A program made the translations under genes and the position numbers. The notes under the pieces are model-generated. The model saw only the letters and a program-made list of their open reading frames with translations, was not told the origin of the DNA and ran no database searches. From Luteolibacter rhizosphaerae (GTDB lineage Bacteria; Verrucomicrobiota; Verrucomicrobiia; Verrucomicrobiales; Akkermansiaceae), in contig NZ_JAPDDR010000007.1 of the NCBI RefSeq assembly GCF_025950095.1, positions 186,001 through 250,000 on the forward strand: a stretch of 64,000 bases of DNA, written 5' to 3'. Below, one piece after another: positions 1-64,000 of this stretch. Every line of letters starts with the position of its first letter. Positions within the stretch are counted from its first letter, which is position 1.

Positions 1-1
1 C

Positions 2-58
2 GTGGATAAGGGTGCCGACGGTGCTCGCCTCGTCGGAACTCATGGTCCTGATGGTCAT
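2..58 (-). CDS. N-terminal fragment of a possible GNAT-type protein
   Basis: A minus-strand ATG at 58 opens a frame that runs off the left edge and reads MTIRTMSSDEASTVGTLIH. The pattern of a short beta strand (TIR) followed by a 'D-A/E-xx-V-xx-LI' helix is how many GNAT acetyltransferases begin, but only 19 residues are visible and no acetyl-CoA motif can be checked. A second in-frame ATG lies at 43. It diverges from the precursor operon at 238, so the 180 bp between them may hold both promoters. Confidence 0.35.
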   Translation of the reverse strand, partial: MTIRTMSSDEASTVGTLIH

Positions 59-108
59 GGCGGCACAAAATTGGCCGACGCCGGGCGAACGGTCCATGAG
101 TTTTCGCG

Positions 109-137
109 GGTGCATACCCCCATCTTCACGATGCACC
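109..137. promoter_or_regulatory. Inverted repeat upstream of the precursor gene
   Basis: A 7-bp perfect inverted repeat (GGTGCAT at 109-115, ATGCACC at 131-137, 15-base spacer) lies about 100 bp before the start of the putative RiPP precursor. It could be an operator or a leader hairpin. No obvious sigma-70 boxes accompany it, and no regulator is encoded inside the visible operon. Confidence 0.25.
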
Positions 138-237
138 GAAAATCACTGGAATAATCCGAAGGGCAACGAATCTTACTCAAAGCGCCCGAAAGCCGATGCT
201 GTCCGGGCTCCAACCAAAACCACCAACAAGCAACCCA

Positions 238-681
238 ATGAAAGCCTCGAATGCACTCGTGGCCGCCGCACTCGCCGGCGCACTCGCCGCCGGTTCCACC
301 GCCTTCGCCGCCAGCTTCGTGCCCGGTAAGGACAAGGACAAGGATGACTGCCCCGGCAAGGACAAAGAGAAGAAGGAAGAAACCGTGATCTCCGGGGACA
401 AGGAAAAGGACAAGGACGATTGCCCGGACAAGGACAAGGAGAAGGAAAAGAAGGAGCTCGTGATCTCCGGCGAGAAGGACAAGGACAAGGATGACTGCCC
501 GGACAAGGACAAGGAGAAGGAAAAGAAGGAAGTCCTGATCTCCGGCGAGAAGGACAAGGACAAGGACGACTGCCCGGACAAGGATAAGGACAAGGAGAAG
601 AAGGAACTCACTTCCCTTTCTGGCGGCGACAAGGAGAAGAAGGAAAAAGTCAAGGAGAAGGAAGAGGAAGAGATCCTCTGA
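238..681 (+). CDS. Putative secreted RiPP precursor with four DDCP repeats (MNIO substrate)
   Basis: Encodes 147 aa from the ATG at 238, chosen because it gives a clean signal peptide (Lys at position 2, hydrophobic 6-24, Ala-x-Ala cleavage near 24/25). An upstream in-frame ATG at 196 would only add 14 residues that spoil it. The rest is almost purely Lys, Asp and Glu, with four repeats of about 25 residues, each holding one 'DKDDCP' core; the only cysteines are at 38, 62, 87 and 112. Between cores sit short hydrophobic 'xxISG' linkers. The next two genes are a DUF692 (MNIO) enzyme and a DUF2063 protein, the same partner pair that acts on bufferin precursors, which also carry signal peptides and core cysteines. 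Inference: the four cysteines are enzymatically modified and the product is exported, perhaps to bind metal. The sequence is unlike the DUF2282 precursors I know, so the assignment rests on context. Confidence 0.75.
   Translation: MKASNALVAAALAGALAAGSTAFAASFVPGKDKDKDDCPGKDKEKKEETVISGDKEKDKDDCPDKDKEKEKKELVISGEKDKDKDDCPDKDKEKEKKEVLISGEKDKDKDDCPDKDKDKEKKELTSLSGGDKEKKEKVKEKEEEEIL
328..627 (+). repeat. Four in-frame tandem repeats (about 75 bp) in the precursor gene
   Basis: Units begin near 328, 400, 475 and 550. Cysteine spacing is 24, 25 and 25 residues. The units keep the order KDKDKDDCP - D/G - KDKEKEKKE - xxISGE; the first lacks one residue and the last decays into LTSLSGGDK. DNA identity between units 2, 3 and 4 is high (long runs of aaggacaaggac), suggesting recent expansion or concerted evolution. 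Confidence 0.9.
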
Positions 682-698
682 TTTCACCTCAACGGACG

Positions 699-729
699 CC
701 CCGCGGCCAATCGGTGCCGCGGGGTTTTT
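699..729 (+). terminator. Intrinsic terminator between precursor and modifying enzymes
   Basis: A 9-bp perfect stem (CCCCGCGGC at 699-707, GCCGCGGGG at 716-724, 8-base loop) is followed by TTTTT. It lies 17 bases after the precursor stop and 27 bases before the DUF692 start. Partial read-through would give much precursor and little enzyme, as in many peptide operons. Confidence 0.85.
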
Positions 730-755
730 CCGTCTCTAACAAGCGGCTTCAGGTC

Positions 756-1619
756 ATGGGCAACTCGCGCTTCACATCCGGCGTGGAACTGGCCACGGGC
801 ATCGGCCTGCGGGTGCCGCACTACAATCACATCCTGTCGGAAAAGCCGGCAGTGGGATGGTTCGAGATCATCTCGGAGAACTACATGGTGGAGGGAGGAC
901 GGGCACTTTCGGTGCTCGACCGGATTCTCGACCAATACAAGGTGGTCCAGCATGGCGTGGGCATGTATCCGGGCGATGCCGGTGGCGTGAAATTCGAACA
1001 CCTGCGGCGCCTCAAGCGGCTAGTTCGACGGACAAAAACGCCGTGGATTTCCGATCATCTCTGCTGGGGCAGCGTGGATGGCAGCATGAGCCACGACCTG
1101 CTACCGATCCCCTTCACCTTCGAGGCGGCGAAGAAGACCGCGGAGAACTTGCGGATCGCCCAGGACTTCCTGGAGATCCCGCTGGCGATGGAGAACGTGA
1201 GCAGCTACGGCGAGTTCAAGGACAACCAGATGACCGAGTGGCAATTCCTCGCCGAGGTCTGCGAGCTTGCGGACACGGGAATCCTGCTCGACGTGAACAA
1301 CATCTACGTTTCCTCCATCAACAACGGCTTCGATCCGATGGAGTATGTGAACTTCGTGCCGGCGGAACGCGTGGCACAGATTCACATCGCCGGACACTCG
1401 CGCTACCAGCGTTTCGTCGTGGATACGCACGATCATCCGGTGGTCGATCCGGTGTGGAAGCTTTACGAGCGAGCCATCGAACGCTGCGGTCCGGTGGCCA
1501 CCTTGCTTGAATGGGACGGCCGGATTCCCTCCTTCGAGGAGGTGTGGACGGAGGCCAAGAAATCGGAGACCTGGCGCGATACCGCGCTGGCAAAACGAGA
1601 GGAAAATGCGGCCGCTTGA
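756..1619 (+). CDS. DUF692 multinuclear non-heme iron oxidase (MbnB/BufB-like)
   Basis: A 287-aa protein of the DUF692 family, TIM-barrel enzymes that use a two- or three-iron site to rearrange cysteine side chains in peptide substrates. Family signatures are clear: HGVGMYPGD (His66), SDHLCWG (Asp100-His101), AMENVSS (Glu146), LLDVNNIYVS (Asp179, Asn181-182), IHIAGHS (His210, His214), DTHDHPV (Asp223, His225, His227) and LLEWDGRIPSF (Glu252-Asp254). These acids and histidines are the expected metal ligands. The start at 756 is chosen over the in-frame ATG at 714 because that one lies inside the terminator stem. It overlaps the next gene by 14 bp, indicating translational coupling. The likely substrate is the repeat protein at 238-681. 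Confidence 0.93.
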   Translation: MGNSRFTSGVELATGIGLRVPHYNHILSEKPAVGWFEIISENYMVEGGRALSVLDRILDQYKVVQHGVGMYPGDAGGVKFEHLRRLKRLVRRTKTPWISDHLCWGSVDGSMSHDLLPIPFTFEAAKKTAENLRIAQDFLEIPLAMENVSSYGEFKDNQMTEWQFLAEVCELADTGILLDVNNIYVSSINNGFDPMEYVNFVPAERVAQIHIAGHSRYQRFVVDTHDHPVVDPVWKLYERAIERCGPVATLLEWDGRIPSFEEVWTEAKKSETWRDTALAKREENAAA

Positions 1620-2490
1620 GCAGATCCAGCGCGAGTTTTTCGCAGCGCTGCAGATGCCACTGCGTGGCAGCAGCCGCCGGAGCACGCATCTGCCGCCTAC
1701 GGACGAAGGACATTCGACCGAGTTTCTCACCAAGGCGGAGGAGCTGATGGCGGGGGGGGAGAACTTATCCCCGGCCGAGCGCTTGGAGCTTTATCACCGG
1801 CAGTATTGGTTCCGGGTGCTGGAGTCGGTGGCGGAAGATTTCCCGCATCTGCGACGGATGGCGGGCGAGCAGAAGTTCTGGGAGATGCTGGAGGCCTACC
1901 TGCAGGCGTATCCTTCCGGAAGTTTCACGCTGCGGCATCTCGGCCGTTCGGTGGCGAAATTCATCTCCGGATGGCAGGGACTTGATCCCACGCAGAGACT
2001 TTGGTTCGCGGCGCTGGCGGAGCTGGAGTATGCGGCCATGGAGGTTTTCGAAGCGGAAGAACGGGAGCCGCTCGCTGCGAATCAGCTCGGCAGCGCGGAG
2101 CTGGAGCTACAGCCGCACGTGAGACTGATCGAGATCCCGGTGGCGGCGGACCGCTGCATGAGTGCGTCGAAGTTCGAACCTACGGACGAAATCACCACCC
2201 ACGTGGCGGTCTGGCGCGGGCCGAAGGGCGCACACCAAGTGCGGCTCGATCCGACCGAGTTCATCCTGTTAGAGCGGCTGCGGAGGGGCGGGAAGCTGGC
2301 GGATCTCTTCGCGGAGCCGGTCGAGCCGGAGCCCACTCCAGAAGAGGTGCAGCAGTGGTTCTCCGAGTGGCAATCACGGGGCTGGATCACCACGCGCGGC
2401 AGCGAAGTGATCGAGATCAAGGCAGGAGACGAGGAGGACTGGAGAGGGGTGGACAAAATGGGCTCCCAGGCCGTGGCAATGGACGAGTGA
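1606..2490 (+). CDS. DUF2063 (MbnC/BufC-like) partner of the DUF692 enzyme
   Basis: A 294-aa protein. The N-terminal part (MRPLEQIQREFFAALQ, then ELYHRQYWFRVLESV, AEDFPHLRRMAGEQKFWEM and AYLQAYPSGSFTLRHLG) matches the DUF2063/HvfC N-terminal domain. In characterised methanobactin and bufferin systems this partner presents the leader or core peptide to the MNIO enzyme. The C-terminal third (about 190-285) carries a winged-helix-like 'FILLERLRRGGKLADL' segment. The start at 1606 lies inside the end of the DUF692 gene; an earlier ATG at 1507 in the same frame would overlap by over 100 bp and adds non-family residues. It ends four bases before a convergent gene. Confidence 0.88.
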   Translation: MRPLEQIQREFFAALQMPLRGSSRRSTHLPPTDEGHSTEFLTKAEELMAGGENLSPAERLELYHRQYWFRVLESVAEDFPHLRRMAGEQKFWEMLEAYLQAYPSGSFTLRHLGRSVAKFISGWQGLDPTQRLWFAALAELEYAAMEVFEAEEREPLAANQLGSAELELQPHVRLIEIPVAADRCMSASKFEPTDEITTHVAVWRGPKGAHQVRLDPTEFILLERLRRGGKLADLFAEPVEPEPTPEEVQQWFSEWQSRGWITTRGSEVIEIKAGDEEDWRGVDKMGSQAVAMDE

Positions 2491-2493
2491 GGC

Positions 2494-3081
2494 TCACTCC
2501 TCCTCCGTGGCGAAGAACTTCAGCGCCTCCTCTCCAGTCTTGATCTTGGCGATGCCGGCGCCCCGTTTGATCAGCTTGGCGCCACGCGGATCGCCGGAGA
2601 GCTTCTTGTTCTCCACTTTGGCGATGAGCTCTTCCAGTTTCTTGTCCTCGCTGGTGGTAGCGCTGCGCTGGAGTGCTTCGATCACCTTGCCATCGCGGAC
2701 GTAGTAGCGGCTCTCGATCAGGGTATCCACGGTCTTCGGCTTCTCATCGGTGGAACCCGGTGCGAAGTGCCAGGTCGTGTCCTGAGTGTAGATGAAGAAG
2801 AGTTCGCCATCCTTGAAGTAATAGCTCTGGTCCGTGCCGCCGTGATCGCCCGCGACGTAGGAGAGCTTGATAGCGCTCAGACCGCCCTCGTAGCTGCGCC
2901 TCACGAGCGTGCCTTCCAAGGGATCGCTTTCATCCGCGAAAGAAACCGTCTCGGTTGTCACCGGTTTGCCTTGGTCGATCTTCGCATAAAGGGCGCGGAT
3001 CGCAGCGAGATCCCCCGCATCGTCAGCCCAAGCCATAGTTCCGCTCATCAGGGCGATCGCAACGAGAATCGGAGTCTTCAT
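2494..3081 (-). CDS. Hypothetical secreted protein
   Basis: 195 aa with a signal peptide (MKTPILVAIALMSGTMAWA, cleavage after Ala19). The mature part begins with a helical 'DLAAIRALYAKIDQ' segment and continues with beta-rich stretches (YYFKDGELFFIYTQD, ESRYYVRDGKVIEAL) that resemble a lipoprotein-localisation or SnoaL-like cradle, ending in a Lys-rich helix. I do not recognise the family. The start was set at 3081; the open frame extends to 3516 but the extra part has no coding character and overlaps a plus-strand gene. It converges on the DUF2063 gene with three bases between the stops. Confidence 0.7.
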   Translation of the reverse strand: MKTPILVAIALMSGTMAWADDAGDLAAIRALYAKIDQGKPVTTETVSFADESDPLEGTLVRRSYEGGLSAIKLSYVAGDHGGTDQSYYFKDGELFFIYTQDTTWHFAPGSTDEKPKTVDTLIESRYYVRDGKVIEALQRSATTSEDKKLEELIAKVENKKLSGDPRGAKLIKRGAGIAKIKTGEEALKFFATEEE

Positions 3082-3176
3082 GGTCGCACACGCAAGCATG
3101 TCGGCAGGCTTTTGCAAGCAGCGGAGGGCCGCGATTGAGCAGTTGCAGGCGACGGCGATTCGGAGAGAATCGACCC

Positions 3177-3593
3177 ATGCCCCGCAGTGCTTACGACCAG
3201 ACCAGCGGACTCGTGTATTTCCCGCGGATGTGCGAGAAGATCCGTCTGCATGCCCAAGGCGAGCTGCCTGCCGACTATCACGAGTATCTTGGCAAAGGTT
3301 TCGACGGGCGGATCTGCGGGTTCCTCCGCGTGAGCTATGATGACTTGAAAGCCCAAGTGCTCTCCGGAAAGACCGACGACGAAGTGCTGGCTTGGTGTCT
3401 GGAGAACGGTCGTGGGCTTGAGGCGATCGATTATCTGGTATGGAACGGCTTCGCGCGCAAACGCGGCTGGCGCGATGAGGATGGCGGATCGGAGTTTCTC
3501 GCGAATGCGAAGGCAAATGCCGGCTTCGCGAATCGCGATGCGATCATGACCATGTTCGACTTCTACGAGCACGACGAAGGGCGGGCGTCATGA
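3177..3593 (+). CDS. DUF5069 domain protein
   Basis: 138 aa. The opening RSAYDQTSGLVYFPRMCEKIRLHAQGELP and the later DDEVLAWCLENG are typical of the small DUF5069 family, which is widespread in Verrucomicrobia and Planctomycetes and has no known function. It is soluble, without signal peptide or membrane segment. The ATG at 3177 is preferred to one at 3135 because the family starts with this segment. Its stop overlaps the start of the next gene (ATGA), so the two are translationally coupled. Confidence 0.75.
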   Translation: MPRSAYDQTSGLVYFPRMCEKIRLHAQGELPADYHEYLGKGFDGRICGFLRVSYDDLKAQVLSGKTDDEVLAWCLENGRGLEAIDYLVWNGFARKRGWRDEDGGSEFLANAKANAGFANRDAIMTMFDFYEHDEGRAS

Positions 3594-3856
3594 GTGATGA
3601 AAACCGCCAACACCCGAAGGATCCGCTGCACGGCGTGACCCTGGAGACCATCGTGCGGACGCTGCAGGAACGGCATGGCTGGGAGGAGATGGGATTCCGT
3701 GTACGCGTGCGCTGCTTCAACGAGAACCCCAGCATCAAGTCGAGCCTGACCTTCCTGCGCAAGACGCCTTGGGCCCGGGAGAAGATCGAGGCGTGGTATG
3801 TGCGGGAACTGAAGCGTTACGGCAAGCCGCCTTCACCTCCTCAACCTGACGCTTGA
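3590..3856 (+). CDS. VF530 family (DUF2132) small DNA-binding-like protein
   Basis: 88 aa. The segments DPLHGVTLETIVRTL, GWEEMG and the block CFNENPSIKSSLTFLRKTPWA are the hallmark of the VF530/DUF2132 family, named after a Vibrio fischeri structure with a possible nucleic-acid-binding fold. The full family length is present and only the Pro-rich tail is extra. Function is unknown. It is coupled to DUF5069 by a four-base overlap and converges on the EamA transporter gene. Confidence 0.85.
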   Translation: MSDENRQHPKDPLHGVTLETIVRTLQERHGWEEMGFRVRVRCFNENPSIKSSLTFLRKTPWAREKIEAWYVRELKRYGKPPSPPQPDA

Positions 3857-3862
3857 GGTCCC

Positions 3863-4786
3863 TCACTTTGCGTTCACCGGTGCGCCGGCCAGCTTGAGCT
3901 GTTTAGTGACGCCGGGCTTGCGGCGACCGAAGAAGATGAGGGTCGCAACGATCCCGGCGCAAAGCAGCGGCTTGGCCGTAAGATGTTCGCCCAAGAAGAG
4001 CGCGGCGAAGCAGAAAGTGAAGAAGGGTTGTAGCAACTGGATCTGACCCACCTTAGCGACGCCTCCCAGCGCCAGCCCGTGATACCACGCGAAGAAACCG
4101 AGGAGAGCGCTGAAGACACTAAGGTAGGCAAATCCGGCCCAAGCGGAGGGCGTGGCATCCAAGCCATCCCGGGCCACCAGCCAAACGAGCGGACCGAGGA
4201 TGATCGGAAAGGCGAGGATCAAAGACCAGCAAATCACCTGCCAGCCGCCGAGCACCCGGGCAAGGCGACCGCCCTCCGCATAGCCCAAGGCTGCCAGCAT
4301 GACCGCGGCAATGAGGGCGAGATCTGCCGGCGAGAGGGCACCGCTGCCCGCGGACAAAGAGAAGCCGACTACCGTAAGGCTACCGGAAATGCTGGAGATC
4401 CAGAAACGCGTGGAAGGTCTCTCTCCTGCCCACAAGAAAGCAGCCACCGCCGTAGCCAAAGGGAGAATGCCGATCAGCACTGCGCCATGGCTGGCATCGA
4501 CGCGCTGCATGGCCCAAGCGCTGCACACGGGGAACCCGATGATCACACCGAGCACCACCAGAAGAAGCGGTCCCACCTGATGGCGCGCCGGCAAGGGTTG
4601 CTTGGTGAAGAACAACAACAGAGCGGCAGGGAAGGCCGCCACAAGGGAGCGACCAAGCCCGACCATGATCGGATCGAAGGACGCCACTGCAAGCCGGGTG
4701 GCCGGAAGCGTGAGACTGAAAGACAACACGCCCAGCAATCCGAAGATCATCCCTGCCCGTGCCTTGGAGTTGTCGGGAGGATTCAT
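3863..4786 (-). CDS. EamA family (DMT) transporter
   Basis: 307 aa with about ten hydrophobic helices arranged as two EamA repeats, typical of drug/metabolite transporters of the inner membrane. Motifs such as GPLLLVVLGVIIGFPVC and the 'FLGEHLTAKPLLCAGI' block near the C terminus are characteristic of the second repeat. The start at 4786 overlaps the stop of the upstream MocR regulator by 4 bp. A longer open frame to 5047 lies within the regulator gene and is discarded. The context suggests export of an amino acid or related amine controlled by the adjacent PLP-dependent regulator. Confidence 0.9.
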   Translation of the reverse strand: MNPPDNSKARAGMIFGLLGVLSFSLTLPATRLAVASFDPIMVGLGRSLVAAFPAALLLFFTKQPLPARHQVGPLLLVVLGVIIGFPVCSAWAMQRVDASHGAVLIGILPLATAVAAFLWAGERPSTRFWISSISGSLTVVGFSLSAGSGALSPADLALIAAVMLAALGYAEGGRLARVLGGWQVICWSLILAFPIILGPLVWLVARDGLDATPSAWAGFAYLSVFSALLGFFAWYHGLALGGVAKVGQIQLLQPFFTFCFAALFLGEHLTAKPLLCAGIVATLIFFGRRKPGVTKQLKLAGAPVNAK

Positions 4787-6210
4787 GAGCCAGGAAGGAA
4801 ACGTTTGGAGAGCTTGCCGAGGGTAGCGACTGCATCCAAACCGCGTTGGTCGAGATTGAAACCGCAGGCGAGTCGGAAGCAGTGATTCAGCCCGCCGGAA
4901 GCGGAGAAGATCGTGCCCGGAGCGATGCTGATCTGCTTCTCCATGGCAGCGGAGGTGAAGGCTTCCGAGTCGAAGCCTTCCGCCATCTCGACCCACAGGA
5001 CGAAGCCTCCGGCGGGACGGTTCACGCGGGCACAATCGGGGAAGCAATGAAGCACGGCTTCACGCGTCTTGGCGCATTGCTCGGCATAGATCTTCCGGAT
5101 GCGGCGGAGGTGGCGGTCGTAGCCGCCGGCATCGAGGAAACCGGCCACCACCAACTCGGAGAGCGTGCTATTCCAAGGGTTCTGAATGCCCTTCAGGCGA
5201 CGGATCTGATCGAGGTGGGTGGGAGAGATCGCCCAGCCGACGCGGAGCCCGGGAGCAATGGTCTTCGAGACCGAGCCGCAGTGGATCACCCGCTGGCTCA
5301 TCGAGGCGATGGACGGCGGACGCGGCCCATCGTGTGCGAGGTCGCCATAGACATCGTCCTCAATGATAGTGAAGTCGTTTTGTTCCGCGAGTGCCGCCAA
5401 CTCGCGCTTGCGCTCCTCCGGCATCAGGGAGCCGATGGGATTGTGGAACTGCGGCTGCACGATGCAGGCGGCAATGCGGTGCTTCTTGAGCGCCTTCGCC
5501 AAGGCCTCCACCACCATACCGCTCCGGGCATCGACGGGGATCTCGATCACGCGCAGGCCGAGATCACGGACCAAATGCAGCGTTCCAAAATAGGAAGGCG
5601 TCTCCACTGTGACCAAATCACCGGGACGAGTGACGGCCCGCAGGGCCAGCAGCACCGCTTCCGTCCCCCCCATGGTGGTGACGATCTGGTCCGGCGTGAC
5701 ATTCAGGCCGAAATCGAAGGCGCGGCGCGAGAGCGCGGCACGAAGCTCGCGGCGGCCGAGCGGCGGGGTGTAGCGCAGGGAGGCCGCACCATGCTTCCTC
5801 ATCACCTCGCGGGTGAGCGCGGCAATCCTCTGCTCGGGCACGATGTCGTCTCCCGGAGTGGCCGAGCCGAAGCGCACGAAGGCCGGATCCCCGGAAACCT
5901 CCATGATCGCATCAAAGGCGGAATCCCGCTCGATGCGGATGGGCTTCGAGGGCTTGGCCGCCGTGGTCGGGAAGCGGTCATCCGAGATCCGGGGCGGCGA
6001 GACGAAGTAGCCGGAGCGCGGACGGGCCTCGATCAGCCCCTCATCCTCCAAACGACGGTAGGCCTCCGTGACGGTGGAAATGCTGACGCGGTGTTCCCGG
6101 CTGGTGTGGCGCACCGAGGGAAAGCGCGAGCCGGGCCGGAAAGTTCCGGAACGGATCAGACCGGCGAGCTTGGTCTCAAGCTCAAGATACAATGGCAGGA
6201 CGGTGGCCAT
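4783..6210 (-). CDS. MocR-type GntR/aminotransferase regulator
   Basis: 475 aa. Residues 1-70 form a GntR winged helix (LPLYLELETKLAGLIRSG, then SISTVTEAYRRLEDEGLIEARPRSGYFV). Residues 105-475 form a fold-type I aminotransferase domain with the PLP lysine in HCGSVSKTIAPGLRVGW (Lys316) and the DDVYGD aspartate. MocR proteins sense an amino-acid-related ligand through PLP. The start at 6210 places a Met directly before the winged helix. It forms an operon with the overlapping EamA gene and diverges from a small membrane-protein gene at 6367, leaving about 155 bp for a shared operator. PdxR-like autoregulation is possible but not shown. Confidence 0.92.
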   Translation of the reverse strand: MATVLPLYLELETKLAGLIRSGTFRPGSRFPSVRHTSREHRVSISTVTEAYRRLEDEGLIEARPRSGYFVSPPRISDDRFPTTAAKPSKPIRIERDSAFDAIMEVSGDPAFVRFGSATPGDDIVPEQRIAALTREVMRKHGAASLRYTPPLGRRELRAALSRRAFDFGLNVTPDQIVTTMGGTEAVLLALRAVTRPGDLVTVETPSYFGTLHLVRDLGLRVIEIPVDARSGMVVEALAKALKKHRIAACIVQPQFHNPIGSLMPEERKRELAALAEQNDFTIIEDDVYGDLAHDGPRPPSIASMSQRVIHCGSVSKTIAPGLRVGWAISPTHLDQIRRLKGIQNPWNSTLSELVVAGFLDAGGYDRHLRRIRKIYAEQCAKTREAVLHCFPDCARVNRPAGGFVLWVEMAEGFDSEAFTSAAMEKQISIAPGTIFSASGGLNHCFRLACGFNLDQRGLDAVATLGKLSKRFLPGS

Positions 6211-6366
6211 GGCAGGAAAGATGAGGGGATTTCTCCTCTCCCGCCAGATACAGCCGGAATGAAAAGGCACCAGTACAGATTCTGTACCGATCCGATTTCT
6301 TAGCAGCTGTACCTATCGCTTGTCGGGCAGCGGGTTCATGGTAGCGGCGAACCTTAGCTGCCACCG

Positions 6367-6582
6367 ATGACCCTAGCCCTGATCGTTAAGATTTTTATCG
6401 TCCTCTTCCTGATTGCTTGGACCTGGCTGGGCGGCTTCCTGGTGGTGAAGTACGGAGCGCTCTTCGGGCCGCATCACGATCACCGCGCGGAGACGCCGGG
6501 CGCCCGCTCCTTCGGCATCGCCCACATCGCGGCGGTGTGGGTGGGCGGTTTCGTGCTGGCGGTCTACTTCCTGTTCTTGTGA
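6367..6582 (+). CDS. Small two-helix membrane protein
   Basis: 71 aa. A hydrophobic helix at 4-30 (LIVKIFIVLFLIAWTWLGGF), a His-rich loop (FGPHHDHRAETPG) and a second helix at 50-70 (AAVWVGGFVLAVYFLFL). No known family is recognised. The His-His-x-His loop could bind a metal, but this is only a compositional remark. It diverges from the MocR/EamA operon. Confidence 0.6.
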   Translation: MTLALIVKIFIVLFLIAWTWLGGFLVVKYGALFGPHHDHRAETPGARSFGIAHIAAVWVGGFVLAVYFLFL

Positions 6583-6592
6583 GGGCCCTTTC

Positions 6593-6985
6593 TCACTTGA
6601 GCAATTTCACACCGGTAAGCTTTCCGGCAGACTTCTCGAAAGTCACCATCTCTCCGTCATTCTGCGTGTAGAGAGCATGGATCATCCGATCCACGAAGCC
6701 CGGCTTGGACCCAAACGATCCGGAAAGCACTGACGCAGCCCTACCTGAGGAAACGATCTCGCCCGCTTGGAACATTCGCGCGAGTGAAGACAGCGCAAGA
6801 GCCTTGGAAACCCCGTAGTGGTGCTGGAGCGCAAAGTAAGCCTCCGCCACCACAAGATCATCGACCACGATCTGATCGCCTGCACGGCGGGCCGAATCGA
6901 GAAACTCTGCGGCAGTCTCCGCCTGATCTCGCGGTTCACCGATTAACAGCCTCAAGACGACGGAGGTATCAAGTCCCACCCTCAT
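6593..6985 (-). CDS. vapC: VapC-like PIN-domain toxin
   Basis: 130 aa, the usual PIN toxin length. The acidic residues expected at the Mg2+ site are Asp6 (GLDTSVVLRLL), Glu48 (LVVAEAYFAL) and Asp99 (FVDRMIHAL); the fourth position in VTFEKSAGKL has Glu instead of the usual Asp. It is predicted to be an RNase restrained by the AbrB-type antitoxin upstream, with which it overlaps by 4 bp (ATGA). Confidence 0.88.
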   Translation of the reverse strand: MRVGLDTSVVLRLLIGEPRDQAETAAEFLDSARRAGDQIVVDDLVVAEAYFALQHHYGVSKALALSSLARMFQAGEIVSSGRAASVLSGSFGSKPGFVDRMIHALYTQNDGEMVTFEKSAGKLTGVKLLK

Positions 6986-7242
6986 TTCGATTCACGCTGC
7001 CGACCCTTCGCAATGCTATCGCGAATGCTATCCATGGAGTGATCGTCGCTACGAATCGCCCCACGGAGAGAACCGATCCAAGTCCGGTCAGCGGATTTAC
7101 GCGGACGCAGAACCCATACCTCCTCATTATCGATCACCAAGGGTTCGACGTCGACGATATCCCCCGGCCCGATTCGCAATGCCTTGCAGGTCTCCAGAGG
7201 GAGCGTTGCTTGGCGCTTGGCGGTAATCTTCACGCTGGGCAT
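6982..7242 (-). CDS. vapB: AbrB/VapB-type antitoxin
   Basis: 86 aa. The N-terminal SpoVT-AbrB swapped-hairpin motif is visible (SVKITAKRQATLPLETCKALRIGPGDIVDVEPL). The C-terminal part (about 50-86, charged, DSIRDSIAKGRQRESK) would wrap around the PIN toxin. The start at 7242 is preceded by a short region suited to an autoregulated promoter. Typical small antitoxin-first arrangement. Confidence 0.85.
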   Translation of the reverse strand: MPSVKITAKRQATLPLETCKALRIGPGDIVDVEPLVIDNEEVWVLRPRKSADRTWIGSLRGAIRSDDHSMDSIRDSIAKGRQRESK

Positions 7243-7292
7243 GATTCAACCATGCCGCAGCCCGCCTTACCTGTCAAATCGTAGTAAGGCGG

Positions 7293-8174
7293 TCAGTATT
7301 CGCGTTTCAACAAGTACTCCGCGATCTCTTGAAGACGCGCCGCCTTCTTGCCGAAGGGCTTGAGGGCATCGAGAGCTTCCTTGGTGAGCTTCGCCGCTTC
7401 CTTGCGGGATTTCTCCAGGCCCAGGATCGCGGGATAGGTGGCCTTTTCCACGGCTGCGTCCTTGCCGGCAGTCTTGCCGAGAACCTCGGTGGACTGGGTC
7501 ACGTCGAGAATGTCATCGATCACCTGGAAAGCGAGACCAAGGGCACGGCCGAAGATGCTGAGAGCTTCGAGCTGCTTCTCGGTGGCGTTGGCGGTCATCG
7601 CCCCGAGGCGGATGGAAGTGGTGAGAAGCGCGGCGGTCTTCGCCTCGTGGATCTTCACGAGCTGCGCCTTGGTCAGCTTCTTGCCCTCCCCTTCCAAATC
7701 CATGACCTGACCGCCGATCAAGCGGGTGGAGCCACCGGTCAGGGCGAGCTCCGCAACGTAGGAAGCTCCCGGGTAACGTGTGGCCGGAGTCGTCTGGGCA
7801 AGGATCAGGAAAGCTTCAGTCAAGAGGGCGTCACCGGTGAGGACGGCCATGCCTTCGCCATAGACCTTGTGACAGGTCGGGCGACCGCGGCGCAGGTCGT
7901 CGTCGTCCATGCACGGAAGGTCATCATGGACCAAGGAGTAGGTGTGCAGGATCTCCACCGCGCAGGCCGGGGGCATCGCGCTCTCCGTATCTCCTCCGCA
8001 GGCTTCGGCGGCGGCTAGACAGAGAATCGGCCGCAAGCGCTTGCCGCCGGCAAAGACGGTGTAGCGCATGGCAGCATGGATCGTCGCCGGTTTCTCCTTG
8101 GCCTTCGGCAGGAAGGCATCGAGGGCGGCGTCCACTTCCGCGGCGCGGTCGGCGAGGTAGGCGTTGAGATCCAT
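7293..8174 (-). CDS. ispA: Polyprenyl diphosphate synthase (farnesyl/geranylgeranyl type)
   Basis: 293 aa. It shows the trans-prenyltransferase motifs: GGKRLRP near 48, the first Asp-rich motif DDLPCMDDDD with RRGRPTCHK after it, and the second Asp-rich motif DDILD in 'FQVIDDILDVTQS'. It condenses IPP with allylic diphosphates to make C15 or C20 chains for quinones, undecaprenyl phosphate or carotenoids. The two-residue insertion in the first Asp-rich motif and the overall length fit bacterial IspA. It lies downstream of asd on the same strand with a hairpin between. Confidence 0.93.
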   Translation of the reverse strand: MDLNAYLADRAAEVDAALDAFLPKAKEKPATIHAAMRYTVFAGGKRLRPILCLAAAEACGGDTESAMPPACAVEILHTYSLVHDDLPCMDDDDLRRGRPTCHKVYGEGMAVLTGDALLTEAFLILAQTTPATRYPGASYVAELALTGGSTRLIGGQVMDLEGEGKKLTKAQLVKIHEAKTAALLTTSIRLGAMTANATEKQLEALSIFGRALGLAFQVIDDILDVTQSTEVLGKTAGKDAAVEKATYPAILGLEKSRKEAAKLTKEALDALKPFGKKAARLQEIAEYLLKREY

Positions 8175-8188
8175 GAAGGCAGATGGTA

Positions 8189-8242
8189 GATGGCAGATCG
8201 TGGATGGAAGGCAGGAAGATCTGCAACCTTCCGTCTGCCATC
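8189..8242. repeat. Imperfect hairpin between asd and ispA
   Basis: A nested inverted repeat: GATGGCAGA at 8189-8197 pairs with TCTGCCATC at 8234-8242, and GGAAGG at 8206-8211 pairs with CCTTCC at 8227-8232. It has no T tract, so it is not an obvious terminator. It may be an RNA-processing signal or a remnant of a short interspersed repeat. Confidence 0.5.
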
Positions 8243-8252
8243 CAGCACCTCT

Positions 8253-9254
8253 TCACAGGATTTCCGCGATCTGGACCGCATTGAGTGCGGCACCTTTGCG
8301 GACCTGATCGCCGACGACCCAGAGGTCGAGGGCATTGTCGAGGACGAGGTTCTTGCGGATGCGGCCGACGAGGCAATCGTCTTTACCGGTGGTATCGAGC
8401 GGCACGGGGAAGATCTTGTTGGCCGGATCATCGACCACCTTCACCCCGGGCTTCCCGGCGAAGGCGGCACGGGCGGCCTCCACGTCCACGGGCTTCTCGA
8501 ACTGCGCGGTGATGGACACCGAGTGCGAGCGATAGACCGGCACGCGGACGCAGGTGCAGGAAACCTTGAGATCGGCGTGGCCGAGGATCTTGCGGCCCTC
8601 GTTGAGCATCTTGAGTTCCTCCTTCGTGTAGCCGTTCTCGGTGAAGACATCGACCTGCGGGATCACGTTGAAAGCGATCTGGCGGGGATAAACCTTCGGC
8701 TCGAAGGGCTGGCCGGTGGCAATGGCCTTCACCTGCTCTTCCAGCTCGATGATGCCTTGGGCACCCGAACCGGAGACGGCCTGGTAAGAGGAAGCGATGA
8801 TCGCCTTCAGCCCGAAGAGCTCGTGGAGCGGGGCGAGAGCCATCAGCGAGATGATGGTGGTGCAGTTCGGATTCGCGATGATGCCGCGGGGGCGATCTTT
8901 CGCGGCCTGCGGATTGATCTCCGGCACGACGAGCGGCACGCCCTCGTCCATGCGGAAGGCCGAGGAATTGTCGATCACCACGGCACCTGCCGCCGCGGCG
9001 GAGGGTCCGAAGTCCTTCGAGATACCGCCACCGGCCGAGAACAAGGCGATGTCCACCCCGGTAAAACTGTCGTGGGTGAGTTCCTGCACGACCACTTCCT
9101 GGCCGGCAAAGGGGATACGTTTCCCGGCCGAGCGGGCGGAGGCCAGCACGGTCAGCTTGCCGACCGGGAAGTTCCGCTGTTCGAGACAGAGACGCATTTC
9201 TTCACCCACCGCTCCGGTGGCGCCGACGATGGCGACGTGCTTGGATTCGCTCAT
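8253..9254 (-). CDS. asd: Aspartate-semialdehyde dehydrogenase
   Basis: 333 aa. The N-terminal NADP site VAIVGATGAVGEEM and the catalytic cysteine in IIANPNCTTIISLMALAPL identify Asd, which reduces aspartyl-4-phosphate to the semialdehyde that feeds lysine/diaminopimelate, threonine and methionine synthesis. ALFSAGGGISKDF and VIDNSSAFRM are further family blocks, and EQVKAIATGQ lies in the dimerisation region. Length is typical. It precedes ispA on the minus strand. Confidence 0.96.
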   Translation of the reverse strand: MSESKHVAIVGATGAVGEEMRLCLEQRNFPVGKLTVLASARSAGKRIPFAGQEVVVQELTHDSFTGVDIALFSAGGGISKDFGPSAAAAGAVVIDNSSAFRMDEGVPLVVPEINPQAAKDRPRGIIANPNCTTIISLMALAPLHELFGLKAIIASSYQAVSGSGAQGIIELEEQVKAIATGQPFEPKVYPRQIAFNVIPQVDVFTENGYTKEELKMLNEGRKILGHADLKVSCTCVRVPVYRSHSVSITAQFEKPVDVEAARAAFAGKPGVKVVDDPANKIFPVPLDTTGKDDCLVGRIRKNLVLDNALDLWVVGDQVRKGAALNAVQIAEIL

Positions 9255-9411
9255 GGATTTGGGAGCGGCGAGTGTAGGGCCGGATGCCCGTCTGGCAACA
9301 GAATCGTGTGGAAGTCGCTTCCGGCTTTTACCTTGCGCGGCCTTGGCCGTCCGTTAGAGTCGGGAGGGTGCGGAGACCTTCCGCAGTCGAAACCAACCGA
9401 AAGCAACTACC

Positions 9412-9537
9412 ATGAAATTCATCAAAGTCGTCTCCCTCAGCGCTGCTGCCCTCGGCACCTTGCTGGCCGCTTCCTGCTGCGAAAGCCGTCCGGCTCCGGC
9501 ACCCGCATCCCCGACCTACGTGGCACCCGCCAAGTAA
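9412..9537 (+). CDS. Tiny lipoprotein with Cys-Cys lipobox
   Basis: 41 aa, missed by usual length cut-offs. MKFIKVVSLSAAALGTLLAASCC is a lipoprotein signal with a plausible lipobox (LAASC); the mature peptide would be only about 20 residues, rich in Pro and Ala (PAPAPASPTYVAPAK). A strong intrinsic terminator follows 48 bases after the stop, which supports a real transcription unit. It resembles the next small gene at 9679. Function unknown. Confidence 0.65.
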   Translation: MKFIKVVSLSAAALGTLLAASCCESRPAPAPASPTYVAPAK

Positions 9538-9585
9538 GCCGGGTTGATCGGCGGCGACCCCCGGGTCACTGCACGATGACTTACC

Positions 9586-9625
9586 GCAGGGTGGACCTCC
9601 TGTGGGTCCACCCTGCAAATTTTTT
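9586..9625 (+). terminator. Strong intrinsic terminator after the first tiny lipoprotein
   Basis: A perfect 12-bp stem (9586-9597 with 9605-9616, 7-base loop) is followed by aaaTTTTTTG. It is one of the strongest terminators in the window. Confidence 0.9.
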
Positions 9626-9678
9626 GTGCTGCAATCATTTTTCTAGCGAAATCCGTAAAACCCCTTTTGACTCCAGCC

Positions 9679-9831
9679 ATGTTCCGCGCAATCGCCATCG
9701 TCTCCCTCTCTGTTTTCGCCCTTGTGTCCGCCTCCTGCTGCTGCACCAGCGAGCCGAAGGCAAAGCCGCTCCGCCCGCTCCCGGCCTTCCAAGAAGTGCC
9801 GTCCGCTCCGGAAGTGCACTACTCGAAGTAA
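9679..9831 (+). CDS. Second tiny lipoprotein, similar to the first
   Basis: 50 aa. MFRAIAIVSLSVFALVSASCCCTSEP is a lipoprotein signal with three consecutive Cys after ALVSAS. The mature part (about 30 residues) is Pro-rich and ends in VHYSK. The layout parallels the gene at 9412: short hydrophobic signal, Cys-rich cleavage region, proline-rich tail, own terminator. The two are probably old paralogues, but the tails are too short to prove it. Confidence 0.65.
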   Translation: MFRAIAIVSLSVFALVSASCCCTSEPKAKPLRPLPAFQEVPSAPEVHYSK

Positions 9832-9862
9832 GCGATATTCCGCGGACTTTCCGATTTTCCAC

Positions 9863-9893
9863 AGCCCCTGCCGATACCCGGCAAGGGCTTTTT
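9863..9893 (+). terminator. Intrinsic terminator after the second tiny lipoprotein
   Basis: AGCCCcTGCCG at 9863-9873 pairs with CGGCAaGGGCT at 9879-9889 (one C/A mismatch), followed by TTTTT. Confidence 0.8.
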
Positions 9894-9976
9894 CGTCCTT
9901 ACGTAAGTCAACCGGGGTTAAGGAATTCTGTGATTGCCTTTTGCATGGTGTGCAGGTAATTGCAGGCCCTCTCCCC

Positions 9977-10192
9977 ATGAAGACCCCTGACTCCCGGGCT
10001 CGTTTCCAAGCCCCCAGCCGCCATTATCACCGTGCCCGCGCCGAGAATACAGAAAGCGCTTGGCAGCAATGGATTGGCGATGATCGCAAAAATCGCGGCC
10101 GCTCCCGCGGAATTCTCAAGGCTTCGGCGTGGATCCTAGGTGTCTTGGCCTTCTGCAGCGTGATCGCCGTGATGTGCTACCAGATGAGCTGA
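9977..10192 (+). CDS. Small C-terminally anchored membrane protein
   Basis: 71 aa. The first 46 residues are polar and basic (RARFQAPSRHYHRARAE, DDRKNRGRSRG), followed by one hydrophobic helix at 48-68 (ASAWILGVLAFCSVIAVMCY). By the positive-inside rule the basic N terminus is cytoplasmic. The family is not recognised. It precedes leuC by 95 bp on the same strand. Confidence 0.55.
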   Translation: MKTPDSRARFQAPSRHYHRARAENTESAWQQWIGDDRKNRGRSRGILKASAWILGVLAFCSVIAVMCYQMS

Positions 10193-10287
10193 GGAGGCCG
10201 GTGCAAAGGCGTACTTGATCGCGCTTTGACAATCAGGAGCCGGAAGCCCACTTTCCCCGCCCGCCGCGCAACCCGGCGATCGCTATC

Positions 10288-11712
10288 ATGGGCAAAAGCC
10301 TCTACCAAAAAGTCTGGGACGCCCACACCGTGGGCAAGCTGGCCGACGGACGTACCCAATTGTTCATCGGCACTCACCTCATCCACGAGGTCACCTCGCC
10401 ACAGGCCTTCGGCATGCTCCGCGATCTCGGCCTGACGGTGAAATACCCGCAGCGCACCTTCGCCACGGTGGACCACATCGTGCCGACCGAGAACCAGGAC
10501 CAGCCGGTGGATCCGCTCGCCGCGGAGATGATGGCCGCGCTGCGCAGCAATTGCGACGACTTCGGCGTGACCTACTTCGACCTGAAGTCCGGCAAGCAGG
10601 GCATCGTCCACGTGGTGGGGCCCGAGCAAGGCATCACCCAGCCGGGCACAACCATCGCCTGCGGTGACTCCCACACGGCGACCCACGGGGCTTTCGGCGC
10701 GATCGCTTTCGGCATCGGCACGACCCAGGTCCGCGACGTGCTGGCCACCCAAACAATGGCGATGGAGCCGCTGAAGGTCCGCCGCATCGAGGTGAACGGC
10801 AAGCTTCGCCCGGGCGTCTACGCCAAGGATGTGACGCTGCATATCATCCGCATCCTAGGTGCCAAGGGTGGTATCGGCTTCGCCTACGAGTATTCCGGCG
10901 AGGTCTTCGACGCGATGTCGATGGAGGAGCGCATGACGGTCTGTAACATGGCGATCGAAGGCGGTGCCCGCTGCGGCTACGTAAATCCGGACGCCAAGAC
11001 CATCGCCTACCTGCGGGGCCGCCCCTACGTGGACATGAATGATTTCGACGCGACGGCGGCTCGCTGGTTGTCCTTCGCCTCCGATTCGGATGCGGTCTAC
11101 GACGACATCGTGAAGGTCGACGCCGCCGACATCGAGCCGACCGTGACTTGGGGTATTTCGCCGGACCACGGCATCGCGATCTCCGAGACGATCCCCGATC
11201 CCGCCAAGGCTGCCACGCCGCTCGAGAAGGCCAGCATCGACGAGGCGCTCGCCTACATGAAGCTGCCCGCCGGTGCCCCGATCAAGGGCCAGAAGATCGA
11301 CGTGGCCTTCATCGGCTCCTGCACGAACGGCCGACTCTCCGACTTCCGCGAAGTGGCCAAGTACATCCAAGGTCACCAGGTGGCAGCGGGCGTGAAGGCG
11401 ATCGCCGTCCCAGGCTCCCAGATCGTGGCGCACCAGTGCGAACAGGAAGGCATCGACAAGATTTTCTCTGCCGCAGGCTTCGAATGGCGCGCGGCGGGCT
11501 GCTCGATGTGTCTGGCGATGAATCCTGACAAGCTCGTCGGCGACCAACTTTGTGCCTCTTCCTCGAACCGGAACTTCAAGGGCCGCCAAGGCTCACCTAC
11601 CGGTCGCACGGTGCTGATGTCCCCGGTAATGGTCGCTGCGGCGGCAATCTCCGGAAGCATCGCCGATGCCCGCGAACTCTTCGAATTGGAGCCGCAAGCA
11701 GCGGTGGCTTAA
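10288..11712 (+). CDS. leuC: 3-Isopropylmalate dehydratase large subunit
   Basis: 474 aa, the normal LeuC length. Family blocks include [31 protein letters not shown] and the three iron-sulfur cysteines in IGSCTNGR (first) and [11 protein letters not shown] (second and third). Together with LeuD it isomerises 2-isopropylmalate to 3-isopropylmalate in leucine synthesis, using a [4Fe-4S] cluster. The operon is leuC, a DUF2059 gene, leuD, with gaps of 14 and 30 bp. Confidence 0.97.
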
Positions 11713-11726
11713 GTGCCTTCAGTGCC

Positions 11727-12230
11727 ATGAAAAAGCTTCTGTCCCTCGCCCTTGCCCTCGCCTGCGGGGTCTTGCACGCCGCGGATCCGGCCCCGAAGTC
11801 TCCGACCGACGAGCTTCTGGAGCTGATGGATTACGAGAACTCCAGCGTCGAAACGGCAATGAGCACCTTCGACGGCTTCATCGACCAGATGAAGGCGAAC
11901 GGGGTGCCCGCAGCCGCCATCGGCGATATCCGCAAGGAGGCGCGGAAGATGTACGTGCGCATCTTCTCCTCGCCCGACGTGCGGAAGAAGTTCGTGGAAC
12001 TCTACGACAAACACTTCACCGCGGACGAGATCGTGGAACTCACGGAGTTCTACCGCACGCCGCTCGGCAAGAAGACCCTGGCCGCAATGCCCTCGATCAT
12101 GACGGATGCCATGAAGGTGGCGATGCCCGCCGTGGAAAAAGAAATGCCCGCCTTCCAGCAGAAGGTGGGAGAGATCGTCGAGAAGCATCAGGCTCCTGCT
12201 GAAGAGGAGCCGGAGGCTGAAGACGAGTAA
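11727..12230 (+). CDS. DUF2059-like secreted protein within the leu operon
   Basis: 167 aa. It has a signal peptide (MKKLLSLALALACGVLHA) and a helical domain with the DUF2059 pattern: KFVELYDKHFTADEIVELTEFYRTPLGKK is seen as YDKHFTADEIVELTEFYR then TPLGKKTLAAMP. The end is a Glu-rich tail (EEEPEAEDE). The function of the family is unknown. The start is 14 bp after leuC, and no terminator separates it from leuC or leuD, so it is co-transcribed with leucine genes although it is presumably periplasmic. Confidence 0.8.
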   Translation: MKKLLSLALALACGVLHAADPAPKSPTDELLELMDYENSSVETAMSTFDGFIDQMKANGVPAAAIGDIRKEARKMYVRIFSSPDVRKKFVELYDKHFTADEIVELTEFYRTPLGKKTLAAMPSIMTDAMKVAMPAVEKEMPAFQQKVGEIVEKHQAPAEEEPEAEDE

Positions 12231-12260
12231 GCACACACCACCGTTTTCCAACCATTTCCC

Positions 12261-12863
12261 ATGGCTCTCGAAAAAGTTACCTCCGTCACCGGCCGCGCCG
12301 TCTTCGTTCCCGGCGCCGATATCGATACCGACCGCATCATCCCCGCGCGCTTCATGAAGTGCGTGACTTTCGACGGTCTCGGCGAGTTCGCCTTCTACGA
12401 CGTGCGCTTCGACCCGAACACCGGGGAGAAGACGAACCACCCGCTCAACGACAGCCGCTTCGACGACGCGACGATCCTCCTCGCCGGAGTAAATTTCGGC
12501 TGCGGCTCCTCGCGCGAGCACGCACCGCAATCCCTGAGCAAATACGGCTTCAAGGCGGTGGTCGCCGAGTCCTTCGCCGAAATCTTCTTCGGCAACTCGA
12601 CCGGACTGGCCATGCCCTGCGTGAGTCTCACCGCCGCGGAAATCGACCAGCTCCGCCAAGCCGTAGAGGCCGATCCCGCCGTGGAAATCACCATCGACAT
12701 GGTGAACAAGCGGGTGCGCTCGTCCACTGGTCTCGACTTCGGCTTCAACATGCCGGAATCCGCACGCGACGCCTTGGTGGCCGGTCGCTGGGACCCGATT
12801 CAAGAGCTTCTGGACCGCGAGTCGCAGATCGCCACCTTGGCGAAGGGGCTCAACTACGTTTGA
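12261..12863 (+). CDS. leuD: 3-Isopropylmalate dehydratase small subunit
   Basis: 200 aa. The swivel-domain motifs PGADIDTDRIIPARFMK, GVNFGCGSSREHAPQSL and ESFAEIFFGNS are diagnostic for LeuD. It forms the heterodimer with LeuC encoded two genes upstream. Full family length. A hairpin-like ACCGGCC/GGCCGGT repeat lies in the following 60 bp but has no T tract. Confidence 0.97.
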   Translation: MALEKVTSVTGRAVFVPGADIDTDRIIPARFMKCVTFDGLGEFAFYDVRFDPNTGEKTNHPLNDSRFDDATILLAGVNFGCGSSREHAPQSLSKYGFKAVVAESFAEIFFGNSTGLAMPCVSLTAAEIDQLRQAVEADPAVEITIDMVNKRVRSSTGLDFGFNMPESARDALVAGRWDPIQELLDRESQIATLAKGLNYV

Positions 12864-12951
12864 GACGCTTGAAACCGGAAACCAACGGTTAGAGCACCGG
12901 CCGGCTCCGTTGGGTTGACGCGGGCCGGTCACTGAGATAGGCCTGCGCCCC

Positions 12952-13824
12952 ATGACCGGACTCCGTTCCCTTTTGCGTATTCTCCTCCTGCTCGCCTTTG
13001 CCGGGACCGCCGCGGCTCAGGTGGAAGTGCGCATCCAAATGGCCAGCCGCAACTATGTGGCCGGCGAGACCATCGGGGTGACGGTGAGCGTGACCAACCA
13101 CTCCGGTCAGGACATCGTTTTCCAAGGAACCAAGGAGTATGGCTGGATTGATTTCAACCTGACCTCGAACCGCGGGGTGCCGATGACCCCGCTGGCCAAG
13201 CAGGCCTTCGGCGGAATGAAAGTGCCGCTCGGCCAGACGATGTCCCGCAGCTTCGACCTGAGCCGGATCTATCCGCTCAAGGAGATGGGCAACTACTCCG
13301 TCTACGCGATGGTGCGGCTGCCGGGCCAGAGCCGCGACGGCTTCGTGTCGAACCGGATCCTTTTCAATGTCGATACGGCGCGGCCCTACTGGTCCCAGAA
13401 GGTCGGTCTGCCGGGCAAGGCGGGGCAGACCCGCGAGTATCGCGTGCTGGACTACAACAGCGGTCGCAAGAGCATGCTCTACGCCCAGGTCATCAATGCC
13501 CGCACCGGCACGCCGATGCAGACGCACTCGCTGGGCGAATACCTCGCCTTCCGCAAGCCCTCGGTCACCTTGGACAACCGGCAGGTGATGCACGTGCTCT
13601 ACCTGAAGGCTCCGACGATCTGGGTGCATGCCCGGATCTCCCCGGATGGATCGCTGCTCGGGGCGGAGCTGCACAAGAATGCGGCGGGCGACCCCTTGTT
13701 GATGACCTCTGCCGATGGCGTCGTGCAGGTGGGTAACAGCATCCCCTACGACCCGAAGGCGGAAGCCGCCGCGCGGGCCAAGGTACGGAAAGCGTCGGAT
13801 CGTCCGAACTTCCTGTTCCAGTAA
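12952..13824 (+). CDS. Hypothetical secreted beta-rich protein
   Basis: 290 aa. A signal peptide (LRSLLRILLLLAFAGTAAAQ) is followed by an immunoglobulin-like region (YVAGETIGVTVSVTNHSGQDIVF, about 30-125) of the kind seen in NEW3/CARDB-like domains, then a second beta-rich region (about 150-265, with EYRVLDYNSGRKSMLYAQV). The end is a basic helix (AEAAARAKVRKASDRP). The family is not recognised. It probably acts in the periplasm or at the cell surface next to the amidase gene that follows 103 bp later. Confidence 0.65.
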   Translation: MTGLRSLLRILLLLAFAGTAAAQVEVRIQMASRNYVAGETIGVTVSVTNHSGQDIVFQGTKEYGWIDFNLTSNRGVPMTPLAKQAFGGMKVPLGQTMSRSFDLSRIYPLKEMGNYSVYAMVRLPGQSRDGFVSNRILFNVDTARPYWSQKVGLPGKAGQTREYRVLDYNSGRKSMLYAQVINARTGTPMQTHSLGEYLAFRKPSVTLDNRQVMHVLYLKAPTIWVHARISPDGSLLGAELHKNAAGDPLLMTSADGVVQVGNSIPYDPKAEAAARAKVRKASDRPNFLFQ

Positions 13825-13863
13825 AGCGCTGAGGATTTCACGGTGTTTGCGGGTTAATTCGCC

Positions 13864-13892
13864 TTTACAGGAGGCCCGTCTATATTTAAAAA
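13864..13892 (+). promoter_or_regulatory. Possible sigma-70-like promoter before the amidase
   Basis: TTTACA at 13864-13869, a 17-base spacer and TAAAAA at 13887-13892, in a markedly AT-rich 100-bp gap within GC-rich surroundings. Position, 36 bases before the ATG, is sensible; the -10 element is a poor match. Confidence 0.35.
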
Positions 13893-13927
13893 ATGTAAAC
13901 TTTTCTGATTTCTTAACCAACTTTGTG

Positions 13928-14533
13928 ATGACAAGATTCCGTCGACTAATTGCACCGCTTCTGGCGGTCGTATTCGCGGCAGCACCGGCACAGGCCCGGC
14001 AATTCCGCACGGTGGTGATCGACCCCGGACACGGGGGCCACGACAAGGGCGGGCAGTGGGGACTGGTCTATGAAAAGCACCTCGCTCTGGATATCGCCAC
14101 CCGCCTTGAGGCCGAGGTGAAGAAGCGCGGCTTCCGCACGGTGATGACCCGCCGCAGCGATTACTTCATCTCCCTGCCGGAGCGCGTCCGCATCGCCAGC
14201 CGCTACTCCGACGCCATCTTCGTGAGCGTCCACACGAACTACACCTGGAAGCAGGGTGTGTCCGGTCTGGAAACCTTCTATCACTCGCCGCAGAGCCGCG
14301 CTTTGGCTTCCTACGTGCACTCCGGCATGATGTCCAAGGTGCGTGCCGTGAACCGCGGCGTGAAGTTCGCGCGCTTCTACGTGATCCGGAACACGACCTG
14401 CCCCTCGATCCTCGTGGAGGGCGGCTTCGTCAGCAATCCGAACGAACGCAGCCGGATGAAGTCCGGTTGGTTCCGCCAAGCATTGGCGGAAGGCATCGCG
14501 GATGGCATCGCGCGCTTCCGCCGGGCGGGTTGA
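13928..14533 (+). CDS. N-acetylmuramoyl-L-alanine amidase (Amidase_3)
   Basis: 201 aa. A signal peptide (MTRFRRLIAPLLAVVFAAAPAQA) precedes an Amidase_3 domain. Zinc ligands are visible: His in VIDPGHGGHDKG, Glu in YEKHLALDI, His in SVHTNYTWK; the catalytic Glu lies in ILVEGGFVSNP. It cleaves between MurNAc and the stem peptide in the periplasm. The single-domain form, with no AMIN or SPOR domain, suggests cell-wall turnover or recycling rather than septum targeting. The NAD(P)HX repair gene follows after 17 bp. Confidence 0.93.
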   Translation: MTRFRRLIAPLLAVVFAAAPAQARQFRTVVIDPGHGGHDKGGQWGLVYEKHLALDIATRLEAEVKKRGFRTVMTRRSDYFISLPERVRIASRYSDAIFVSVHTNYTWKQGVSGLETFYHSPQSRALASYVHSGMMSKVRAVNRGVKFARFYVIRNTTCPSILVEGGFVSNPNERSRMKSGWFRQALAEGIADGIARFRRAG

Positions 14534-14550
14534 TCCGCTAGGGTGCGGGC

Positions 14551-16017
14551 ATGTCTTTTGTTACCGGCGCGGCCATGCGGTCGCTGGAGGAAGCCGCGTT
14601 TGCGCGCGGCATCTCCGCAGAGCATCTGATGGATCTGGCCGGTGCGGGAATCGCGCGGCGCTTGCAGGTGCAGTTCCCTCTGCCGGGCTTGGCCGTGGGC
14701 TATGTCGGCAAGGGGAACAATGGCGGGGACGCGCTGGTAGCGCTCCGGCATTTGCGCGGGGCCGGCTGGCAGGTGGCGCTGCGGGCGGCTTGGCCTGAGT
14801 CCGAGTGGGGCAAGCTGCCGCGGAAGAAGCTGCGGGAGCTGGGGATAGAGCCGGTGGCAGACCTGCCAGAGCAGAGCAGTGGACCGCTGCTCCTGCTGGA
14901 CGGCCTGCTGGGAATCGGGGCCAAGGGCGGGCTGCGGGAGCCGCTCGCCGGGCTAGCCAGGGAAATGGCAGAGCTCAGGGAGCATCACGGCGCGATCATC
15001 GCGGCGATGGACCTACCCTCGGGGCTCGATGCGGATTCGGGAGAAGGCGAAGCGGTCACGGCGGATCTGACTCTCACCGTGGGCGCGCCGAAACAAGGGA
15101 TGGCCGGCGGCAATGGTGTCGAGAGATCCGGGCGGATCATTCTCGTCCCTCTGAAGGATCTACCGCTGCCTGGAGATGGCAGCCTTGAGTTCTTCTGTCC
15201 GGAGGCCTTCCCCGGGCTGCTCCCACCGCGCAGGCATGAGTTCCACAAGGGCGACTCGGGCCGCGTGGGAATTCTCGCGGGCTCTCCGGGGATGACCGGG
15301 GCGGCGGTGCTCTGCGCTAGCTCTGCCCTGCACGCAGGCGCCGGCTTGGTGGGCGTGCATGTGGAAGAAAGCTTCCTGCCCCACTTGGCCACCGCGATGC
15401 CCCCGGAAGCGATGGTCAGGGTTTCGACCGATCCAGTGAGAAGCGCGTTCGAGACGGGCCACGACGCCTTGGTGATCGGCCCCGGGCTCGGGAATACCGC
15501 ACGAACCTATCAGGCAACGCTCCTCGCGCGCTTGGCCGAGGAGATTCCGGCGGTGATCGATGCCGACTCCCTGAACTGGCTCGCCGCAGCCGGGCGGCTC
15601 GACCTGCTGCGGGAGTGGCATGTGATCACACCCCATCCTGGTGAGTTCAAACGGCTGGCTCCGGATCTGGCGGGTATGAAGCGGCAGGAGGCGGCCGCAG
15701 CCTTTGTGAGCAGGTATCCGTGCACGCTGCTTTTGAAGGGAGCGCGGAGTTTGGTGGCGAAGGCAGGCGAGGTGACGCGCTTCAACCCGACCGGGCATGC
15801 GGGGATGGCGTCAGGGGGACAAGGCGACGTGTTGTCGGGTGTGATCGGAACGCTGCTAGCGCAGGGGCTCGGGGGTCCGGATGCGGCGGCGCTGGGGGCA
15901 TGGCTGTGTGGACGAGCGGCGGAGCGGTGCTTGGGAGACGGGCCGGTGTGCCTTGCCAGCGGGACAGTACTGGCGCTGGGCGGTGCGATGCGGGATTGGG
16001 CGGAAAGAAGGAGGTAG
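14551..16017 (+). CDS. nnr: Bifunctional NAD(P)H-hydrate epimerase / ADP-dependent dehydratase
   Basis: 488 aa, the fused length. The N-terminal half (about 1-205) is the YjeF_N epimerase (AMRSLEEAAFARGISAEHLMDLAGAG, VGKGNNGGDALVALRHL, DLPSGLDADSGEG). The C-terminal half (about 220-485) is the ribokinase-like dehydratase (GILAGSPGMTGAAVLCASSAL, VITPHPGEFKRL, NPTGHAGMASGGQGDVLSGVIG). Together they repair hydrated NADH and NADPH. Cytoplasmic, with no signal peptide. Likely co-transcribed with the amidase. Confidence 0.95.
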   Translation: MSFVTGAAMRSLEEAAFARGISAEHLMDLAGAGIARRLQVQFPLPGLAVGYVGKGNNGGDALVALRHLRGAGWQVALRAAWPESEWGKLPRKKLRELGIEPVADLPEQSSGPLLLLDGLLGIGAKGGLREPLAGLAREMAELREHHGAIIAAMDLPSGLDADSGEGEAVTADLTLTVGAPKQGMAGGNGVERSGRIILVPLKDLPLPGDGSLEFFCPEAFPGLLPPRRHEFHKGDSGRVGILAGSPGMTGAAVLCASSALHAGAGLVGVHVEESFLPHLATAMPPEAMVRVSTDPVRSAFETGHDALVIGPGLGNTARTYQATLLARLAEEIPAVIDADSLNWLAAAGRLDLLREWHVITPHPGEFKRLAPDLAGMKRQEAAAAFVSRYPCTLLLKGARSLVAKAGEVTRFNPTGHAGMASGGQGDVLSGVIGTLLAQGLGGPDAAALGAWLCGRAAERCLGDGPVCLASGTVLALGGAMRDWAERRR

Positions 16018-16085
16018 ATCTCCCGCAATTGATTGGCTTGCGGCGTCCGTTTCTGCGATTCCATCGGACGACAAGAAGCGTACCG

Positions 16086-16454
16086 ATGAGTAGATCCGAA
16101 GACGTGAAGTTCGCGAATGCGCTGAAACACTACGAGGCGCTGATTGCCACCCAGCCGCAAGCGGAACGGAAAGGCGCCGCCATGTCCTACACCTCGCTGA
16201 ACGGACACATGTTCAGCTTCCTGACCAAAGCGGGCAAACTGGCGCTCCGGCTGCCGGAGCAGGAGCGGGATGCATTCCTGAAGAAATACAAATCCGCCTT
16301 GTGCGAGCAGAACGGAGCGGTGCTCAAGGATTACGTCGAAGTTCCCGATGCCCTGCTTGCGAAGACGGGGGCGCTTCAGAATTACTTCGGGACAAGCCTC
16401 GCATATGTTGCGGCTCTCAAGCCGAAGCCGACGAAGAAAAAGAAGTCCACCTGA
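16086..16454 (+). CDS. TfoX N-terminal-like small protein
   Basis: 122 aa. The order 'SLNGHMFSFLTKAGKLALRLPEQERDAFLKKY', then YVEVPDALL, then LQNYFGTSLAYVAALKPKPTKK matches the TfoX N-terminal fold (a 'GxMFxxL' strand, a 'lRL' strand and a terminal helix ending in KPK). The TfoX C-terminal domain is absent. The tail is KKKKST. Its role, if any, in competence is not supported here. The ATG at 16086 is the first codon that gives the family-like N terminus. Confidence 0.6.
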   Translation: MSRSEDVKFANALKHYEALIATQPQAERKGAAMSYTSLNGHMFSFLTKAGKLALRLPEQERDAFLKKYKSALCEQNGAVLKDYVEVPDALLAKTGALQNYFGTSLAYVAALKPKPTKKKKST

Positions 16455-16531
16455 GCGAGGTGGCGATCTCCGAAGCACTGACAACAGACGGTCCCGACAG
16501 CGCTGCGATCTGGGAAAACGGAGACGCAGCT

Positions 16532-17608
16532 TCAGGCAGCAAGCTCGGCAAACACCATGAGGCCGGAGTTCGTCTGCAGCGTGCTGATCACGACGACATC
16601 CTGGGTGGTGCCGATCTTTTTCACGGCGTGATTTACGACGATCATCGTACCATCGGGCAGGTAGCCGACACCTTGGTGCTCGTCCTTGCCGCCACGGACG
16701 AGAGCTAGGCGAAGTTTCTCGCCCACGCCAACCGAGGGGCGGAGGGCATCGAGAAGCTCGTCGAGATTGAGCACGTCGAGACCGCGGAGCTTGGCGACTT
16801 TGCAGAGATTCTCATCGCTGGTGAGCAAGCGGGCACCAAGGAGGCGGGCCACGTGAACGAGGCGCCCGTGCATGGTCTCATCCGCAGTCACGGCGGCATC
16901 TTCGATGCTGACCTGAAGATCCTTGGCAGAGCGCATCGACTCCAAGCAGGCGAGACCGCGCTCGGCGCGCTGACGCTTGGCGGGAGTGGGCGAACTGGCG
17001 AGGACCTGGATCTCGTCGAGCACGAAGCGCGGGACCACGAGACGGCCGCGGAGGAAGCCGGAGCGAACGACACCGGGAACGCGGCCATCCATAATGGACT
17101 CCGCGTCGAGGACCAGAGGCTCGCCGGTGCTGCTGTCCTGGCGGAAGCGCACGTAGGGAACAATGAAGGCAAAATCATCCCGGCTGCTGCGCAATGCGAG
17201 TACCGCCCCGAGGAAGCCCAGGCTCGCATAAAGGATGAGCTGGATGGTGAAGCTGATCGTGGTGATCAGCGCCTCGGCACCCACGACTTCCGTGCCGTCG
17301 CGCGACTGCAGGCGGTCCCGGACCGCGAGGGAGACGAGGTTCGAGATGTCGATGCGGGTAATCAGCCAAGCGCAGAACATGCCGACCAGCAGACCGAAGG
17401 TGGCGGTGGAAAAGCCACGCAGGCTGAAGCCCTTGATGAGGGTCTCAATCCAGATGAAGAAGGCGCCCACGATCAAGCCGCTGATCAAGCCGGTGGTCAT
17501 GGTGACCTCCACGGGCGTGCCCTTGGTGCTCAAGGCGATGGCCGCCCCAGCCACCTCGCAGACCAAAAGGTACATAAGGCGGGCGACATTGACGGAGGCG
17601 GGAGCCAT
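16532..17608 (-). CDS. Membrane PIN/TRAM domain protein (YacL-like)
   Basis: 358 aa. The N-terminal part has about four membrane helices (within 5-130), then a PIN domain (about 155-280: FVLDEIQVLASS, ARLLTSDENLCKVAKLRGLDVLNLDEL) and a C-terminal TRAM-like segment (EKLRLALVRGGKDEHQGVGYLPDGTM). This order is that of YacL-family proteins, predicted membrane-anchored RNases that are common in Firmicutes, Planctomycetes and Verrucomicrobia. The acidic PIN residues appear intact. It converges on the TfoX-like gene. Confidence 0.88.
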   Translation of the reverse strand: MAPASVNVARLMYLLVCEVAGAAIALSTKGTPVEVTMTTGLISGLIVGAFFIWIETLIKGFSLRGFSTATFGLLVGMFCAWLITRIDISNLVSLAVRDRLQSRDGTEVVGAEALITTISFTIQLILYASLGFLGAVLALRSSRDDFAFIVPYVRFRQDSSTGEPLVLDAESIMDGRVPGVVRSGFLRGRLVVPRFVLDEIQVLASSPTPAKRQRAERGLACLESMRSAKDLQVSIEDAAVTADETMHGRLVHVARLLGARLLTSDENLCKVAKLRGLDVLNLDELLDALRPSVGVGEKLRLALVRGGKDEHQGVGYLPDGTMIVVNHAVKKIGTTQDVVVISTLQTNSGLMVFAELAA

Positions 17609-17736
17609 GAGGTGCTTGAAGCATCCGATATTCCTAGCGAAGCGGCAAGAGCCAAGCGGTGAAGCCGATCGCCGGAGGCAGACGGGCCGAGTTCCCTCTC
17701 CAGCCCCCGCGCTCCCCGGTGGCAGCGGGCAAAGGA

Positions 17737-17767
17737 AAAGCCCCGCTCCCGTTAGAGAGCGAGGCTT
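17737..17767 (-). terminator. Intrinsic terminator of the RRM gene
   Basis: Read on the minus strand, AAGCCTCGCTCTC and GGGAGCGGGGCTT form a stem with G-T wobbles around a TAAC loop, followed by TTCCTTT. It lies about 30 bases past the stop of the RNA-binding protein. Confidence 0.75.
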
Positions 17768-17796
17768 GGAAAAGTCCTGTATTGAACACTCAGCGA

Positions 17797-18300
<504 letters not shown>

Positions 18301-18488
18301 TGTCTGTAGTCGCTACGCCATTTCTCGAAACCACTTCCAGAGCCGATGGCGCAAAGACTGGAGGAAGCGTGACCGGCATGAGGACGCCGGACATTTCCCC
18401 CGCTACACGCTTGGCCATCTTACGGCAAGCCCATAAATCAATGGCTCCACAAAGTTTTTAAAAACGCCCGGGCTTGGCGTTCAGGCAC

Positions 18489-19256
18489 TCATGCCAGCTC
18501 AGGCCGCACCGGGATGCCACGTTCGGCAAAATAGCGCTTCGCCTCGGCCACCGTGTGCTTGCCGAAGTGGAAGATGCTGGCCGCCAGAACGGCGTCCGCC
18601 TTGCCCTTCTCGAGCACTTCCACCATGTGATCGAGATTCCCGGCACCGCCGCTGGCAATGACCGGGATGCCCACGCTCTCGGAGATGGCGGCGGTCAGCT
18701 CGCAGTCATAACCGGCCTGTGTGCCATCCGCATCCATGCTGGTGAGCAGGATCTCCCCTGCCCCCCGACGCCACACTTCCTTCGCCCACTCCACCGCATC
18801 CAGACCGACCGCCGTGCGGCCGCCATGGGTGTAGACGCCCCACTTGCCCGGACCTTCCCGCTTGGCATCGATGGCCACGACGATGCACTGGCTGCCGAAA
18901 GCCTTCGCGCCAGCATCGACCAGGCCGGGATCTTTCACCGCGGAGGTGTTGATGCCAACCTTGTCCGCCCCGGCGAGAAGCATCTCGCGCATGTTCTCCA
19001 CGCTGCGGATACCGCCTCCCACCGTAAGGGGGATGAAACAGTGCTCGGCAGTGCGGCGGACCACATCGACCATCGTTGCCCGATTGTCGGACGAAGCGGT
19101 GATGTCGAGAAAGACGAGTTCGTCGGCCTGCTGGGCGTTGTAGGCCATCGCCGCCTCGACCGGATCGCCTGCATCGATCAGATCGACGAAGTTCACACCT
19201 TTGACGACACGGCCGTCGGTGACGTCGAGACAGGGAATGATGCGTTTCGCGAGCAC
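18489..19256 (-). CDS. hisF: Imidazole glycerol phosphate synthase, cyclase subunit
   Basis: 255 aa. Starts with GTG ([20 protein letters not shown]). The catalytic Asp is in IIPCLDV, the second Asp in [14 protein letters not shown], and the phosphate-binding loops [10 protein letters not shown] and VIASGGAGN are present. It uses ammonia from HisH to make IGP and AICAR in histidine synthesis. No hisH or other his gene lies nearby, so the pathway genes are dispersed. Confidence 0.97.
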
Positions 19257-19421
19257 GGGGCGGGTGGTAGGGAAGGAACTCCGAACTTTGAAGGCTGAAC
19301 TTTGAGTTCTGAATGGAGAGGCTGCCGAATCAAATAAACCGCAGGGGGGAGCGGGGGAGAAATTTCGAATTCCAAATGGGAAGCTGGCCCGCCGAATGCG
19401 GGAAGTGACGAGGGAAACAAG

Positions 19422-19820
19422 TCAATGATCCTTGGCGAGACCCGTCACCCAAGATTTCAGGACAGGATCATGCTGCCATATTTCATCCAAGACACGGAAC
19501 GTCCGGGCAGCCAAGGGAGTACCGATCACCTGCCCACGAGACGCAATGGGTAGCGTGGGGTTGTGCCAATCATAGTCCTCTGGATCGCAGATCATGAAGC
19601 TGTTGGACTCGAAACGATAGAGCACGCTGGTGAAGCCAAGGCCTTCGCCCAACGCGACGAGGAAAGCAATTCCGCCCTCCAAGGAGTTCGGATTCCATCG
19701 GGCCAAATAGGGAATACCTTGCTCCACCGCAGTGTCAGCAACTCCCGTGCATTTGCGAGTGAACTCTCCACAGCAATCACATTTCGTTTCCGGAGCAACC
19801 CGATGTTCGCGGACGGGCAT
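19422..19820 (-). CDS. Hypothetical protein with CDCC motif
   Basis: 132 aa without signal peptide or membrane helix. A Cys cluster at the N terminus (KCDCCGEFTRKC, four Cys in about 12 residues) could bind zinc. Then come YLARWNPNSLEGGIAFLVALGEGLGF and a strand/helix region (SVLYRFESNSFMICDPEDYDWHNP). I do not recognise a family. Base usage is less GC-rich than in the neighbours, which may point to acquisition. Its start is 6 bp past the stop of the hydrolase gene. Confidence 0.6.
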   Translation of the reverse strand: MPVREHRVAPETKCDCCGEFTRKCTGVADTAVEQGIPYLARWNPNSLEGGIAFLVALGEGLGFTSVLYRFESNSFMICDPEDYDWHNPTLPIASRGQVIGTPLAARTFRVLDEIWQHDPVLKSWVTGLAKDH

Positions 19821-19826
19821 TCGGCG

Positions 19827-20555
19827 CTAGGAAAGGTGCTCGTCGAGCCAGTCCGCGACTTCGGTGATGACCTGCGGGTAGCTCTTCTCGTCGAAGGAAT
19901 GTTCAGCCCCTGCGATTTCCACAAGGCGCTTCGGCTCCTCCGCAGTGTCGTAGGCATCCTGGCTGTCCTGGATGAGCACCACGTCGTCCGCGGTCCCGTG
20001 AATCAGAAGCCAAGGCACGTTGATCTGGCCGACTTCGTCGAAGAGATCGCCGATGGACTCCATATCATCCACGTACTTCCGGGAAAGCGGGCAGTCCGGA
20101 TTATCCCACATGAAGCCTTTGTCCGGAATCACGGAGCCGAACTCGCGCTCACAGAATTCCTCGGTGCGGACCATTCCGGCCAAGGAGACCAGCACGCGGA
20201 TGCGCTCCTCGCTGGCCGCCGTCATCACGCCCACTGCGCCGCCCATGCTATGGCCCACGTAAGCGATCTTCAGGCGCGGCGGAAGGGCATCAAGCACGTC
20301 GCGGAGATCACCGCTCTCCTTGCTAATGGTGGCATCACGGAAGTCACCTTCCGAGGCCCCGTTACCCGTCCACGAAAGACGCAGGCAGGACCACCCGCGG
20401 GCGGCGAGACCTTCGGCAAGATTGACAAGGAGCGGGCGATCCTTGTTCCCGGTGACGCCGTGGGCGAGGATGACCAGCACGCCCTCGCGGCTGCCTTCGT
20501 GGAAAGCGGTATCGAGCTTTTCGCCCTGGCGGTTGCGGAATTCGGGAAGATCCAT
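19827..20555 (-). CDS. Alpha/beta hydrolase
   Basis: 242 aa. The order is classic: the oxyanion segment LVILAHGVTGNKD, nucleophile elbow GHSMGGAVG, acidic residue in LLIHGTADDVV and catalytic His in AEHSFDE. There is no lid insertion of note. Substrate is not predictable; serine esterase/peptidase activity in the cytoplasm is likely. It follows the dehydrogenase gene by 17 bp on the same strand, so the two may be co-transcribed. Confidence 0.9.
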   Translation of the reverse strand: MDLPEFRNRQGEKLDTAFHEGSREGVLVILAHGVTGNKDRPLLVNLAEGLAARGWSCLRLSWTGNGASEGDFRDATISKESGDLRDVLDALPPRLKIAYVGHSMGGAVGVMTAASEERIRVLVSLAGMVRTEEFCEREFGSVIPDKGFMWDNPDCPLSRKYVDDMESIGDLFDEVGQINVPWLLIHGTADDVVLIQDSQDAYDTAEEPKRLVEIAGAEHSFDEKSYPQVITEVADWLDEHLS

Positions 20556-20572
20556 CTGTAAGGGTGCGGGAA

Positions 20573-21463
20573 TCAGTGGACCGTACGGCCGGGGAAGGTC
20601 AATTCAGCGATGCCGGATTTGTCGAGTTCGCCCAGCTCCAGTTCCACCATCCGGTGATATTGAGCCTCCGTGGCGAGGGAGAGCGGGACATTCACGCCGG
20701 TGTCGGCGGCAAGCTGGTTGGCGATGCCGCTGTCCTTCGCGGCGTGCGCAGCGGAGAAATAGCAATCGTGCTCGCGGGCAATCATGTCGTCGCCATCCGT
20801 TTCCAGCACGCGGGAATTCGCCCCGGTCTGGGAGAAAACTTCCTTGAGCATCTGGAGGTCCAGCCCGAGCGCGGAGCCCAGACCGAGGCCCTCGGCCAGA
20901 CCCGCCGTGTTGATGTTCATCACCATGTTCACGAGTGCCTTCACTTTCGCCGCTTGGCCGGTGCCGCCCACGTGGCGGAGCGATGAGGACAGATCCTTGA
21001 GGATCGGTTCCACCTTGGCAAAAGCATCCGCCGTGCCGCCGACCATCAGGTAAAGCGTGCCTTGCCGGGCTTGGGTAATGCTAGATGCCATGCAAGCCTC
21101 AAGCGCGCTGGCCCCGGCGGCCGAAGCGGCTGCATCCACTTCCACGTGAACCTCCGGGCTTACCGTGGCGCAGTTGATGAAGGTCTTGCCGGAGGCTCCG
21201 GTGAGCAGGGAATCCCCCTCTGCCGCGAAGATCCCGCGCATCGCGGCATCGTCGGTGACCACAGTGATGATCACGTCCGCACCGGCGGTGACTTCCGCGA
21301 GGCTCCCGGCTGCAGCGGCGCCAATTTCAGCGGCCAGATCGGTGGCGATCTGCGGGAAAGCATCGTAGACGACGGTGACCGGGTACCCTTGGTCCTTCAG
21401 CCGGCGGGCCATGTTTGCTCCCATGCGGCCGGTGCCGACGAATCCGATGCGTGCTTTCGACAT
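20573..21463 (-). CDS. 3-Hydroxyisobutyrate dehydrogenase family oxidoreductase
   Basis: 296 aa. A Rossmann motif at the N terminus (IGFVGTGRMGANMARRL), an ALEACMASSITQARQGTLYLMVGG segment in the substrate region and the catalytic Lys in GQAAKVKALVNMVM match the beta-hydroxyacid dehydrogenase family (HIBADH, tartronate semialdehyde and succinic-semialdehyde reductases). The usual 'DAPVSGG' block is here 'EACMASSI', so the substrate may be unusual. NADP versus NAD preference cannot be read with confidence. Confidence 0.88.
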   Translation of the reverse strand: MSKARIGFVGTGRMGANMARRLKDQGYPVTVVYDAFPQIATDLAAEIGAAAAGSLAEVTAGADVIITVVTDDAAMRGIFAAEGDSLLTGASGKTFINCATVSPEVHVEVDAAASAAGASALEACMASSITQARQGTLYLMVGGTADAFAKVEPILKDLSSSLRHVGGTGQAAKVKALVNMVMNINTAGLAEGLGLGSALGLDLQMLKEVFSQTGANSRVLETDGDDMIAREHDCYFSAAHAAKDSGIANQLAADTGVNVPLSLATEAQYHRMVELELGELDKSGIAELTFPGRTVH

Positions 21464-21701
21464 GGCCGGAAGCTTGAAGCACGAGCCCGTGGCTGTCTAC
21501 CCTAGGGAAGTCCTTATGGCGCCAAGACCCATGAGGGTATCATTCAACTTTCCGGTAACTACTTTGCATCCACCGGATGATTTCAGAGACCCAAGATCCA
21601 TGGACGATGGCGGCGGCGACGCCGAAATAGCTGTAAATTCGGAAAAGGATGCAAAACATCGGTGCTCGTCCGGCGTTTCACCAGACCAACCCTGCAAACC
21701 C

Positions 21702-22634
21702 ATGCTCCGTTCCTCGCTCCTCGCCTTGCTGCTTGCCACCCCCGTCCTCAATGCCGAATCGCTGACGCAGGCGGACAAGGAAGCCCTGATGGAAAAGCTC
21801 GATGCCCTGAGCGATACGGCAAAAGAGAAGGCGATGTCCCGGATGGGCACCGCGATCGGCGACTTCCGGGCAGGAATGGCGAGCGATGAGGCCGCCGTGA
21901 ATCTCTACATGGAGTGCGTGGAGAAGGTACAGTTCAAGGACCAGAAGCGCAGCGCCCAAGATTTCCGCGAATGGAAGCGCCGCGAAAGCGAGCGGCTCGA
22001 TCAAGAGGGTCTGAAACGCTGCCTGCGCCACCAGCTGCGCTGGCTGATGCTGACGATGGAGGCGGCGGAGAAGCCGGACGAAGTTTCAGGCTTGGCCCCC
22101 CGCGCATCGGAGGCGCTGGATTCGATTTTCAGCAACCCCGACCAATTTGAAGGCAATGTGGAAGCCCTGCGCCAGCCGGTCACCGAATCGATGTTCGCCC
22201 GCGCCTACGGACTGGGCAACTTGAAGGCGGAGAGGTGGCCGCTGTCTCCGCTCGATCTGCCCCAAGTCTTCGACCAGATCATGCTCCCGCCACTCCGCGG
22301 AAAGGGCAGCTACGAAGGCATGCGCGAGCAATGGCAGCGCCGCATCCGCTACGAAGGCATCGTCCGTCAGAGCTTCACCGGCCGCCGCGAGAAGGGGAAG
22401 AAGGAGGAGTCGAGCCCGGAGTACGACAAGTGGATCTCCGAAGGCCAGCCGGACATGGTGTGGCAGATGGAATTGGATCTCTACAAGGCCGGGGACCAGA
22501 AGAAGGCCGCCGTGCGGATGCTGGAGCATCTCGAAACCAATGTGACCCATCCAAAGGCCCGCGACTGGGGAACCCAGTTCCGCACCCTGATCGAGCCTGG
22601 CAAGAGCACCACAGAAACGGCGAAAGGTCAGTAA
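21702..22634 (+). CDS. Hypothetical secreted helical protein
   Basis: 310 aa. A signal peptide (MLRSSLLALLLATPVLNA) precedes an all-helical charged region (about 20-130: EALMEKLDALSDTAKEKAMSRMG, YMECVEKVQFKDQKRS, QEGLKRCLRHQLRWLMLTME), a central part with 'PITESMFARAYGLG'-like and 'FDQIMLPPLRGKG' segments, and a C-terminal helical repeat. The family is not recognised; similar proteins in Verrucomicrobia are annotated as hypothetical. It converges on argB with a bidirectional terminator between them. Confidence 0.65.
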   Translation: MLRSSLLALLLATPVLNAESLTQADKEALMEKLDALSDTAKEKAMSRMGTAIGDFRAGMASDEAAVNLYMECVEKVQFKDQKRSAQDFREWKRRESERLDQEGLKRCLRHQLRWLMLTMEAAEKPDEVSGLAPRASEALDSIFSNPDQFEGNVEALRQPVTESMFARAYGLGNLKAERWPLSPLDLPQVFDQIMLPPLRGKGSYEGMREQWQRRIRYEGIVRQSFTGRREKGKKEESSPEYDKWISEGQPDMVWQMELDLYKAGDQKKAAVRMLEHLETNVTHPKARDWGTQFRTLIEPGKSTTETAKGQ

Positions 22635-22666
22635 GGCGCGCTTCTGAGAAATTCTGCTTACAGGCA

Positions 22667-22696
22667 AAGGCGCTTTCTTTTGAAAGCGTCTTTCTT
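22667..22696. terminator. Bidirectional terminator between the hypothetical gene and argB
   Basis: An 11-bp stem (22667-22677 with 22682-22692, one G-T pair, TTTT loop) followed by TCTT on the plus strand, and by an A/T-rich flank on the other. It can serve both converging genes. Confidence 0.75.
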
Positions 22697-22706
22697 GTGC
22701 CCTGCT

Positions 22707-23585
22707 TCAGCGGGTAACCTCGGTGCCGATGCCGCCATGAGTGAAAATCTCCAGTAGCAGCGCATGCGGCAGGCGGCCATCGATGAAGTGAACCTTGCGG
22801 ACACCGGCATTGAGGGCATCGATGGCGCTCTTGATTTTCGGGATCATGCCACCGGAAATAGTTCCGTCCGACATGAGTTCATCGGCTTGGGCGCGGCTGA
22901 CGGATTTGATCAAGGTCTCCGGCTTGGAGGGATCCATCATGAGCCCCGGAACATCCGAGAGGTAGACGAGCTTGGCGACGCGCAGCTCCTTTGCGAGAGC
23001 TGCAGCGGCGAGGTCGGCATTGATATTGAGCGGACGACCGGTGGCTAGCTCCGCCGCAAGCGGCGAGATCACGGGGACGATACCGGCGCGATGCGCGGCG
23101 TCCATCTGGCCGAGCTGGCAGCCGACAACCTCCCCCACTCTGCCGAGATCGACGCGCTGACCTTGCGCATCGCTGGCGAACATTTTCTCGCCGAGGAAAA
23201 CATCCGTGCCGGCAATGCCTACCGCCTTGCCGCCAAATTCCCGGATCATGCGGACGAGGCCGGGATTGATCTCGCTGGAAAGGACCTTCTCCACGATATC
23301 GATCGCCTCATCCGAGGTAACGCGGAAGCCGCCGATGAACTGGGCGTCCAGTCCTGCTTCTTTCATTGCGGCGGAGATCGCCTTGCCACCGCCGTGAACG
23401 ACGATGGGATTGATGCCGGCGACCTCGAGGAAAACGATGTCGCGCATGACCTTCGCCACCAGATCGGGATCCTCCATGGCGGAGCCACCCATCTTGATGA
23501 GGAAGGTCTTGCCCCGGAAGGCCTGAAGATAGGGCAGCGCCTCGATTAGGGCTTCGGCTTTTTCGATGGGGTGCTGGAGGTCCAT
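22707..23585 (-). CDS. argB: Acetylglutamate kinase
   Basis: 292 aa. Motifs are FLIKMGGSAM (nucleotide-binding Lys), IVVHGGGKAISAAM, GFRVTSDEAI, VISPLAAE, NINADLAAAALAKEL, YLSDVPGLM and DGTISGGMIPKI. It phosphorylates N-acetylglutamate in arginine synthesis. The N terminus with an extra helix (IEKAEALIEALPYLQAFRG) is the form seen in arginine-sensitive hexameric enzymes, so feedback inhibition is likely. It is last in the operon kinase - CHASE2-like - argB, 42 bp after the sensor gene. Confidence 0.96.
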   Translation of the reverse strand: MDLQHPIEKAEALIEALPYLQAFRGKTFLIKMGGSAMEDPDLVAKVMRDIVFLEVAGINPIVVHGGGKAISAAMKEAGLDAQFIGGFRVTSDEAIDIVEKVLSSEINPGLVRMIREFGGKAVGIAGTDVFLGEKMFASDAQGQRVDLGRVGEVVGCQLGQMDAAHRAGIVPVISPLAAELATGRPLNINADLAAAALAKELRVAKLVYLSDVPGLMMDPSKPETLIKSVSRAQADELMSDGTISGGMIPKIKSAIDALNAGVRKVHFIDGRLPHALLLEIFTHGGIGTEVTR

Positions 23586-23627
23586 GTGACGGGAAGTTCC
23601 AAGTAGAAAGGAATAAGGCAGATGATG

Positions 23628-25436
23628 CTAGCGCCCGCCCTTACGGCGAGATTTCTTCGAGGTCTTAGCCTTCTTGGCAGAAGAGGATGACGCAGAGGCG
23701 GGAGTTTGCGGCTGTGGGAGTTCGACGGCAACTTCTTCTACGTCGGCGGGAGCATCGGGAAGCGGGATCGTGACCTCGGAATCCTGAGTCGATTCGATCA
23801 CTGGTTCCGGCCCCGGCTCGGAGGGCAGCGCGGAGACTTTTATCCGGGTGAAACCCTCCGGCAGTTCCACGATCCAAGCAGCGATGAAAGCAGGCTCTGG
23901 GATCTCCACTCGAACGGCGGGCAATTCAGGCTCGAGCGAGGCCGGAGCGGGTTCGGGGACAATCTCCGGCGGAGCTACAGGCACCGGCTCCGGCTCAACC
24001 GGTGCCAAGGGAAGCTTCAGCGGAGGAAGCGGTGCGGGAGCGGAAACGATAAGCGGTGAAGGAGCTTCGACCAGAGGAGCTGGCATAACGACCGACGTTA
24101 CGGCCGGCTCAGGTGCGGGCATCGGATCAGGCCGGATCTCCCAAGGAGCGTGATGCTTCTTCACCTTGGTCGCGCTTTCCGGACCGGGAATGAACGCGAG
24201 AAGAAACGAAGTCACTCCCACCATGGTGAGCGCCAGAGGTGGAAGCCAGAGATTCTGACGGGCTGCAAAGAGGTAAACGAGTTCGGCACTGAGTGCGGCT
24301 GCCATCAGGACTGTCAGAAGACGCCAGCCAAAGCGCTCCAAAGAGGCGGCCCACGCGGCAAAGAGCACTATCAGGCCGAAGAGCGCCATTTCTGCCAAGG
24401 CCTCCAAACGCGACAGGATCACCGGCTTCTGATAGCGGGGCGCGATGCGGAGAGTGTGGGCCGCGCGCGGGAGATCATCCGACCAAGCGCGGTCTGCCTC
24501 TGGCATCTCGTCGCGGTGATCTCGAATCAGAAGAGGATCGCGGGCCGGCGGGACGGGATTGTCTTCAGCAACGATCTTCCATGCCGGAATATCGACGATT
24601 GAAGCATCCGGCGCAATCGGGGTCCGCCCGAACTCATCCACGGGAATAACCGGACCGCCGATGCCGAGGCGGATCTCGCTTCCTGAAAGAATGCGGATTT
24701 CCTCCGGATCGATCTTAAGCGCGGCAATCTCGGTCGCGAGCGGGAGAGAGAAGATGATTCGCTCTCCCCAACGGGCGATGACGTGCGGGTGAGTGTCGCT
24801 CGCATTCTTTTCGTTCTCCAGAATCGTGAAGCCTGCGAGCGTCCGTTCGCCCCCGAGTTCGGCATTGGGAACGGCCACGCGGTTCATCTGCGGGAGCGAA
24901 CTGACATCCCCGTCGATCTGCTTGGCATCGACCGAAAGCCGCAGGAAGGAAGCTGGGAGGGGCTCCGCCACCGCGCCGCGGGCCAAGGGCAGGCCGAGCA
25001 CCGCGCTATCGAGCTCGTCGAGTTGTTTGCGCAAGGCGAGCAGAGCCAAGGCTTCTGGATCGTCCCATGCCATCAGATAGCCGCAGCCAACCGTGCTGTG
25101 GCCTGCCTCTCGCAGGCGCGAGAACATGAGGGCGCAATCCACGGGGGAGGGCGGAGAAGAGGAGTACCAAGCATCGGGGTCGTCATCGACCGAGAGCATA
25201 CGGACTGGTTCCGACGCGAGAGCTGGCTTGGTTTTCCAGCGCTGCCAAGGCCGGTCCTGGCTCCCGTTCCCGCTGAAGGCGGACTCCACGGGATCAAGGC
25301 GAAGTGAGATCTCCTGCACCATCCGCCGCTCCAGATCGCGCAGCGGCGGGACCACCGACACCCCACCGAGCGCGAACAGGCCGACGCCGAGGATGACGGC
25401 GGCATTCACGAAAGTCCGGCGGGACGGAGCGCTCAC
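23628..25436 (-). CDS. CHASE2-like membrane sensor protein with proline-rich tail
   Basis: 602 aa. One helix near 10-28 is followed by an extracytoplasmic CHASE2-like domain (about 45-340: VRMLSVDDDPDAWY, MFSRLREAGHSTVGC, SEIRLGIGGPVIPVDEFGR, FSLPLATEIAALK) and three helices (about 355-425). CHASE2 proteins usually end in a kinase, cyclase or adenylate domain; here the output is replaced by a 150-residue Pro/Glu/Ala-rich tail and a Lys/Arg-rich end (KKAKTSKKSRRKGGR). The protein may act as a receptor or an anchor rather than an enzyme. The start overlaps the stop of the upstream kinase gene by 4 bp. Confidence 0.7.
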   Translation of the reverse strand: MSAPSRRTFVNAAVILGVGLFALGGVSVVPPLRDLERRMVQEISLRLDPVESAFSGNGSQDRPWQRWKTKPALASEPVRMLSVDDDPDAWYSSSPPSPVDCALMFSRLREAGHSTVGCGYLMAWDDPEALALLALRKQLDELDSAVLGLPLARGAVAEPLPASFLRLSVDAKQIDGDVSSLPQMNRVAVPNAELGGERTLAGFTILENEKNASDTHPHVIARWGERIIFSLPLATEIAALKIDPEEIRILSGSEIRLGIGGPVIPVDEFGRTPIAPDASIVDIPAWKIVAEDNPVPPARDPLLIRDHRDEMPEADRAWSDDLPRAAHTLRIAPRYQKPVILSRLEALAEMALFGLIVLFAAWAASLERFGWRLLTVLMAAALSAELVYLFAARQNLWLPPLALTMVGVTSFLLAFIPGPESATKVKKHHAPWEIRPDPMPAPEPAVTSVVMPAPLVEAPSPLIVSAPAPLPPLKLPLAPVEPEPVPVAPPEIVPEPAPASLEPELPAVRVEIPEPAFIAAWIVELPEGFTRIKVSALPSEPGPEPVIESTQDSEVTIPLPDAPADVEEVAVELPQPQTPASASSSSAKKAKTSKKSRRKGGR

Positions 25437-26395
25437 GGAGTATACTCTCGCGCCTTGGCGAGCACGGGAGCGAGGGGTTTTTCAAGCGAGGAACCCGCTA
25501 CGATTCCGGCGAGCGCGCTAGCCGCCACGGGAACATGGGGCATATACCACTCGTCGCCGCGATTGCGGATGATGTTTCCGAAGGCCCCCAGGGCCTGCAT
25601 CAGGCGCTGGGCGGCGCACTCCCGGAAGATGGTGGCCTCCGGCCGGTCCTCCGCGATGTCTTCCCAGATATCCAGGATCTTCTCCCGATCCTCCTCGCTG
25701 TGATCCATGTAGGGATCATAGACCAACGAAGCGATGTCGTATTCCTGACGACCGCGGCGCATGCCTTGGAAATCGATCCACCAGGACTTGCCATCCTTGA
25801 GGAGGAGATTCTGCGACTGGAAATCGCGGTGGACGAGATGCTTCGCCCCGCTACCGAGACGGCGGGCGAGATCCGTGAACTCCGGCGCCTGCCGTAGTTC
25901 GCTGGCATCCATGCCGAGAAGCCCTTCCACGAGATGGTCGAAGAAATACTCCTGCTCCCAACGGTAGAGCGATTCATCGAAGGGCGGCATGAGCTCGAAG
26001 TCCTTCGGCCCTTTCGAGTAGAAGAGCTTGTCGATCTGCGTGAGTGCGGAGCGGTAGTAGGGCTCGCGCTCTTCAAAGGGGGTGCCTTTCAGCGAATAGA
26101 GATCGGTATCCCCGAGATCCTCGACCAGCGCGACGCGGCGGTGCGGGATCTCATAGAAGATCTCCGGCACATTCAGCTTGGTTGCCTTCAGGAACTTGGC
26201 GACGGGCAGGAAATTGTCGCTATCCGGACGCTCGTCGGTCCAATGGATGCCGATGAAGGGATCCCGGCCGGGGGTCTTCACTCGCACGATGGTCCGGCCC
26301 GAGGCGCCCTTCTTGATGGGCGTCATGGAGACGGTCACGGTGGGATCGATCCCGAGAAACTGTCGGGTGGCGTGAAGGATCGCGTCAGTCGGCAT
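25433..26395 (-). CDS. Phosphotransferase of the APH/AmgK type
   Basis: 320 aa. The Brenner motif KHLVHRDFQSQNLLL and the metal site WWIDFQGMRRGRQEYDIASL identify an aminoglycoside-phosphotransferase-like kinase; the 'IDFQ' with 'YDIASLVYDPYM' is the form found in AmgK, the anomeric kinase for N-acetylmuramate and N-acetylglucosamine in cell-wall recycling. The start at 26395 gives the normal N terminus. A MurU-like nucleotidyltransferase, AmgK's usual partner, is encoded at 33849-34757, but not adjacent. First gene of an operon with the CHASE2-like protein and argB. Confidence 0.75.
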   Translation of the reverse strand: MPTDAILHATRQFLGIDPTVTVSMTPIKKGASGRTIVRVKTPGRDPFIGIHWTDERPDSDNFLPVAKFLKATKLNVPEIFYEIPHRRVALVEDLGDTDLYSLKGTPFEEREPYYRSALTQIDKLFYSKGPKDFELMPPFDESLYRWEQEYFFDHLVEGLLGMDASELRQAPEFTDLARRLGSGAKHLVHRDFQSQNLLLKDGKSWWIDFQGMRRGRQEYDIASLVYDPYMDHSEEDREKILDIWEDIAEDRPEATIFRECAAQRLMQALGAFGNIIRNRGDEWYMPHVPVAASALAGIVAGSSLEKPLAPVLAKAREYTP

Positions 26396-26497
26396 CGCGC
26401 CGGGATTTTTGAAATGAGCCGGGGCGCGACAAGGGGGAAATTCACCGATCCCTGCCCGCTCCCGGTTCAATTTCAAAGTCCGAGGGCCGCAAATTCC

Positions 26498-26995
26498 TTA
26501 ATGAGACTCCAAAAACACGTCATCCGGGGTCCAGAGCTTTCCATCCGGCCCGGCGGATCGGAGGTCGAGGACGTCCCGCCCGACCGGATGGAAATGGTAG
26601 GGCGTGCCCCAGCGGTCGAGGAGGCGGCCGCCGGAGATTGCCGGATGCTTCGGCGGGAGGACGGCGAAGCTCTTGTCGTTTTTCCCGGCCAGTTGGCCGA
26701 CGATCTCGTCATTCTCCCCGCCTGCGGGATTCCCGCCGCCATTCGACCTGCGGAAGATGGAAACCAGCAGGCCAAGGGTCTCCAAGTCCTCCGCCGGGGT
26801 GCATTCCGGGGTGTGGAGCCGGGCCGCGATCTCGGCGGCTTCGGGGAGGATCTGGATTTCCGTGGCTGGCTTCTGCTTCCGGAGGGGCTTGGGGACGATC
26901 GCTCGCTCGGCGGGAGCCTCGCCGTCATCCCACGGGATGGAGGCGAGGAGCGCGGCGAGGAGCAGGCTGGAGAGAATGAGAGTCCGGGATCGCAC
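26498..26995 (-). CDS. GspG-like C-terminal domain protein
   Basis: 165 aa from a GTG start at 26995, two bases after the stop of the DUF1501 gene; this start gives a clean membrane anchor (RTLILSSLLLAALLASIPW). The end, DRWGTPYHFHPVGRDVLDLRSAGPDG then WTPDDVF, is the terminal part of type II secretion pseudopilins (calcium loop of GspG). The usual pilin N-terminal FTLIE helix is missing, so it is not a functional pseudopilin. It lies third in the DUF1800-DUF1501 operon. Confidence 0.7.
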   Translation of the reverse strand: MRSRTLILSSLLLAALLASIPWDDGEAPAERAIVPKPLRKQKPATEIQILPEAAEIAARLHTPECTPAEDLETLGLLVSIFRRSNGGGNPAGGENDEIVGQLAGKNDKSFAVLPPKHPAISGGRLLDRWGTPYHFHPVGRDVLDLRSAGPDGKLWTPDDVFLESH

Positions 26996-26997
26996 GG

Positions 26998-28512
26998 TCA
27001 GAGGAAGCCGAGGTTGGCGCTGCTGCCGAAGGGATCCTCGAAACGGGAGAGGTTCGGGAAGATGTCGGCGAGGTAGGTGGGGGAAACTCCCAACCAGTTG
27101 GCGGAGACGGCGGCGTACTGATCTACAGATGTTGTTGGTATCCAACGACCTCTGTTACTCGATCCGGCATCGAGGCCGGCGCCGAGGGCGAGGGAGGGGA
27201 AGGAACCGTAGATCTGGTTGCCGTGAACGGGGCCGCCGAGGACGATCTGGTGACCGCCCCAGCCGTGATCGGAGCCGGCGGTGGCGGCGTCCTGGCCGTT
27301 CGGGGTCAGGGTGCGGGTGAAGTCCGAGTGGGTGATGGTGACCACGTTATCGTTAACCCCGAGGGCCTTGAGCGTGTCGCTGAAGGCTTTCAGGGAGGAG
27401 CCGAGCTCGCCGAGCAGATTGGTCTGGGCGTCGAGCTGATCCTGGTGGGTATCGAAGCCGCCGATGCTGGCGAAAAAGATCTGGCGGCTGTTGCCGAGGG
27501 CGGTGCGGCCCGCGATCAACTTGGCGATCGATTTCAACTGGTCCCCGAGGTTCGACTGCGCGTTGAGGAAGAGATTGTCGAAATCCACCCCGGTGGCCGC
27601 CGCAGCGGTCAGGGCGGCTCCGACGAGTCCTTCGTTCGCCCGGGCGCGTTTCACCACCTTCGCATGATCGTCATCGAGCAGGTGCTGGTAGGTGTGGTTG
27701 GTGATGTCGTCGAAGGCCTTCAGGCGCTTGCCCGCGGTGGTCGTCTTGTAGGTGCCATCGCTGTTGAGCGCATTGCCGTAGGGACTACCCGAGGCGGCGT
27801 AACCGGCCAAGGGGATGGCCCCTTCCGGAGTCACCGCGTACTGCACCTCCTGATCCGCCACCTGGAGGCTATTGATCCCGGAGAGGCTGACCGAAAGCGA
27901 GACCTGCCCCTGAGCATAGCCTTGCGAGGCGAGGAGGTCGGCGATGCGACCGCCCCAGCCGCGGCTGAAGGGCTGGTCCGGCACCGAGCTCTGCCACTGA
28001 ACCTGCTGGTCGGAGTGGGAGAAGAGCTGCGGAGGCAGGGGTACCGAGCCCGCATTGTACTCCGCCCGCGTGGTGGGATAAACCAAGGTCCCCACATTCG
28101 CCACGAAGGCAAGGTCCCCGCCATTGAAGAGATCGGCGATGCCGCCTGCCGCCGGGTGAACCCCGTAGGTGGCGCCACCTCCTGTTAGAGGAATCGATGC
28201 AGGCTGTCCGGCCACGTAGGCGGAGTCGGTTTCATCGAGGATCTTCAGCACGCCGCGAGCGGACTTGTACTGCGCGTAGGAAGCGTGGTTCTTGCGCGGA
28301 ATGAGCAGGTTGTTCGAGTCGTTTCCGCCGAAGAGGAAGAGCACGACCAAGGCCTTGTAGTCGCCGCCGGGAATGCCCTGCGCGAGGGCGGAGTTGACCA
28401 GGCGGAGATGGGCCAAGGTGTTGATCACTCCCGTCAACCCGAGCGAAGCGCACGCGGACTGGCGGAGGAAAGAGCGGCGGTTCTGCAGCGAATCTTTGTC
28501 CTGAGATTTCAT
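26998..28512 (-). CDS. DUF1501 family secreted protein
   Basis: 504 aa. A Tat-type start (RRSFLRQSACASLGL) followed by FLFGGNDSNNLLIPRKN, SDQQVQWQSSVPDQP, SIGGFDTHQDQ, VVTITHSDFTRTLTPNG and DHGWGGHQIVLGG, which are the DUF1501 family signatures (alkaline-phosphatase/sulfatase-like fold). In PVC bacteria these genes almost always pair with a DUF1800 gene, as here (20 bp gap). The role is undetermined; cell-surface polymer metabolism is often proposed. Confidence 0.94.
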   Translation of the reverse strand: MKSQDKDSLQNRRSFLRQSACASLGLTGVINTLAHLRLVNSALAQGIPGGDYKALVVLFLFGGNDSNNLLIPRKNHASYAQYKSARGVLKILDETDSAYVAGQPASIPLTGGGATYGVHPAAGGIADLFNGGDLAFVANVGTLVYPTTRAEYNAGSVPLPPQLFSHSDQQVQWQSSVPDQPFSRGWGGRIADLLASQGYAQGQVSLSVSLSGINSLQVADQEVQYAVTPEGAIPLAGYAASGSPYGNALNSDGTYKTTTAGKRLKAFDDITNHTYQHLLDDDHAKVVKRARANEGLVGAALTAAAATGVDFDNLFLNAQSNLGDQLKSIAKLIAGRTALGNSRQIFFASIGGFDTHQDQLDAQTNLLGELGSSLKAFSDTLKALGVNDNVVTITHSDFTRTLTPNGQDAATAGSDHGWGGHQIVLGGPVHGNQIYGSFPSLALGAGLDAGSSNRGRWIPTTSVDQYAAVSANWLGVSPTYLADIFPNLSRFEDPFGSSANLGFL

Positions 28513-28532
28513 AGTAAGGGAAGAGTCGGGAT

Positions 28533-31500
28533 TTACTTCTGGTTGACGTATTCCGGGGAGGTGGCGAGCAGGTAGAGCAGCTCTTTCACGCGGGCGGCGG
28601 TGGTGGTGGCGGGATCGAGCGAAGCGATCGTATCGATCACGATGCTGCGTGGATTCGGCGTGGCGGCGCTGGCGTAAGCCGCCTTGAAGTTTCCGGCGGT
28701 GAGCAGGAGGTCGAGCTGGTCGAGCACCACGGTGGAGGCCTGCGCCACGCTATCGCCCGCGGTGATGCGCGCGTCGTAGAGCTGCTCGTAAACCGTGCGA
28801 TCGAGCTTCACGTTTTCCTCCAGTTCATCGGTCGAGCCGACCAAGCGGTTCACGTTCTGACCGGCATTGTTCTGGATGATGGTGTTCGCGTAGTTGGTGG
28901 TGCGGATGACCGCCGTCTCCGTGCTGAGCTGGAGCTCGGGAGCAACCAACCCGGCCTCGGCAAGGGCCCCGCCGGGATTGAATCCGGGCAGGAACCAGTT
29001 GAAGACCGAGGGCGCGTTCTGCGGGGTCTGGCCGAGCGCGTTGTCGGTGTTCGGATAGCGATAGAGCGTGGTGCCCGCGGGGAAGTTATCGAGCTGGCCG
29101 GCCGGATAGCCGAAGGAGCTCAAGGCCGAGAGCGGCAGCGACGACTTGCCATCGAAGGCGCGCAGCAACTGGATGTAGCGGATGACCGGTTCCTTCTGCT
29201 TGCCGAAGCCGACCTGCTGCGCGAGCGAGAGATCGCGGGCCTCGGGATCGAGCAGGATCGCACGGAACACCGCTTTCAGTGCACCGCGGGTGCCGGAGCC
29301 GTTGTTCCCGAACTTCTGCGCGACGCGATAGACGTAACCGCGGCTCGGGTTCGACGTCACCAAGCGCTGGATCAGAAGCCGGCTGATGAAGGGCGCGACA
29401 TTCGGATGGGCGAAGATAATGTCCAAGGCCGCATCAAGGTCCGCCTGACCGCCGAGACCGGCAGCGATGTTGCTGCCGAGCACGGTCTTCGCGCCGGTGT
29501 CGTGATAAGCCGCGAAGTTCTTCAGCGGATTGGTCCAGGAGGCTTGGAAGTAAGCCGGGCCATTCCCTTGGAAGAAGCTCGTATTGTCCTGCACGGCGTA
29601 ACCGGAGCCCGAACCGCCGTTCTTCTTGCTGAAGCTCCAGCCGGTGAAGACACGGGCGAGGTTGGTGATGTCGTCGTTGTCGTAGGTCGCGATCGGCAAG
29701 CCGTCGCTGCCCAGCTTCAAGGAGCCATCGGGATGGAGCTCGACCAAGCCGATCGAGAAGAGCTGGAGGATCTCGCGGGCGTAGTTCTCATCCGGGCTGA
29801 TCAGGACGTTGCCGCTGCCATCAGTGACCTTCTTCTGATTTTGCAGGTGGCTGAGGTACTTGCCGAGGACCGGGCTCTTGCTCACATCCCCGAGCAGGGT
29901 GCGGAAGTTACCATCCGTGCGGGTGGCAAGCTGGTCGTAGTAGTTCGCCAGGCCGTAGTGCTTGTTCCGCAACAGGGCGAGTTCCTCCGAGACGACGAAG
30001 ATCTCGCTCAAGGCAAAGGCCGCACGCTGGCGGAGCTGGTCACGGGCCTTGGTCGAGATGAGCCACCAGCCTCTACGACGGTTATGGTAGTTCGGCTCGT
30101 CGTTGTTCGTGAAGTTCGAGGGCGAGGCACCACGCAGGTTCCACTCATGGGCATCCGCTGCTTCGGTGTAGTCCAGCAACCTAGTCTGATCGTAGCCGAA
30201 CTGGGTATCGATCCAAGCCGAGTAGGCAGCGAGACGATCCCCCGCGTAGGTGGTCTGGATCGAGTTCACCAGCGCGTCGATCTCCGCCTTGGTCGGGCCG
30301 AAGGTCGCCTGCGTCAGGAAGCGCGAGACATCGCGCGTCAGGGCATCGCCCGTGAGCGTCGCCGGGGTGGGCGGAGCGGGTGGAGGCGTGAAGGTGCCGG
30401 AGCCGGTCTGACGCGAGAAGGTGCCCGCGATCTCACCGGCGGGATAGGTGCCGGTGCCGATGTTCAGGTAGACCCACTTGCCGGCGGTCTGGAAGAGACC
30501 GTCGATGAGATCCTGCCCGGCGAGCGCGCCGACGGGACTGATGCTCCAGGTTTCATTCGTGACTTGGCCGATCGGCAGGGTGGGCCGGAGTTCCGGTCCG
30601 ACGCCCGAGGTAACGCCGTAGCGGAGGTAGGCATTCACCTGATTCGAAGTGAGGCCGCTGAAGCTGAGGTTCACGCGGGCCGCGGTCTTCGAGCCATTCA
30701 GGAACAGGGTCGCGACGCCGGAGCCATAGGACTGAGCCGTACCCTGGCGGGTGAGGTAAGCCACGAAGAGCTGCTCATTCGCCGCGACGTCGGTGGCGTC
30801 CTTGATCTTCACCGTGGCCACCTTGGGCGTGCCGACGGAATAGCCGGAGCCATTCGAGATCGTGAGCGTCAGGCTCTCCGGATACTCCTCCAAGGCATCG
30901 AGGACGGGAACGATGAAGACGGTGCGGGAGGTCTCGCCCACGGCGAAAGACAGCGTGCCTGCAAGCGTCGCGCCGCGGTCGTCCTTCACGGCATAGTCAC
31001 CGGAGCCGGCCGTGCCGCTCAGGGTGAAGGCCACCGTGGCCGGGGCTACGCCCCCGCTGCGGGTGACGAGGAAGGAGGCGGTCCCGCCTTCCTTCTCGAA
31101 GGCATCCGCGGCCAAGGTCGTGACGGTGATGGTACCGGCCCCATTCGCGACATTCGGATTGGTGCCATGGGTCTGCTCGGCGAGGTGATTGAGGCCATCG
31201 CCATCCGGATCGAGCAAGGCATCCGCCGGGTTGTTCGGGTCGAGGCCATTGGCGATTTCCCAATCGTCGGGCAGGCCGTCCTCATCGGTATCCAAGGAAC
31301 CGGCGACCGAGAGATAGCCGATCCTTTCCGCGGTGTGGGCGAGATTCACACTGAGCGAGCTCTCCTCCTGCAAGCGAAGGTCCGAGCCACTCGCGCCGAG
31401 GTTCCGGAAACGGAGCGTGACCGGATCCGTATCGTTGCGGGTCTGGGCATCCGCGAAGAGCAGAGGGTCCGCCACCTTGCGGGGGAAGGACTGCGACTTG

Positions 31501-32984
31501 AAGAAGTCGGTGACATCCGCCGCGGTGAGGACCGAGTTCAGCGAGAGATACGGCGGTGTGACCAAGCGGCCATTCCCCTGCTGTACCGCGAGGTAATGGA
31601 CGGTCTCATTGACGTGGGTCTGATCCTGGCCCTCTTCCTCTTCCAAGCGCACGGAAAAGCCGGTGGCGGTGACGCCACTGACGCGGGACTTCACCGCGCT
31701 GGCACCATTCCGCGAAGCGGTCTGCGTGAGTAACACGGGAGCCGCCGCGAAAGCCTCCGCAAAGGTGAGTGCCGAAGCGGCCTGATTCACCGCGGAAGCG
31801 CGCCCGAACTGCCAAAGCAGGCCGCCGACGATGTAGCGCCCCTCCTCCGCGACGATGTAGTGGACCTTCTCCTGGGCGTGCGCGCCATCCTGGTAGTCCC
31901 ATTCATCAAGCTGCCATTCGAAGCCGGTGGCGGTGACATTCCGGACGCGGATGCCGACGGGCTCGCTATCGTTCTGCGTGGTGGGGCCGAAGACGACGAC
32001 GGGATTCGTGTAGCTGAGGGGGAAGGTCACCGTGTGCCATGTCCCGGCCGTGGCCTGCTCCTGGATCAGCTCGCCGAACTGGAGCTTCGAGCGCAGCTCG
32101 CCCTGGGTCTCCCCGATGGCAAGGAAGCCGACGTCCTCACCACTGGCGTGAGCGGTCTCGGTGCCGGCCGATTGTTCCTCCTGAAGGAAGATCTCCACGC
32201 CGGTGGCGCTGAGATTGCGGCGGCGGATCACGAAAGGATCGGCGCCGTTGTTGGTCTGCGACTGCGCGAAGATCAGAGGCTGCTTGAGCGTGGTGCCGAA
32301 GGTGATGGTCTTCCAAGCATCGGTCACATTCGCACCGGTCTTGGCCGCCTGGAAGCCCGCGCCATCGAGCGTGCCGGTGGAAGGTGCGATGGCAATCCAG
32401 GCGACGGACTCGCTGGAGAGGGCGGCGGTGTCCGCTTCCTGAGTGATGGCCTTCACCTGGAAGCTGGAGGTGGTGACGGCCTGCACGCGGCTGGTCACCG
32501 CCTTCGCATTCGCGGTGGACTCCACCTGGGCGAGCACCACGGGTGCCGCGCTGAAGCCGCTGCCGAGCGCAACGGTCTGCAAGGTGCGGGTGACCCCGGT
32601 GGTGCGGCCGGCTTGCCAGACCTTGCCATCGATGGTGTGGCTGCCCGCCTCAATCGCCAGATAGTTCAGGGTCTCCTGAGCATGGACGCCATCGAGGTAG
32701 TCCCACTCATCGATCTGGTACTCGAAGCCGGTGGCGGTGACATTCCGGACGCGGGCGGCAAAGCCTGCCGCATCCGCATGGGTGGGCGTGCCGAGGACCA
32801 CGACCGGGACCGAGGAGAAGGCAGTGGTGAAGGTCACCGCCTTCCATGTCCCGGCATTCGGCTGGGATAGGGTCAGGGACCCGGATTCATATTTGGGGGC
32901 GGCGAGCACACTGGCTGAGAAGCCGGCGGACAGAAGGGACGCGAGGAGGACGGCACGACGCCGCCTGGATAGAATGGGATTCAT
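28533..32984 (-). CDS. Giant DUF1800 protein with lectin-like repeats, Calx-beta and CHRD-like domains
   Basis: 1483 aa. A signal peptide (residues 1-29) leads to six lectin-like repeats (about 30-565), a thrombospondin-3-type calcium segment (DTDEDGLPDDWE, LDPDGDGLN; about 565-620), a Calx-beta domain (620-730: FEKEGGTASFLVTRSGG, GSGDYAVKDD), a CHRD-like domain (735-860: YLTRQGTAQSYGSGVATLFLNG, LNIGTGTYPAGEIAGTF) and DUF1800 (about 880-1483: FLTQATFGPTKAEIDAL, ENYAREILQLFSIGL, FTGWSF, FISRLLIQRLVTSNPSRGYV). DUF1800 proteins pair with DUF1501. The long front part suggests cell-surface carbohydrate binding. The adhesion role is inference. Confidence 0.9.
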   Translation of the reverse strand: MNPILSRRRRAVLLASLLSAGFSASVLAAPKYESGSLTLSQPNAGTWKAVTFTTAFSSVPVVVLGTPTHADAAGFAARVRNVTATGFEYQIDEWDYLDGVHAQETLNYLAIEAGSHTIDGKVWQAGRTTGVTRTLQTVALGSGFSAAPVVLAQVESTANAKAVTSRVQAVTTSSFQVKAITQEADTAALSSESVAWIAIAPSTGTLDGAGFQAAKTGANVTDAWKTITFGTTLKQPLIFAQSQTNNGADPFVIRRRNLSATGVEIFLQEEQSAGTETAHASGEDVGFLAIGETQGELRSKLQFGELIQEQATAGTWHTVTFPLSYTNPVVVFGPTTQNDSEPVGIRVRNVTATGFEWQLDEWDYQDGAHAQEKVHYIVAEEGRYIVGGLLWQFGRASAVNQAASALTFAEAFAAAPVLLTQTASRNGASAVKSRVSGVTATGFSVRLEEEEGQDQTHVNETVHYLAVQQGNGRLVTPPYLSLNSVLTAADVTDFFKSQSFPRKVADPLLFADAQTRNDTDPVTLRFRNLGASGSDLRLQEESSLSVNLAHTAERIGYLSVAGSLDTDEDGLPDDWEIANGLDPNNPADALLDPDGDGLNHLAEQTHGTNPNVANGAGTITVTTLAADAFEKEGGTASFLVTRSGGVAPATVAFTLSGTAGSGDYAVKDDRGATLAGTLSFAVGETSRTVFIVPVLDALEEYPESLTLTISNGSGYSVGTPKVATVKIKDATDVAANEQLFVAYLTRQGTAQSYGSGVATLFLNGSKTAARVNLSFSGLTSNQVNAYLRYGVTSGVGPELRPTLPIGQVTNETWSISPVGALAGQDLIDGLFQTAGKWVYLNIGTGTYPAGEIAGTFSRQTGSGTFTPPPAPPTPATLTGDALTRDVSRFLTQATFGPTKAEIDALVNSIQTTYAGDRLAAYSAWIDTQFGYDQTRLLDYTEAADAHEWNLRGASPSNFTNNDEPNYHNRRRGWWLISTKARDQLRQRAAFALSEIFVVSEELALLRNKHYGLANYYDQLATRTDGNFRTLLGDVSKSPVLGKYLSHLQNQKKVTDGSGNVLISPDENYAREILQLFSIGLVELHPDGSLKLGSDGLPIATYDNDDITNLARVFTGWSFSKKNGGSGSGYAVQDNTSFFQGNGPAYFQASWTNPLKNFAAYHDTGAKTVLGSNIAAGLGGQADLDAALDIIFAHPNVAPFISRLLIQRLVTSNPSRGYVYRVAQKFGNNGSGTRGALKAVFRAILLDPEARDLSLAQQVGFGKQKEPVIRYIQLLRAFDGKSSLPLSALSSFGYPAGQLDNFPAGTTLYRYPNTDNALGQTPQNAPSVFNWFLPGFNPGGALAEAGLVAPELQLSTETAVIRTTNYANTIIQNNAGQNVNRLVGSTDELEENVKLDRTVYEQLYDARITAGDSVAQASTVVLDQLDLLLTAGNFKAAYASAATPNPRSIVIDTIASLDPATTTAARVKELLYLLATSPEYVNQK
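31300..32890 (-). repeat. Six H-type-lectin-like repeats arranged as two trimers
   Basis: Units of about 90 aa share 'V-F...P-V-....R-RN-T-TG-F......W/E....H..E...-L-' patterns resembling the H-type lectin fold. Unit 1 resembles unit 4 (RVRNVTATGFEYQIDEWDY vs RVRNVTATGFEWQLDEWDY), unit 2 resembles unit 5 (VWQAGR vs LWQFGR; FSAAPVVLAQ vs FAAAPVLLTQ) and unit 3 resembles unit 6 (RRRNLSATG vs RFRNLGASG). So an ancestral three-unit block was duplicated. Confidence 0.8.
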
Positions 32985-33381
32985 GGTTAGAACAAAAGGG
33001 TTCCAACGCCAGAGCCACGTGGCTTGGGGCGAGGATGGATTTCTCGGTTACTGCTGCGGCCTGCGGGATGCGCAGGCGGGAACCGCCGCCGTGGGAAAAC
33101 ACGGTGGGCGAAATCGACGATCCTCTTCGGAGGTCTCGGTCAGGGGTCCGGGTCGCTAGCAGGGCTAGCTCGCCGAACCGGGGTAATCCATACTAAGTTG
33201 AGTACTTTAGGCAACTAAATATTGATGAATGCTCGTAAGTGGCGAATCGTCAATTGAATAGACCGATGATGAGGGGCTTCACCGGGCGTGGGACGGTCGG
33301 TTTTCGGAGCGATTCCGGGGTTCAATGCCGCTAAGGATTCGTTCTTGAGAGGCAATCCCCATGGGGCCTCGGGCAGATTGA

Positions 33382-33511
33382 CCACGGATTATACGGATTG
33401 CACGGATGAGGCCGTGTAGGCTTCACAGGAAGATGCCTCGGGACTTCCATCGAGATCTCCCAGATCCGGTCTTTGAATCAGTCCAATCCTGGGAATCCAT
33501 ATAATCCGTGG
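33382..33511. repeat. Inverted repeat of the 'ccacggattatacggat' type
   Basis: Left arm CCACGGATTATACGGATTGC at 33382-33401; right arm, read on the other strand, CCACGGATTATATGGATTCC at 33492-33511. Such short repeats recur in intergenic DNA of Verrucomicrobia and may be remnants of a MITE- or REP-like element. Confidence 0.65.
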
Positions 33512-33731
33512 AAGGTGGGATTCCCCAGTTCTCAACGGCCTTGGATTCAAGGCGGGAACTCGCTCGAAAGCGGCGATGCTCACCGCACTTCAGAGAGCCT
33601 GCGGCTCAAGGCGCGGGGATCGCTCTGATTGCCCAAGCTCCCCATTACGGAGAGTCGTTGCCGATCCGCAGATCACCGGACGTGCCCCGCATGAGGCGTC
33701 CCTTCAGGTCGCGATCCCTGTGACGCTTTCA

Positions 33732-33755
33732 CCCCGGACTTTGTCCGGGGCTTTT
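33732..33755 (+). terminator. Orphan intrinsic terminator
   Basis: An 8-bp perfect stem (CCCCGGAC at 33732-33739, GTCCGGGG at 33743-33750, loop TTT) followed by CTTTTAT. It faces plus and has no coding gene upstream for over 700 bp, so it may end a small RNA. Confidence 0.75.
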
Positions 33756-33848
33756 ATGAATCGTCCGCTTCGGGACGAAAAAGGCAGTACTCCTGCAAGC
33801 AGGATTCCGGGGCGGCCGGAGTGTGGTGATCGAGTAGGGCAATCCACT

Positions 33849-34757
33849 TTAACCGTGGACGATGCGGTTCTCGACGGTTTCCCCCGCGGGAACGCTTGCT
33901 CCGGGCCAGATGACTGAGCCGGTCACGGTGGCTCCGGCACCGATCTCCGATGCCGGGCCGACGACGCTTTCCCACACGGTGGCGGCGGGGTCGATGATCG
34001 CTTGCGGATGGATTGCGGGAGCGAGAGCCATCTCGCGATGGGCGGCGAGGTAGCTCTCGTGATCGCCGAGGTCGCGCCATTCGCCTTCATCGAGAATGAT
34101 GGCGCCGAGTCGTCCCTGACGGGCGAGCTCAAGGAAGGCGGGGATGACGGCGATCTTCTCGCCGGGGGGGATGAGATCGAGGAGCTCGGGATCGAAGCAA
34201 TAGATGCCGGTGAAGACGTGGGTGCCATCCGAGATGCCGAGCTTGGAGCGGATATCGGTGACGCGGTCCCCTGCCCCATTCAGGGCGATGTGGGTGGCCG
34301 TGCCCTCGGTCCGCAAGGCGAGGGTGACGGGGCAGTCCGAGGCCTCGTGCGCGGCGATCAGGCGGTCCAGCGGAATGGAGGAGTAGATGTCACCATTGTG
34401 TACGAGGACGCTATCGCTGCCGATCCATGAGGCGACATTCTTCACGCCGCCGCCGGTCTCCAGCAGCACAGGCTCGTGGAAGAGGTGGAGAGGATGGTCC
34501 CGGAAGGAACCCCTGCGCGGTGCGAGGCCATTCCCGGCGATGAGGCTGAGATCCTCACTTTCCGCGTAAGTCCACTTCTCCGGGAGGTGGTGGGTATTGA
34601 TGGCGAAGTCGGTGATGCCGGCCGCGATGCAGGAGTCCATGGCCCACTCGATGAGGGGGCGATGGAAGAGGGGCACGAGGGGCTTCGGCAGGAGGTCGGT
34701 GAGCGGCCGGAGCCGCGTGCCGAGACCGGCGCCGGGAAGGAAGGCCTTGCGGATCAC
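33849..34757 (-). CDS. Sugar-1-phosphate nucleotidyltransferase (MurU-like)
   Basis: 302 aa. The N-terminal G-x-G-T-R-L signature is FLPGAGLGTRLRPLTDLLPKPLVPL; the catalytic metal Asp is in LVHNGDIYSS. The second half (from about 250) has a left-handed beta-helix cap (IHPQAIIDPAATVWESVVG, AGATVTGSVIWPGASVPAG). It activates a sugar phosphate with UTP or another NTP. MurU acts after AmgK in peptidoglycan recycling, and an AmgK-like kinase is encoded at 25433. MurU of Pseudomonas lacks the beta-helix, so a GDP-mannose or glucose-type transferase is an alternative. Confidence 0.85.
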   Translation of the reverse strand: MIRKAFLPGAGLGTRLRPLTDLLPKPLVPLFHRPLIEWAMDSCIAAGITDFAINTHHLPEKWTYAESEDLSLIAGNGLAPRRGSFRDHPLHLFHEPVLLETGGGVKNVASWIGSDSVLVHNGDIYSSIPLDRLIAAHEASDCPVTLALRTEGTATHIALNGAGDRVTDIRSKLGISDGTHVFTGIYCFDPELLDLIPPGEKIAVIPAFLELARQGRLGAIILDEGEWRDLGDHESYLAAHREMALAPAIHPQAIIDPAATVWESVVGPASEIGAGATVTGSVIWPGASVPAGETVENRIVHG

Positions 34758-34897
34758 GCGTCGGGTTTCAGCAGAGGGAAAGCGGGGGGCAAGGGATTTC
34801 GCCGGGGAGGTGCGGAAAGGCGGGAAGATGTCCGCAGCCTACCCGAAAAGGGGGCTATTTTGATCTCTGCACCTCTTATCAAGATCGGCATTTTCCG

Positions 34898-34919
34898 GTG
34901 CTGCCCTTTCGGGTAGCAC
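34898..34919 (+). promoter_or_regulatory. Hairpin in the leader of the PVC dehydrogenase gene
   Basis: GTGCTGCCC at 34898-34906 pairs with GGGTAGCAC at 34911-34919 (one G-T pair, TTTC loop), about 50 bases before the chosen start at 34971. It has no T tract after it. It may stabilise the message or bind a regulator. Confidence 0.35.
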
Positions 34920-34970
34920 ACACGGGGGATTGAGAAAACCCCCATGCTCTTCCGTATCCTCGCTCCGCCC

Positions 34971-37900
34971 ATGCATCGACCCAGCATCTATCTGCTTCCA
35001 TTGGCTGCCGCCGGCAGCGCAATGGCCCTGCCGCAAGGCTTCGAAATGAAGGAATTCGCCGGCCCGCCGAATGCGGACTATCCGGCGGCGATCACGGCGG
35101 CGGCGAACGGCGACGTGTACGTGTCCTCCGACCAGAACGGCTCGCTGGGCCACAAGCCGAAGATGGGGCGGATTATCCGCTGCCGCGACACGGACGGCGA
35201 CGGCAAGGCGGACAACTTCGTGCACTTCGTGAAGGATGTGGATAGCCCGCGCGGCGGCCATCTGGTGGGCGATACGCTGTACCTGATCCACCCGCCCTTC
35301 CTGAGCAGCTTCCGAGACACGGACGGTGACGGCGAAGCGGACGAGAAGAAGGTGCTGGTGACCGGTCTGGGTGGAGGCATCGAGCACCCGCGCGGTGCCG
35401 ACCACACGACGAACGGGGTGCGCATGGGAATCGACGGCTGGCTCTACATCTCGGTGGGCGACTTCGGCACGACGCCAGCCAAGGGGACCGACGGCTCCGA
35501 GTATACCTTGCACGGCGGCGGGGTGATCCGGGTGCGGCCCGATGGATCGCAGGTGGAGCCCTATGCGGTGATGCTGCGCAACATCTGCGACACGGCGATC
35601 TCTCCCGAGCTGGACATGTTCAGCCGGGACAACACGAACGACGGCAAGGGCTGGAACACGCGCTTCCACCACTACACGGCGCTGGGCGACCACGGCTACC
35701 CGCGGCTCTACAAGAACTTCGCCGACGAGGCGATCAAGCCGCTGGCCGACTACGGTGGCGGCTCCGGCACGGGCGCGCTGTGGCTGAGCGAGCCGGGCTT
35801 CCCGCCGGAATTCACGGACGCGCTTTTCTCGACCGACTGGACCACGGGCACGGTGCACTATCACCCGTGGAAGAAGGAAGGGGCGAGCTTCAAGGTGGAG
35901 CAGAAGGATTTCGAGAAACTGCCGCGGGCCACGGACATCGATGTGGACGGGAACTCGAAGCTGTATCTGGCGGACTGGCGCGACGGTGGCTTCGACTACA
36001 CGCCGGACAAGAAGGTGGGTAAGATTTTCATGGTGACCTATCCGGGTGCCACGCCCGCGAAGTACACCGATGTGACCAAGGCGAAGGATGACGAGCTGGT
36101 GAAGCTGCTCGCCTCCGCGAGCGCGGTGCAGCGGCTGGAAACGCAACGCGAGATCGTGAAGCGCGGGAAGAAGCCGCCCTTCGCCGAAGGGATCTTCGCG
36201 ATCGCGAAGGACAGCAAGCAGACCGCGGCCGTGCGAGCGGCGGCGATCTTCACCTTCAAGCAGCTCTACGGGAAAGGTAGTACCAAGTATCTGTCCGAAC
36301 TGGTAGCGGATGAGACGGTGCGCGAATTCGCGCTGCGGGCGATGACCGATCGCAAGTCCGAGCTGGAAGGCGTGGATGCGAAAACCTACGTAACGGCGCT
36401 ACAGGACAAGAACCCCCGCGTGGTGCTGCAAGCACTGGTGGGACTTGAACGCCTGAAGGCCAAGGACGCCGCGCCCGCGATCTTCTCCGCCTCTTCCGGA
36501 TGGCGCGAGGAAGGCTTCGTCTCGCCGCGGCTGGAGCATACGGCGATGCAGGTGCTGGCCTCGCTGGAGAACATTCCTGCCTGCCTGAAGGCCACCAACG
36601 ATACGGCGACCCGGAAGCTCGCGATGCGGGCTCTCTCGCGGATCCACAAGATGGAAGTGGTGGACGGCCTGATCACGCTGGTGGCGAAGAGCAACGACTA
36701 CGAACTGAAGTTCGAAGCGCTGGCGGCGCTGGCGCGGCTGAACTACACGGAGAAGAAGTGGAACTTCAAAGACTGGTGGAGCACCCAACCGGACGACCGC
36801 GGACCCTACTACGACCCGGTGGAATGGGATGGCTCCGGCAAGATCCGCGCAGCGATCGAAAAGGGCTTCGGCTCGGTGCCGCAAGCACGCCAGAACGACC
36901 TGCTGGACCTGCTCGGCAAGAACCGTCTGCCGGTGGCGCAGATGAAACTCTCTGGCGCGGATCCGCTGCTGGTGGCGCTGGAATCCAAGGAGCTGAACAA
37001 CACGCAGCTGATGCTACTGGTAGATGCGGCCAAAGACGGGAAGCGCCCGTTCGCGCAACGCGCCGATGCCTACAAGGCACTGAGCAAAGGCGGCGAGGAT
37101 CTCTCGATGCCCTATCGTCTCGCCGTGCTGGCGGTATGGTCGCAGGAGAAGGAATCCACTGAAACCTCCGGTCCCTATGTGGCCGACTTCGTGAACGCCT
37201 CGGTGCGGGGTGAACAGGTCCGTGCGCTGCGCGAGATCGCTGCGAAGCAAGGAGACTCCGCAAGCCGGATCGCGTGGAAGGCGCTGCTGACCGTGCTGAA
37301 CAGCCCGCTGGCAAAGGACGAGGCGAAGAAGCGGGTGCAACAGGAGGTGGACAAGAACCCGAAGGAGGTGGGCTTCTTCCAAGCGATCGCGGATCTGAAG
37401 CTGACCGGCTTCGACAAGCAGATCGAAGCCGGGATCAACTGGGATAGCAGCAAGATCATCGACGCCGCCAAAGCCGCCAAGACCGCGGTGGCCGCGGGAG
37501 GAGCCGGGGGCAAGAAGGTGGCCGAGCTGGCGGTGGCGGATGTGGCAAAGACGGCCATGGACCAGAAGGGTGATGTCGCGACGGGCCAGCGTTTGTTCAC
37601 CTCGCAAGGTTGTATCGCGTGTCACTCGATCGATCCGAAGGCGGAGCAGAAGGGCCCGTATCTGGGCGCTGCGGGAGCGAAGTTCACGCGCGACTATCTG
37701 GTCGATTCGATCCTGGAGCCGAACAAGGTGGTGGCCCAAGGATTCCAGACGGCCATGTTCAACCTGAAGGACGGGACGGCGAAGATGGGATTCGTGACGG
37801 GCGAGGCGGATGGGATCGTGGAGATCCGGGACATCGCCGGGCAGGTGAGCAAGGTGAAGCGCGAGGACGTGAAGGAAGAAGTCCACATGCCGCAGTCGAT

Positions 37901-37991
37901 GATGCCGCCGGGTCTGGCCGGGACATTGACGGTGGAGGAATTCACCTCGCTGATCGAATACTTGGTCTCGCTGCGGGCGACCGGGGGCTGA
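34971..37991 (+). CDS. PVC-type membrane-bound dehydrogenase with haem-binding CxxCH
   Basis: 1006 aa from the ATG at 34971, which starts a normal signal peptide (IYLLPLAAAGSAMA); a second ATG at 34944 would add nine residues. Residues about 15-370 form the beta-propeller 'membrane-bound dehydrogenase' domain (YPAAITAAANGDVYVSSDQ, RGADHTTNGVRMGIDGWLYI, GDHGYPRLYKNF, LYLADWRDGGFDY), then HEAT-like helical repeats (about 380-860) and a C-terminal cytochrome c with GCIACHS (Cys codon at 37611). It probably oxidises a sugar or alcohol on the outer face and passes electrons to the haem. The family is expanded in Planctomycetes and Verrucomicrobia. Confidence 0.92.
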   Translation: MHRPSIYLLPLAAAGSAMALPQGFEMKEFAGPPNADYPAAITAAANGDVYVSSDQNGSLGHKPKMGRIIRCRDTDGDGKADNFVHFVKDVDSPRGGHLVGDTLYLIHPPFLSSFRDTDGDGEADEKKVLVTGLGGGIEHPRGADHTTNGVRMGIDGWLYISVGDFGTTPAKGTDGSEYTLHGGGVIRVRPDGSQVEPYAVMLRNICDTAISPELDMFSRDNTNDGKGWNTRFHHYTALGDHGYPRLYKNFADEAIKPLADYGGGSGTGALWLSEPGFPPEFTDALFSTDWTTGTVHYHPWKKEGASFKVEQKDFEKLPRATDIDVDGNSKLYLADWRDGGFDYTPDKKVGKIFMVTYPGATPAKYTDVTKAKDDELVKLLASASAVQRLETQREIVKRGKKPPFAEGIFAIAKDSKQTAAVRAAAIFTFKQLYGKGSTKYLSELVADETVREFALRAMTDRKSELEGVDAKTYVTALQDKNPRVVLQALVGLERLKAKDAAPAIFSASSGWREEGFVSPRLEHTAMQVLASLENIPACLKATNDTATRKLAMRALSRIHKMEVVDGLITLVAKSNDYELKFEALAALARLNYTEKKWNFKDWWSTQPDDRGPYYDPVEWDGSGKIRAAIEKGFGSVPQARQNDLLDLLGKNRLPVAQMKLSGADPLLVALESKELNNTQLMLLVDAAKDGKRPFAQRADAYKALSKGGEDLSMPYRLAVLAVWSQEKESTETSGPYVADFVNASVRGEQVRALREIAAKQGDSASRIAWKALLTVLNSPLAKDEAKKRVQQEVDKNPKEVGFFQAIADLKLTGFDKQIEAGINWDSSKIIDAAKAAKTAVAAGGAGGKKVAELAVADVAKTAMDQKGDVATGQRLFTSQGCIACHSIDPKAEQKGPYLGAAGAKFTRDYLVDSILEPNKVVAQGFQTAMFNLKDGTAKMGFVTGEADGIVEIRDIAGQVSKVKREDVKEEVHMPQSMMPPGLAGTLTVEEFTSLIEYLVSLRATGG

Positions 37992-38020
37992 AGCGAACTG
38001 CCTGTTTCAGAGATTCTGGA

Positions 38021-38050
38021 GGCCGCCCGGGGACGGGCGGTCTTCTTTTT
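38021..38050 (+). terminator. Terminator of the PVC dehydrogenase gene
   Basis: GGCCGCCCG at 38021-38029 pairs with CGGGCGGTC at 38034-38042 (one G-T pair, GGGA loop), followed by TTCTTTTT. It separates the dehydrogenase from the BlaI operon. Confidence 0.85.
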
Positions 38051-38059
38051 AGGCACGCT

Positions 38060-38098
38060 CACCACAAATGTAGTGGACACATCACTACAATTGTGGTG
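38060..38098. promoter_or_regulatory. BlaI-type palindromic operator
   Basis: A near-perfect 16-bp inverted repeat: CACCACAAATGTAGTG at 38060-38075 and CACTACAATTGTGGTG at 38083-38098 (one mismatch, 7-base spacer). Each arm contains the TACA/TGTA core of BlaI/MecI operators. It ends 16 bases before the BlaI start (38115), so bound repressor would cover the promoter of its own operon. Confidence 0.85.
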
Positions 38099-38114
38099 AA
38101 TGAGAGGAGCAAGA

Positions 38115-38495
38115 ATGAATGCGCCGAACATATCTGAATCCGAATGGGCCGTGATGGAAGTGCTGTGGGAGTCCTCTCCCCGGACGGCATCGGAGGTGGC
38201 GAAGGTGCTCCGCGGCGATACGGGCTGGGCGGAGAACACGGTGAGGACGCTGCTGACGCGGCTGGTGGAGAAGGGCGCGCTGCAGACGAATGAAGGAGGA
38301 GCGGCCAAGCTCTACACGCCCGCGGTGAAGCGCGAGGACTGCGTGAAGGCGGAGAGCGCCTCCTTCATGGAACGGATTTTCCAGGGAGCAGCGAAGCCGC
38401 TGCTCGTCCACTTCGCAAAGAACGCACGCCTCACTCCGGAAGAGGTGCGCGAGCTGAAGAAGATTCTCGATCAATCCATCGATAAAGAACCCTGA
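38115..38495 (+). CDS. BlaI/MecI/CopY family repressor
   Basis: 126 aa. A winged helix at 1-75 (ISESEWAVMEVLWESSPRTASEVAKVL, WAENTVRTLLTRLVEKGAL) and a dimerisation tail (about 80-126: FMERIFQGAAKPLLVHFAKN, LTPEEVRELKKILDQ). The start at 38115 has a good GAGGAG ribosome site 6 bases upstream; the in-frame ATG at 38100 touches the operator. It is expected to repress the BlaI-M56-M56 operon and be cleaved when the sensors fire. Confidence 0.95.
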   Translation: MNAPNISESEWAVMEVLWESSPRTASEVAKVLRGDTGWAENTVRTLLTRLVEKGALQTNEGGAAKLYTPAVKREDCVKAESASFMERIFQGAAKPLLVHFAKNARLTPEEVRELKKILDQSIDKEP

Positions 38496-38502
38496 CCATG
38501 CC

Positions 38503-40131
38503 ATGAACACGCTGGACTCAATGTTTGAATGGGTGCTCGCCGCCACCCTCCGCGCCTCGGCGCTCGCGGTCGTAATCCTCGGGATTCAATTCATGCTGCG
38601 CCGCCATCTGCCGGCGACGTGGCGCCATGCACTCTGGCTGCCGATGCTGCTGGTGCTCGTGCTACCGATGTTGCCGCAGGTGCCTTTCGGGATCATGCCC
38701 CAGCGTGAGAAGCCGGAGCCTGTGGCTGTGGAGGCGGTGCAAACTTCCGCGCTACCGCAGGCGAAGCCCGCGGTGGCAACACCGGCGGAGAGTCGCCAAG
38801 GCCTGACGCCGATGGTCTATGCCGGCCTGGTGTGGATGGCGGGAGCGGCGGTGATGCTGGGGATGGGAGTAGCGGGCTACCGTCGAAACCTGGAGCGGAT
38901 GAAGAAGGCGGCGTGCCGGCAAGATGCCAGCTTGAAGGGTCTGTTAGAAGAGAGCGCGCGAGAGGCGGGTCTGCGGAAGGTGCCGGAGGTGCTGATGTCA
39001 TCCGCGGTGGAGAGCCCGGCGGTGACGGGACTGCTGAGGCCGCTACTGCTCTTGCCTGCGGGATTCCCGCGCGGATTCAGCGATGCGGAGGCGAGATTGA
39101 TCCTGCTCCATGAGTTCACGCACGTGAAGCGGCGCGATCTGCCCGTGAACTGGCTGGTGTGCGTGCTGCACTCGATGCACTGGTTCAACCCGCTGCTGTG
39201 GTTTGCCTTTGCACGGATGAGAGAGGACCGCGAGCTGGCTTGCGATGCGCAGGTGCTTTCGCTCGGCAAGACGGACCGGCGTGCCGACTACGGGCATGCG
39301 CTGCTGAAGCTGCAGCTCTGCGCTCCGGCCTCGACATTGAGTCTGGGATTCGTGGGGATTTTCGAGCGCAACTCCAACTTGCGCACGCGGATCACCGATA
39401 TCTCCACGCACCGGAAATCCCATCCGGGATGGCGTGCGGCGGGGATCGCACTGACGGGCGTGCTGACTCTGTTAGGCGCGACCGAAGCGCAGGAGCGCAA
39501 GCCGAAGGATCCGCGGCAGGTGGCGATCGAGAAGAAGCTGGATGCGATCAAGATCCCGAGGGTGAGCTTCAAGGATAGCTCTGTGGAAGAGGCGGTGGAT
39601 TTCCTGAGGCTGCGCGCCAACGAGCTCGATCCGGCGCCGAAGAATCAGGCGGAGCGAGGTGTGAACTTCGTGATCAAGGCGCCGAAGGACTTCCAAGTTA
39701 CGCCGGTGACGCTGGAGCTGAAGGATGTGTCGCTGCGGAAGGCGATCGAGAACGTGGCGGAGGCATCCGGCCTGGCGATGAGGGTGGATCCCTTCGCGGT
39801 GACGCTGTCGCCGAGGACGGTCGCTGACAAAGATGCAGGCAAGCTCAAGGGCGAGGCGATGGAGATGGCATCGCACATCGTGATCCCGGTCCTAGATTTT
39901 GAGAGCGTGAGGTTGGCCGAGGCGGTGGAGTTCCTGAACGGGAAGGCCGCAGAATTGGCGGAAGAAGGGAAGGCACCGGTGATCGAGCTGAGTTCGAATG
40001 CGAACAAGGATGCAGCGATCAAGGAGCTGAGACTGCGCAACATCCCTTTATCCGAGGCGGTGAAGTCCATCTCGCAGGCGGCGAAGGAACCGCTCTCGGC
40101 CAACGACGAGGTGATTCGTTTCGGGAAGTAA
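38503..40131 (+). CDS. M56 (BlaR1/MecR1-like) sensor protease with two STN-like domains
   Basis: 542 aa. The N-terminal part has about four membrane helices and the gluzincin site LILLHEFTHVKRRDL (His203-Glu204-His207) with SMHWFNPLLWFAFARMREDRELACD after it, typical of M56 peptidases. The C-terminal part has no penicillin-binding domain; instead two repeats (about 345-445 and 450-540) of the form 'IPxVxFxxxSVEEAVDFLRxxA...LxLKDVSLRKAIENVAEASGL' resemble STN/secretin short N-terminal or DUF4974 domains. It likely senses something outside and cleaves BlaI. Starts 7 bp after blaI. Confidence 0.9.
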   Translation: MNTLDSMFEWVLAATLRASALAVVILGIQFMLRRHLPATWRHALWLPMLLVLVLPMLPQVPFGIMPQREKPEPVAVEAVQTSALPQAKPAVATPAESRQGLTPMVYAGLVWMAGAAVMLGMGVAGYRRNLERMKKAACRQDASLKGLLEESAREAGLRKVPEVLMSSAVESPAVTGLLRPLLLLPAGFPRGFSDAEARLILLHEFTHVKRRDLPVNWLVCVLHSMHWFNPLLWFAFARMREDRELACDAQVLSLGKTDRRADYGHALLKLQLCAPASTLSLGFVGIFERNSNLRTRITDISTHRKSHPGWRAAGIALTGVLTLLGATEAQERKPKDPRQVAIEKKLDAIKIPRVSFKDSSVEEAVDFLRLRANELDPAPKNQAERGVNFVIKAPKDFQVTPVTLELKDVSLRKAIENVAEASGLAMRVDPFAVTLSPRTVADKDAGKLKGEAMEMASHIVIPVLDFESVRLAEAVEFLNGKAAELAEEGKAPVIELSSNANKDAAIKELRLRNIPLSEAVKSISQAAKEPLSANDEVIRFGK

Positions 40132-40211
40132 GTGAAGCCCTGCCGGGGGTGGCGGGAAGGCCGCCCCCGGCGATCCATCCGTTAGAAGAGAATCCTACTG
40201 AATCTCCTGCC

Positions 40212-41915
40212 ATGAGTGTGCTCGAATCTTTGTTTGATTGGTTACTCGCCACGACGCTGCGTGCTTCGGCACTGGCGGTGGTGATCATGGGCCTGCAATT
40301 GCTGGTCCGCCGGTGGTTGCCGCCGCAGTGGCGATATGCGTTGTGGATGCCGCTGGTGTTGGTGCTGGTGCTGCCGGTAGTCCCGACGGTGCCGTTCGGA
40401 ATTCTACCGCGGAAGGCTCCGGCGGTGGAGGCGAGTGTTCCTGAGGTCGCGGCAGTTAGCGGGGCTGCGTTGATTGCGGGTGTCGATCAGCCTTTAGGCG
40501 AGGTGGCGCCGACAACGATGACGGTGAACTCGTGGGCTCTGGTCTGGCTGGCCGGGAGCGCGGCGGTGTTCGTATTCGGCATGGCTGGCTATCGCCGGAA
40601 CATGCGCCGCATCACGAAGGGAGCGGTGGCTGTGGATGAGGCGCTGCTGGCATCGGTCGAGGAGGCGGCACGTGAGGTGGGGCTGGGGAGATTGCCGCGG
40701 GTGGTGGTATCGGCGGAGGTGGAGAGCCCGGCGGTGACTGGACTTTTGAGGCCCGTGCTGCTGTTGCCGGCGGATTTCCTGCAGAGCTTCAGCGAGGCTG
40801 AGGCGAGGTTGATCTTGCTGCACGAGCTGACGCACGTGAAGCGGCTGGACCTGCCGGTCAATGGCCTATGCTGCATCCTGCAGGCGCTGCACTGGTTCAA
40901 TCCGATCTTGTGGTTCGCTTTTGCGAGGATGCGGGCCGACCGCGAGACGGCTTGCGATGCTCAGGTGCTTTCACTGGGCGGCAGGGACCGGCGATCCGTT
41001 TATGGGAACGCGCTGCTGAAGCTGCAGGCTGTGGCACCGCGCTCCGGGCTGCAACTGGGCTTCGTGGGGATCTTCGAAAGCAGTTCGGAATTGAAGACGC
41101 GAATCCGCGATATCTCCAGGCATCGCGCTAGCCATCCTGCCTGGAAAGCGGGCGGGGTGACGATGATCGGGCTGCTGACTTTGTTTGGCGCGACGAAGGC
41201 GGAGGAGCCGAAGCGAACGGAGGCCCCTGTCGCCCCTCCGGCAGCGGCGGAGGAGCCGAAGGTCGATCCGACGACGGATATTATCTTCAAGAAGCTGCAG
41301 ACGACGGTGATCCCCGTGGTGAAGTTCGAGAACACTTCCTTGGAAGAGGCCATCGACTTCGTCCGAGCGAAGAGCGTGGAGCTGGATCCGGAGAAGAAGG
41401 GGGTGAACTTCGTGATCCGCAAGCCACGCGAGGAAAGCGGCACAGCGGATCCCGGCAAGTCCCGTGTGACCCTGGATCAGAAGAGCGCCTCGATGCTCAC
41501 CGTGCTGCAGGAGATGGCCAAGCAGACCCAGCTGAGATTCTCGATCAGTGAATCGGGAGTCACCTTCCTGCCGATCAATCACCAAGACAACTTCCAGTTC
41601 ATGCCGCGCCCGGAACCGGAGAAGCCGAAAGGGAGGGCAGCCGAGGCAGGCAGCAAGATCATCCTTCCGAGCGTGGAGTTCGTGGATGTGTCGCTGACGG
41701 AGGCGGTGGTTTCCCTGAACAAGATGGCGAAGGAGAACGCAAAGGGAGGAGAGGTCTTCCCGGTGGTGCTGGATCCGAAGGTGGACGGCACGGCGCGAGT
41801 CCAGGAGCTGCGCTTGAGAAACGTGCCGCTCACCATTGCACTCAAATACCTCGGGGATACGACGAAGACGGTGGTGAACTCCGACGACAAGGAGCTGCGG
41901 ATTACAAAGCCGTAG
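40212..41915 (+). CDS. Second M56 sensor protease, paralogue of the preceding gene
   Basis: 567 aa. It has the same layout as the gene before it: membrane helices with near-identical starts (LLATTLRASALAVVIMGLQ), the metal site LILLHELTHVKRLDL, the LHWFNPILWFAFARMRADRETACD block, then a Pro/Ala linker and two STN-like repeats (IPVVKFENTSLEEAIDFVRA; LPSVEFVDVSLTEAVVSLNK). Full-length and intact. It begins 80 bp after the first; the pair is a tandem duplication within the BlaI operon, and the ectodomains have diverged most. Confidence 0.9.
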   Translation: MSVLESLFDWLLATTLRASALAVVIMGLQLLVRRWLPPQWRYALWMPLVLVLVLPVVPTVPFGILPRKAPAVEASVPEVAAVSGAALIAGVDQPLGEVAPTTMTVNSWALVWLAGSAAVFVFGMAGYRRNMRRITKGAVAVDEALLASVEEAAREVGLGRLPRVVVSAEVESPAVTGLLRPVLLLPADFLQSFSEAEARLILLHELTHVKRLDLPVNGLCCILQALHWFNPILWFAFARMRADRETACDAQVLSLGGRDRRSVYGNALLKLQAVAPRSGLQLGFVGIFESSSELKTRIRDISRHRASHPAWKAGGVTMIGLLTLFGATKAEEPKRTEAPVAPPAAAEEPKVDPTTDIIFKKLQTTVIPVVKFENTSLEEAIDFVRAKSVELDPEKKGVNFVIRKPREESGTADPGKSRVTLDQKSASMLTVLQEMAKQTQLRFSISESGVTFLPINHQDNFQFMPRPEPEKPKGRAAEAGSKIILPSVEFVDVSLTEAVVSLNKMAKENAKGGEVFPVVLDPKVDGTARVQELRLRNVPLTIALKYLGDTTKTVVNSDDKELRITKP

Positions 41916-41930
41916 CGATTGAACGAGTGA

Positions 41931-41961
41931 GAGGCCGGGTGATTGCCCGGCCTCTTCATTT
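41931..41961 (+). terminator. Terminator of the BlaI-M56-M56 operon
   Basis: GAGGCCGGG at 41931-41939 pairs with CCCGGCCTC at 41946-41954 (6-base loop), followed by TTCATTT. Lies 16 bases after the second M56 stop. Confidence 0.85.
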
Positions 41962-42019
41962 CGTGAGGTGAAGCGGGCTGTGGGGTCGCTTCATCCGCTC
42001 ACGGAGTGAGCGGACTACT

Positions 42020-45000
42020 TTAGTCCATCCAGCGGCCGAGGGCCTTCTCGAGGAGGTCGGTGCGCTTGACGTGGTAGTCTTGGCCGAGTTCGACCGTGGC
42101 GCGGCGGCCGGCGCTGTTCTGGAAGTGGAGGAAGACGGGGACCTTGCCGGGATTCGCGGCGAGGGCCTCGCGGATCTCGGTCAGGTCGCGCTCGGAGTGG
42201 CGGGCGGTCCAGAGGGTCAGTTCGACGGCGCCCTTGGTGGCAGAGCTGCCGCGGGGCTTGAGTTCGCCGATCTCGGAGCCGGTGAGGCGGCGGGACTCGG
42301 TACGGTCGTCGACCTGAATAGCAGCCTTGAACTTGATGACCTTGCCGGGCACGAGGGTGCCGGCATCGCGGGCGGGGACGAAGGATTCGCCCCACATGAT
42401 GACCTCGGCAGAGCCGGTGAAGTCCTCGACCACCATCACGCCGAAAGGCTTGCCGCTCTTGGTGACCTTGCTCTCCAAGGTGCGGATCATGCCCGCAAAA
42501 GGGAAGCGGTCGCGGGGGTTCTGGACATCGATCTCATCGAGGAGACCGAGCTTCATGTATTTGTCGGAGTCGAGCACGCCGCGGAATTTATCCAGCGGGT
42601 GACCGGTGACGTAGAAGCCGAGGAGTTCCTTCTCGTGGGCGAGGCGTTCGTCCTTGCTCCATTCCTCGATGGCGACGGAGGCAGCGGCGCTGACCGGAGC
42701 AGGCGCGGCGAAGTCCATGGTATCGAAGAGCGAGACCTGACCGGAGGCGCGGTCCTTTTGAGCGGAGGAAGCGCTGGCGACCACTTGCTCCAGACGGTTG
42801 AACATCGAGGCGCGGCTCTCACCGGTCCAATCGAGGGCCCCGGCTTTCACGAGGTTTTCGAGGATGCGCTTGTTGACCGACTTGGAGTCGAGGCGGTTCG
42901 AGAATTCCTCGAGTGACGCGAAGGGACCCTTGGCCTCGCGGTCGGCGATGGCCTGGGCCATGGCCCCCTCCCCCACGTTCTTGATCGCGGCGAGGCCATA
43001 ACGAACGGCGAAGGCACCGGACGCGAGTTGCTCGGGCGCGAAGCGAAGCTTCGACTTGTTCAGATCCGGCGGAAGGATCTCGATGCCCATGCGGTGGCAC
43101 TCGGCGACGAAGACGCCGATCTTGTCGGTGTTGTTGATTTCGTTCGAGAGCAGGCCGGCCATGAACTCGACCGGGAAATTCGCCTTCAAGTAGGCGGTCC
43201 AGTAGGAGATGTGGCCGTAGCAGGCGGAGTGGGACTTGTTGAAGCCGTAACCGGCGAACATCTCGATCTTCTCGAAGATCGCATTGGCGAGCTTCTCGTT
43301 GATGTTGTTCACCTTGGCCGCGCCGGCGACGAACTTCGAGCGCTCCTCCGCCATCTTCTTCGGGTCCTTCTTACCCATGGCGCGGCGGAGAAGGTCGGCA
43401 CCACCGAGGGTGTAGCCGGCGAGCACCTTGGCGGCGTTCTGCACCTGCTCCTGGTAGATCATGACGCCGTAGGTATTGCCGCAGACCTGCTCAAGAAGCG
43501 GGTGCTCGTAGAAGGGCTTCTTGCGGCCCTTCTTCACCTCGATCATCTGATCGATGAACTGCATGGCGCCCGGGCGGTAGAGCGCGAGAAGGTCGATGAT
43601 GTCATCGATCTTCTCGATCTGGTACTTCCGGCAGGTTTCGACCATGCCACCGGATTCCAGCTGGAACACGCCCATCGTCTCGCCGCGGTTCAGGATGTCG
43701 AAGGTGGCCTTGTTATCGAGGGGCACCTTGTCGATCTCGAAGTCCGGGGTGTGGCGCTTGATGTGCTCCACGGCATCCTGAATCACGGTAAGGTTCTTCA
43801 GGCCGAGGAAGTCCATCTTCAGCAGGCCGACCTCGGTGATGGCACCCATGTCGTACTGGGTGACCACTTCCCCTTCGTTACCGCGGGTGAGCGGGACGTG
43901 CTCGTCCAGTTCGCGGTCCCCGATCACGACGCCGGCGGCGTGGATGCCGACGTTGCGGGTGAGGCCTTCCAGTTTGAGCGCGTAGTCCCAGAGGTCCTGG
44001 TAGGTGGAGGAGCTCTCGATGAGTTCCTTGAGTTCGGGCTTGGCATCGAACTCCCCTTTCAAGGTCACGCCGGGCTTGGCCTCGATCATCTTGGCGATGC
44101 GGTCGGCCTCGCCATAGCTGACGCCCATGACGCGGGCGACATCCCGCAACACGCTCTTCGCGCCAAGGGTGCCGTAGGTGATGATGTGAGAAACACTACG
44201 TTCGCCGTACTTCTGGCGGACGTAATCGATGACCTCCGGGCGGCGGCTCTGGCAGAAGTCGATATCGACGTCGGGCGGGCTTACGCGCTCGGGATTCAGG
44301 AAGCGCTCGAAGAGCAGGCCGAACTGGAGCGGGCAGATATTCGTGATGCCCATGACGTAAGCCACCAGCGAACCGGCGGCCGAACCACGGCCGGGACCGA
44401 CGGGGATATCGTGATCCCGGGCCCACTGGATGAAGTCCGCGGTGATAAGGAAGTAGGAGGCGAAGCCGAGCTGGTTGATGATGCCGACTTCGTAGCGGAG
44501 GCGCTCTTGGATCTCCGGCTGCGCGGCCTTCTCCTCGCCGTAGCGCTTCACCATGCCCTCCTGGCAGACGCGCATGAGGTATTCCTCGCGCGGCGAGCCA
44601 TCGGGCGTGCCGAACTGCGGGTATTTCTCGGAGCTGGTGGAGTCGAGTTTGATCTCCACGTTGCATCGCTCCGCGATTTCCAAGGTGGCATCGCAGGCGC
44701 CGGGAACCTCCGCGAAGAGCGTGCGCATTTCCTCGGCGGTCTTGAAGTAGACCTCCGGGGTGTAGCGCATGCGGTTCTCATCGATCACCAGACGGCCGGT
44801 GCCGATGCAGATCATGACATCGTGTGCCTCGTGATCGGTTCGGTTGACGAAGTGGACGTCGTTCGCGGCGACGGGCTTGAGGCCGAACTCCTTGGCCAGC
44901 TTGAGCAGACCCGGGGTGATCTTGCGCTGGGGCTCCAGGCCGTGGTCGTGGATCTCGACGTAGACGTTCTCCTTGCCGTAGATGTCGATAAGCTCCGCCA

Positions 45001-45484
45001 TGGTGTCGCGGGCCTTGGCTTCATCGCCGAGCAGGAGCCATTCATTGACCGGACCGGAGATGCAGCCGGTGAGGCAGATGATGCCTTTCGCGTATTTGCG
45101 GAGCGCGGTGCGGTCGACGCGGGGCTTGCCGTGATAAAGGCCCTCAAGGTGGCCGAGGGAGACGAGCTTCTGGAGATTGGTCCAGCCCTCGTTGGTCTCC
45201 GCCAGCAGGGTCATGTGGCAGGAGCGCTTGCGACCGGGGATGTCCTTCTTGTCCTCCATGTTCCCCGGGGCGAGGTAGATCTCGCAGCCGAAGATGGGCT
45301 TGATGCCCGCCTTCTTGCAGGACAGGAAGAACTCGATGGCACCGAAGAGGTTACCGTGATCGGTCATGGCCACCGCCGGCATGCCCAATTCCTTGGCCTT
45401 GGCGGCGATCTCCTTGGTGCGCGCGAGGCCGTCGAGGAGGGAATATTCGGTGTGCAGGTGGAGGTGGACGAAGGAATCGGACAT
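42020..45484 (-). CDS. dnaE: DNA polymerase III alpha subunit
   Basis: 1154 aa. The start at 45484 gives the PHP domain N terminus (FVHLHLHTEYSLLDGLARTKE); the open frame extends 14 codons further with no family match. Catalytic Asp residues are in SPPDVDIDFCQSRRPEVIDYV, and the helix-hairpin-helix and OB regions follow (GYGFNKSHSACYG, then 'MIRTLESKVTKSGKPFGVMVVEDF'). It is the DnaE1 type, the replicative polymerase of the holoenzyme. Full length. It converges on the M56 operon. The holA gene is 10 kb away, so the holoenzyme genes are not clustered. Confidence 0.98.
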   Translation of the reverse strand: MSDSFVHLHLHTEYSLLDGLARTKEIAAKAKELGMPAVAMTDHGNLFGAIEFFLSCKKAGIKPIFGCEIYLAPGNMEDKKDIPGRKRSCHMTLLAETNEGWTNLQKLVSLGHLEGLYHGKPRVDRTALRKYAKGIICLTGCISGPVNEWLLLGDEAKARDTMAELIDIYGKENVYVEIHDHGLEPQRKITPGLLKLAKEFGLKPVAANDVHFVNRTDHEAHDVMICIGTGRLVIDENRMRYTPEVYFKTAEEMRTLFAEVPGACDATLEIAERCNVEIKLDSTSSEKYPQFGTPDGSPREEYLMRVCQEGMVKRYGEEKAAQPEIQERLRYEVGIINQLGFASYFLITADFIQWARDHDIPVGPGRGSAAGSLVAYVMGITNICPLQFGLLFERFLNPERVSPPDVDIDFCQSRRPEVIDYVRQKYGERSVSHIITYGTLGAKSVLRDVARVMGVSYGEADRIAKMIEAKPGVTLKGEFDAKPELKELIESSSTYQDLWDYALKLEGLTRNVGIHAAGVVIGDRELDEHVPLTRGNEGEVVTQYDMGAITEVGLLKMDFLGLKNLTVIQDAVEHIKRHTPDFEIDKVPLDNKATFDILNRGETMGVFQLESGGMVETCRKYQIEKIDDIIDLLALYRPGAMQFIDQMIEVKKGRKKPFYEHPLLEQVCGNTYGVMIYQEQVQNAAKVLAGYTLGGADLLRRAMGKKDPKKMAEERSKFVAGAAKVNNINEKLANAIFEKIEMFAGYGFNKSHSACYGHISYWTAYLKANFPVEFMAGLLSNEINNTDKIGVFVAECHRMGIEILPPDLNKSKLRFAPEQLASGAFAVRYGLAAIKNVGEGAMAQAIADREAKGPFASLEEFSNRLDSKSVNKRILENLVKAGALDWTGESRASMFNRLEQVVASASSAQKDRASGQVSLFDTMDFAAPAPVSAAASVAIEEWSKDERLAHEKELLGFYVTGHPLDKFRGVLDSDKYMKLGLLDEIDVQNPRDRFPFAGMIRTLESKVTKSGKPFGVMVVEDFTGSAEVIMWGESFVPARDAGTLVPGKVIKFKAAIQVDDRTESRRLTGSEIGELKPRGSSATKGAVELTLWTARHSERDLTEIREALAANPGKVPVFLHFQNSAGRRATVELGQDYHVKRTDLLEKALGRWMD

Positions 45485-46035
45485 CGGCGGCGCGAGGAGC
45501 GTGGCGTAGGGAGGGGAGGACGGCAAGCGGGGGCTGGGGTGGTCCTACTAACGGTGTGGATTTTCAACCGCGAATGGACGCGAATAGGTTTTTTGAGGGG
45601 GGGAGAGAGGCACCACGAATCTGGCGAATCGGACGAATTATCGTAGGGTCCGGGGGTGGGTGGAGTGAGCGATGCGGACGACTGGTGGATGCCGGGGGGA
45701 CTGGGTTTCTTACTGCGAAAAGCGCGAAAGGCCGCGAATAGGTTTTTGAGGGGGAGAGGGAGGCACCACGAATCCTTCGAATCGGACGAATTATCGTAGG
45801 GTCCGGGGGTGGGTGAAGTGAGCGGTGGCGGGCGGCTGGTGGATGCCGGGGGACTGGGTTTCTTACCGCGAAAAGCGCGAATGGGCGCGAAATTTAAAAG
45901 TAGTAGAACCACGGAAGACACGGAATACGCGGAAGGGGGAAGAGGATGGAGGATTGTGAATAAGGTGGTGATAAGTTGGAATGAAGCGGCGAGGCTGATT
46001 GCTTGTTCCATGGGGTCGCTGATAAAAGGCGCGCG
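45485..46035. other. 551-bp intergenic region between dnaE and the paralogue cluster
   Basis: Contains dnaE's upstream region, a tandem pair of about 154-bp repeats at 45581-45887, a short 'accacggaagacacggaatacgcgg' stretch at 45908-45932, and the leader of the first membrane-family gene. No convincing gene; small open frames inside are repeat-derived. Confidence 0.65.
45581..45887. repeat. Tandem duplication of an about 154-bp intergenic unit
   Basis: Copy A 45581-45734 and copy B 45735-45887 share 'cgaataggttttt', 'gaggcaccacgaatc', 'cgaatcggacgaattatcg', 'tagggtccgggggtggg', 'ctggtggatgccggg' and 'actgggtttctta' in the same order, with a few substitutions and small indels. The 'cgcgaat...cgcgaata' start belongs to a repeat type frequent in Verrucomicrobia. 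Confidence 0.85.
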
Positions 46036-48093
46036 ATGCCCGACGCCACCGAACGATTCATCTCCGCTGCTCGCTCCCACCTAGAGGACAATGCGGAGAT
46101 GCAGGTGGTGGCGGAGCGGGAGTTGCGGGGGATGATGGAGGGGCACGCGGAGCAAGATGCGGCGATCCAGATTGCGGCCGATCGTCTTCGGAAGCGAGGG
46201 CGCGGGGGACGGGCGGCCGTGGCGGCGGCGGTGGTGATCGCGCTGGTTTCCGGCGGGTGGCAAGTCTTCCGGGCCTACGAGCAGCGGGAGATGATCAAGG
46301 CGAGTATCAATCTGGAATACCCGGACGAATTTCCCCGGTGGCTGGCCAAGGAGGATGCGACGGAGGCGCAGCGGTGGATGCTTTTCAACGAAACGGAGCC
46401 GCTGTGGGAAAGCGACCGGAAGAATCCGGCTTACTTCGCCAACCATAGCCGGCGGCTGCTCAAGGACTATCGCCGCTTGCCGGAAGACTTCCTGAAGACC
46501 GCGGAGGCCATTGATCCCCTGAACGGCTATTTCCTTTTCATGGCAGCCGAGAACGCGGCGAAGGGCAGCGTGGAATCCGATCCCGACCCTACTTGGAAGA
46601 AAGGCGATCCGGTCAAATGGACGATCAAGAAAGCGGATGCCTATGCGGAGTCGCTCGCGCTGCTGCGGAAGGCGATTGCCCTGCCGGAGTGGAACACTCA
46701 TCGCAGCGAGATCATCCGCGGTCGCTTCGAAGCGCTAGGAGAGACGCGGGATCTAGTGGATCGTACGGGGAAGGCTTACCTCCAAATCCAGAACGACGGG
46801 ATCTGGTTCAACAACATCCCCTATGTGCTGGCAGCGCGGGCCGAGGAATGCGGACGGAATGGTGATCGGGAAGGACTACGCGAACTTGCCACAGTGTGGG
46901 AGACCCTTGTCCCGCGTCTCTTGGATCAAGCCCATCCTACGCTCTTCTACGGAATCGTAACAGCGGGTGGGTTGGTGAACCCGATCGACAATATCACCGA
47001 GTCGGCAAGCAAGCTGGGCGAACGCGAGTTGGTGGAGAAGTTCCGGCGTTACAAGGAGGCGCTGCTAACGGTGACCAGGTCCCCTCGCGAGAACCCGCAT
47101 GTGGACGAGCGGTCGGAAACGACCCTGAGGCATGGATCGCAGCAGGCGGTGGCGAGTTCGCTCGAGCAATTCGCGATCGCCAGCATGCCGGTGGCGACGA
47201 AGGCGGATCTGGAGCCAGGGCGTCTGGCCGAATATGCGATGGTGGATCGCGGCTTGGCTTTGCTCTGCTGGGCGATCTTCGGGCTGGCCAGCGTGGTGGT
47301 GGCCCTCTTCCGCTTCCGCGGGGGAATGATGGCGCGCAAGATGTCCGGACTACTCAGCGGGCTGATCCGGCCGGGCGATCATGCAAGAGTGATCGGGGGC
47401 GGAATCCTGCTGCCCTTCGCCCTGTGGATGCTGATCACCCGATTCACGCCGCTGGGAGCCCGCGAATGGAGTGCGGGAATCCACGGAATGACGATCCCGA
47501 TGGGACAATGGCTCGGCACGATGGTGCTGATGCTTCTACTGCCGGTGCTGCTGGTAAAGAGAGCCGTGGCGAGCCGGGCGGGATTCCTGGGCCTAGGAAT
47601 GCAGCGGCCAGTGTGGGGATGGGTAGCCGCGGGGTTGGTGGTGATTGGCATCTTGAGCTACGGAGCGGTCATACCGGCGAGCGAGCCGGACTCCGAGCAC
47701 TGGGGCGGGCTCTACGGCATGCAATCGGAGTTCGTCGATCTGAACATCATGGAAGCGGACGGGCCTGCGCAGTGGCTGCTGCTCTTTTCCACGGGCATGA
47801 TCGCACTCGGCCTCGCGTGGCTTGTGGGCTGCGGGGGATGGGCCATCTTCTCGGCTCACGGCAAGATGCTGGAGAGAAGCATGGTCAGCCGGGCGCTGGT
47901 CCCGGCATACGTGGCGGGGATGTTCCTGATGCCGGCGGCTGCACGGCTTTACCACGCGGAAGAGTGCCGCCGGATCGCGCAGGACCGTTGGATGGGCGTA
48001 AGCGAAGAGAGCGCACCAGTCAGCATTTACGAGCATCGTCTGGCGGAGTCTTATCTGGAACGTTTGCGGACGGCCTTCGAGGGGGTGAGATGA
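46036..48093 (+). CDS. Unrecognised 7-helix membrane protein, family member 1
   Basis: 685 aa. Layout: a soluble N terminus with motif ERFISAARSHLEDNAEMQ (7-23), one helix at 59-75, a large helical domain (76-404) with IDPLNGYF (159-166), then six helices (405-424, 451-468, 488-508, 527-547, 580-604, 618-638) and a short tail. Conserved blocks are LEPGRLAEYAMVDR (392-405), FRFRGGMMARKMSGLL (425-440), REWSAGIH (476-483) and VPAYVAGMFLMPAAARLYHAEE (622-643). By the positive-inside rule residues 76-404 would be outside. I know no matching family. It is first of four tandem paralogues; its stop overlaps the next start (ATGA). Confidence 0.75.
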   Translation: MPDATERFISAARSHLEDNAEMQVVAERELRGMMEGHAEQDAAIQIAADRLRKRGRGGRAAVAAAVVIALVSGGWQVFRAYEQREMIKASINLEYPDEFPRWLAKEDATEAQRWMLFNETEPLWESDRKNPAYFANHSRRLLKDYRRLPEDFLKTAEAIDPLNGYFLFMAAENAAKGSVESDPDPTWKKGDPVKWTIKKADAYAESLALLRKAIALPEWNTHRSEIIRGRFEALGETRDLVDRTGKAYLQIQNDGIWFNNIPYVLAARAEECGRNGDREGLRELATVWETLVPRLLDQAHPTLFYGIVTAGGLVNPIDNITESASKLGERELVEKFRRYKEALLTVTRSPRENPHVDERSETTLRHGSQQAVASSLEQFAIASMPVATKADLEPGRLAEYAMVDRGLALLCWAIFGLASVVVALFRFRGGMMARKMSGLLSGLIRPGDHARVIGGGILLPFALWMLITRFTPLGAREWSAGIHGMTIPMGQWLGTMVLMLLLPVLLVKRAVASRAGFLGLGMQRPVWGWVAAGLVVIGILSYGAVIPASEPDSEHWGGLYGMQSEFVDLNIMEADGPAQWLLLFSTGMIALGLAWLVGCGGWAIFSAHGKMLERSMVSRALVPAYVAGMFLMPAAARLYHAEECRRIAQDRWMGVSEESAPVSIYEHRLAESYLERLRTAFEGVR

Positions 48094-50150
48094 TGCAAAC
48101 GAACCCTAATCCGGAAGCGGAGGAAGTGGCAGCCGAGGAACGATTCATCGCCGCTGCGGTCGCTCCGCTGGGGGAGAATGCGGAGATGCAGGTAATGGCG
48201 GGGGAGGAGCTGCGCGATGCCTTAGAGCGCGGGAAAATTGAAGAGGGGAAGGCAGTCCTACTGTCGGGGCGGCTGGAGAAGGCAGGCGGGGAAAGACAAG
48301 CCGTTCCGTGGTTCTACGGGATTGTCGGTCTCATCTCAGTGGTGGCTCTTGCCATCGGTTTCCGGGATCTCAGGCGCTGGAAATCGGCGAGCTACGCATT
48401 GATCGGAATGTCCGATCCGATCCAATCCTTCGGGCACTTCATCCCCTTTCATCGGAACCTGGTGATGGAACCCGCCAAATTCCTGGGGGAATTCACCCCG
48501 GATCAGGAGGAGCTGTTGTTCGGCCGTACCAGTGAAAACTATTGGGACGGCTACTTGAAGCTGCACCAGCGATCCCCAAAAGATGCGGTTCTCTATGCCG
48601 AGCACGTCAAGTCGCTGGCAAGGTGGAACAAACTTCCAGCCGACTTCATCGAGACCGCAGATGAGATTGATCCGGAGAACGGTTGGTTCCGCTATCTGGC
48701 GGCGGGATACAAGGCCCGGACGGCGGTGCATACCTTGGGATATGGTAAAAGAATCCGCTATCAGATCAAGGATCCGGCGCTGTTAACGGAGGCCCTAGGG
48801 CTCATGAAAGAGGCTGCGGAGAAACCGAAGTTCGATTCCTATCGGGACGAGATGTTATCGCGGCGGCTCGCCGTGCTACATCCGGGAGACGACGTAATCG
48901 GACGATTCTTCGTGCAGGAGTACGTCTCGTCCGAGGGGGGGAATGATTACTTTGTCCCCCGGGCGTTGGGCGACGCCATCGCCGCACAGGCAGAGGAACT
49001 TGCCTCGAAAGGAGAGAAAGATTCATTCCTGAAGCTTCACGAGAATCAGAAGCTTCTGGCAAAGCGGGTGCTGGAGAATGCCAGTTCAACTACCACGGAT
49101 TCCCTATGGGCAGCGGCTGTATTGAGGTCGCCCTCTCCTGTCACGATGGAGAAGGCGGCGAGGACCTTGGGACTAGATCACGAGGGTGAGCAGATCCGGA
49201 AAACTCAAGCCGCTCTCGAGGAGCTTTGGAGAACACGGGAGAGTCGAGTTACGGAGGAGTTTTACGGCAAAGGTAGTATTGCAAGTACGCGAACGCGATG
49301 GGACTCCTTGAGCACGCAGCCGCTGGATTTCGAGTCATTGAAGCCCGGGGCGAAAGCGGAGCATGTGTTGTTCGACAGGATCCTTTGTTACGGTGGCTCG
49401 GTGGTGCTGCTGATTGCCGCGGGCCTCGCCGCCTTGTGCCGGTTCCGCCATGGCAAGCAGGCGAGGTTGCTATCGCTCTCCCTGCTGAGAACCGTGACCG
49501 TGAAGGATCATGCGTGGATCGTCGGACTAGGGATTGTTCTGCCATTCACCTGCTATCTGGCGGCGGAGACTATCCCAGCACTCGCGGGCGCGGAGTGGAG
49601 CGTCAGCAGAACTATACCGGGAGATGCCGTGCGCATCGCCGCAGCACTGGCCCTGATGGTATCCCTGCCGGTCATGGTCGCAGCCTGGCGGCTGGATCTC
49701 GGCTGGGGCAGACATTCCACGAGCCGCTGGCAGTGGGTGGGAGGGCTTGCGGCTCTTGCAGCAATCGTCGCGTGGGTAGGTGGCTGCACGATAGGAGAAG
49801 GGAAACACGGACAAGGGACGCCGGAGCTTTTTCAAGCGGGCATGATCGCTGCGGGGGTCTGCGTAGTATGGCACTTCCTGATCGGGCTCCTCGGAGTGCT
49901 GGTCCGCGGACGCGGGGAAGTCCTGAAGGGGATGGTGCTATGCCGCGCGGTGATTCCCGCCTATGCGGGCGGAATGCTTCTGATGGCGGGAGCTAGCTTT
50001 CTATTCCATGCGCAAGAGAAGGCATGGATTGCGAAAGATAGCTTCACGAAGATCGATCCAGCGGTGCCTGCAGCGAGCCGGTTCGATCATGAGACCGCAT
50101 TGCAGATCCGGGCGGATTCACTAAGGGTTCTTGATGCGGAGAGGGAGTGA
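48090..50150 (+). CDS. Unrecognised membrane protein, family member 2
   Basis: 686 aa. The start at 48090 overlaps the previous stop by 4 bp. The N-terminal motif is ERFIAAAVAPLGENAEMQ, then a helix (about 74-90), the domain with IDPENGWFRYLAA, and the membrane block with YGGSVVLLIAAGLAALCRFRHG and DHAWIVGLGIVLPFTCYLA. The C-terminal signature is IPAYAGGMLLMAGASFLFHAQE. It lacks the RGG of the others at the loop (RHGKQARLL) and is the most divergent member of the tandem set. Function unknown. Confidence 0.75.
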   Translation: MMQTNPNPEAEEVAAEERFIAAAVAPLGENAEMQVMAGEELRDALERGKIEEGKAVLLSGRLEKAGGERQAVPWFYGIVGLISVVALAIGFRDLRRWKSASYALIGMSDPIQSFGHFIPFHRNLVMEPAKFLGEFTPDQEELLFGRTSENYWDGYLKLHQRSPKDAVLYAEHVKSLARWNKLPADFIETADEIDPENGWFRYLAAGYKARTAVHTLGYGKRIRYQIKDPALLTEALGLMKEAAEKPKFDSYRDEMLSRRLAVLHPGDDVIGRFFVQEYVSSEGGNDYFVPRALGDAIAAQAEELASKGEKDSFLKLHENQKLLAKRVLENASSTTTDSLWAAAVLRSPSPVTMEKAARTLGLDHEGEQIRKTQAALEELWRTRESRVTEEFYGKGSIASTRTRWDSLSTQPLDFESLKPGAKAEHVLFDRILCYGGSVVLLIAAGLAALCRFRHGKQARLLSLSLLRTVTVKDHAWIVGLGIVLPFTCYLAAETIPALAGAEWSVSRTIPGDAVRIAAALALMVSLPVMVAAWRLDLGWGRHSTSRWQWVGGLAALAAIVAWVGGCTIGEGKHGQGTPELFQAGMIAAGVCVVWHFLIGLLGVLVRGRGEVLKGMVLCRAVIPAYAGGMLLMAGASFLFHAQEKAWIAKDSFTKIDPAVPAASRFDHETALQIRADSLRVLDAERE

Positions 50151-50202
50151 TCGGGAAAGAGCGATATTCCCTTCCAAGGTGGAGTTCTGCTAGAGAAACG
50201 CG

Positions 50203-52278
50203 ATGTCTGACGCCGCCGAGAAATTCATTGCCGCCGCTGTCACCCCGCTGAGGGAGAATGCGGAGATGCAGACCACCGCGGAGCGGGAACTGCGGGGGAT
50301 GATGGAGGGTAGGGAGATCTCAGCAGAGGTAGTTGAGGAAGCGGGGAGACAAGTAGGGCCCAGGAGGAGATGGGGACGGCCCGTGGTCGGGGTGATGCTG
50401 GCGGTCTCGCTGCTACTCGGGGGGGTGCAGGTATTCCGACTCGTTCAACAGCGGGAACTGATCAGGGCGTTCCTGGACCTTGAATACCCCGCTGAGTTTC
50501 CGGAGTCGTTTGCCAAGCGAAACGCCACGGCGGGGCAGTTGCTGCTAATCGCCGATGATACGGGAGCCCTACTGGCAAGCGACCCGGACAATGCGGCTTA
50601 CCTTGCAGACCATTGCCGCTTCCTCCTTACGCAAGGTCGCAAGGAACTGCATGCGGGCCTTCTTAAAACCGCGGGAGAGATCGACCCAGAAAATGGCTAC
50701 TTCCTCTATCTCGCTGCCAACCAAGCGGCAAAAAAGTGCGTCAAATCGATCCCCGGACCGCGCCGGAAAAAGGGTGAGCCACTGCCCATCGAGCAATGGA
50801 AAATCGAGGATGAGGCTCGATTCGAGGAGGCGCTGAGTCTTCTGAAGAAGGCGGTCGCGCTGCCGAAGTGGGAGAGCTACCGCGGGGAGATTGCGCAAGC
50901 GCGATTCGAGGCACTGGAAAGCCCAAGGGATCTCGTGGATGGGATGGGCAAAGCCCTTCTTCAGAGTCGTCTCGACCGAAGGCCGATCGATTCCACCTCG
51001 TACGTGATCGCAGCTAAGGCCGAGCAGTGCGGCCTGAACGGAGATCGGGAGGGACTGAGGGAGTTGGCGCTTATATGGGAAGCACTCGCCCGGCGGCAAC
51101 TTGAGCTTGCGCGGCCCGGTCTTCTCGACGGGCTCTTCATCGGTGGAGACATCGTGTTCCCAATCAGCAATCTGAGAGACGCGGCAAGCAAGCTGGGCGA
51201 GAGCGAGCTTGAAGCAAGGTTCCGCAGACTGAGGGAGGCCTACGATCACCTATCGAGGCAGCGCCGGGAAAGCCCGGCGGGGGAGGCGCGGAATGACACG
51301 ATCGAGCACCGCGGGGCCTATCTCGCCGCAGTGGCTCCGCTCGAGAGTTTCGGCCCGAGCGACGCGCCGGCGATTCAAGACGAAGAGCTGAAGCCCGGGC
51401 GGCTTGCCGACTACGCCTTGATGGATAGCTGGCTGGCTTTGACGGGCTGGGTGATGCTGGGGCTCGCGAGCCTGACAATCGCCTTGTACCGATTCCGGGG
51501 AGGTTTGTTTGCGCGCAAGATGTCGTGTGTGCTGTCGGGACTGATCCGACCCGGCGACCATGCCTGGATCTTCGCGGGCGGGATCCTATTTCCGATGGTT
51601 TGCCTGCTGCTTCTCAGCCGGCTTACCGATTTGGGTTGTCGCCAGTGGAATGGCGGTCTGCACGGGATGGCGGTTCCGGTGGGGCAGTTCTTGGCGACTT
51701 TGCTAATCATAATGGGACTGCCGATCCTGATCGCAAGAAGGCAACTGCGGAAGCGAGCGGGTTTCCTAGGGCTATGTGAGACCAAGTCATGGGCGGGGTG
51801 GTTGGCGGTACCGATGGGTATCGCGGCGATTGTCATCTACGGGCTGTCGATCCCGGCATTCGACCCGAAGACCGGCGCTCCGGATGGTCTCATCAATGCT
51901 GCGGATTTCATCGATCTCGACATCACGGAAGCGGAGGGGCTGCCACGGACGCTGCTCTTCACTGCGACCGGTGGAGTGGCGGCGGGATTGATTTGGCTAA
52001 TCGGGGCGGGAATGCGGGCGCTCTTCTCGTCACATGCCCGCTTGCTAGAGCGCTGTGTCCTGAGTCGGGTGGTGATTCCGGCCTATCTCGGCGGGATGGT
52101 GCTGATGGCGACGATGGCCATGCTTCATCATGCCGAGGAGAGATATTGGGTGAAGCAGGACCGGTGGATGGCGGTGAGCGCCGAAACTGCTCCGCGAGGC
52201 AGTCATGAACATTGGCTGGCGACTTCCTATTTCGAGAGGCTGCGGGAAGCTCTGGATGGCCGCATCGAGACGAGATGA
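50203..52278 (+). CDS. Unrecognised membrane protein, family member 3
   Basis: 691 aa. Closest to member 1: EKFIAAAVTPLRENAEMQ, AERELRGMMEG identical to member 1, IDPENGYFLYLAA, LKPGRLADYALMD, FRGGLFARKMSCVLSGLIRPGDHAWI and IPAYLGGMVLMATMAMLHHAEE. Seven helices in the same order. It starts 53 bp after member 2. The strong match to member 1 in both N- and C-terminal blocks suggests recent duplication with the more divergent gene 2 between them. Function unknown. Confidence 0.75.
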   Translation: MSDAAEKFIAAAVTPLRENAEMQTTAERELRGMMEGREISAEVVEEAGRQVGPRRRWGRPVVGVMLAVSLLLGGVQVFRLVQQRELIRAFLDLEYPAEFPESFAKRNATAGQLLLIADDTGALLASDPDNAAYLADHCRFLLTQGRKELHAGLLKTAGEIDPENGYFLYLAANQAAKKCVKSIPGPRRKKGEPLPIEQWKIEDEARFEEALSLLKKAVALPKWESYRGEIAQARFEALESPRDLVDGMGKALLQSRLDRRPIDSTSYVIAAKAEQCGLNGDREGLRELALIWEALARRQLELARPGLLDGLFIGGDIVFPISNLRDAASKLGESELEARFRRLREAYDHLSRQRRESPAGEARNDTIEHRGAYLAAVAPLESFGPSDAPAIQDEELKPGRLADYALMDSWLALTGWVMLGLASLTIALYRFRGGLFARKMSCVLSGLIRPGDHAWIFAGGILFPMVCLLLLSRLTDLGCRQWNGGLHGMAVPVGQFLATLLIIMGLPILIARRQLRKRAGFLGLCETKSWAGWLAVPMGIAAIVIYGLSIPAFDPKTGAPDGLINAADFIDLDITEAEGLPRTLLFTATGGVAAGLIWLIGAGMRALFSSHARLLERCVLSRVVIPAYLGGMVLMATMAMLHHAEERYWVKQDRWMAVSAETAPRGSHEHWLATSYFERLREALDGRIETR

Positions 52279-52344
52279 TGGGATCAGTCCGGTCTTCGAT
52301 GGAAACCCATTACTGATGAAGAGCGGGATTCCCCTGCCCTGCCG

Positions 52345-54423
52345 ATGTCTGATAGTTCATCGCCAATGCCGGAAGCAGGAGAACGATTGATCGCCGCGGC
52401 GACGGATCCGCTGAGGGCGAATGCGGAGATGCAGGTGGCGGGCGAGAGGCTGCTGAGCGAGGCGATTGCGAGATCGGGAGGAGCGGAGGGTGATGAGATC
52501 CTGAAGGCGGCGGACCGGTTGGAAGGATCTAACAAGAATGGCAGACCGGGCTGGAGCAGGGTGCTCGGCCATGTCGCGGCTTGGTGCTTGTACGCGGCGC
52601 TCCTGCTGACGGGGATCATGTATTGGGTTTCGGTGAAGCCCACGCTGCTGGATATCCAATCGCTGGGAGGACTCGGGAGCATGAGTCCGCTAGGCCCGGC
52701 GGGGAAAGAGGTGGAGCCCGAATGGAAGAGGGAACTGAGCGCGGAGCAGCGGCTGCGGCTTTTCGGCGATGTTTCGCAGACATCGAAGGCGCGGCGCTGG
52801 AAGCCGCTGTGGGATCTCGATCCGACACGGCCGGAGTTCTTCGCCGAGTATGCTTCGGAGTACATTCGCGAGCACAAGGATGTGCCGCCGGACTTCCTCA
52901 AGATCGGGGAAGAGATCGATCCCGGGAATGCATGGTATCCGCTGATGGCATTCGCGATGGAGGCGGGGAAGGCGATCGAGAGCATCCCGCGGAGCGAGGA
53001 AGAGAAGGCCGCCAAGGTTCCCGCGAAGTATGTCCTGAAGGATCCGCAAGGGCTCGAGCGGGCGAAGCTTTTGCTGCGGCAGGCGGTGGCGATGCCACGG
53101 CTGGATACGCGACAACGCGAGCTGCTGGCGGCGAGGGTCCGGCTGCTGCCGCACGACAACGATTGGCCACATAGCATGCAGGGGGTGGCCTACATGGCAG
53201 GTGAAGGAGGGCGGCTGCTGCCTCTGAGGGAAGTGATCGGGATGCTGCGAGTGGAGTGCGAGCGCATCCAAGAGAGCGGCGATGCCGAGGCGATGCGGGC
53301 CTTGATCCGGGAATGGGAGGCGCTGGCGAAGCTGCTGGTAACGACTCCCGAGTGCAGCTTGATCGATGCACTGGTGAAGCAGGCGGTACTGCGCGGCGGC
53401 TTCTCCGCAACCGCGAAGGCGGCGCGGAAGATGAACCTGGAGGAAGCCGGGCGGCTGGAAGGGATCGACCAGCGACTGAAGGAGTATCGCGACAAGATCC
53501 AAGCGGCGAAGGGTGGCTACCAGGATTTCAAGAAGCGGGCAGGCGCGCTGGCGGGGCTCTCCCTGCCGACGGTGCAGAAGCAGGTGCTCAAGCCTCCGGG
53601 GATCACGGACGAGGAGCTGAAGCCCGCGCGGGTGGCCGAGCACGAGTTCATCACCAAGATCGCGCTAGGCGCGTGGTCGGCGAGTCTGGGGATGATCGCG
53701 CTGGCGGTCTTTCTCTACCGCTTCCGGGGCGGGGCCCTGCGCCGGATCCTGGCCGGGCAGATGAGCCAGTTGCTCGACCGGAAGGACCGGATGTGGATCA
53801 TGGGCGCAGGAGTAATCGCCCCGCTGGCCGCAGGCTGGCTCCTGCTACGGCTGCCGGGGACGGGAGCGAGGGAATGGAGCTTGATCGCGATCGAGTTCGC
53901 CGCGCCGATGATGGTAATTCTGTTAGGCGTGTGGCTGACGATCCCGCTGCCGGTGCTGATCGCGCGGTGGCGTTTGAGGAAGAAGGCAGGCTTTGCAGGG
54001 CTTGCTTGGAAGCGGGAGTGGATCCCGTGGCTGCTGGTGGCTTGGATGCTGCTGGCGATGCCGCTGGCGGGTTGGGCGCTGCTGCCATGGAACCTGAAGC
54101 CTCCGGTGGCGATGGCTTATGTGGCTCTGTCCTCGCTGGCGCAGGGGTGGATGATCGCAGTGGGTCTGCGCGGACTTCTCAGCAAGCAGGAGTATTTGTT
54201 GAAGCGGGTGACCCTATCGCGCGTGGTCTATCCTGCTTATCTGCTGGCAGGCATTTTGACGGGAGCGATGGCGATGCTCAGCCATCAGCTTGAAAAGCGG
54301 GCGATCCGGGCGGATCAACTGACGGGGATCTCCGCGGAGAAGCCTTCCATGAGCATCTACGAATACGAGATCACGCAGGTGATGGGGCGGGAGCTCCGGG
54401 AAGTGATCGAAACCGAAGACTGA
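52345..54423 (+). CDS. Unrecognised membrane protein, family member 4
   Basis: 692 aa. N-terminal motif ERLIAAATDPLRANAEMQ, helix about 70-90, domain with IDPGNAWYPLMA, later LKPARVAEHEF, YRFRGGALRRILAGQM, RMWIMGAGVIAPLAAGWLLL and YPAYLLAGILTGAMAML. The HAEE motif has become HQLE. Codon use resembles the neighbours. It is followed by a VOC gene after 10 bp, so the whole block may be one transcript. Function unknown. Confidence 0.75.
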   Translation: MSDSSSPMPEAGERLIAAATDPLRANAEMQVAGERLLSEAIARSGGAEGDEILKAADRLEGSNKNGRPGWSRVLGHVAAWCLYAALLLTGIMYWVSVKPTLLDIQSLGGLGSMSPLGPAGKEVEPEWKRELSAEQRLRLFGDVSQTSKARRWKPLWDLDPTRPEFFAEYASEYIREHKDVPPDFLKIGEEIDPGNAWYPLMAFAMEAGKAIESIPRSEEEKAAKVPAKYVLKDPQGLERAKLLLRQAVAMPRLDTRQRELLAARVRLLPHDNDWPHSMQGVAYMAGEGGRLLPLREVIGMLRVECERIQESGDAEAMRALIREWEALAKLLVTTPECSLIDALVKQAVLRGGFSATAKAARKMNLEEAGRLEGIDQRLKEYRDKIQAAKGGYQDFKKRAGALAGLSLPTVQKQVLKPPGITDEELKPARVAEHEFITKIALGAWSASLGMIALAVFLYRFRGGALRRILAGQMSQLLDRKDRMWIMGAGVIAPLAAGWLLLRLPGTGAREWSLIAIEFAAPMMVILLGVWLTIPLPVLIARWRLRKKAGFAGLAWKREWIPWLLVAWMLLAMPLAGWALLPWNLKPPVAMAYVALSSLAQGWMIAVGLRGLLSKQEYLLKRVTLSRVVYPAYLLAGILTGAMAMLSHQLEKRAIRADQLTGISAEKPSMSIYEYEITQVMGRELREVIETED

Positions 54424-54433
54424 AGCAGCCGAT

Positions 54434-54820
54434 ATGAAGATCCGAGGTATTCACCATGTGGCGATCATCGCGGGCGATTACGAGCGCTCGAAGGCCTTTT
54501 ATACGGAGGTGCTGGGGTTCCAGGTGATCCGGGAGACTTACCGGGAAGTACGAGATTCGTACAAGTTGGACCTGGAGTTGCCGGATGGGACGCAGATCGA
54601 GCTGTTCTCGTTTCCGGGGGCGCCGGAGAGGGCGTCGTATCCGGAGGCGCGGGGGTTGCGGCACCTGGCGTTTGCCACGGGGGATCTGGATGCGGCGGTG
54701 GCGTTTTTGTTAGAGAAAGGGGTGGAGGTGGAGGCAGTAAGGGTGGATGAGTTGACGGGGAGAAGGTTCACGTTTTTTGCGGATCCGGACGGTTTGCCGC
54801 TAGAGCTTTACGAGGGGTGA
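54434..54820 (+). CDS. VOC (glyoxalase-type) protein
   Basis: 128 aa. It starts with the metal-ligand strand IHHVAIIAGDYERSKAFYTEVLGF, with a second half beginning LRHLAFATGDLDAAVAFL and ending FFADPDGLPLELYE, so both beta-alpha-beta modules of the vicinal oxygen chelate fold are present. Ligands His8, Glu (IELFSF), His (LRHL) and Glu (LELYE) are in place. Glyoxalase I or a similar lyase is likely. It is 10 bp after member 4 of the membrane family on the same strand. Confidence 0.9.
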   Translation: MKIRGIHHVAIIAGDYERSKAFYTEVLGFQVIRETYREVRDSYKLDLELPDGTQIELFSFPGAPERASYPEARGLRHLAFATGDLDAAVAFLLEKGVEVEAVRVDELTGRRFTFFADPDGLPLELYEG

Positions 54821-55124
54821 TTTGTTAGAGACGGGTAGATGGAGGGATGCGGGTGGACGCCAAGGTCCGCAACCTCTTCGAGGTAGGATATCTGCGGTGG
54901 TCTAACCCCGGGTAGGCCTGTGGCCAACCCGGGGCTTTGTTGCTTAGTCCCGTTGGGACATTTGAGTGGGGACCAATACACGGAGGATCCGATGAAGGAC
55001 AAGGTGCGAAGCATGCAAACCCGGAGTTCACCGACGGGGAACCAAGAGCATAGAGCGCGGCGATATCCCAGGCGGGCGCGAGAAGCCGGAAGGACGAGAG
55101 TCCTTCCGCTACCGTGGGGGGACG
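54821..55124. other. 304-bp intergenic region with stem-loops of a dispersed-repeat type
   Basis: No gene. An 8-bp stem CCCCGGGT (54906-54913) with ACCCGGGG (54927-54934) encloses GGCCTGTGGCC, then CTTTGTTG; a second small stem GTCCCGTTGGGAC follows (54947-54959), and 'gaaggacgagagtccttc' near 55090-55107 forms a third. Frames of 68 residues read here look like those commonly miscalled in repeats of this lineage. The first stem could end the VOC transcript. Confidence 0.6.
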
Positions 55125-56246
55125 TTAGCGGCGCTTGGCGGCGGCGGAGGTGACTTCGGCGACGAGGCGATGGAGGACGAGGCGGTGGTCGAGGCCGGTG
55201 GTGACGAGGGAGCGATCGGCCTTGAGGGTGGACTCCATGGCGCCGCGGAGGCCTTCCATGCTGAAGGCTTCGGCACCGCGGAGGCAGAGGAAGAGCGGGT
55301 AGATATTCACGCCGCCGGTTTTCTTCTGCGGGAGCCAGAGGCGCTCCATTTCGGGGAGGCGGTCGACGGCGGCGGCGAAGTCCTTGTAGTTCCGCATGGG
55401 GAGGCGCTTCTCGGCGAGGACCTTCGCCATGAAGAGATTCCGCACGGTGGGGATGATCGAGGCGCGCATGAGACCGATGGCGTTCTCGCCGCGCTCGAGC
55501 TGGTGGTCGATGAGTTCGAGGGCGCGGGCGGCATTGCCGGTCTGGAGGGCATTGCCGATTTCGAAAACGACGCCGGCTCGGCTGAGGGGGACCATGCGGC
55601 GGACGTCGTCGGCATTCACCTCGCGACGGTCCGGGCCGAGGTAGAGGTCGATCTTCTCGAGTTCGTTGCCGATCTGGCGGGTGGCCTCGCCGGCGAGCAT
55701 GACGAAGAGTTCGAGGGCTTCGGGCTCGAAGCGGAGGCCGAGATCCTTGGCGCGCTTTTCGACGAGATCGGCGACTTCCTCCTGCCAGCCTTCGCGGGAG
55801 GTATCGATCTTGTCGTAGGCTTTCACCTGGGCGTTCTTTTCGAGGAACTTCCAGAAGGCACGGCGCTTGTCGATGCCGGTGGCGCTGAGGAGGAAGACGA
55901 CGCCCTTGCCGAGGCCGGCCTCGAGGCAGGATTTGAGGGAGTCGACGCCGGAGAGGGTGCGCTCCGAGCGGCCGGTGACATCGTCGATGAGGAAGCTGGC
56001 GTTCTTCAGCCAGACGACTTTTTCCCCGCCGAAGAAGGGCATGGTATTGAGGGCCTCGACGACGGAGCGGCAGATCTGGAAAGCGCCCTCGGAGTTGTCG
56101 GCATTGCCGTCGATGGTTTCGTGGGTGAAGCCGTCGTCATTGCCGCCGGTGAGTTCCCGGTGGAGGCGGAGGGCTTCTTCCTTCACGCGCCCGTCGTCGC
56201 TGCCGACGATGGCGAAGATGTTCGAGTTCGGCTTGGCGGCGGCCAC
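55125..56246 (-). CDS. holA: DNA polymerase III delta subunit
   Basis: 373 aa. The AAA+ fold of HolA is visible: IFAIVGSDDGRVKEEALRL (N-terminal strand and helix), MPFFGGEKVVWLKNASFL, TGIDKRRAFWKFLEKNAQV, and a C-terminal helical collar (LRGAMESTLKADRSLVTTGLDHRLVLHRLV). It opens the beta clamp as part of the clamp loader with tau/gamma and delta-prime. Sequence divergence is high, as usual for HolA. tadA lies 31 bp upstream on the same strand. Confidence 0.92.
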   Translation of the reverse strand: MAAAKPNSNIFAIVGSDDGRVKEEALRLHRELTGGNDDGFTHETIDGNADNSEGAFQICRSVVEALNTMPFFGGEKVVWLKNASFLIDDVTGRSERTLSGVDSLKSCLEAGLGKGVVFLLSATGIDKRRAFWKFLEKNAQVKAYDKIDTSREGWQEEVADLVEKRAKDLGLRFEPEALELFVMLAGEATRQIGNELEKIDLYLGPDRREVNADDVRRMVPLSRAGVVFEIGNALQTGNAARALELIDHQLERGENAIGLMRASIIPTVRNLFMAKVLAEKRLPMRNYKDFAAAVDRLPEMERLWLPQKKTGGVNIYPLFLCLRGAEAFSMEGLRGAMESTLKADRSLVTTGLDHRLVLHRLVAEVTSAAAKRR

Positions 56247-56277
56247 GGGGGAGGATGGTCCGGGGGGAGGAGACCTG

Positions 56278-56805
56278 TCAAAGCTCCAGCGGGCCGGAGC
56301 CGGGGCGGGTCTTGGATTCGCCGTTCTTTTTCCGCTCGCGGGCCTCGCGGAAGAAGCCTTGGAGCAGGGCGAGACTCTCGTCGTGAAGCACGCCGGAGGT
56401 GATCTCGCAGCGGTGATTCAGGGGCGGATTGGCGTCGAGGAGGTTGATCCAGCCGCCGGCGGCGCCGGCCTTGGGGTCTGGGCAGCCGAAGACGACACGC
56501 TCCGGGCGGCAGTGGACGATGGCCCCGGCGCACATGGGGCAGGGCTCCTTGGTGACGTAGAGGGTGCATTTCTCAAGCCGCCAATCGCCGAGGACATTCT
56601 GGGCGGCGGTGAGGGCGAGCATTTCGGCGTGGGCGGTGGCGTCGCGGAGGGTTTCGACCTGGTTCCAAGCGCGGGCGATGATCTTGCCCTCGCGGGCGAT
56701 GACGCAGCCGATGGGGACCTCGGTGGCGGCGTAGGCGCGCTTCGCCTCGCGCATGGCTTGGGCCATGAAGTAGTCGTCGCTGGCGAGATCGATGATGGGG
56801 TCCAC
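56278..56805 (-). CDS. tadA: tRNA-specific adenosine deaminase (TadA-like)
   Basis: 175 aa. The zinc site is complete: HAEM (His with the proton-shuttling Glu) and PCPMCAGAI (two Cys). DDYFMAQAMREAKRAY, EVPIGCVIAREG and RVVFGCPDPKAGAAGG are TadA signatures. It deaminates A34 to inosine in tRNA-Arg. A guanine deaminase-like function is less likely given the LNHRCEITSGVL segment. Coupled to holA downstream by a 31-bp gap. Confidence 0.93.
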   Translation of the reverse strand: MDPIIDLASDDYFMAQAMREAKRAYAATEVPIGCVIAREGKIIARAWNQVETLRDATAHAEMLALTAAQNVLGDWRLEKCTLYVTKEPCPMCAGAIVHCRPERVVFGCPDPKAGAAGGWINLLDANPPLNHRCEITSGVLHDESLALLQGFFREARERKKNGESKTRPGSGPLEL

Positions 56806-56815
56806 GGGGCTGGGA

Positions 56816-57310
56816 TAAGTTCCAAGTCAGAAGTATCAAGTGCCAAAGGAGAAAGCCGGGGAGTCAGGCTGCTCTTGCGGCGGCGGAGACCGCGGCGAGG
56901 TAGCAGAGGAGGATGACGGACCCGGCGAACAGGGCATAGACCAGTGCCCGGCGAGAGGCAGTCCAGCCGCGGGTGAGCGGGCTGCTCAATATCACGGGGG
57001 CGACAAGAAGGCCGCCGGCGAGCGTGACGGCGCCCGGCAGGAAAAATGCCATGCGGATCTCTTTCTCGGTGGCTTGGGTGAATTCCTCCAAGGCCGGCGG
57101 GTAGAACTCGCCCTGAAGCCAAATCCCGAAAATGCCGCCAGCGATGACCAGGACGCCCATGACCAAACCAATGCAGGCAACGGAGCGGGAGTCTGATGCG
57201 GAGATCTTGTCCATCGCACAAGATAGAGGGAAGAGCCCGGACGAGCCAAGACTCAAGAGCCGGCGACGGCCTGCCTTTCTTGGAACTTGGCACTTCTGAC
57301 TTGGAACTTA
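56816..57310. repeat. 19-bp inverted repeats bracketing a small membrane gene
   Basis: TAAGTTCCAAGTCAGAAGT at 56816-56834 recurs in inverted form at 57292-57310; further partial matches (caagtgcc / gccaagttcca) extend the arms. Related words appear at 23588-23604 and 19275-19310, so this is a dispersed repeat. The 495-bp segment holds the gene at 56864-57214. Confidence 0.75.
56864..57214 (-). CDS. Small three-helix membrane protein
   Basis: 116 aa. Start MDKISASDSR at 57214; the open frame extends 14 codons further but with no ribosome-site cue. Hydrophobic segments at about 12-34 (VACIGLVMGVLVIAGGIFGIWL), 54-76 (MAFFLPGAVTLAGGLLVAPVIL) and 89-112. No recognised family. It is enclosed by the 19-bp inverted repeats and lies between tadA and rpe. 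Confidence 0.6.
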   Translation of the reverse strand: MDKISASDSRSVACIGLVMGVLVIAGGIFGIWLQGEFYPPALEEFTQATEKEIRMAFFLPGAVTLAGGLLVAPVILSSPLTRGWTASRRALVYALFAGSVILLCYLAAVSAAARAA

Positions 57311-57320
57311 GGCTCTCCGC

Positions 57321-57989
57321 GTGATCCCGCCGACGTATCGAGACCGAGTAATCGCCCCTTCCCTGCTGGCCGCTGATTTTTCCCGCGTGCGGGAGGAAGT
57401 GACGCGCGCGATCAATGCCGGTGCCGATTGGCTGCACCTGGACGTGATGGACGGGCATTTCGTGGACAACATTTCCTTCGGACCGGCGATGGTGCAGGCG
57501 GTGCACGAGACGAACGACATTTACCTGGACGTGCATCTGATGGTGTCGCGGCCGGACCACTATCTGCCGCGATTCGTGGCGGCGGGTGCTGACCTGATCA
57601 CGGTGCACGTGGAGGCAGGTCACGATGTGGATTCCACGCTGCGCAAGATCCGGGATGCAGGATGCAAGGCGGGTCTGGCGATCAATCCGGCGACGCCGCT
57701 GGAGGCCGCGCTGCCGCATCTGGCGCATGCGGACCTGCTGCTATGCATGACGGTGGTGCCGGGCTTCGGCGGGCAGGCCTTCATGCCGGAGGTGCTGCCG
57801 AAGATCGAGGCGGCGGTGAAGTGGCGCGAGGAGCAAGGGCTGGCCTTCCACATCGAGGTGGACGGGGGGATCGATGCGCTGACGGCGGCCCGCTGCGCAA
57901 AAGCCGGGGCGAACGTAATGGTGGCGGGGTCCTCCACCTTCAAGGCGCCGGATATGGCGGCGGCGATCCGGCAGATCCGGGAGGCCTAA
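57321..57989 (+). CDS. rpe: Ribulose-phosphate 3-epimerase
   Basis: 222 aa from a GTG start. IAPSLLAADFSRV, WLHLDVMDGHFVDNISFGP, LDVHLMVSRP, MTVVPGFGGQAFMPEVLPKI and EVDGGIDALTAARCAKAGANVMVAGSS are all Rpe signatures; the metal and catalytic residues (His, Asp in LDVMDGH; Asp in EVDGGI) are present. It interconverts ribulose-5-phosphate and xylulose-5-phosphate. Full length. Its promoter lies in or just beyond the inverted-repeat arm at 57292-57310. Confidence 0.97.
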   Translation: MIPPTYRDRVIAPSLLAADFSRVREEVTRAINAGADWLHLDVMDGHFVDNISFGPAMVQAVHETNDIYLDVHLMVSRPDHYLPRFVAAGADLITVHVEAGHDVDSTLRKIRDAGCKAGLAINPATPLEAALPHLAHADLLLCMTVVPGFGGQAFMPEVLPKIEAAVKWREEQGLAFHIEVDGGIDALTAARCAKAGANVMVAGSSTFKAPDMAAAIRQIREA

Positions 57990-58031
57990 CCAAGGGACGA
58001 AAAGCGGCGCCAGCGGCGCTATCAGCATGTC

Positions 58032-58976
58032 ATGAAGTCCTCGAATCTCATCGCCATCGGAGCCGCTCTGGCCGGCTTTGCCATAGGCTGGATCGCCAAG
58101 CCGTCCGGGGAAGCGCCTGCGGAGAAAACGGCAGAAATGGCCGATGCGGGGAAGAAGCCGCGGGCCGGGATGGATTCGAAGTCGGGCGACCGCTCGGAGC
58201 GTCCGCTGGTGCTCAAGCAGCGGCCCAGTGCCAAGGGTAGTGCCGAGCGAGATCCGGAAATCTCGGCTGCCGAGCGGAACTTTCAGGTGAGCTTCAGCAG
58301 TGCGGGCGAGCGAACCAACAATGCACGGCTGAACCGGCTTTCCGAGGCTCTGGGCCTGAGCGAAGAGCAGAAGACGGCGGTGAACGCGCTGCTGAGCGGG
58401 CGGCGCGAGGGATTCAAGGACCTGAAAGGGAAGGGCAAGACGCCTTCCGAGATGGTGGCGGAAGCAGGCAACTCGGTGGCGGTCTTCGAGAACGCCCTGA
58501 AGGATGTGCTCGATGACGAGCAGATGCAGGCCTACCAAGATCTGAAAGTCCGCGAGCGGCAGAACGACATCGAGGCGAAGGCAGCGACCGAGTTCGCCGA
58601 TTTGGTCCGGCAGGTGGATCTTTCCATCGAGCAGCGCGATCAAGCGATGGAAGCGATGCGCAAGATCAGCGAGGAATCCTTCGCGAAGAGGCCTGCGGGT
58701 TGGGAGTTGATGTCGGAATCGATGGAGATGATGGGGGGCCTTTACAACGATGCCTTCGAGAACATGTCGGGCTTCTTGGATGATCCGGCGGTGATGGGCA
58801 ACCCGGCCGAGATGCAAAAACGGATGAACGAGGCACACCGCGCCGCCTCCGAGCAGAAGGTTTCGCGGCTCACGGAGATCCTGACGCCGGCGCAGTTGCA
58901 GCAGTTCCGTGCGACGCTGGATGCGCGGTCGAATTTCCGTGAGATTTCGCCTGTGCCGCCGACACCCCAGCGCTGA
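58032..58976 (+). CDS. Membrane-anchored LTXXQ/Spy-like helical protein
   Basis: 314 aa. A short anchor (LIAIGAALAGFAIGWIA, residues 6-22) is followed by a linker and an all-helical domain (about 85-300). The segments LGLSEEQKTAVNALLSGRREGF, LDDEQMQAYQDLKV and RLTEILTPAQLQQFRATLDA carry the LTXXQ pattern of Spy/CpxP-like periplasmic chaperones. The family match is by eye and moderate. The TGATG overlap couples it to a parvulin gene, which strengthens a protein-folding theme. Confidence 0.6.
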   Translation: MKSSNLIAIGAALAGFAIGWIAKPSGEAPAEKTAEMADAGKKPRAGMDSKSGDRSERPLVLKQRPSAKGSAERDPEISAAERNFQVSFSSAGERTNNARLNRLSEALGLSEEQKTAVNALLSGRREGFKDLKGKGKTPSEMVAEAGNSVAVFENALKDVLDDEQMQAYQDLKVRERQNDIEAKAATEFADLVRQVDLSIEQRDQAMEAMRKISEESFAKRPAGWELMSESMEMMGGLYNDAFENMSGFLDDPAVMGNPAEMQKRMNEAHRAASEQKVSRLTEILTPAQLQQFRATLDARSNFREISPVPPTPQR

Positions 58977-59827
58977 TGCCGATGCTGAGAGTCAATGGTG
59001 AGCTGGCGGATCCAGGGTTAATCGAGGAGGCCTTTGCACGGCTGAAGGCGGAGGCGGAGCTGCTGAGCGAGGTGTCCTGCTGCGAGCGCGACGAGGAGTT
59101 CCGGACGCAGGCGGAGGAGGAAACGACCGATGGCATCCTGCTGGCGCAGGAGGCGGAGCGGCGGGTGCCGATGCCATCCGGTGAGGAGGTCCGCACGGCC
59201 TTCGAGAACACGCTGCGGCAATGGCGTGAGCACGGGGCATCTTGGGATCTGCTGGATGCCGAGCGGGATTCGCTGCGGGCGGAGACGATTTCGCGGATGC
59301 GGATGGAGCGCTTTACGGAAGAACTGTGGCAGGAGCTTCCCGAATTGAGCCATGCGGATCTGCAAGCGTGGTATCAGACGAACCGCCCACGCTTCCGGAC
59401 CACGGCGGCGGCGCGCCCTCTGCATCTGGTGCGCTTCCCCGAGGGAGGCGATCCGTGGGATGACTACGAGGCGATGCTGAAGCTGCGGGCGAGGGCGCTG
59501 GCGGGAGAGGACTTCGCGGCGCTGGCGAAGGAGCACACGAAGAAGCGCGGTGGGGAGATCGACTTGGGCTGGATCGAGCAACAGCGCGTGTTCAATCCCT
59601 TCGAGGCGATGTTGTTCTCGCTGCGAGCCGGTGAGGTAAGTCCGGTCTTCTACTACGAGCAGGCGCTGCACCTAGTGAAGGTGGAGGAAGTGAGGGAGGC
59701 GGAGGTGAAGGCCTTCGACGAGGTGGCAGAGATCGTGCGCGAGGAGCTGGTGCGCGAGCGGCGGCTGAAGGTGCTGAAGGATTTGGCAATCAAGCTAAGG
59801 GAGACCGCGGTGATCGAGAGGGCTTGA
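58976..59827 (+). CDS. Parvulin-type peptidyl-prolyl isomerase
   Basis: 283 aa. The C-terminal half (about 140-245) holds a PpiC rotamase domain: ARPLHLVRFPEG, ARALAGEDFAALAKEHTKKRGGEIDLGWI, FNPFEAMLFSLRAGEVSPVFYYEQALHLVKV. The N-terminal helices (20-130) resemble the SurA/NifM chaperone part. No signal peptide or anchor is visible, so it is cytoplasmic or exported by another route. Starts within the stop of the LTXXQ-like gene (TGATG). Confidence 0.88.
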   Translation: MPMLRVNGELADPGLIEEAFARLKAEAELLSEVSCCERDEEFRTQAEEETTDGILLAQEAERRVPMPSGEEVRTAFENTLRQWREHGASWDLLDAERDSLRAETISRMRMERFTEELWQELPELSHADLQAWYQTNRPRFRTTAAARPLHLVRFPEGGDPWDDYEAMLKLRARALAGEDFAALAKEHTKKRGGEIDLGWIEQQRVFNPFEAMLFSLRAGEVSPVFYYEQALHLVKVEEVREAEVKAFDEVAEIVREELVRERRLKVLKDLAIKLRETAVIERA

Positions 59828-59875
59828 TGACGAAGGTTCTGGCGGTAGCTCGCGGGGCCTGCTAGAAGCCGCCCG

Positions 59876-60439
59876 ATGGAACCTTCAGCCTCCCCGAATC
59901 CCTATGCGGCACCCTCCGACTTAGCCGGAGCTCTGGCGCACGACGGTGAGCGGAAGTTCTATCGAGAGGGGAAATTCCTCGTGGTGCGCGACGGGGCGGA
60001 ACTGCCGAATCGCTGCATCCACACCAACGAGGATGTGCCTCCCTCGGGATGGAGGAAGAGGAAGCAGATTACATGGACGCCGCAATGGGTCTTCATCACC
60101 ATCCTGCTTAGTCCGCTAGTGCTCCTGCTACTAGCCTTGGTCCTCCAGAAGAAGGCGCATATCACCTACAGCATGAGCCAAGCCGCCCGGTCCCGCCTGA
60201 TGCGAAAGCGGTTGATCTGGCTCGGTATCTTCGCCGCCGGCGTCGCGATCGCCGTGGCGGGTGGAATGCTCCTGTCCTCGGACGAGAGTTTGATCGCGGT
60301 GTTGGCAGGGATCCTTGTCGGTTTCGTAGGGCTCGTCGGCAGTGTCGTCCAATATGCGCTGGCGGTAACAGGACACCGGGACGGACGATTCACGGTGAAA
60401 GGATGCTGCGAGGCTTACTTGAATTCCTTGCCGGGGTAG
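59876..60439 (+). CDS. Small membrane protein with NPYAAPS start
   Basis: 187 aa. It begins MEPSASPNPYAAPSDL, a start common in Planctomycetes and Verrucomicrobia membrane proteins of unknown role. A soluble part (20-65) with NRCIHTNEDVP precedes helices at about 70-92 (WVFITILLSPLVLLLLALVLQ), 112-132 and 137-162. It converges on member 5 of the membrane family with a 31-bp gap. Function unknown. Confidence 0.7.
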   Translation: MEPSASPNPYAAPSDLAGALAHDGERKFYREGKFLVVRDGAELPNRCIHTNEDVPPSGWRKRKQITWTPQWVFITILLSPLVLLLLALVLQKKAHITYSMSQAARSRLMRKRLIWLGIFAAGVAIAVAGGMLLSSDESLIAVLAGILVGFVGLVGSVVQYALAVTGHRDGRFTVKGCCEAYLNSLPG

Positions 60440-60470
60440 GTTCCTGCCAACGCACGCGATGAGCGGAGGT

Positions 60471-62603
60471 TCAATCGGGACCGGGCCCGAAGATCGCTTT
60501 CAACTCCGAGTGGATCCACCTCGCGTGCTCGAAGCCGGCGCGGGAGCCGGTGGCGTAGTGGTCCTTGTTGGTCACGGATTCGAACTCAATGCGGGCGGTC
60601 CACTTCTTCTCCTCCGCGTGGATCACGAAGATGGAGAGAACCGATAGACCGAGAGCCAAGGCCATTACGGGGGTGCAAGCGCGAAGCAGGATGAGGCGAT
60701 GCAGGCGGCGTGGCGATTTCTTCAGATAGCAGCCGACGAGGATCATCGAGGCCCAGAGCGCGGGTAATCCAAGTACCGTTGCGATGACGGCTTCAATCCA
60801 GTCCCCGTCCATACGCGGAATATGGGCAAGCGTGGGAACCGCTGACATGACAGGCATGGAGCCCAAGGCGAAGAGTGCGAAGGCCGGTCCCGCATCGATA
60901 AGCCGCCACCCGAACCCGACCCCCCAGGCCCGCTTGGCGAGGCGCCATCGCGCCACCTCCACGGTGCAGAGCAGGAGTGAGAGTGCGAGACCCGTCAGTT
61001 GCAAGGCCATGAGAAAAGTCTGCGACCGTTCCATGGTGTGATTACGGAAGCCCGGCCAAGGAAGTCGTTGGAGCAACAGATAAAGTGCGATCGGCAATGC
61101 CATTCCGAGGCCGACGATCCAGAGCCAATCCCGCCATGCCAGCAACTGCAGCAGGCGATCTGCGAGACGTCGGAGGCCCGGACGCGGATAATGTGCGGTG
61201 AAAAGGATGAGGCCGAGCATGCAGCAGAGCAGAGCGGAGAGGACGTGCATCAGCACGCGTTCCCCCATGGCGTATTCGGCGAGCCTGCCGCCTCGCAACT
61301 CGGACTCCATGAGAGCGCTAACCCCTGGATAGCGTCCGATGGTCCAGCCTTCAGCGAGATTGCTAGCGCGTTGATCCGTAAAACTGCCCCGCGGAATCCT
61401 CGATGCGTCCTTCAATTCCGCACGACGAGGTGCCTCTGCAAAGCTCTTGAATCTCGCGGCCACGGCCGGATCACCCATGATGCCGTACGCGTCCTCGATG
61501 GCCTTTGCTCCTAGGGTAGCCGCCTGCCACAAGATGACGCCCTGATTCAGATCCGACTGATCCCTCTTACAAAAGGTCTGAAAGATCCGTTCGTAGCGCC
61601 TGGCAAGTTCATCCAGTTCCCTGCGATTGCCAGTGTTCGCGAAATGAAGTGCGGCTCCTTGAAATAAGAGCGGAAGTTGATCGAGGCATCCAGAGTCAAA
61701 GGGGCGACCCTCCGGATGCTGCCTCTTGAACTGAGAGAACAGAAGCTGCTCCGGATAATCCACCGGAGCAGACCAAGCCGACATGCGCAGTGCCGAAAGC
61801 CGAGATCGGAAATCGGTCCAAGCCGGTAGGGCCAACGCATGATCAATCTCTGCGAGAATGACCTTCAACTCGGCTTCGTCCTTCACCCTCGCCGGTTTCG
61901 CAGGAGTTATGACAGCCCTGCTTCCCCAACCCTTCTTAGTTTTTCTTGTCGCTGGCTCGATGACATCGCCAATCCGGGAGCAGGCGTCGATGAGCGCGAA
62001 CCAGCCGTTATCGGGATCCAGTTTCTCGCCGGTGGCCACCCAGTTCTCCGGCCATTTGTACCAACTTCCTCTATAGGCTAAGACGTATGCATAAAAGTGA
62101 GCGGGATCTTCCTCATGGGCTTCCCATACCGCCTTCCATCTCCGCGCATCATCAATTCCTTGGAGATCTCCCATCGCGACGAGACGCTGGTCGTGAGCGA
62201 TCCGAGACATGATCCAAGACCTCGCGTCCTCGTCATCCGGCTCGCCTATCAAGAGTTCCTCCACCTCATTGGGGATAAACTTATCGAAGGAATCCGTCGC
62301 CATGCGGATGCGCCAAAGCGACTGACGCGTGGCAGGAGAAAAGAGAAATCCCAATGATAGCGTCAACACGAGCAGCGTCGCGAGTCGGGGCACAAGCGCA
62401 CGAAACTTGCTCGTAAGCGCCGTTGACCGCATGCGGTCAGTAACGACAGGAAACGCGTCGGGAGCCACCGAGGTGGGCATCCCCGAAGCGAGGCGGAGCG
62501 TGTCCTCCAATACCTTGCGGGAGGCCTGATCCTCTTTGAGCGGGATGAGGACGACATCGACGAGGTCTTGCTTGTCCGAATCGAGATCCACCGGTGCCAC
62601 CAT
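60471..62603 (-). CDS. Unrecognised membrane protein, family member 5 (divergent, inverted)
   Basis: 710 aa. It shares the plan of the four tandem proteins: an N-terminal motif (VVLIPLKEDQASRKVLEDTL), a helix at about 72-89, the central domain with LDPDNGWFALIDA, the block LRGGRLAEYAMGER, DWLWIVGLGMALPIALYLLL and the C-terminal HAEEKKW. The FRGG loop is lost (YPRPGLRRLADR) and the linker is longer. It is on the opposite strand 6 kb away, separated by housekeeping genes. Function unknown. Confidence 0.75.
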   Translation of the reverse strand: MVAPVDLDSDKQDLVDVVLIPLKEDQASRKVLEDTLRLASGMPTSVAPDAFPVVTDRMRSTALTSKFRALVPRLATLLVLTLSLGFLFSPATRQSLWRIRMATDSFDKFIPNEVEELLIGEPDDEDARSWIMSRIAHDQRLVAMGDLQGIDDARRWKAVWEAHEEDPAHFYAYVLAYRGSWYKWPENWVATGEKLDPDNGWFALIDACSRIGDVIEPATRKTKKGWGSRAVITPAKPARVKDEAELKVILAEIDHALALPAWTDFRSRLSALRMSAWSAPVDYPEQLLFSQFKRQHPEGRPFDSGCLDQLPLLFQGAALHFANTGNRRELDELARRYERIFQTFCKRDQSDLNQGVILWQAATLGAKAIEDAYGIMGDPAVAARFKSFAEAPRRAELKDASRIPRGSFTDQRASNLAEGWTIGRYPGVSALMESELRGGRLAEYAMGERVLMHVLSALLCCMLGLILFTAHYPRPGLRRLADRLLQLLAWRDWLWIVGLGMALPIALYLLLQRLPWPGFRNHTMERSQTFLMALQLTGLALSLLLCTVEVARWRLAKRAWGVGFGWRLIDAGPAFALFALGSMPVMSAVPTLAHIPRMDGDWIEAVIATVLGLPALWASMILVGCYLKKSPRRLHRLILLRACTPVMALALGLSVLSIFVIHAEEKKWTARIEFESVTNKDHYATGSRAGFEHARWIHSELKAIFGPGPD

Positions 62604-62668
62604 CAGGTGAAAAATCAGACCAAGACAAGGTCATCCCACAAATCGGGCAAACTTAACCCGCAGCGTCA

Positions 62669-62700
62669 TCCACGATGCCAACACATGGCACATGCGTGGA
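62669..62700. repeat. Hairpin between member 5 and the DUF2264 gene
   Basis: TCCACG at 62669-62674 pairs with CGTGGA at 62695-62700, with an inner TGCCA/TGGCA stem. No T tract follows, so termination of the DUF2264 gene is possible but unproven. Confidence 0.4.
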
Positions 62701-62703
62701 CCG

Positions 62704-63915
62704 CTACTTCCTCTCCTTGTGGGACTGGTCGGCCTTGATGTCCTCTCCGGCCCAGATGCGCTTCTGGGTCCATGGCTCGGGAGCGGCGGTCCAGAAGGGA
62801 TCGTTCGCGGGAAGGCCGAGATGTTGAAGACCGGCGAGACAGAGGTAGAGGCTGCCGGTGGAGATGTATCCCTCGCGAATGGAAGGCTGGTGGCCGACGG
62901 CGCCGACTTGCAGCCAGCCCTGTTTGTCGAAGGTGCCGGGAGCTTCAAGGGTGCGACGGATGACGGCGGTGAGGGCACCGCGGACGGCGGCGGGCGAGGT
63001 GGCCGCAGGTAGTTCCTTGCGCCAGGCCATCATGGAGAGATGCTGAAAGGCACCGAAGCGGTAGGCGCTGGAACGACCGATGACCGGGTAGGTGCCCTCC
63101 GGCGAGATGAGACGCTCCTGCACGGAGGCGTAACGCTTCGCACGGGCAAGCACGCGGGCCCACGATTCACCAAGCGGATCCTGCTTCTCCCGGCAGACTC
63201 CGATGACGGCGAGCATGGCGGGCTGGATGACGAAGCTATTGTAGTAGTCCCAGTGATACTCCGGGCCATCGCCATAGGTGCCATCGCCAAGATACCACTC
63301 CTCATGCTTCTGCAGGGCATACTTGATCGGTGCCATCTCGCACTCGCCGGTGAGTTTCCAGAGCGCGGCTTCCACCAGCGCGGAGAAGAGCAGCCAGTTG
63401 CTCTCATAAGGCTTGATCGCGCGGGTCTGCTTGAGGGCGGCTACCAGATTCGCCTTCTCGCTTTCCTTGAGCGGAGCCCAGAGCTGATCGGGGGCCTGGA
63501 TGAGAGCTTGGGAAAGGAAGGCGGCATCGACGAGCGGTTGGCCAACCTCGGTGAAGTTCATGTAGTCCGGCGAAGCGGGATCGGTGGCCATGACCAGGGC
63601 CTTGCGGGAAAGTTCGATGTAGCGGGCGCGAAGCTTGCCCTCCGGTGACTCATCCGCTCCGAGAGCGAGCCAAGGGGCGATGCCACCCATCGTGCGGCCG
63701 AAGGCTTCGAGGTAGGTCCACTTCGCGCGGTCCTTTTCACCGGGGCCGAGGGGCAGCTCTTGCTTCAGTTTTCCCGTGGCGAGGTTCTCAAGGACCGGGC
63801 GCGCGATGCGATCGAGCGCCTTCACCGAGAACTCGCGATCCTGCCGCCCGGTCTGCGCGTGCAGAGGAGAGAGCAGGAGGGAAAAGATCAGCGAGATGGC
63901 CGCAGGAAGACGCAT
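62704..63915 (-). CDS. DUF2264 secreted protein
   Basis: 403 aa. A signal peptide (LPAAISLIFSLLLSPLHA) precedes a DUF2264 domain: REFSVKALDRIARPVLENLA, EAFGRTMGGIAPWLALG, KPYESNWLLFSALVEAALW, GDGTYGDGPEYHWDYYNSFV, PVIGRSSAYRFGAFQHLS and GYISTGSLYLCLAGLQHLGLP. These are (alpha/alpha)6-barrel-like proteins found near sugar-degradation genes. A glycoside hydrolase or lyase role is inferred from the family fold only. Full length. Confidence 0.93.
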   Translation of the reverse strand: MRLPAAISLIFSLLLSPLHAQTGRQDREFSVKALDRIARPVLENLATGKLKQELPLGPGEKDRAKWTYLEAFGRTMGGIAPWLALGADESPEGKLRARYIELSRKALVMATDPASPDYMNFTEVGQPLVDAAFLSQALIQAPDQLWAPLKESEKANLVAALKQTRAIKPYESNWLLFSALVEAALWKLTGECEMAPIKYALQKHEEWYLGDGTYGDGPEYHWDYYNSFVIQPAMLAVIGVCREKQDPLGESWARVLARAKRYASVQERLISPEGTYPVIGRSSAYRFGAFQHLSMMAWRKELPAATSPAAVRGALTAVIRRTLEAPGTFDKQGWLQVGAVGHQPSIREGYISTGSLYLCLAGLQHLGLPANDPFWTAAPEPWTQKRIWAGEDIKADQSHKERK

Positions 63916-63969
63916 GGCGCGAGCCTAGCGGCCCGCACGCGCTTGTCCCGTAAAAGCGCCTCCCACAGA

Positions 63970-64000
63970 TCAGGGATTCAGCCACTGCTTGAAGGCGGCC
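63970..64000 (-). CDS. C-terminal fragment of a gene leaving the right edge
   Basis: The minus strand at the edge reads AAFKQWLNP followed by a TGA stop at 63970-63972. The ending resembles the C terminus of a coding sequence, and the 54 bases before the DUF2264 start are compatible with an operon on the minus strand. Only nine residues are visible, so nothing can be said about function. Confidence 0.3.
   Translation of the reverse strand, partial: AAFKQWLNP

Follow-up and report, generated by a model that had tools for sequence, protein, structure and literature searches.

Tandem membrane proteins of Luteolibacter with a HAAS-derived N-terminal domain and no adjoining PadR gene

Introduction

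What do four consecutive genes encode when their products match one another far beyond chance and no library family above its cut-off? The question is posed by a 64,000-nucleotide stretch of DNA from Luteolibacter rhizosphaerae (taxonomic family Akkermansiaceae, phylum Verrucomicrobiota; assembly GCF_025950095.1, contig NZ_JAPDDR010000007.1, positions 186,001–250,000), referred to here as the window. A sequence-only reading had described the genes as four tandem paralogues of 685–692 amino acids from a seven-helix membrane family, had recognised no known family in them, and had suggested receptors, channels or interbacterial surface proteins with a diversifying outer domain.

Our answer involves HAAS–PadR pairs, a proposed alternative to two-component systems in which both parts occur always together. 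The part of Ravi et al. (2024; PMC11237479) available to us describes HAAS as “always” coupled with PadR, and as fused to “various uncharacterized 6TM, 4TM, and 2TM domains”. In Listeria, the LltR–Lmo0600 operon consists of a PadR repressor and a DUF1700 membrane protein, and loss of LltR lifts expression of the DUF1700 gene more than 100-fold, according to the available portion of that study (PMC6624303).

Results

The four open frames lie where they had been placed, all on the forward strand: paralogue 1 at 46036..48093 (685 residues, seven predicted membrane helices), paralogue 2 at 48090..50150 (686 residues), paralogue 3 at 50203..52278 (691 residues; the copy used for the structure model) and paralogue 4 at 52345..54423 (692 residues, with an alternative start at 52366), protein starts being mostly chosen by script. 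The start of paralogue 2 overlaps the stop of paralogue 1 in an ATGA (48090–48093), at the junction for which coupled translation had been suggested, and the gaps after genes 2 and 3 are 52 and 66 bp. With gene 3 as query, E is 7e-199 for gene 1, 8e-47 for gene 4 and 1e-42 for gene 2; identities to gene 3 are 48% for gene 1 and about 28–30% for genes 2 and 4, bearing out the order of divergence first described. The motifs named in that reading are all present and in the same order, and hydropathy predicts seven membrane helices for each of the first three genes and eight for gene 4, where the extra segment sits within the outer domain. A fifth paralogue, also with seven helices, had been missed; it lies outside the array on the reverse strand (60471..62603, 710 residues; E 1e-15 to paralogue 3). 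Searching with gene 3 finds three more copies elsewhere, giving eight in this genome.

Homologues extend well beyond the strain, with matches in all 18 genomes searched of the genus and in 52 of 387 from the phylum, some of them weak; three of the surveys, that of the phylum among them, scored at most 6, 3 and 7 candidates per genome, so the copy numbers that they give are lower bounds. All 78 rows from Akkermansiaceae fall on one side of a branch with support 99, in a tree that is unrooted and quick, so that the order of events is inferred. A literature search, with subscription papers outside its scope, found no paper naming the family in its title or the opening of its abstract.

By prediction, each protein begins with a small domain in the cytoplasm, crosses the membrane once, has a large TPR-like solenoid on the far side and then crosses the membrane six more times. 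For paralogue 3 (forward strand) the predicted cytoplasmic domain, which is HAAS-derived as described below, occupies 50203..50352, with three helices (residues 4–16, 20–34 and 41–50) modelled at a pLDDT of about 80. The first membrane helix follows at 50374..50457 (residues 58–85), the predicted solenoid at 50500..51264 (residues 100–354) and the six-helix membrane domain at 51379..52158 (residues 393–652), whose fold the searches did not place. The predicted structure and the loop charges agree with the earlier assignment of residues 76–404 to a helical domain outside the membrane.

The outer domain (residues ~96–358) aligns with the bacterial TPR solenoids PilW (2vq2), TTC0263 (2pl2), YrrB (2q7f) and MamA (3as8) with Z 6.2–7.0 and rmsd 4.5–6.3 Å. 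Its fold search returned many TPR chains at Z 5–7.4, with a PCI domain in the top row at 8.0, a range common for helical repeats. Relatives carry a “DPDNAxYxYL” stretch, which we take to resemble a TPR repeat. The domain differs from the named solenoids in that no Pfam TPR model scored above its cut-off in the proteins scanned, the nearest being TPR_19 at 0.0026 in one distant member (L148) and 0.028 in one of 65. We read the outer domain as probably a TPR-like solenoid.

The membrane domain gave nothing that we trust: searched alone, it returns first a CMP-sialic acid transporter-type chain with a probability of 0.14 (6i1z_B); cytochrome c maturation protein C has the highest probability, 0.72 (8ce1_C; E 0.2, TM 0.28), and the best VIA Z is 5.6. 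The lack of a match does not by itself imply a new fold. An ABC permease had been named as an example of a match that would refute the original reading; no permease family is among the Pfam matches, and no confident fold match was seen. The whole model of paralogue 3 gave no match at E < 0.001, and the family profile searched against PDB sequences gave designed helical-repeat proteins at the top (6e-7), which we read as helical-repeat composition.

Direct scans of the window proteins found no Pfam match above cut-off and only weak NCBIfam matches. The kinship of the N-terminal domain emerges through profiles and distant relatives. The first motif, [ER]FIxAAxxPLxxNAEMQ, corresponds to HAAS helices 1–2 by a profile match of 96% (P 5e-9), while 30 other windows and 12 shuffles used as controls all stayed below 5%. 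Among eight distant full-length members, the HAAS model PF22564 scores above its cut-off in two, equal to it (as printed) in one and below it in four, with no match in one; the permease-prefix model NF038403 scores above cut-off in five and below in three. These members match the family model (65 rows, 64 of them from Akkermansiaceae) co-linearly over positions 3–674. Neither model matches any of the five window proteins, and a HAAS search of the whole genome gave no match. The N-terminal domain is homologous to that of the PadR-linked members described below, by a sequence link that runs through the family alignment. The claim of no known family therefore holds for the window copies measured against Pfam and NCBIfam cut-offs, and is not supported for two of the parts, as the N-terminal domain is HAAS-derived and the outer domain TPR-like; a TPR sensor was among the families named as contrary examples, though TPR is not proven. 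A profile of the N-terminal domain of PadR-linked members, run against the PDB, hit no HAAS-labelled entry, the best row being a designed protein (1.6e-4).

The domain has been remodelled in Akkermansiaceae. A strict [LFMI]GxP, the kink of helix 3, is found in none of 72 N-termini there vs 24 of 38 PadR-linked members; since the other 14 of the 38 lack it as well, loss of GxP alone does not equal loss of PadR binding. At least two loci of the taxonomic family (L108 and L109) are without the domain, and the fifth window copy is not picked up by the N-domain profile. Across the 18 genomes that profile gave 57 matches, all at the start of family members (compared by eye), and the domain was not found on other proteins. 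Where present it is conserved rather than decaying, which implies a partner; the neighbour scan found none shared by all members in Akkermansiaceae.

Outside Akkermansiaceae most members adjoin a lone PadR gene. From all 58 genomes having a match there we took 67 stretches, of which 42 have HAAS and PadR, seven have neither and one was scored as PadR without HAAS, the remainder being cut by a contig end (eight), short (three) or without a member at 1e-5 (six). Every HAAS-bearing locus with enough sequence (42 of 42; 38 + 4) has PadR directly upstream on the same strand, as judged with a PadR model built from six fragments, most of them from loci later searched. Both PadR proteins tested with Pfam were confirmed (7.5e-25 and 1.4e-22), and the best NCBIfam match of each is the acidobacterial PadR family TIGR03433, below its cut-off. 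Seven of the eight HAAS-less loci with enough sequence are without PadR, and the eighth (L222) is a broken frame, interrupted by stops, with a match to the HAAS positions in its upstream part. By contrast, PadR is near none of the 62 loci fetched from Akkermansiaceae, which are part of all matches there and include two (L061 and L117) on one contig. Loci from related genomes are not independent. One PadR-linked member (L111) lies within the order to which the window belongs.

Selection looks purifying, as far as sequence ratios tell: in all five informative pairs dN/dS is well below 1 in every large domain, and in the outer domain it is 0.15–0.32, above the membrane domain in three of the five; dS exceeds 1 in several pairs, making their ratios rough. 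Values above 1 occur only in short stretches (TM1 and the linker) of single pairs, and the only clearly fast stretch lies near residues 355–392. Mean pair identity is 0.24 in the membrane domain and 0.20 in the outer domain, and certain R, D, G, P and E residues of the membrane domain are invariant across the eight own-genome copies.

Members occur in unrelated contexts (dnaE and glyoxalase, AAA ATPase, sulfatase, protein kinase), and no replacement partner is common to all in Akkermansiaceae. The window array lies between dnaE and a YaeR-type glyoxalase-I-like (VOC) gene (54434..54820, forward strand) that starts 10 bp past its end. The glyoxalase cluster is found at the dnaE locus in eight fetched loci, overlapping the last family gene by 4 nt in two, and the copy number at this locus varies from 1 to 4, including broken copies. 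In six loci an AAA gene lies upstream of members, and in five of them it overlaps the chosen start of the first member by 1–4 nt; its best NCBIfam relatives are CDC48 and FtsH, below their cut-offs, and the linked members form one clade (eight rows, support 95). An ABC-exporter cluster is seen in 10 of 63 loci: in L114 (Pfam-confirmed) it immediately precedes the member and shares its strand, in L113 it faces the member, and in the others it is further off. Another neighbour cluster (C17), considered as a sigma factor, has no Pfam match at 1e-5, so that name is not used.

Discussion

The reading that we favour, and hold to be moderately likely, is that the window genes encode membrane sensors of the HAAS type which have lost PadR, have had their docking domain remodelled, have multiplied and now work with another partner. 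It joins the observed kinship, domain order, presence of PadR outside and absence inside Akkermansiaceae, remodelling and purifying selection. By analogy with the available parts of Ravi et al. (2024) and of the Listeria LltR work, the solenoid, the membrane part or both would sense an envelope signal in members outside Akkermansiaceae, and the HAAS domain would hand it to PadR, which would control the two-gene operon. Within Akkermansiaceae, PadR and the GxP part of the third HAAS helix would have been lost, helices 1–2 kept and the genes duplicated. We infer that the proteins are still membrane sensors or effectors acting via a non-PadR partner, the change being a loss and not a gain; probably the window proteins signal or act in some other way than through PadR. 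More specifically, and tentatively, the remodelled domain may have recruited a new partner in the cytoplasm, which in one subclade would be an AAA+ ATPase; all 18 genus genomes searched would then have an envelope-signalling module that works without PadR.

As in the HAAS–PadR dyads (PMC11237479, as far as its available part describes them), HAAS-type N-terminal helices sit on a multi-helix membrane protein, and a lone PadR gene adjoins most members outside Akkermansiaceae; the window genes differ in having neither an adjoining PadR nor GxP. The distant members likewise resemble the Listeria operon in pairing PadR with a HAAS-type membrane protein, whereas the available part of that description gives Lmo0600 no TPR-like outer domain, and the window genes have no PadR (PMC6624303). 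Proteins with the NF038403 permease prefix share the N-terminal domain of five of the eight distant members, yet no permease domain is recognised in the family and the window copies do not match.

Several other explanations deserve weight. The proteins may no longer signal, the six-helix domain being an effector (transport, lipid or cell-wall) and the N-terminal domain a regulatory remnant. The membrane domain is indeed the better conserved large part, with its invariant residues, and the response of the DUF1700 gene to loss of LltR shows that such a membrane protein can itself be the effector, on the available part of that study (PMC6624303); we still consider this unlikely, as no fold match backs a transporter or enzyme and the N-terminal domain is conserved rather than decaying where present. 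Replacement of PadR by the AAA+ ATPase in one subclade, with the family proteins as its membrane anchors or substrates, would fit the upstream placement, short overlaps and single clade of the AAA-linked loci, but the link is limited to that clade and the window array has dnaE and glyoxalase instead, so we think it improbable.

Signalling could also continue through a PadR encoded elsewhere, since two PadR-type genes exist in this genome and at least one in 16 of the 18 genus genomes. However, one of the two already has a 4-nt overlap with the gene for another membrane protein, HTH_34 suits the second one better than PadR does, strict GxP is absent from all 72 N-termini, and two 97%-complete genomes with three and one family matches have no PadR match anywhere; we regard this as quite improbable. 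Very improbable, in our view, is the original proposal of receptors, channels or interbacterial surface proteins with a diversifying outer domain. Its tandem expansion and sensor-like reading are supported, the varying copy number at the dnaE locus, broken copies included, would suit it, and conservation is slightly lower in the outer domain than in the membrane domain, but purifying selection in every large domain leaves a diversifying receptor without support, and no interbacterial link was seen, the defence library (PADLOC) giving nothing below 0.02 and a single match at 0.029.

The family provides a sequence handle in a lineage where the libraries scanned leave it unnamed, and a natural series: HAAS accompanied by PadR, members with neither of them, and multi-copy members that have a remodelled HAAS but no PadR. 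The series shows which portion of the HAAS domain tracks PadR, by which the docking idea becomes testable. Two of the members with neither bear ankyrin repeats instead.

The tandem genes as a probable branch of the HAAS-PadR family

The four tandem genes at 46036-54423 are best read as an unusual PadR-free branch of a HAAS-PadR sensor family, in which membrane proteins with an N-terminal HAAS domain (PF22564) are paired with PadR regulators. The sequence-only reading was right in its observation of these genes; its remark that no known family is recognised holds only in part, since the family has ties to known biology through the HAAS and NF038403 matches of distant relatives and a match between N-terminal profiles. 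Compared directly with the family libraries, the window proteins gave nothing over cut-off. Among eight membrane proteins scanned, all full-length relatives from other lineages, seven match PF22564 at E 0.05 or better (two over the cut-off and one equal to it as printed), and five are over the cut-off for NF038403, permease prefix domain 1, including the one that lacks a HAAS match (L163).

The N-terminal motif noticed earlier, [ER]FIxAAxxPLxxNAEMQxxAxxEL, aligns with xxFLDxATxGLxxDPELRLDVRxELxSHL, which corresponds to helices 1 and 2 of a HAAS-type domain. N-terminal profiles built separately from 72 and from 18 sequences gave a match of 96% over 42 columns (P 5e-9). Controls with 30 windows elsewhere in the protein and with 12 shuffles of the columns all gave less than 5%. 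The third part of the domain, with the helix-3 pattern GxP, is missing from the Akkermansiaceae N-terminal domain: [LFMI]GxP occurs in 0 of 72 sequences and in 24 of 38 PadR-linked loci. The G is invariant among 11 aligned PadR-linked domains, and linkage to PadR is possible without the strict pattern, as the other 14 loci lack it. A few Akkermansiaceae members, at least those in L108 and L109, are also missing the N-terminal domain.

The same-strand gene immediately upstream of the HAAS-type relatives matches PadR, an identity given by Pfam for the two genes tested (7.5e-25 and 1.4e-22) and by a model built in this analysis for the others. We read 67 stretches from all 58 matching genomes outside Akkermansiaceae. 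HAAS and PadR are found together in 42 and neither in seven, HAAS without PadR is found in none, and the one stretch scored as PadR without HAAS has a broken frame; the remainder are cut by a contig end (8), are short pieces (3) or hold no member at 1e-5 (6). HAAS and PadR come and go together (Fisher's test 6e-6 for the 44 scorable loci of the first set alone, relatedness ignored). Three HAAS-less members are longer, at 940–961 aa (L230 430-3315, L231 1683-4505, L232 1826-4648), and both of those scanned, L230 and L231, carry C-terminal ankyrin repeats, from which the interaction module of the family seems exchangeable.

Absence of PadR and candidate partners

No PadR was found beside members in 62 fetched loci of Akkermansiaceae. 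PadR as a general partner in this family is excluded because two near-complete genomes, carrying 3 and 1 family matches, give no PadR match at all. The window's own genome has two PadR-type genes, one of which fits HTH_34 better. The other overlaps the gene of a different membrane protein of 876 aa (the two at L171 4996-8048, contig C1), which has a VIT domain match below cut-off, an N-terminus that is HAAS-like by eye, and a C-terminus resembling a PEP-CTERM signal. In an unrooted tree, all 78 Akkermansiaceae rows fall to the same side of a branch (support 99), and a PadR-linked member is found in the same order (L111), a picture that would fit a single loss of PadR.

It has been proposed that the membrane protein of the dyad senses and that its HAAS domain controls PadR (PMC11237479), and disabling PadR in Listeria raises an operon of PadR and a DUF1700 membrane protein over 100-fold (PMC6624303). 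We infer that the window genes encode a PadR-free membrane sensor or effector that has retained its docking domain for some partner. For one subclade (8 rows, support 95), an AAA+ ATPase is a candidate partner: its gene lies upstream (L011 8134-9798; also L063, L065, L067, L069 and L087), and in 5 of these 6 loci the end of that gene runs into the start chosen for the first family member. The AAA domain was confirmed; the nearest NCBIfam models, CDC48 and FtsH, are below cut-off. Near one lineage of the family lies a short hydrophobic protein (183 aa in L012, 4096-4647; its cluster also occurs in L071, L072, L073 and L077), for which Pfam and NCBIfam scans gave no match.

Architecture and selection

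By hydropathy, four of the five family proteins in the window have the seven membrane helices claimed earlier, and gene 4 has one more segment, inside the outer domain. Charges predict the N-terminus inside, and the large domain and C-terminus outside. Gene 3 was modelled with nine input sequences (pLDDT 76, pTM 0.74). Residues 110-351 of the model match many TPR chains with Z of 5 to 7.4, the usual range for helical repeats; the top single row is a PCI domain (Z 8.0). DPDNAxYxYL signatures are visible in the outer domain of relatives. We describe the outer domain as TPR-like, a weaker claim than TPR identity. When modelled by itself (pLDDT 75), the six-helix domain gave no trusted match in a fold search.

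Diversification of the outer domain, suggested earlier, is unsupported by dN/dS: in five informative pairs it is 0.15–0.32 for the outer domain and 0.12–0.36 for the membrane domain, the outer being higher in three. In a sixth pair the outer domain gives 1.3, but the two sequences are too similar for this value to be interpreted. Residues 355-392 are fast (0.26–1.17), and TM1 reaches 1.10 in one pair (30 codons).

Copies and their history

The four paralogues (forward strand; 685, 686, 691 and 692 aa) were borne out by a search of the own genome with gene 3 as sole query (gene 1, 7e-199; gene 4, 8e-47; gene 2, 1e-42). The first two genes share four bases, and the next gaps are 52 and 66 bp. 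The same search adds a fifth member that had been overlooked, at 60471-62603 on the reverse strand (1e-15), near genes for a DUF2264 protein (62704-63915) and a PpiC-type isomerase (58976-59827). Three further copies lie outside the window, a tandem pair at about 50-54 kb of contig C2 and a single one near 109 kb, giving eight in the genome and five in the window. Between dnaE and gene 1 is a direct repeat of about 150 bp (45566-45891; 92% over 85 nt and 93% over 44 nt, with a spacing of 153), whose 17-nt core is confined to that site within the window.

The copy-number survey proposed earlier found matches in 18 of 18 genomes searched in the genus. The window's genome has eight, sixteen others have between 1 and 7, and a fragmentary genome has 15, of which many are pieces. 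Wider searches found the family in 22 of 189 genomes of the order, 52 of 387 of the phylum and 43 of 148 of one other class of the phylum, where few candidates per genome were scored and copy numbers are at least those seen. Relatives have 1 to 4 copies beside dnaE (identified by Pfam), followed by a YaeR-type glyoxalase gene at those loci where one was found: four in the window, three in L062, two each in L059, L061 (of which one is broken), L064 and L074, and a single copy in L066, in L060 and, broken, in L116. The tree pairs genes 1 and 3 as sisters (support 100). It places gene 2 with five copies that come from four other genomes (support 100), and gene 4 with a single copy from another genome (support 95); from this grouping the array combines old copy lineages with one younger duplication. 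Copies with internal stops or split frames (L061 8922-11042, L099 10693-12754, L105 6977-8986, L116 7028-8967, and one in L222) probably reflect copies being born and lost over time. A genome from another class has four copies close together, all without PadR or HAAS (L165 6846-15956), which are probably a separate local expansion.
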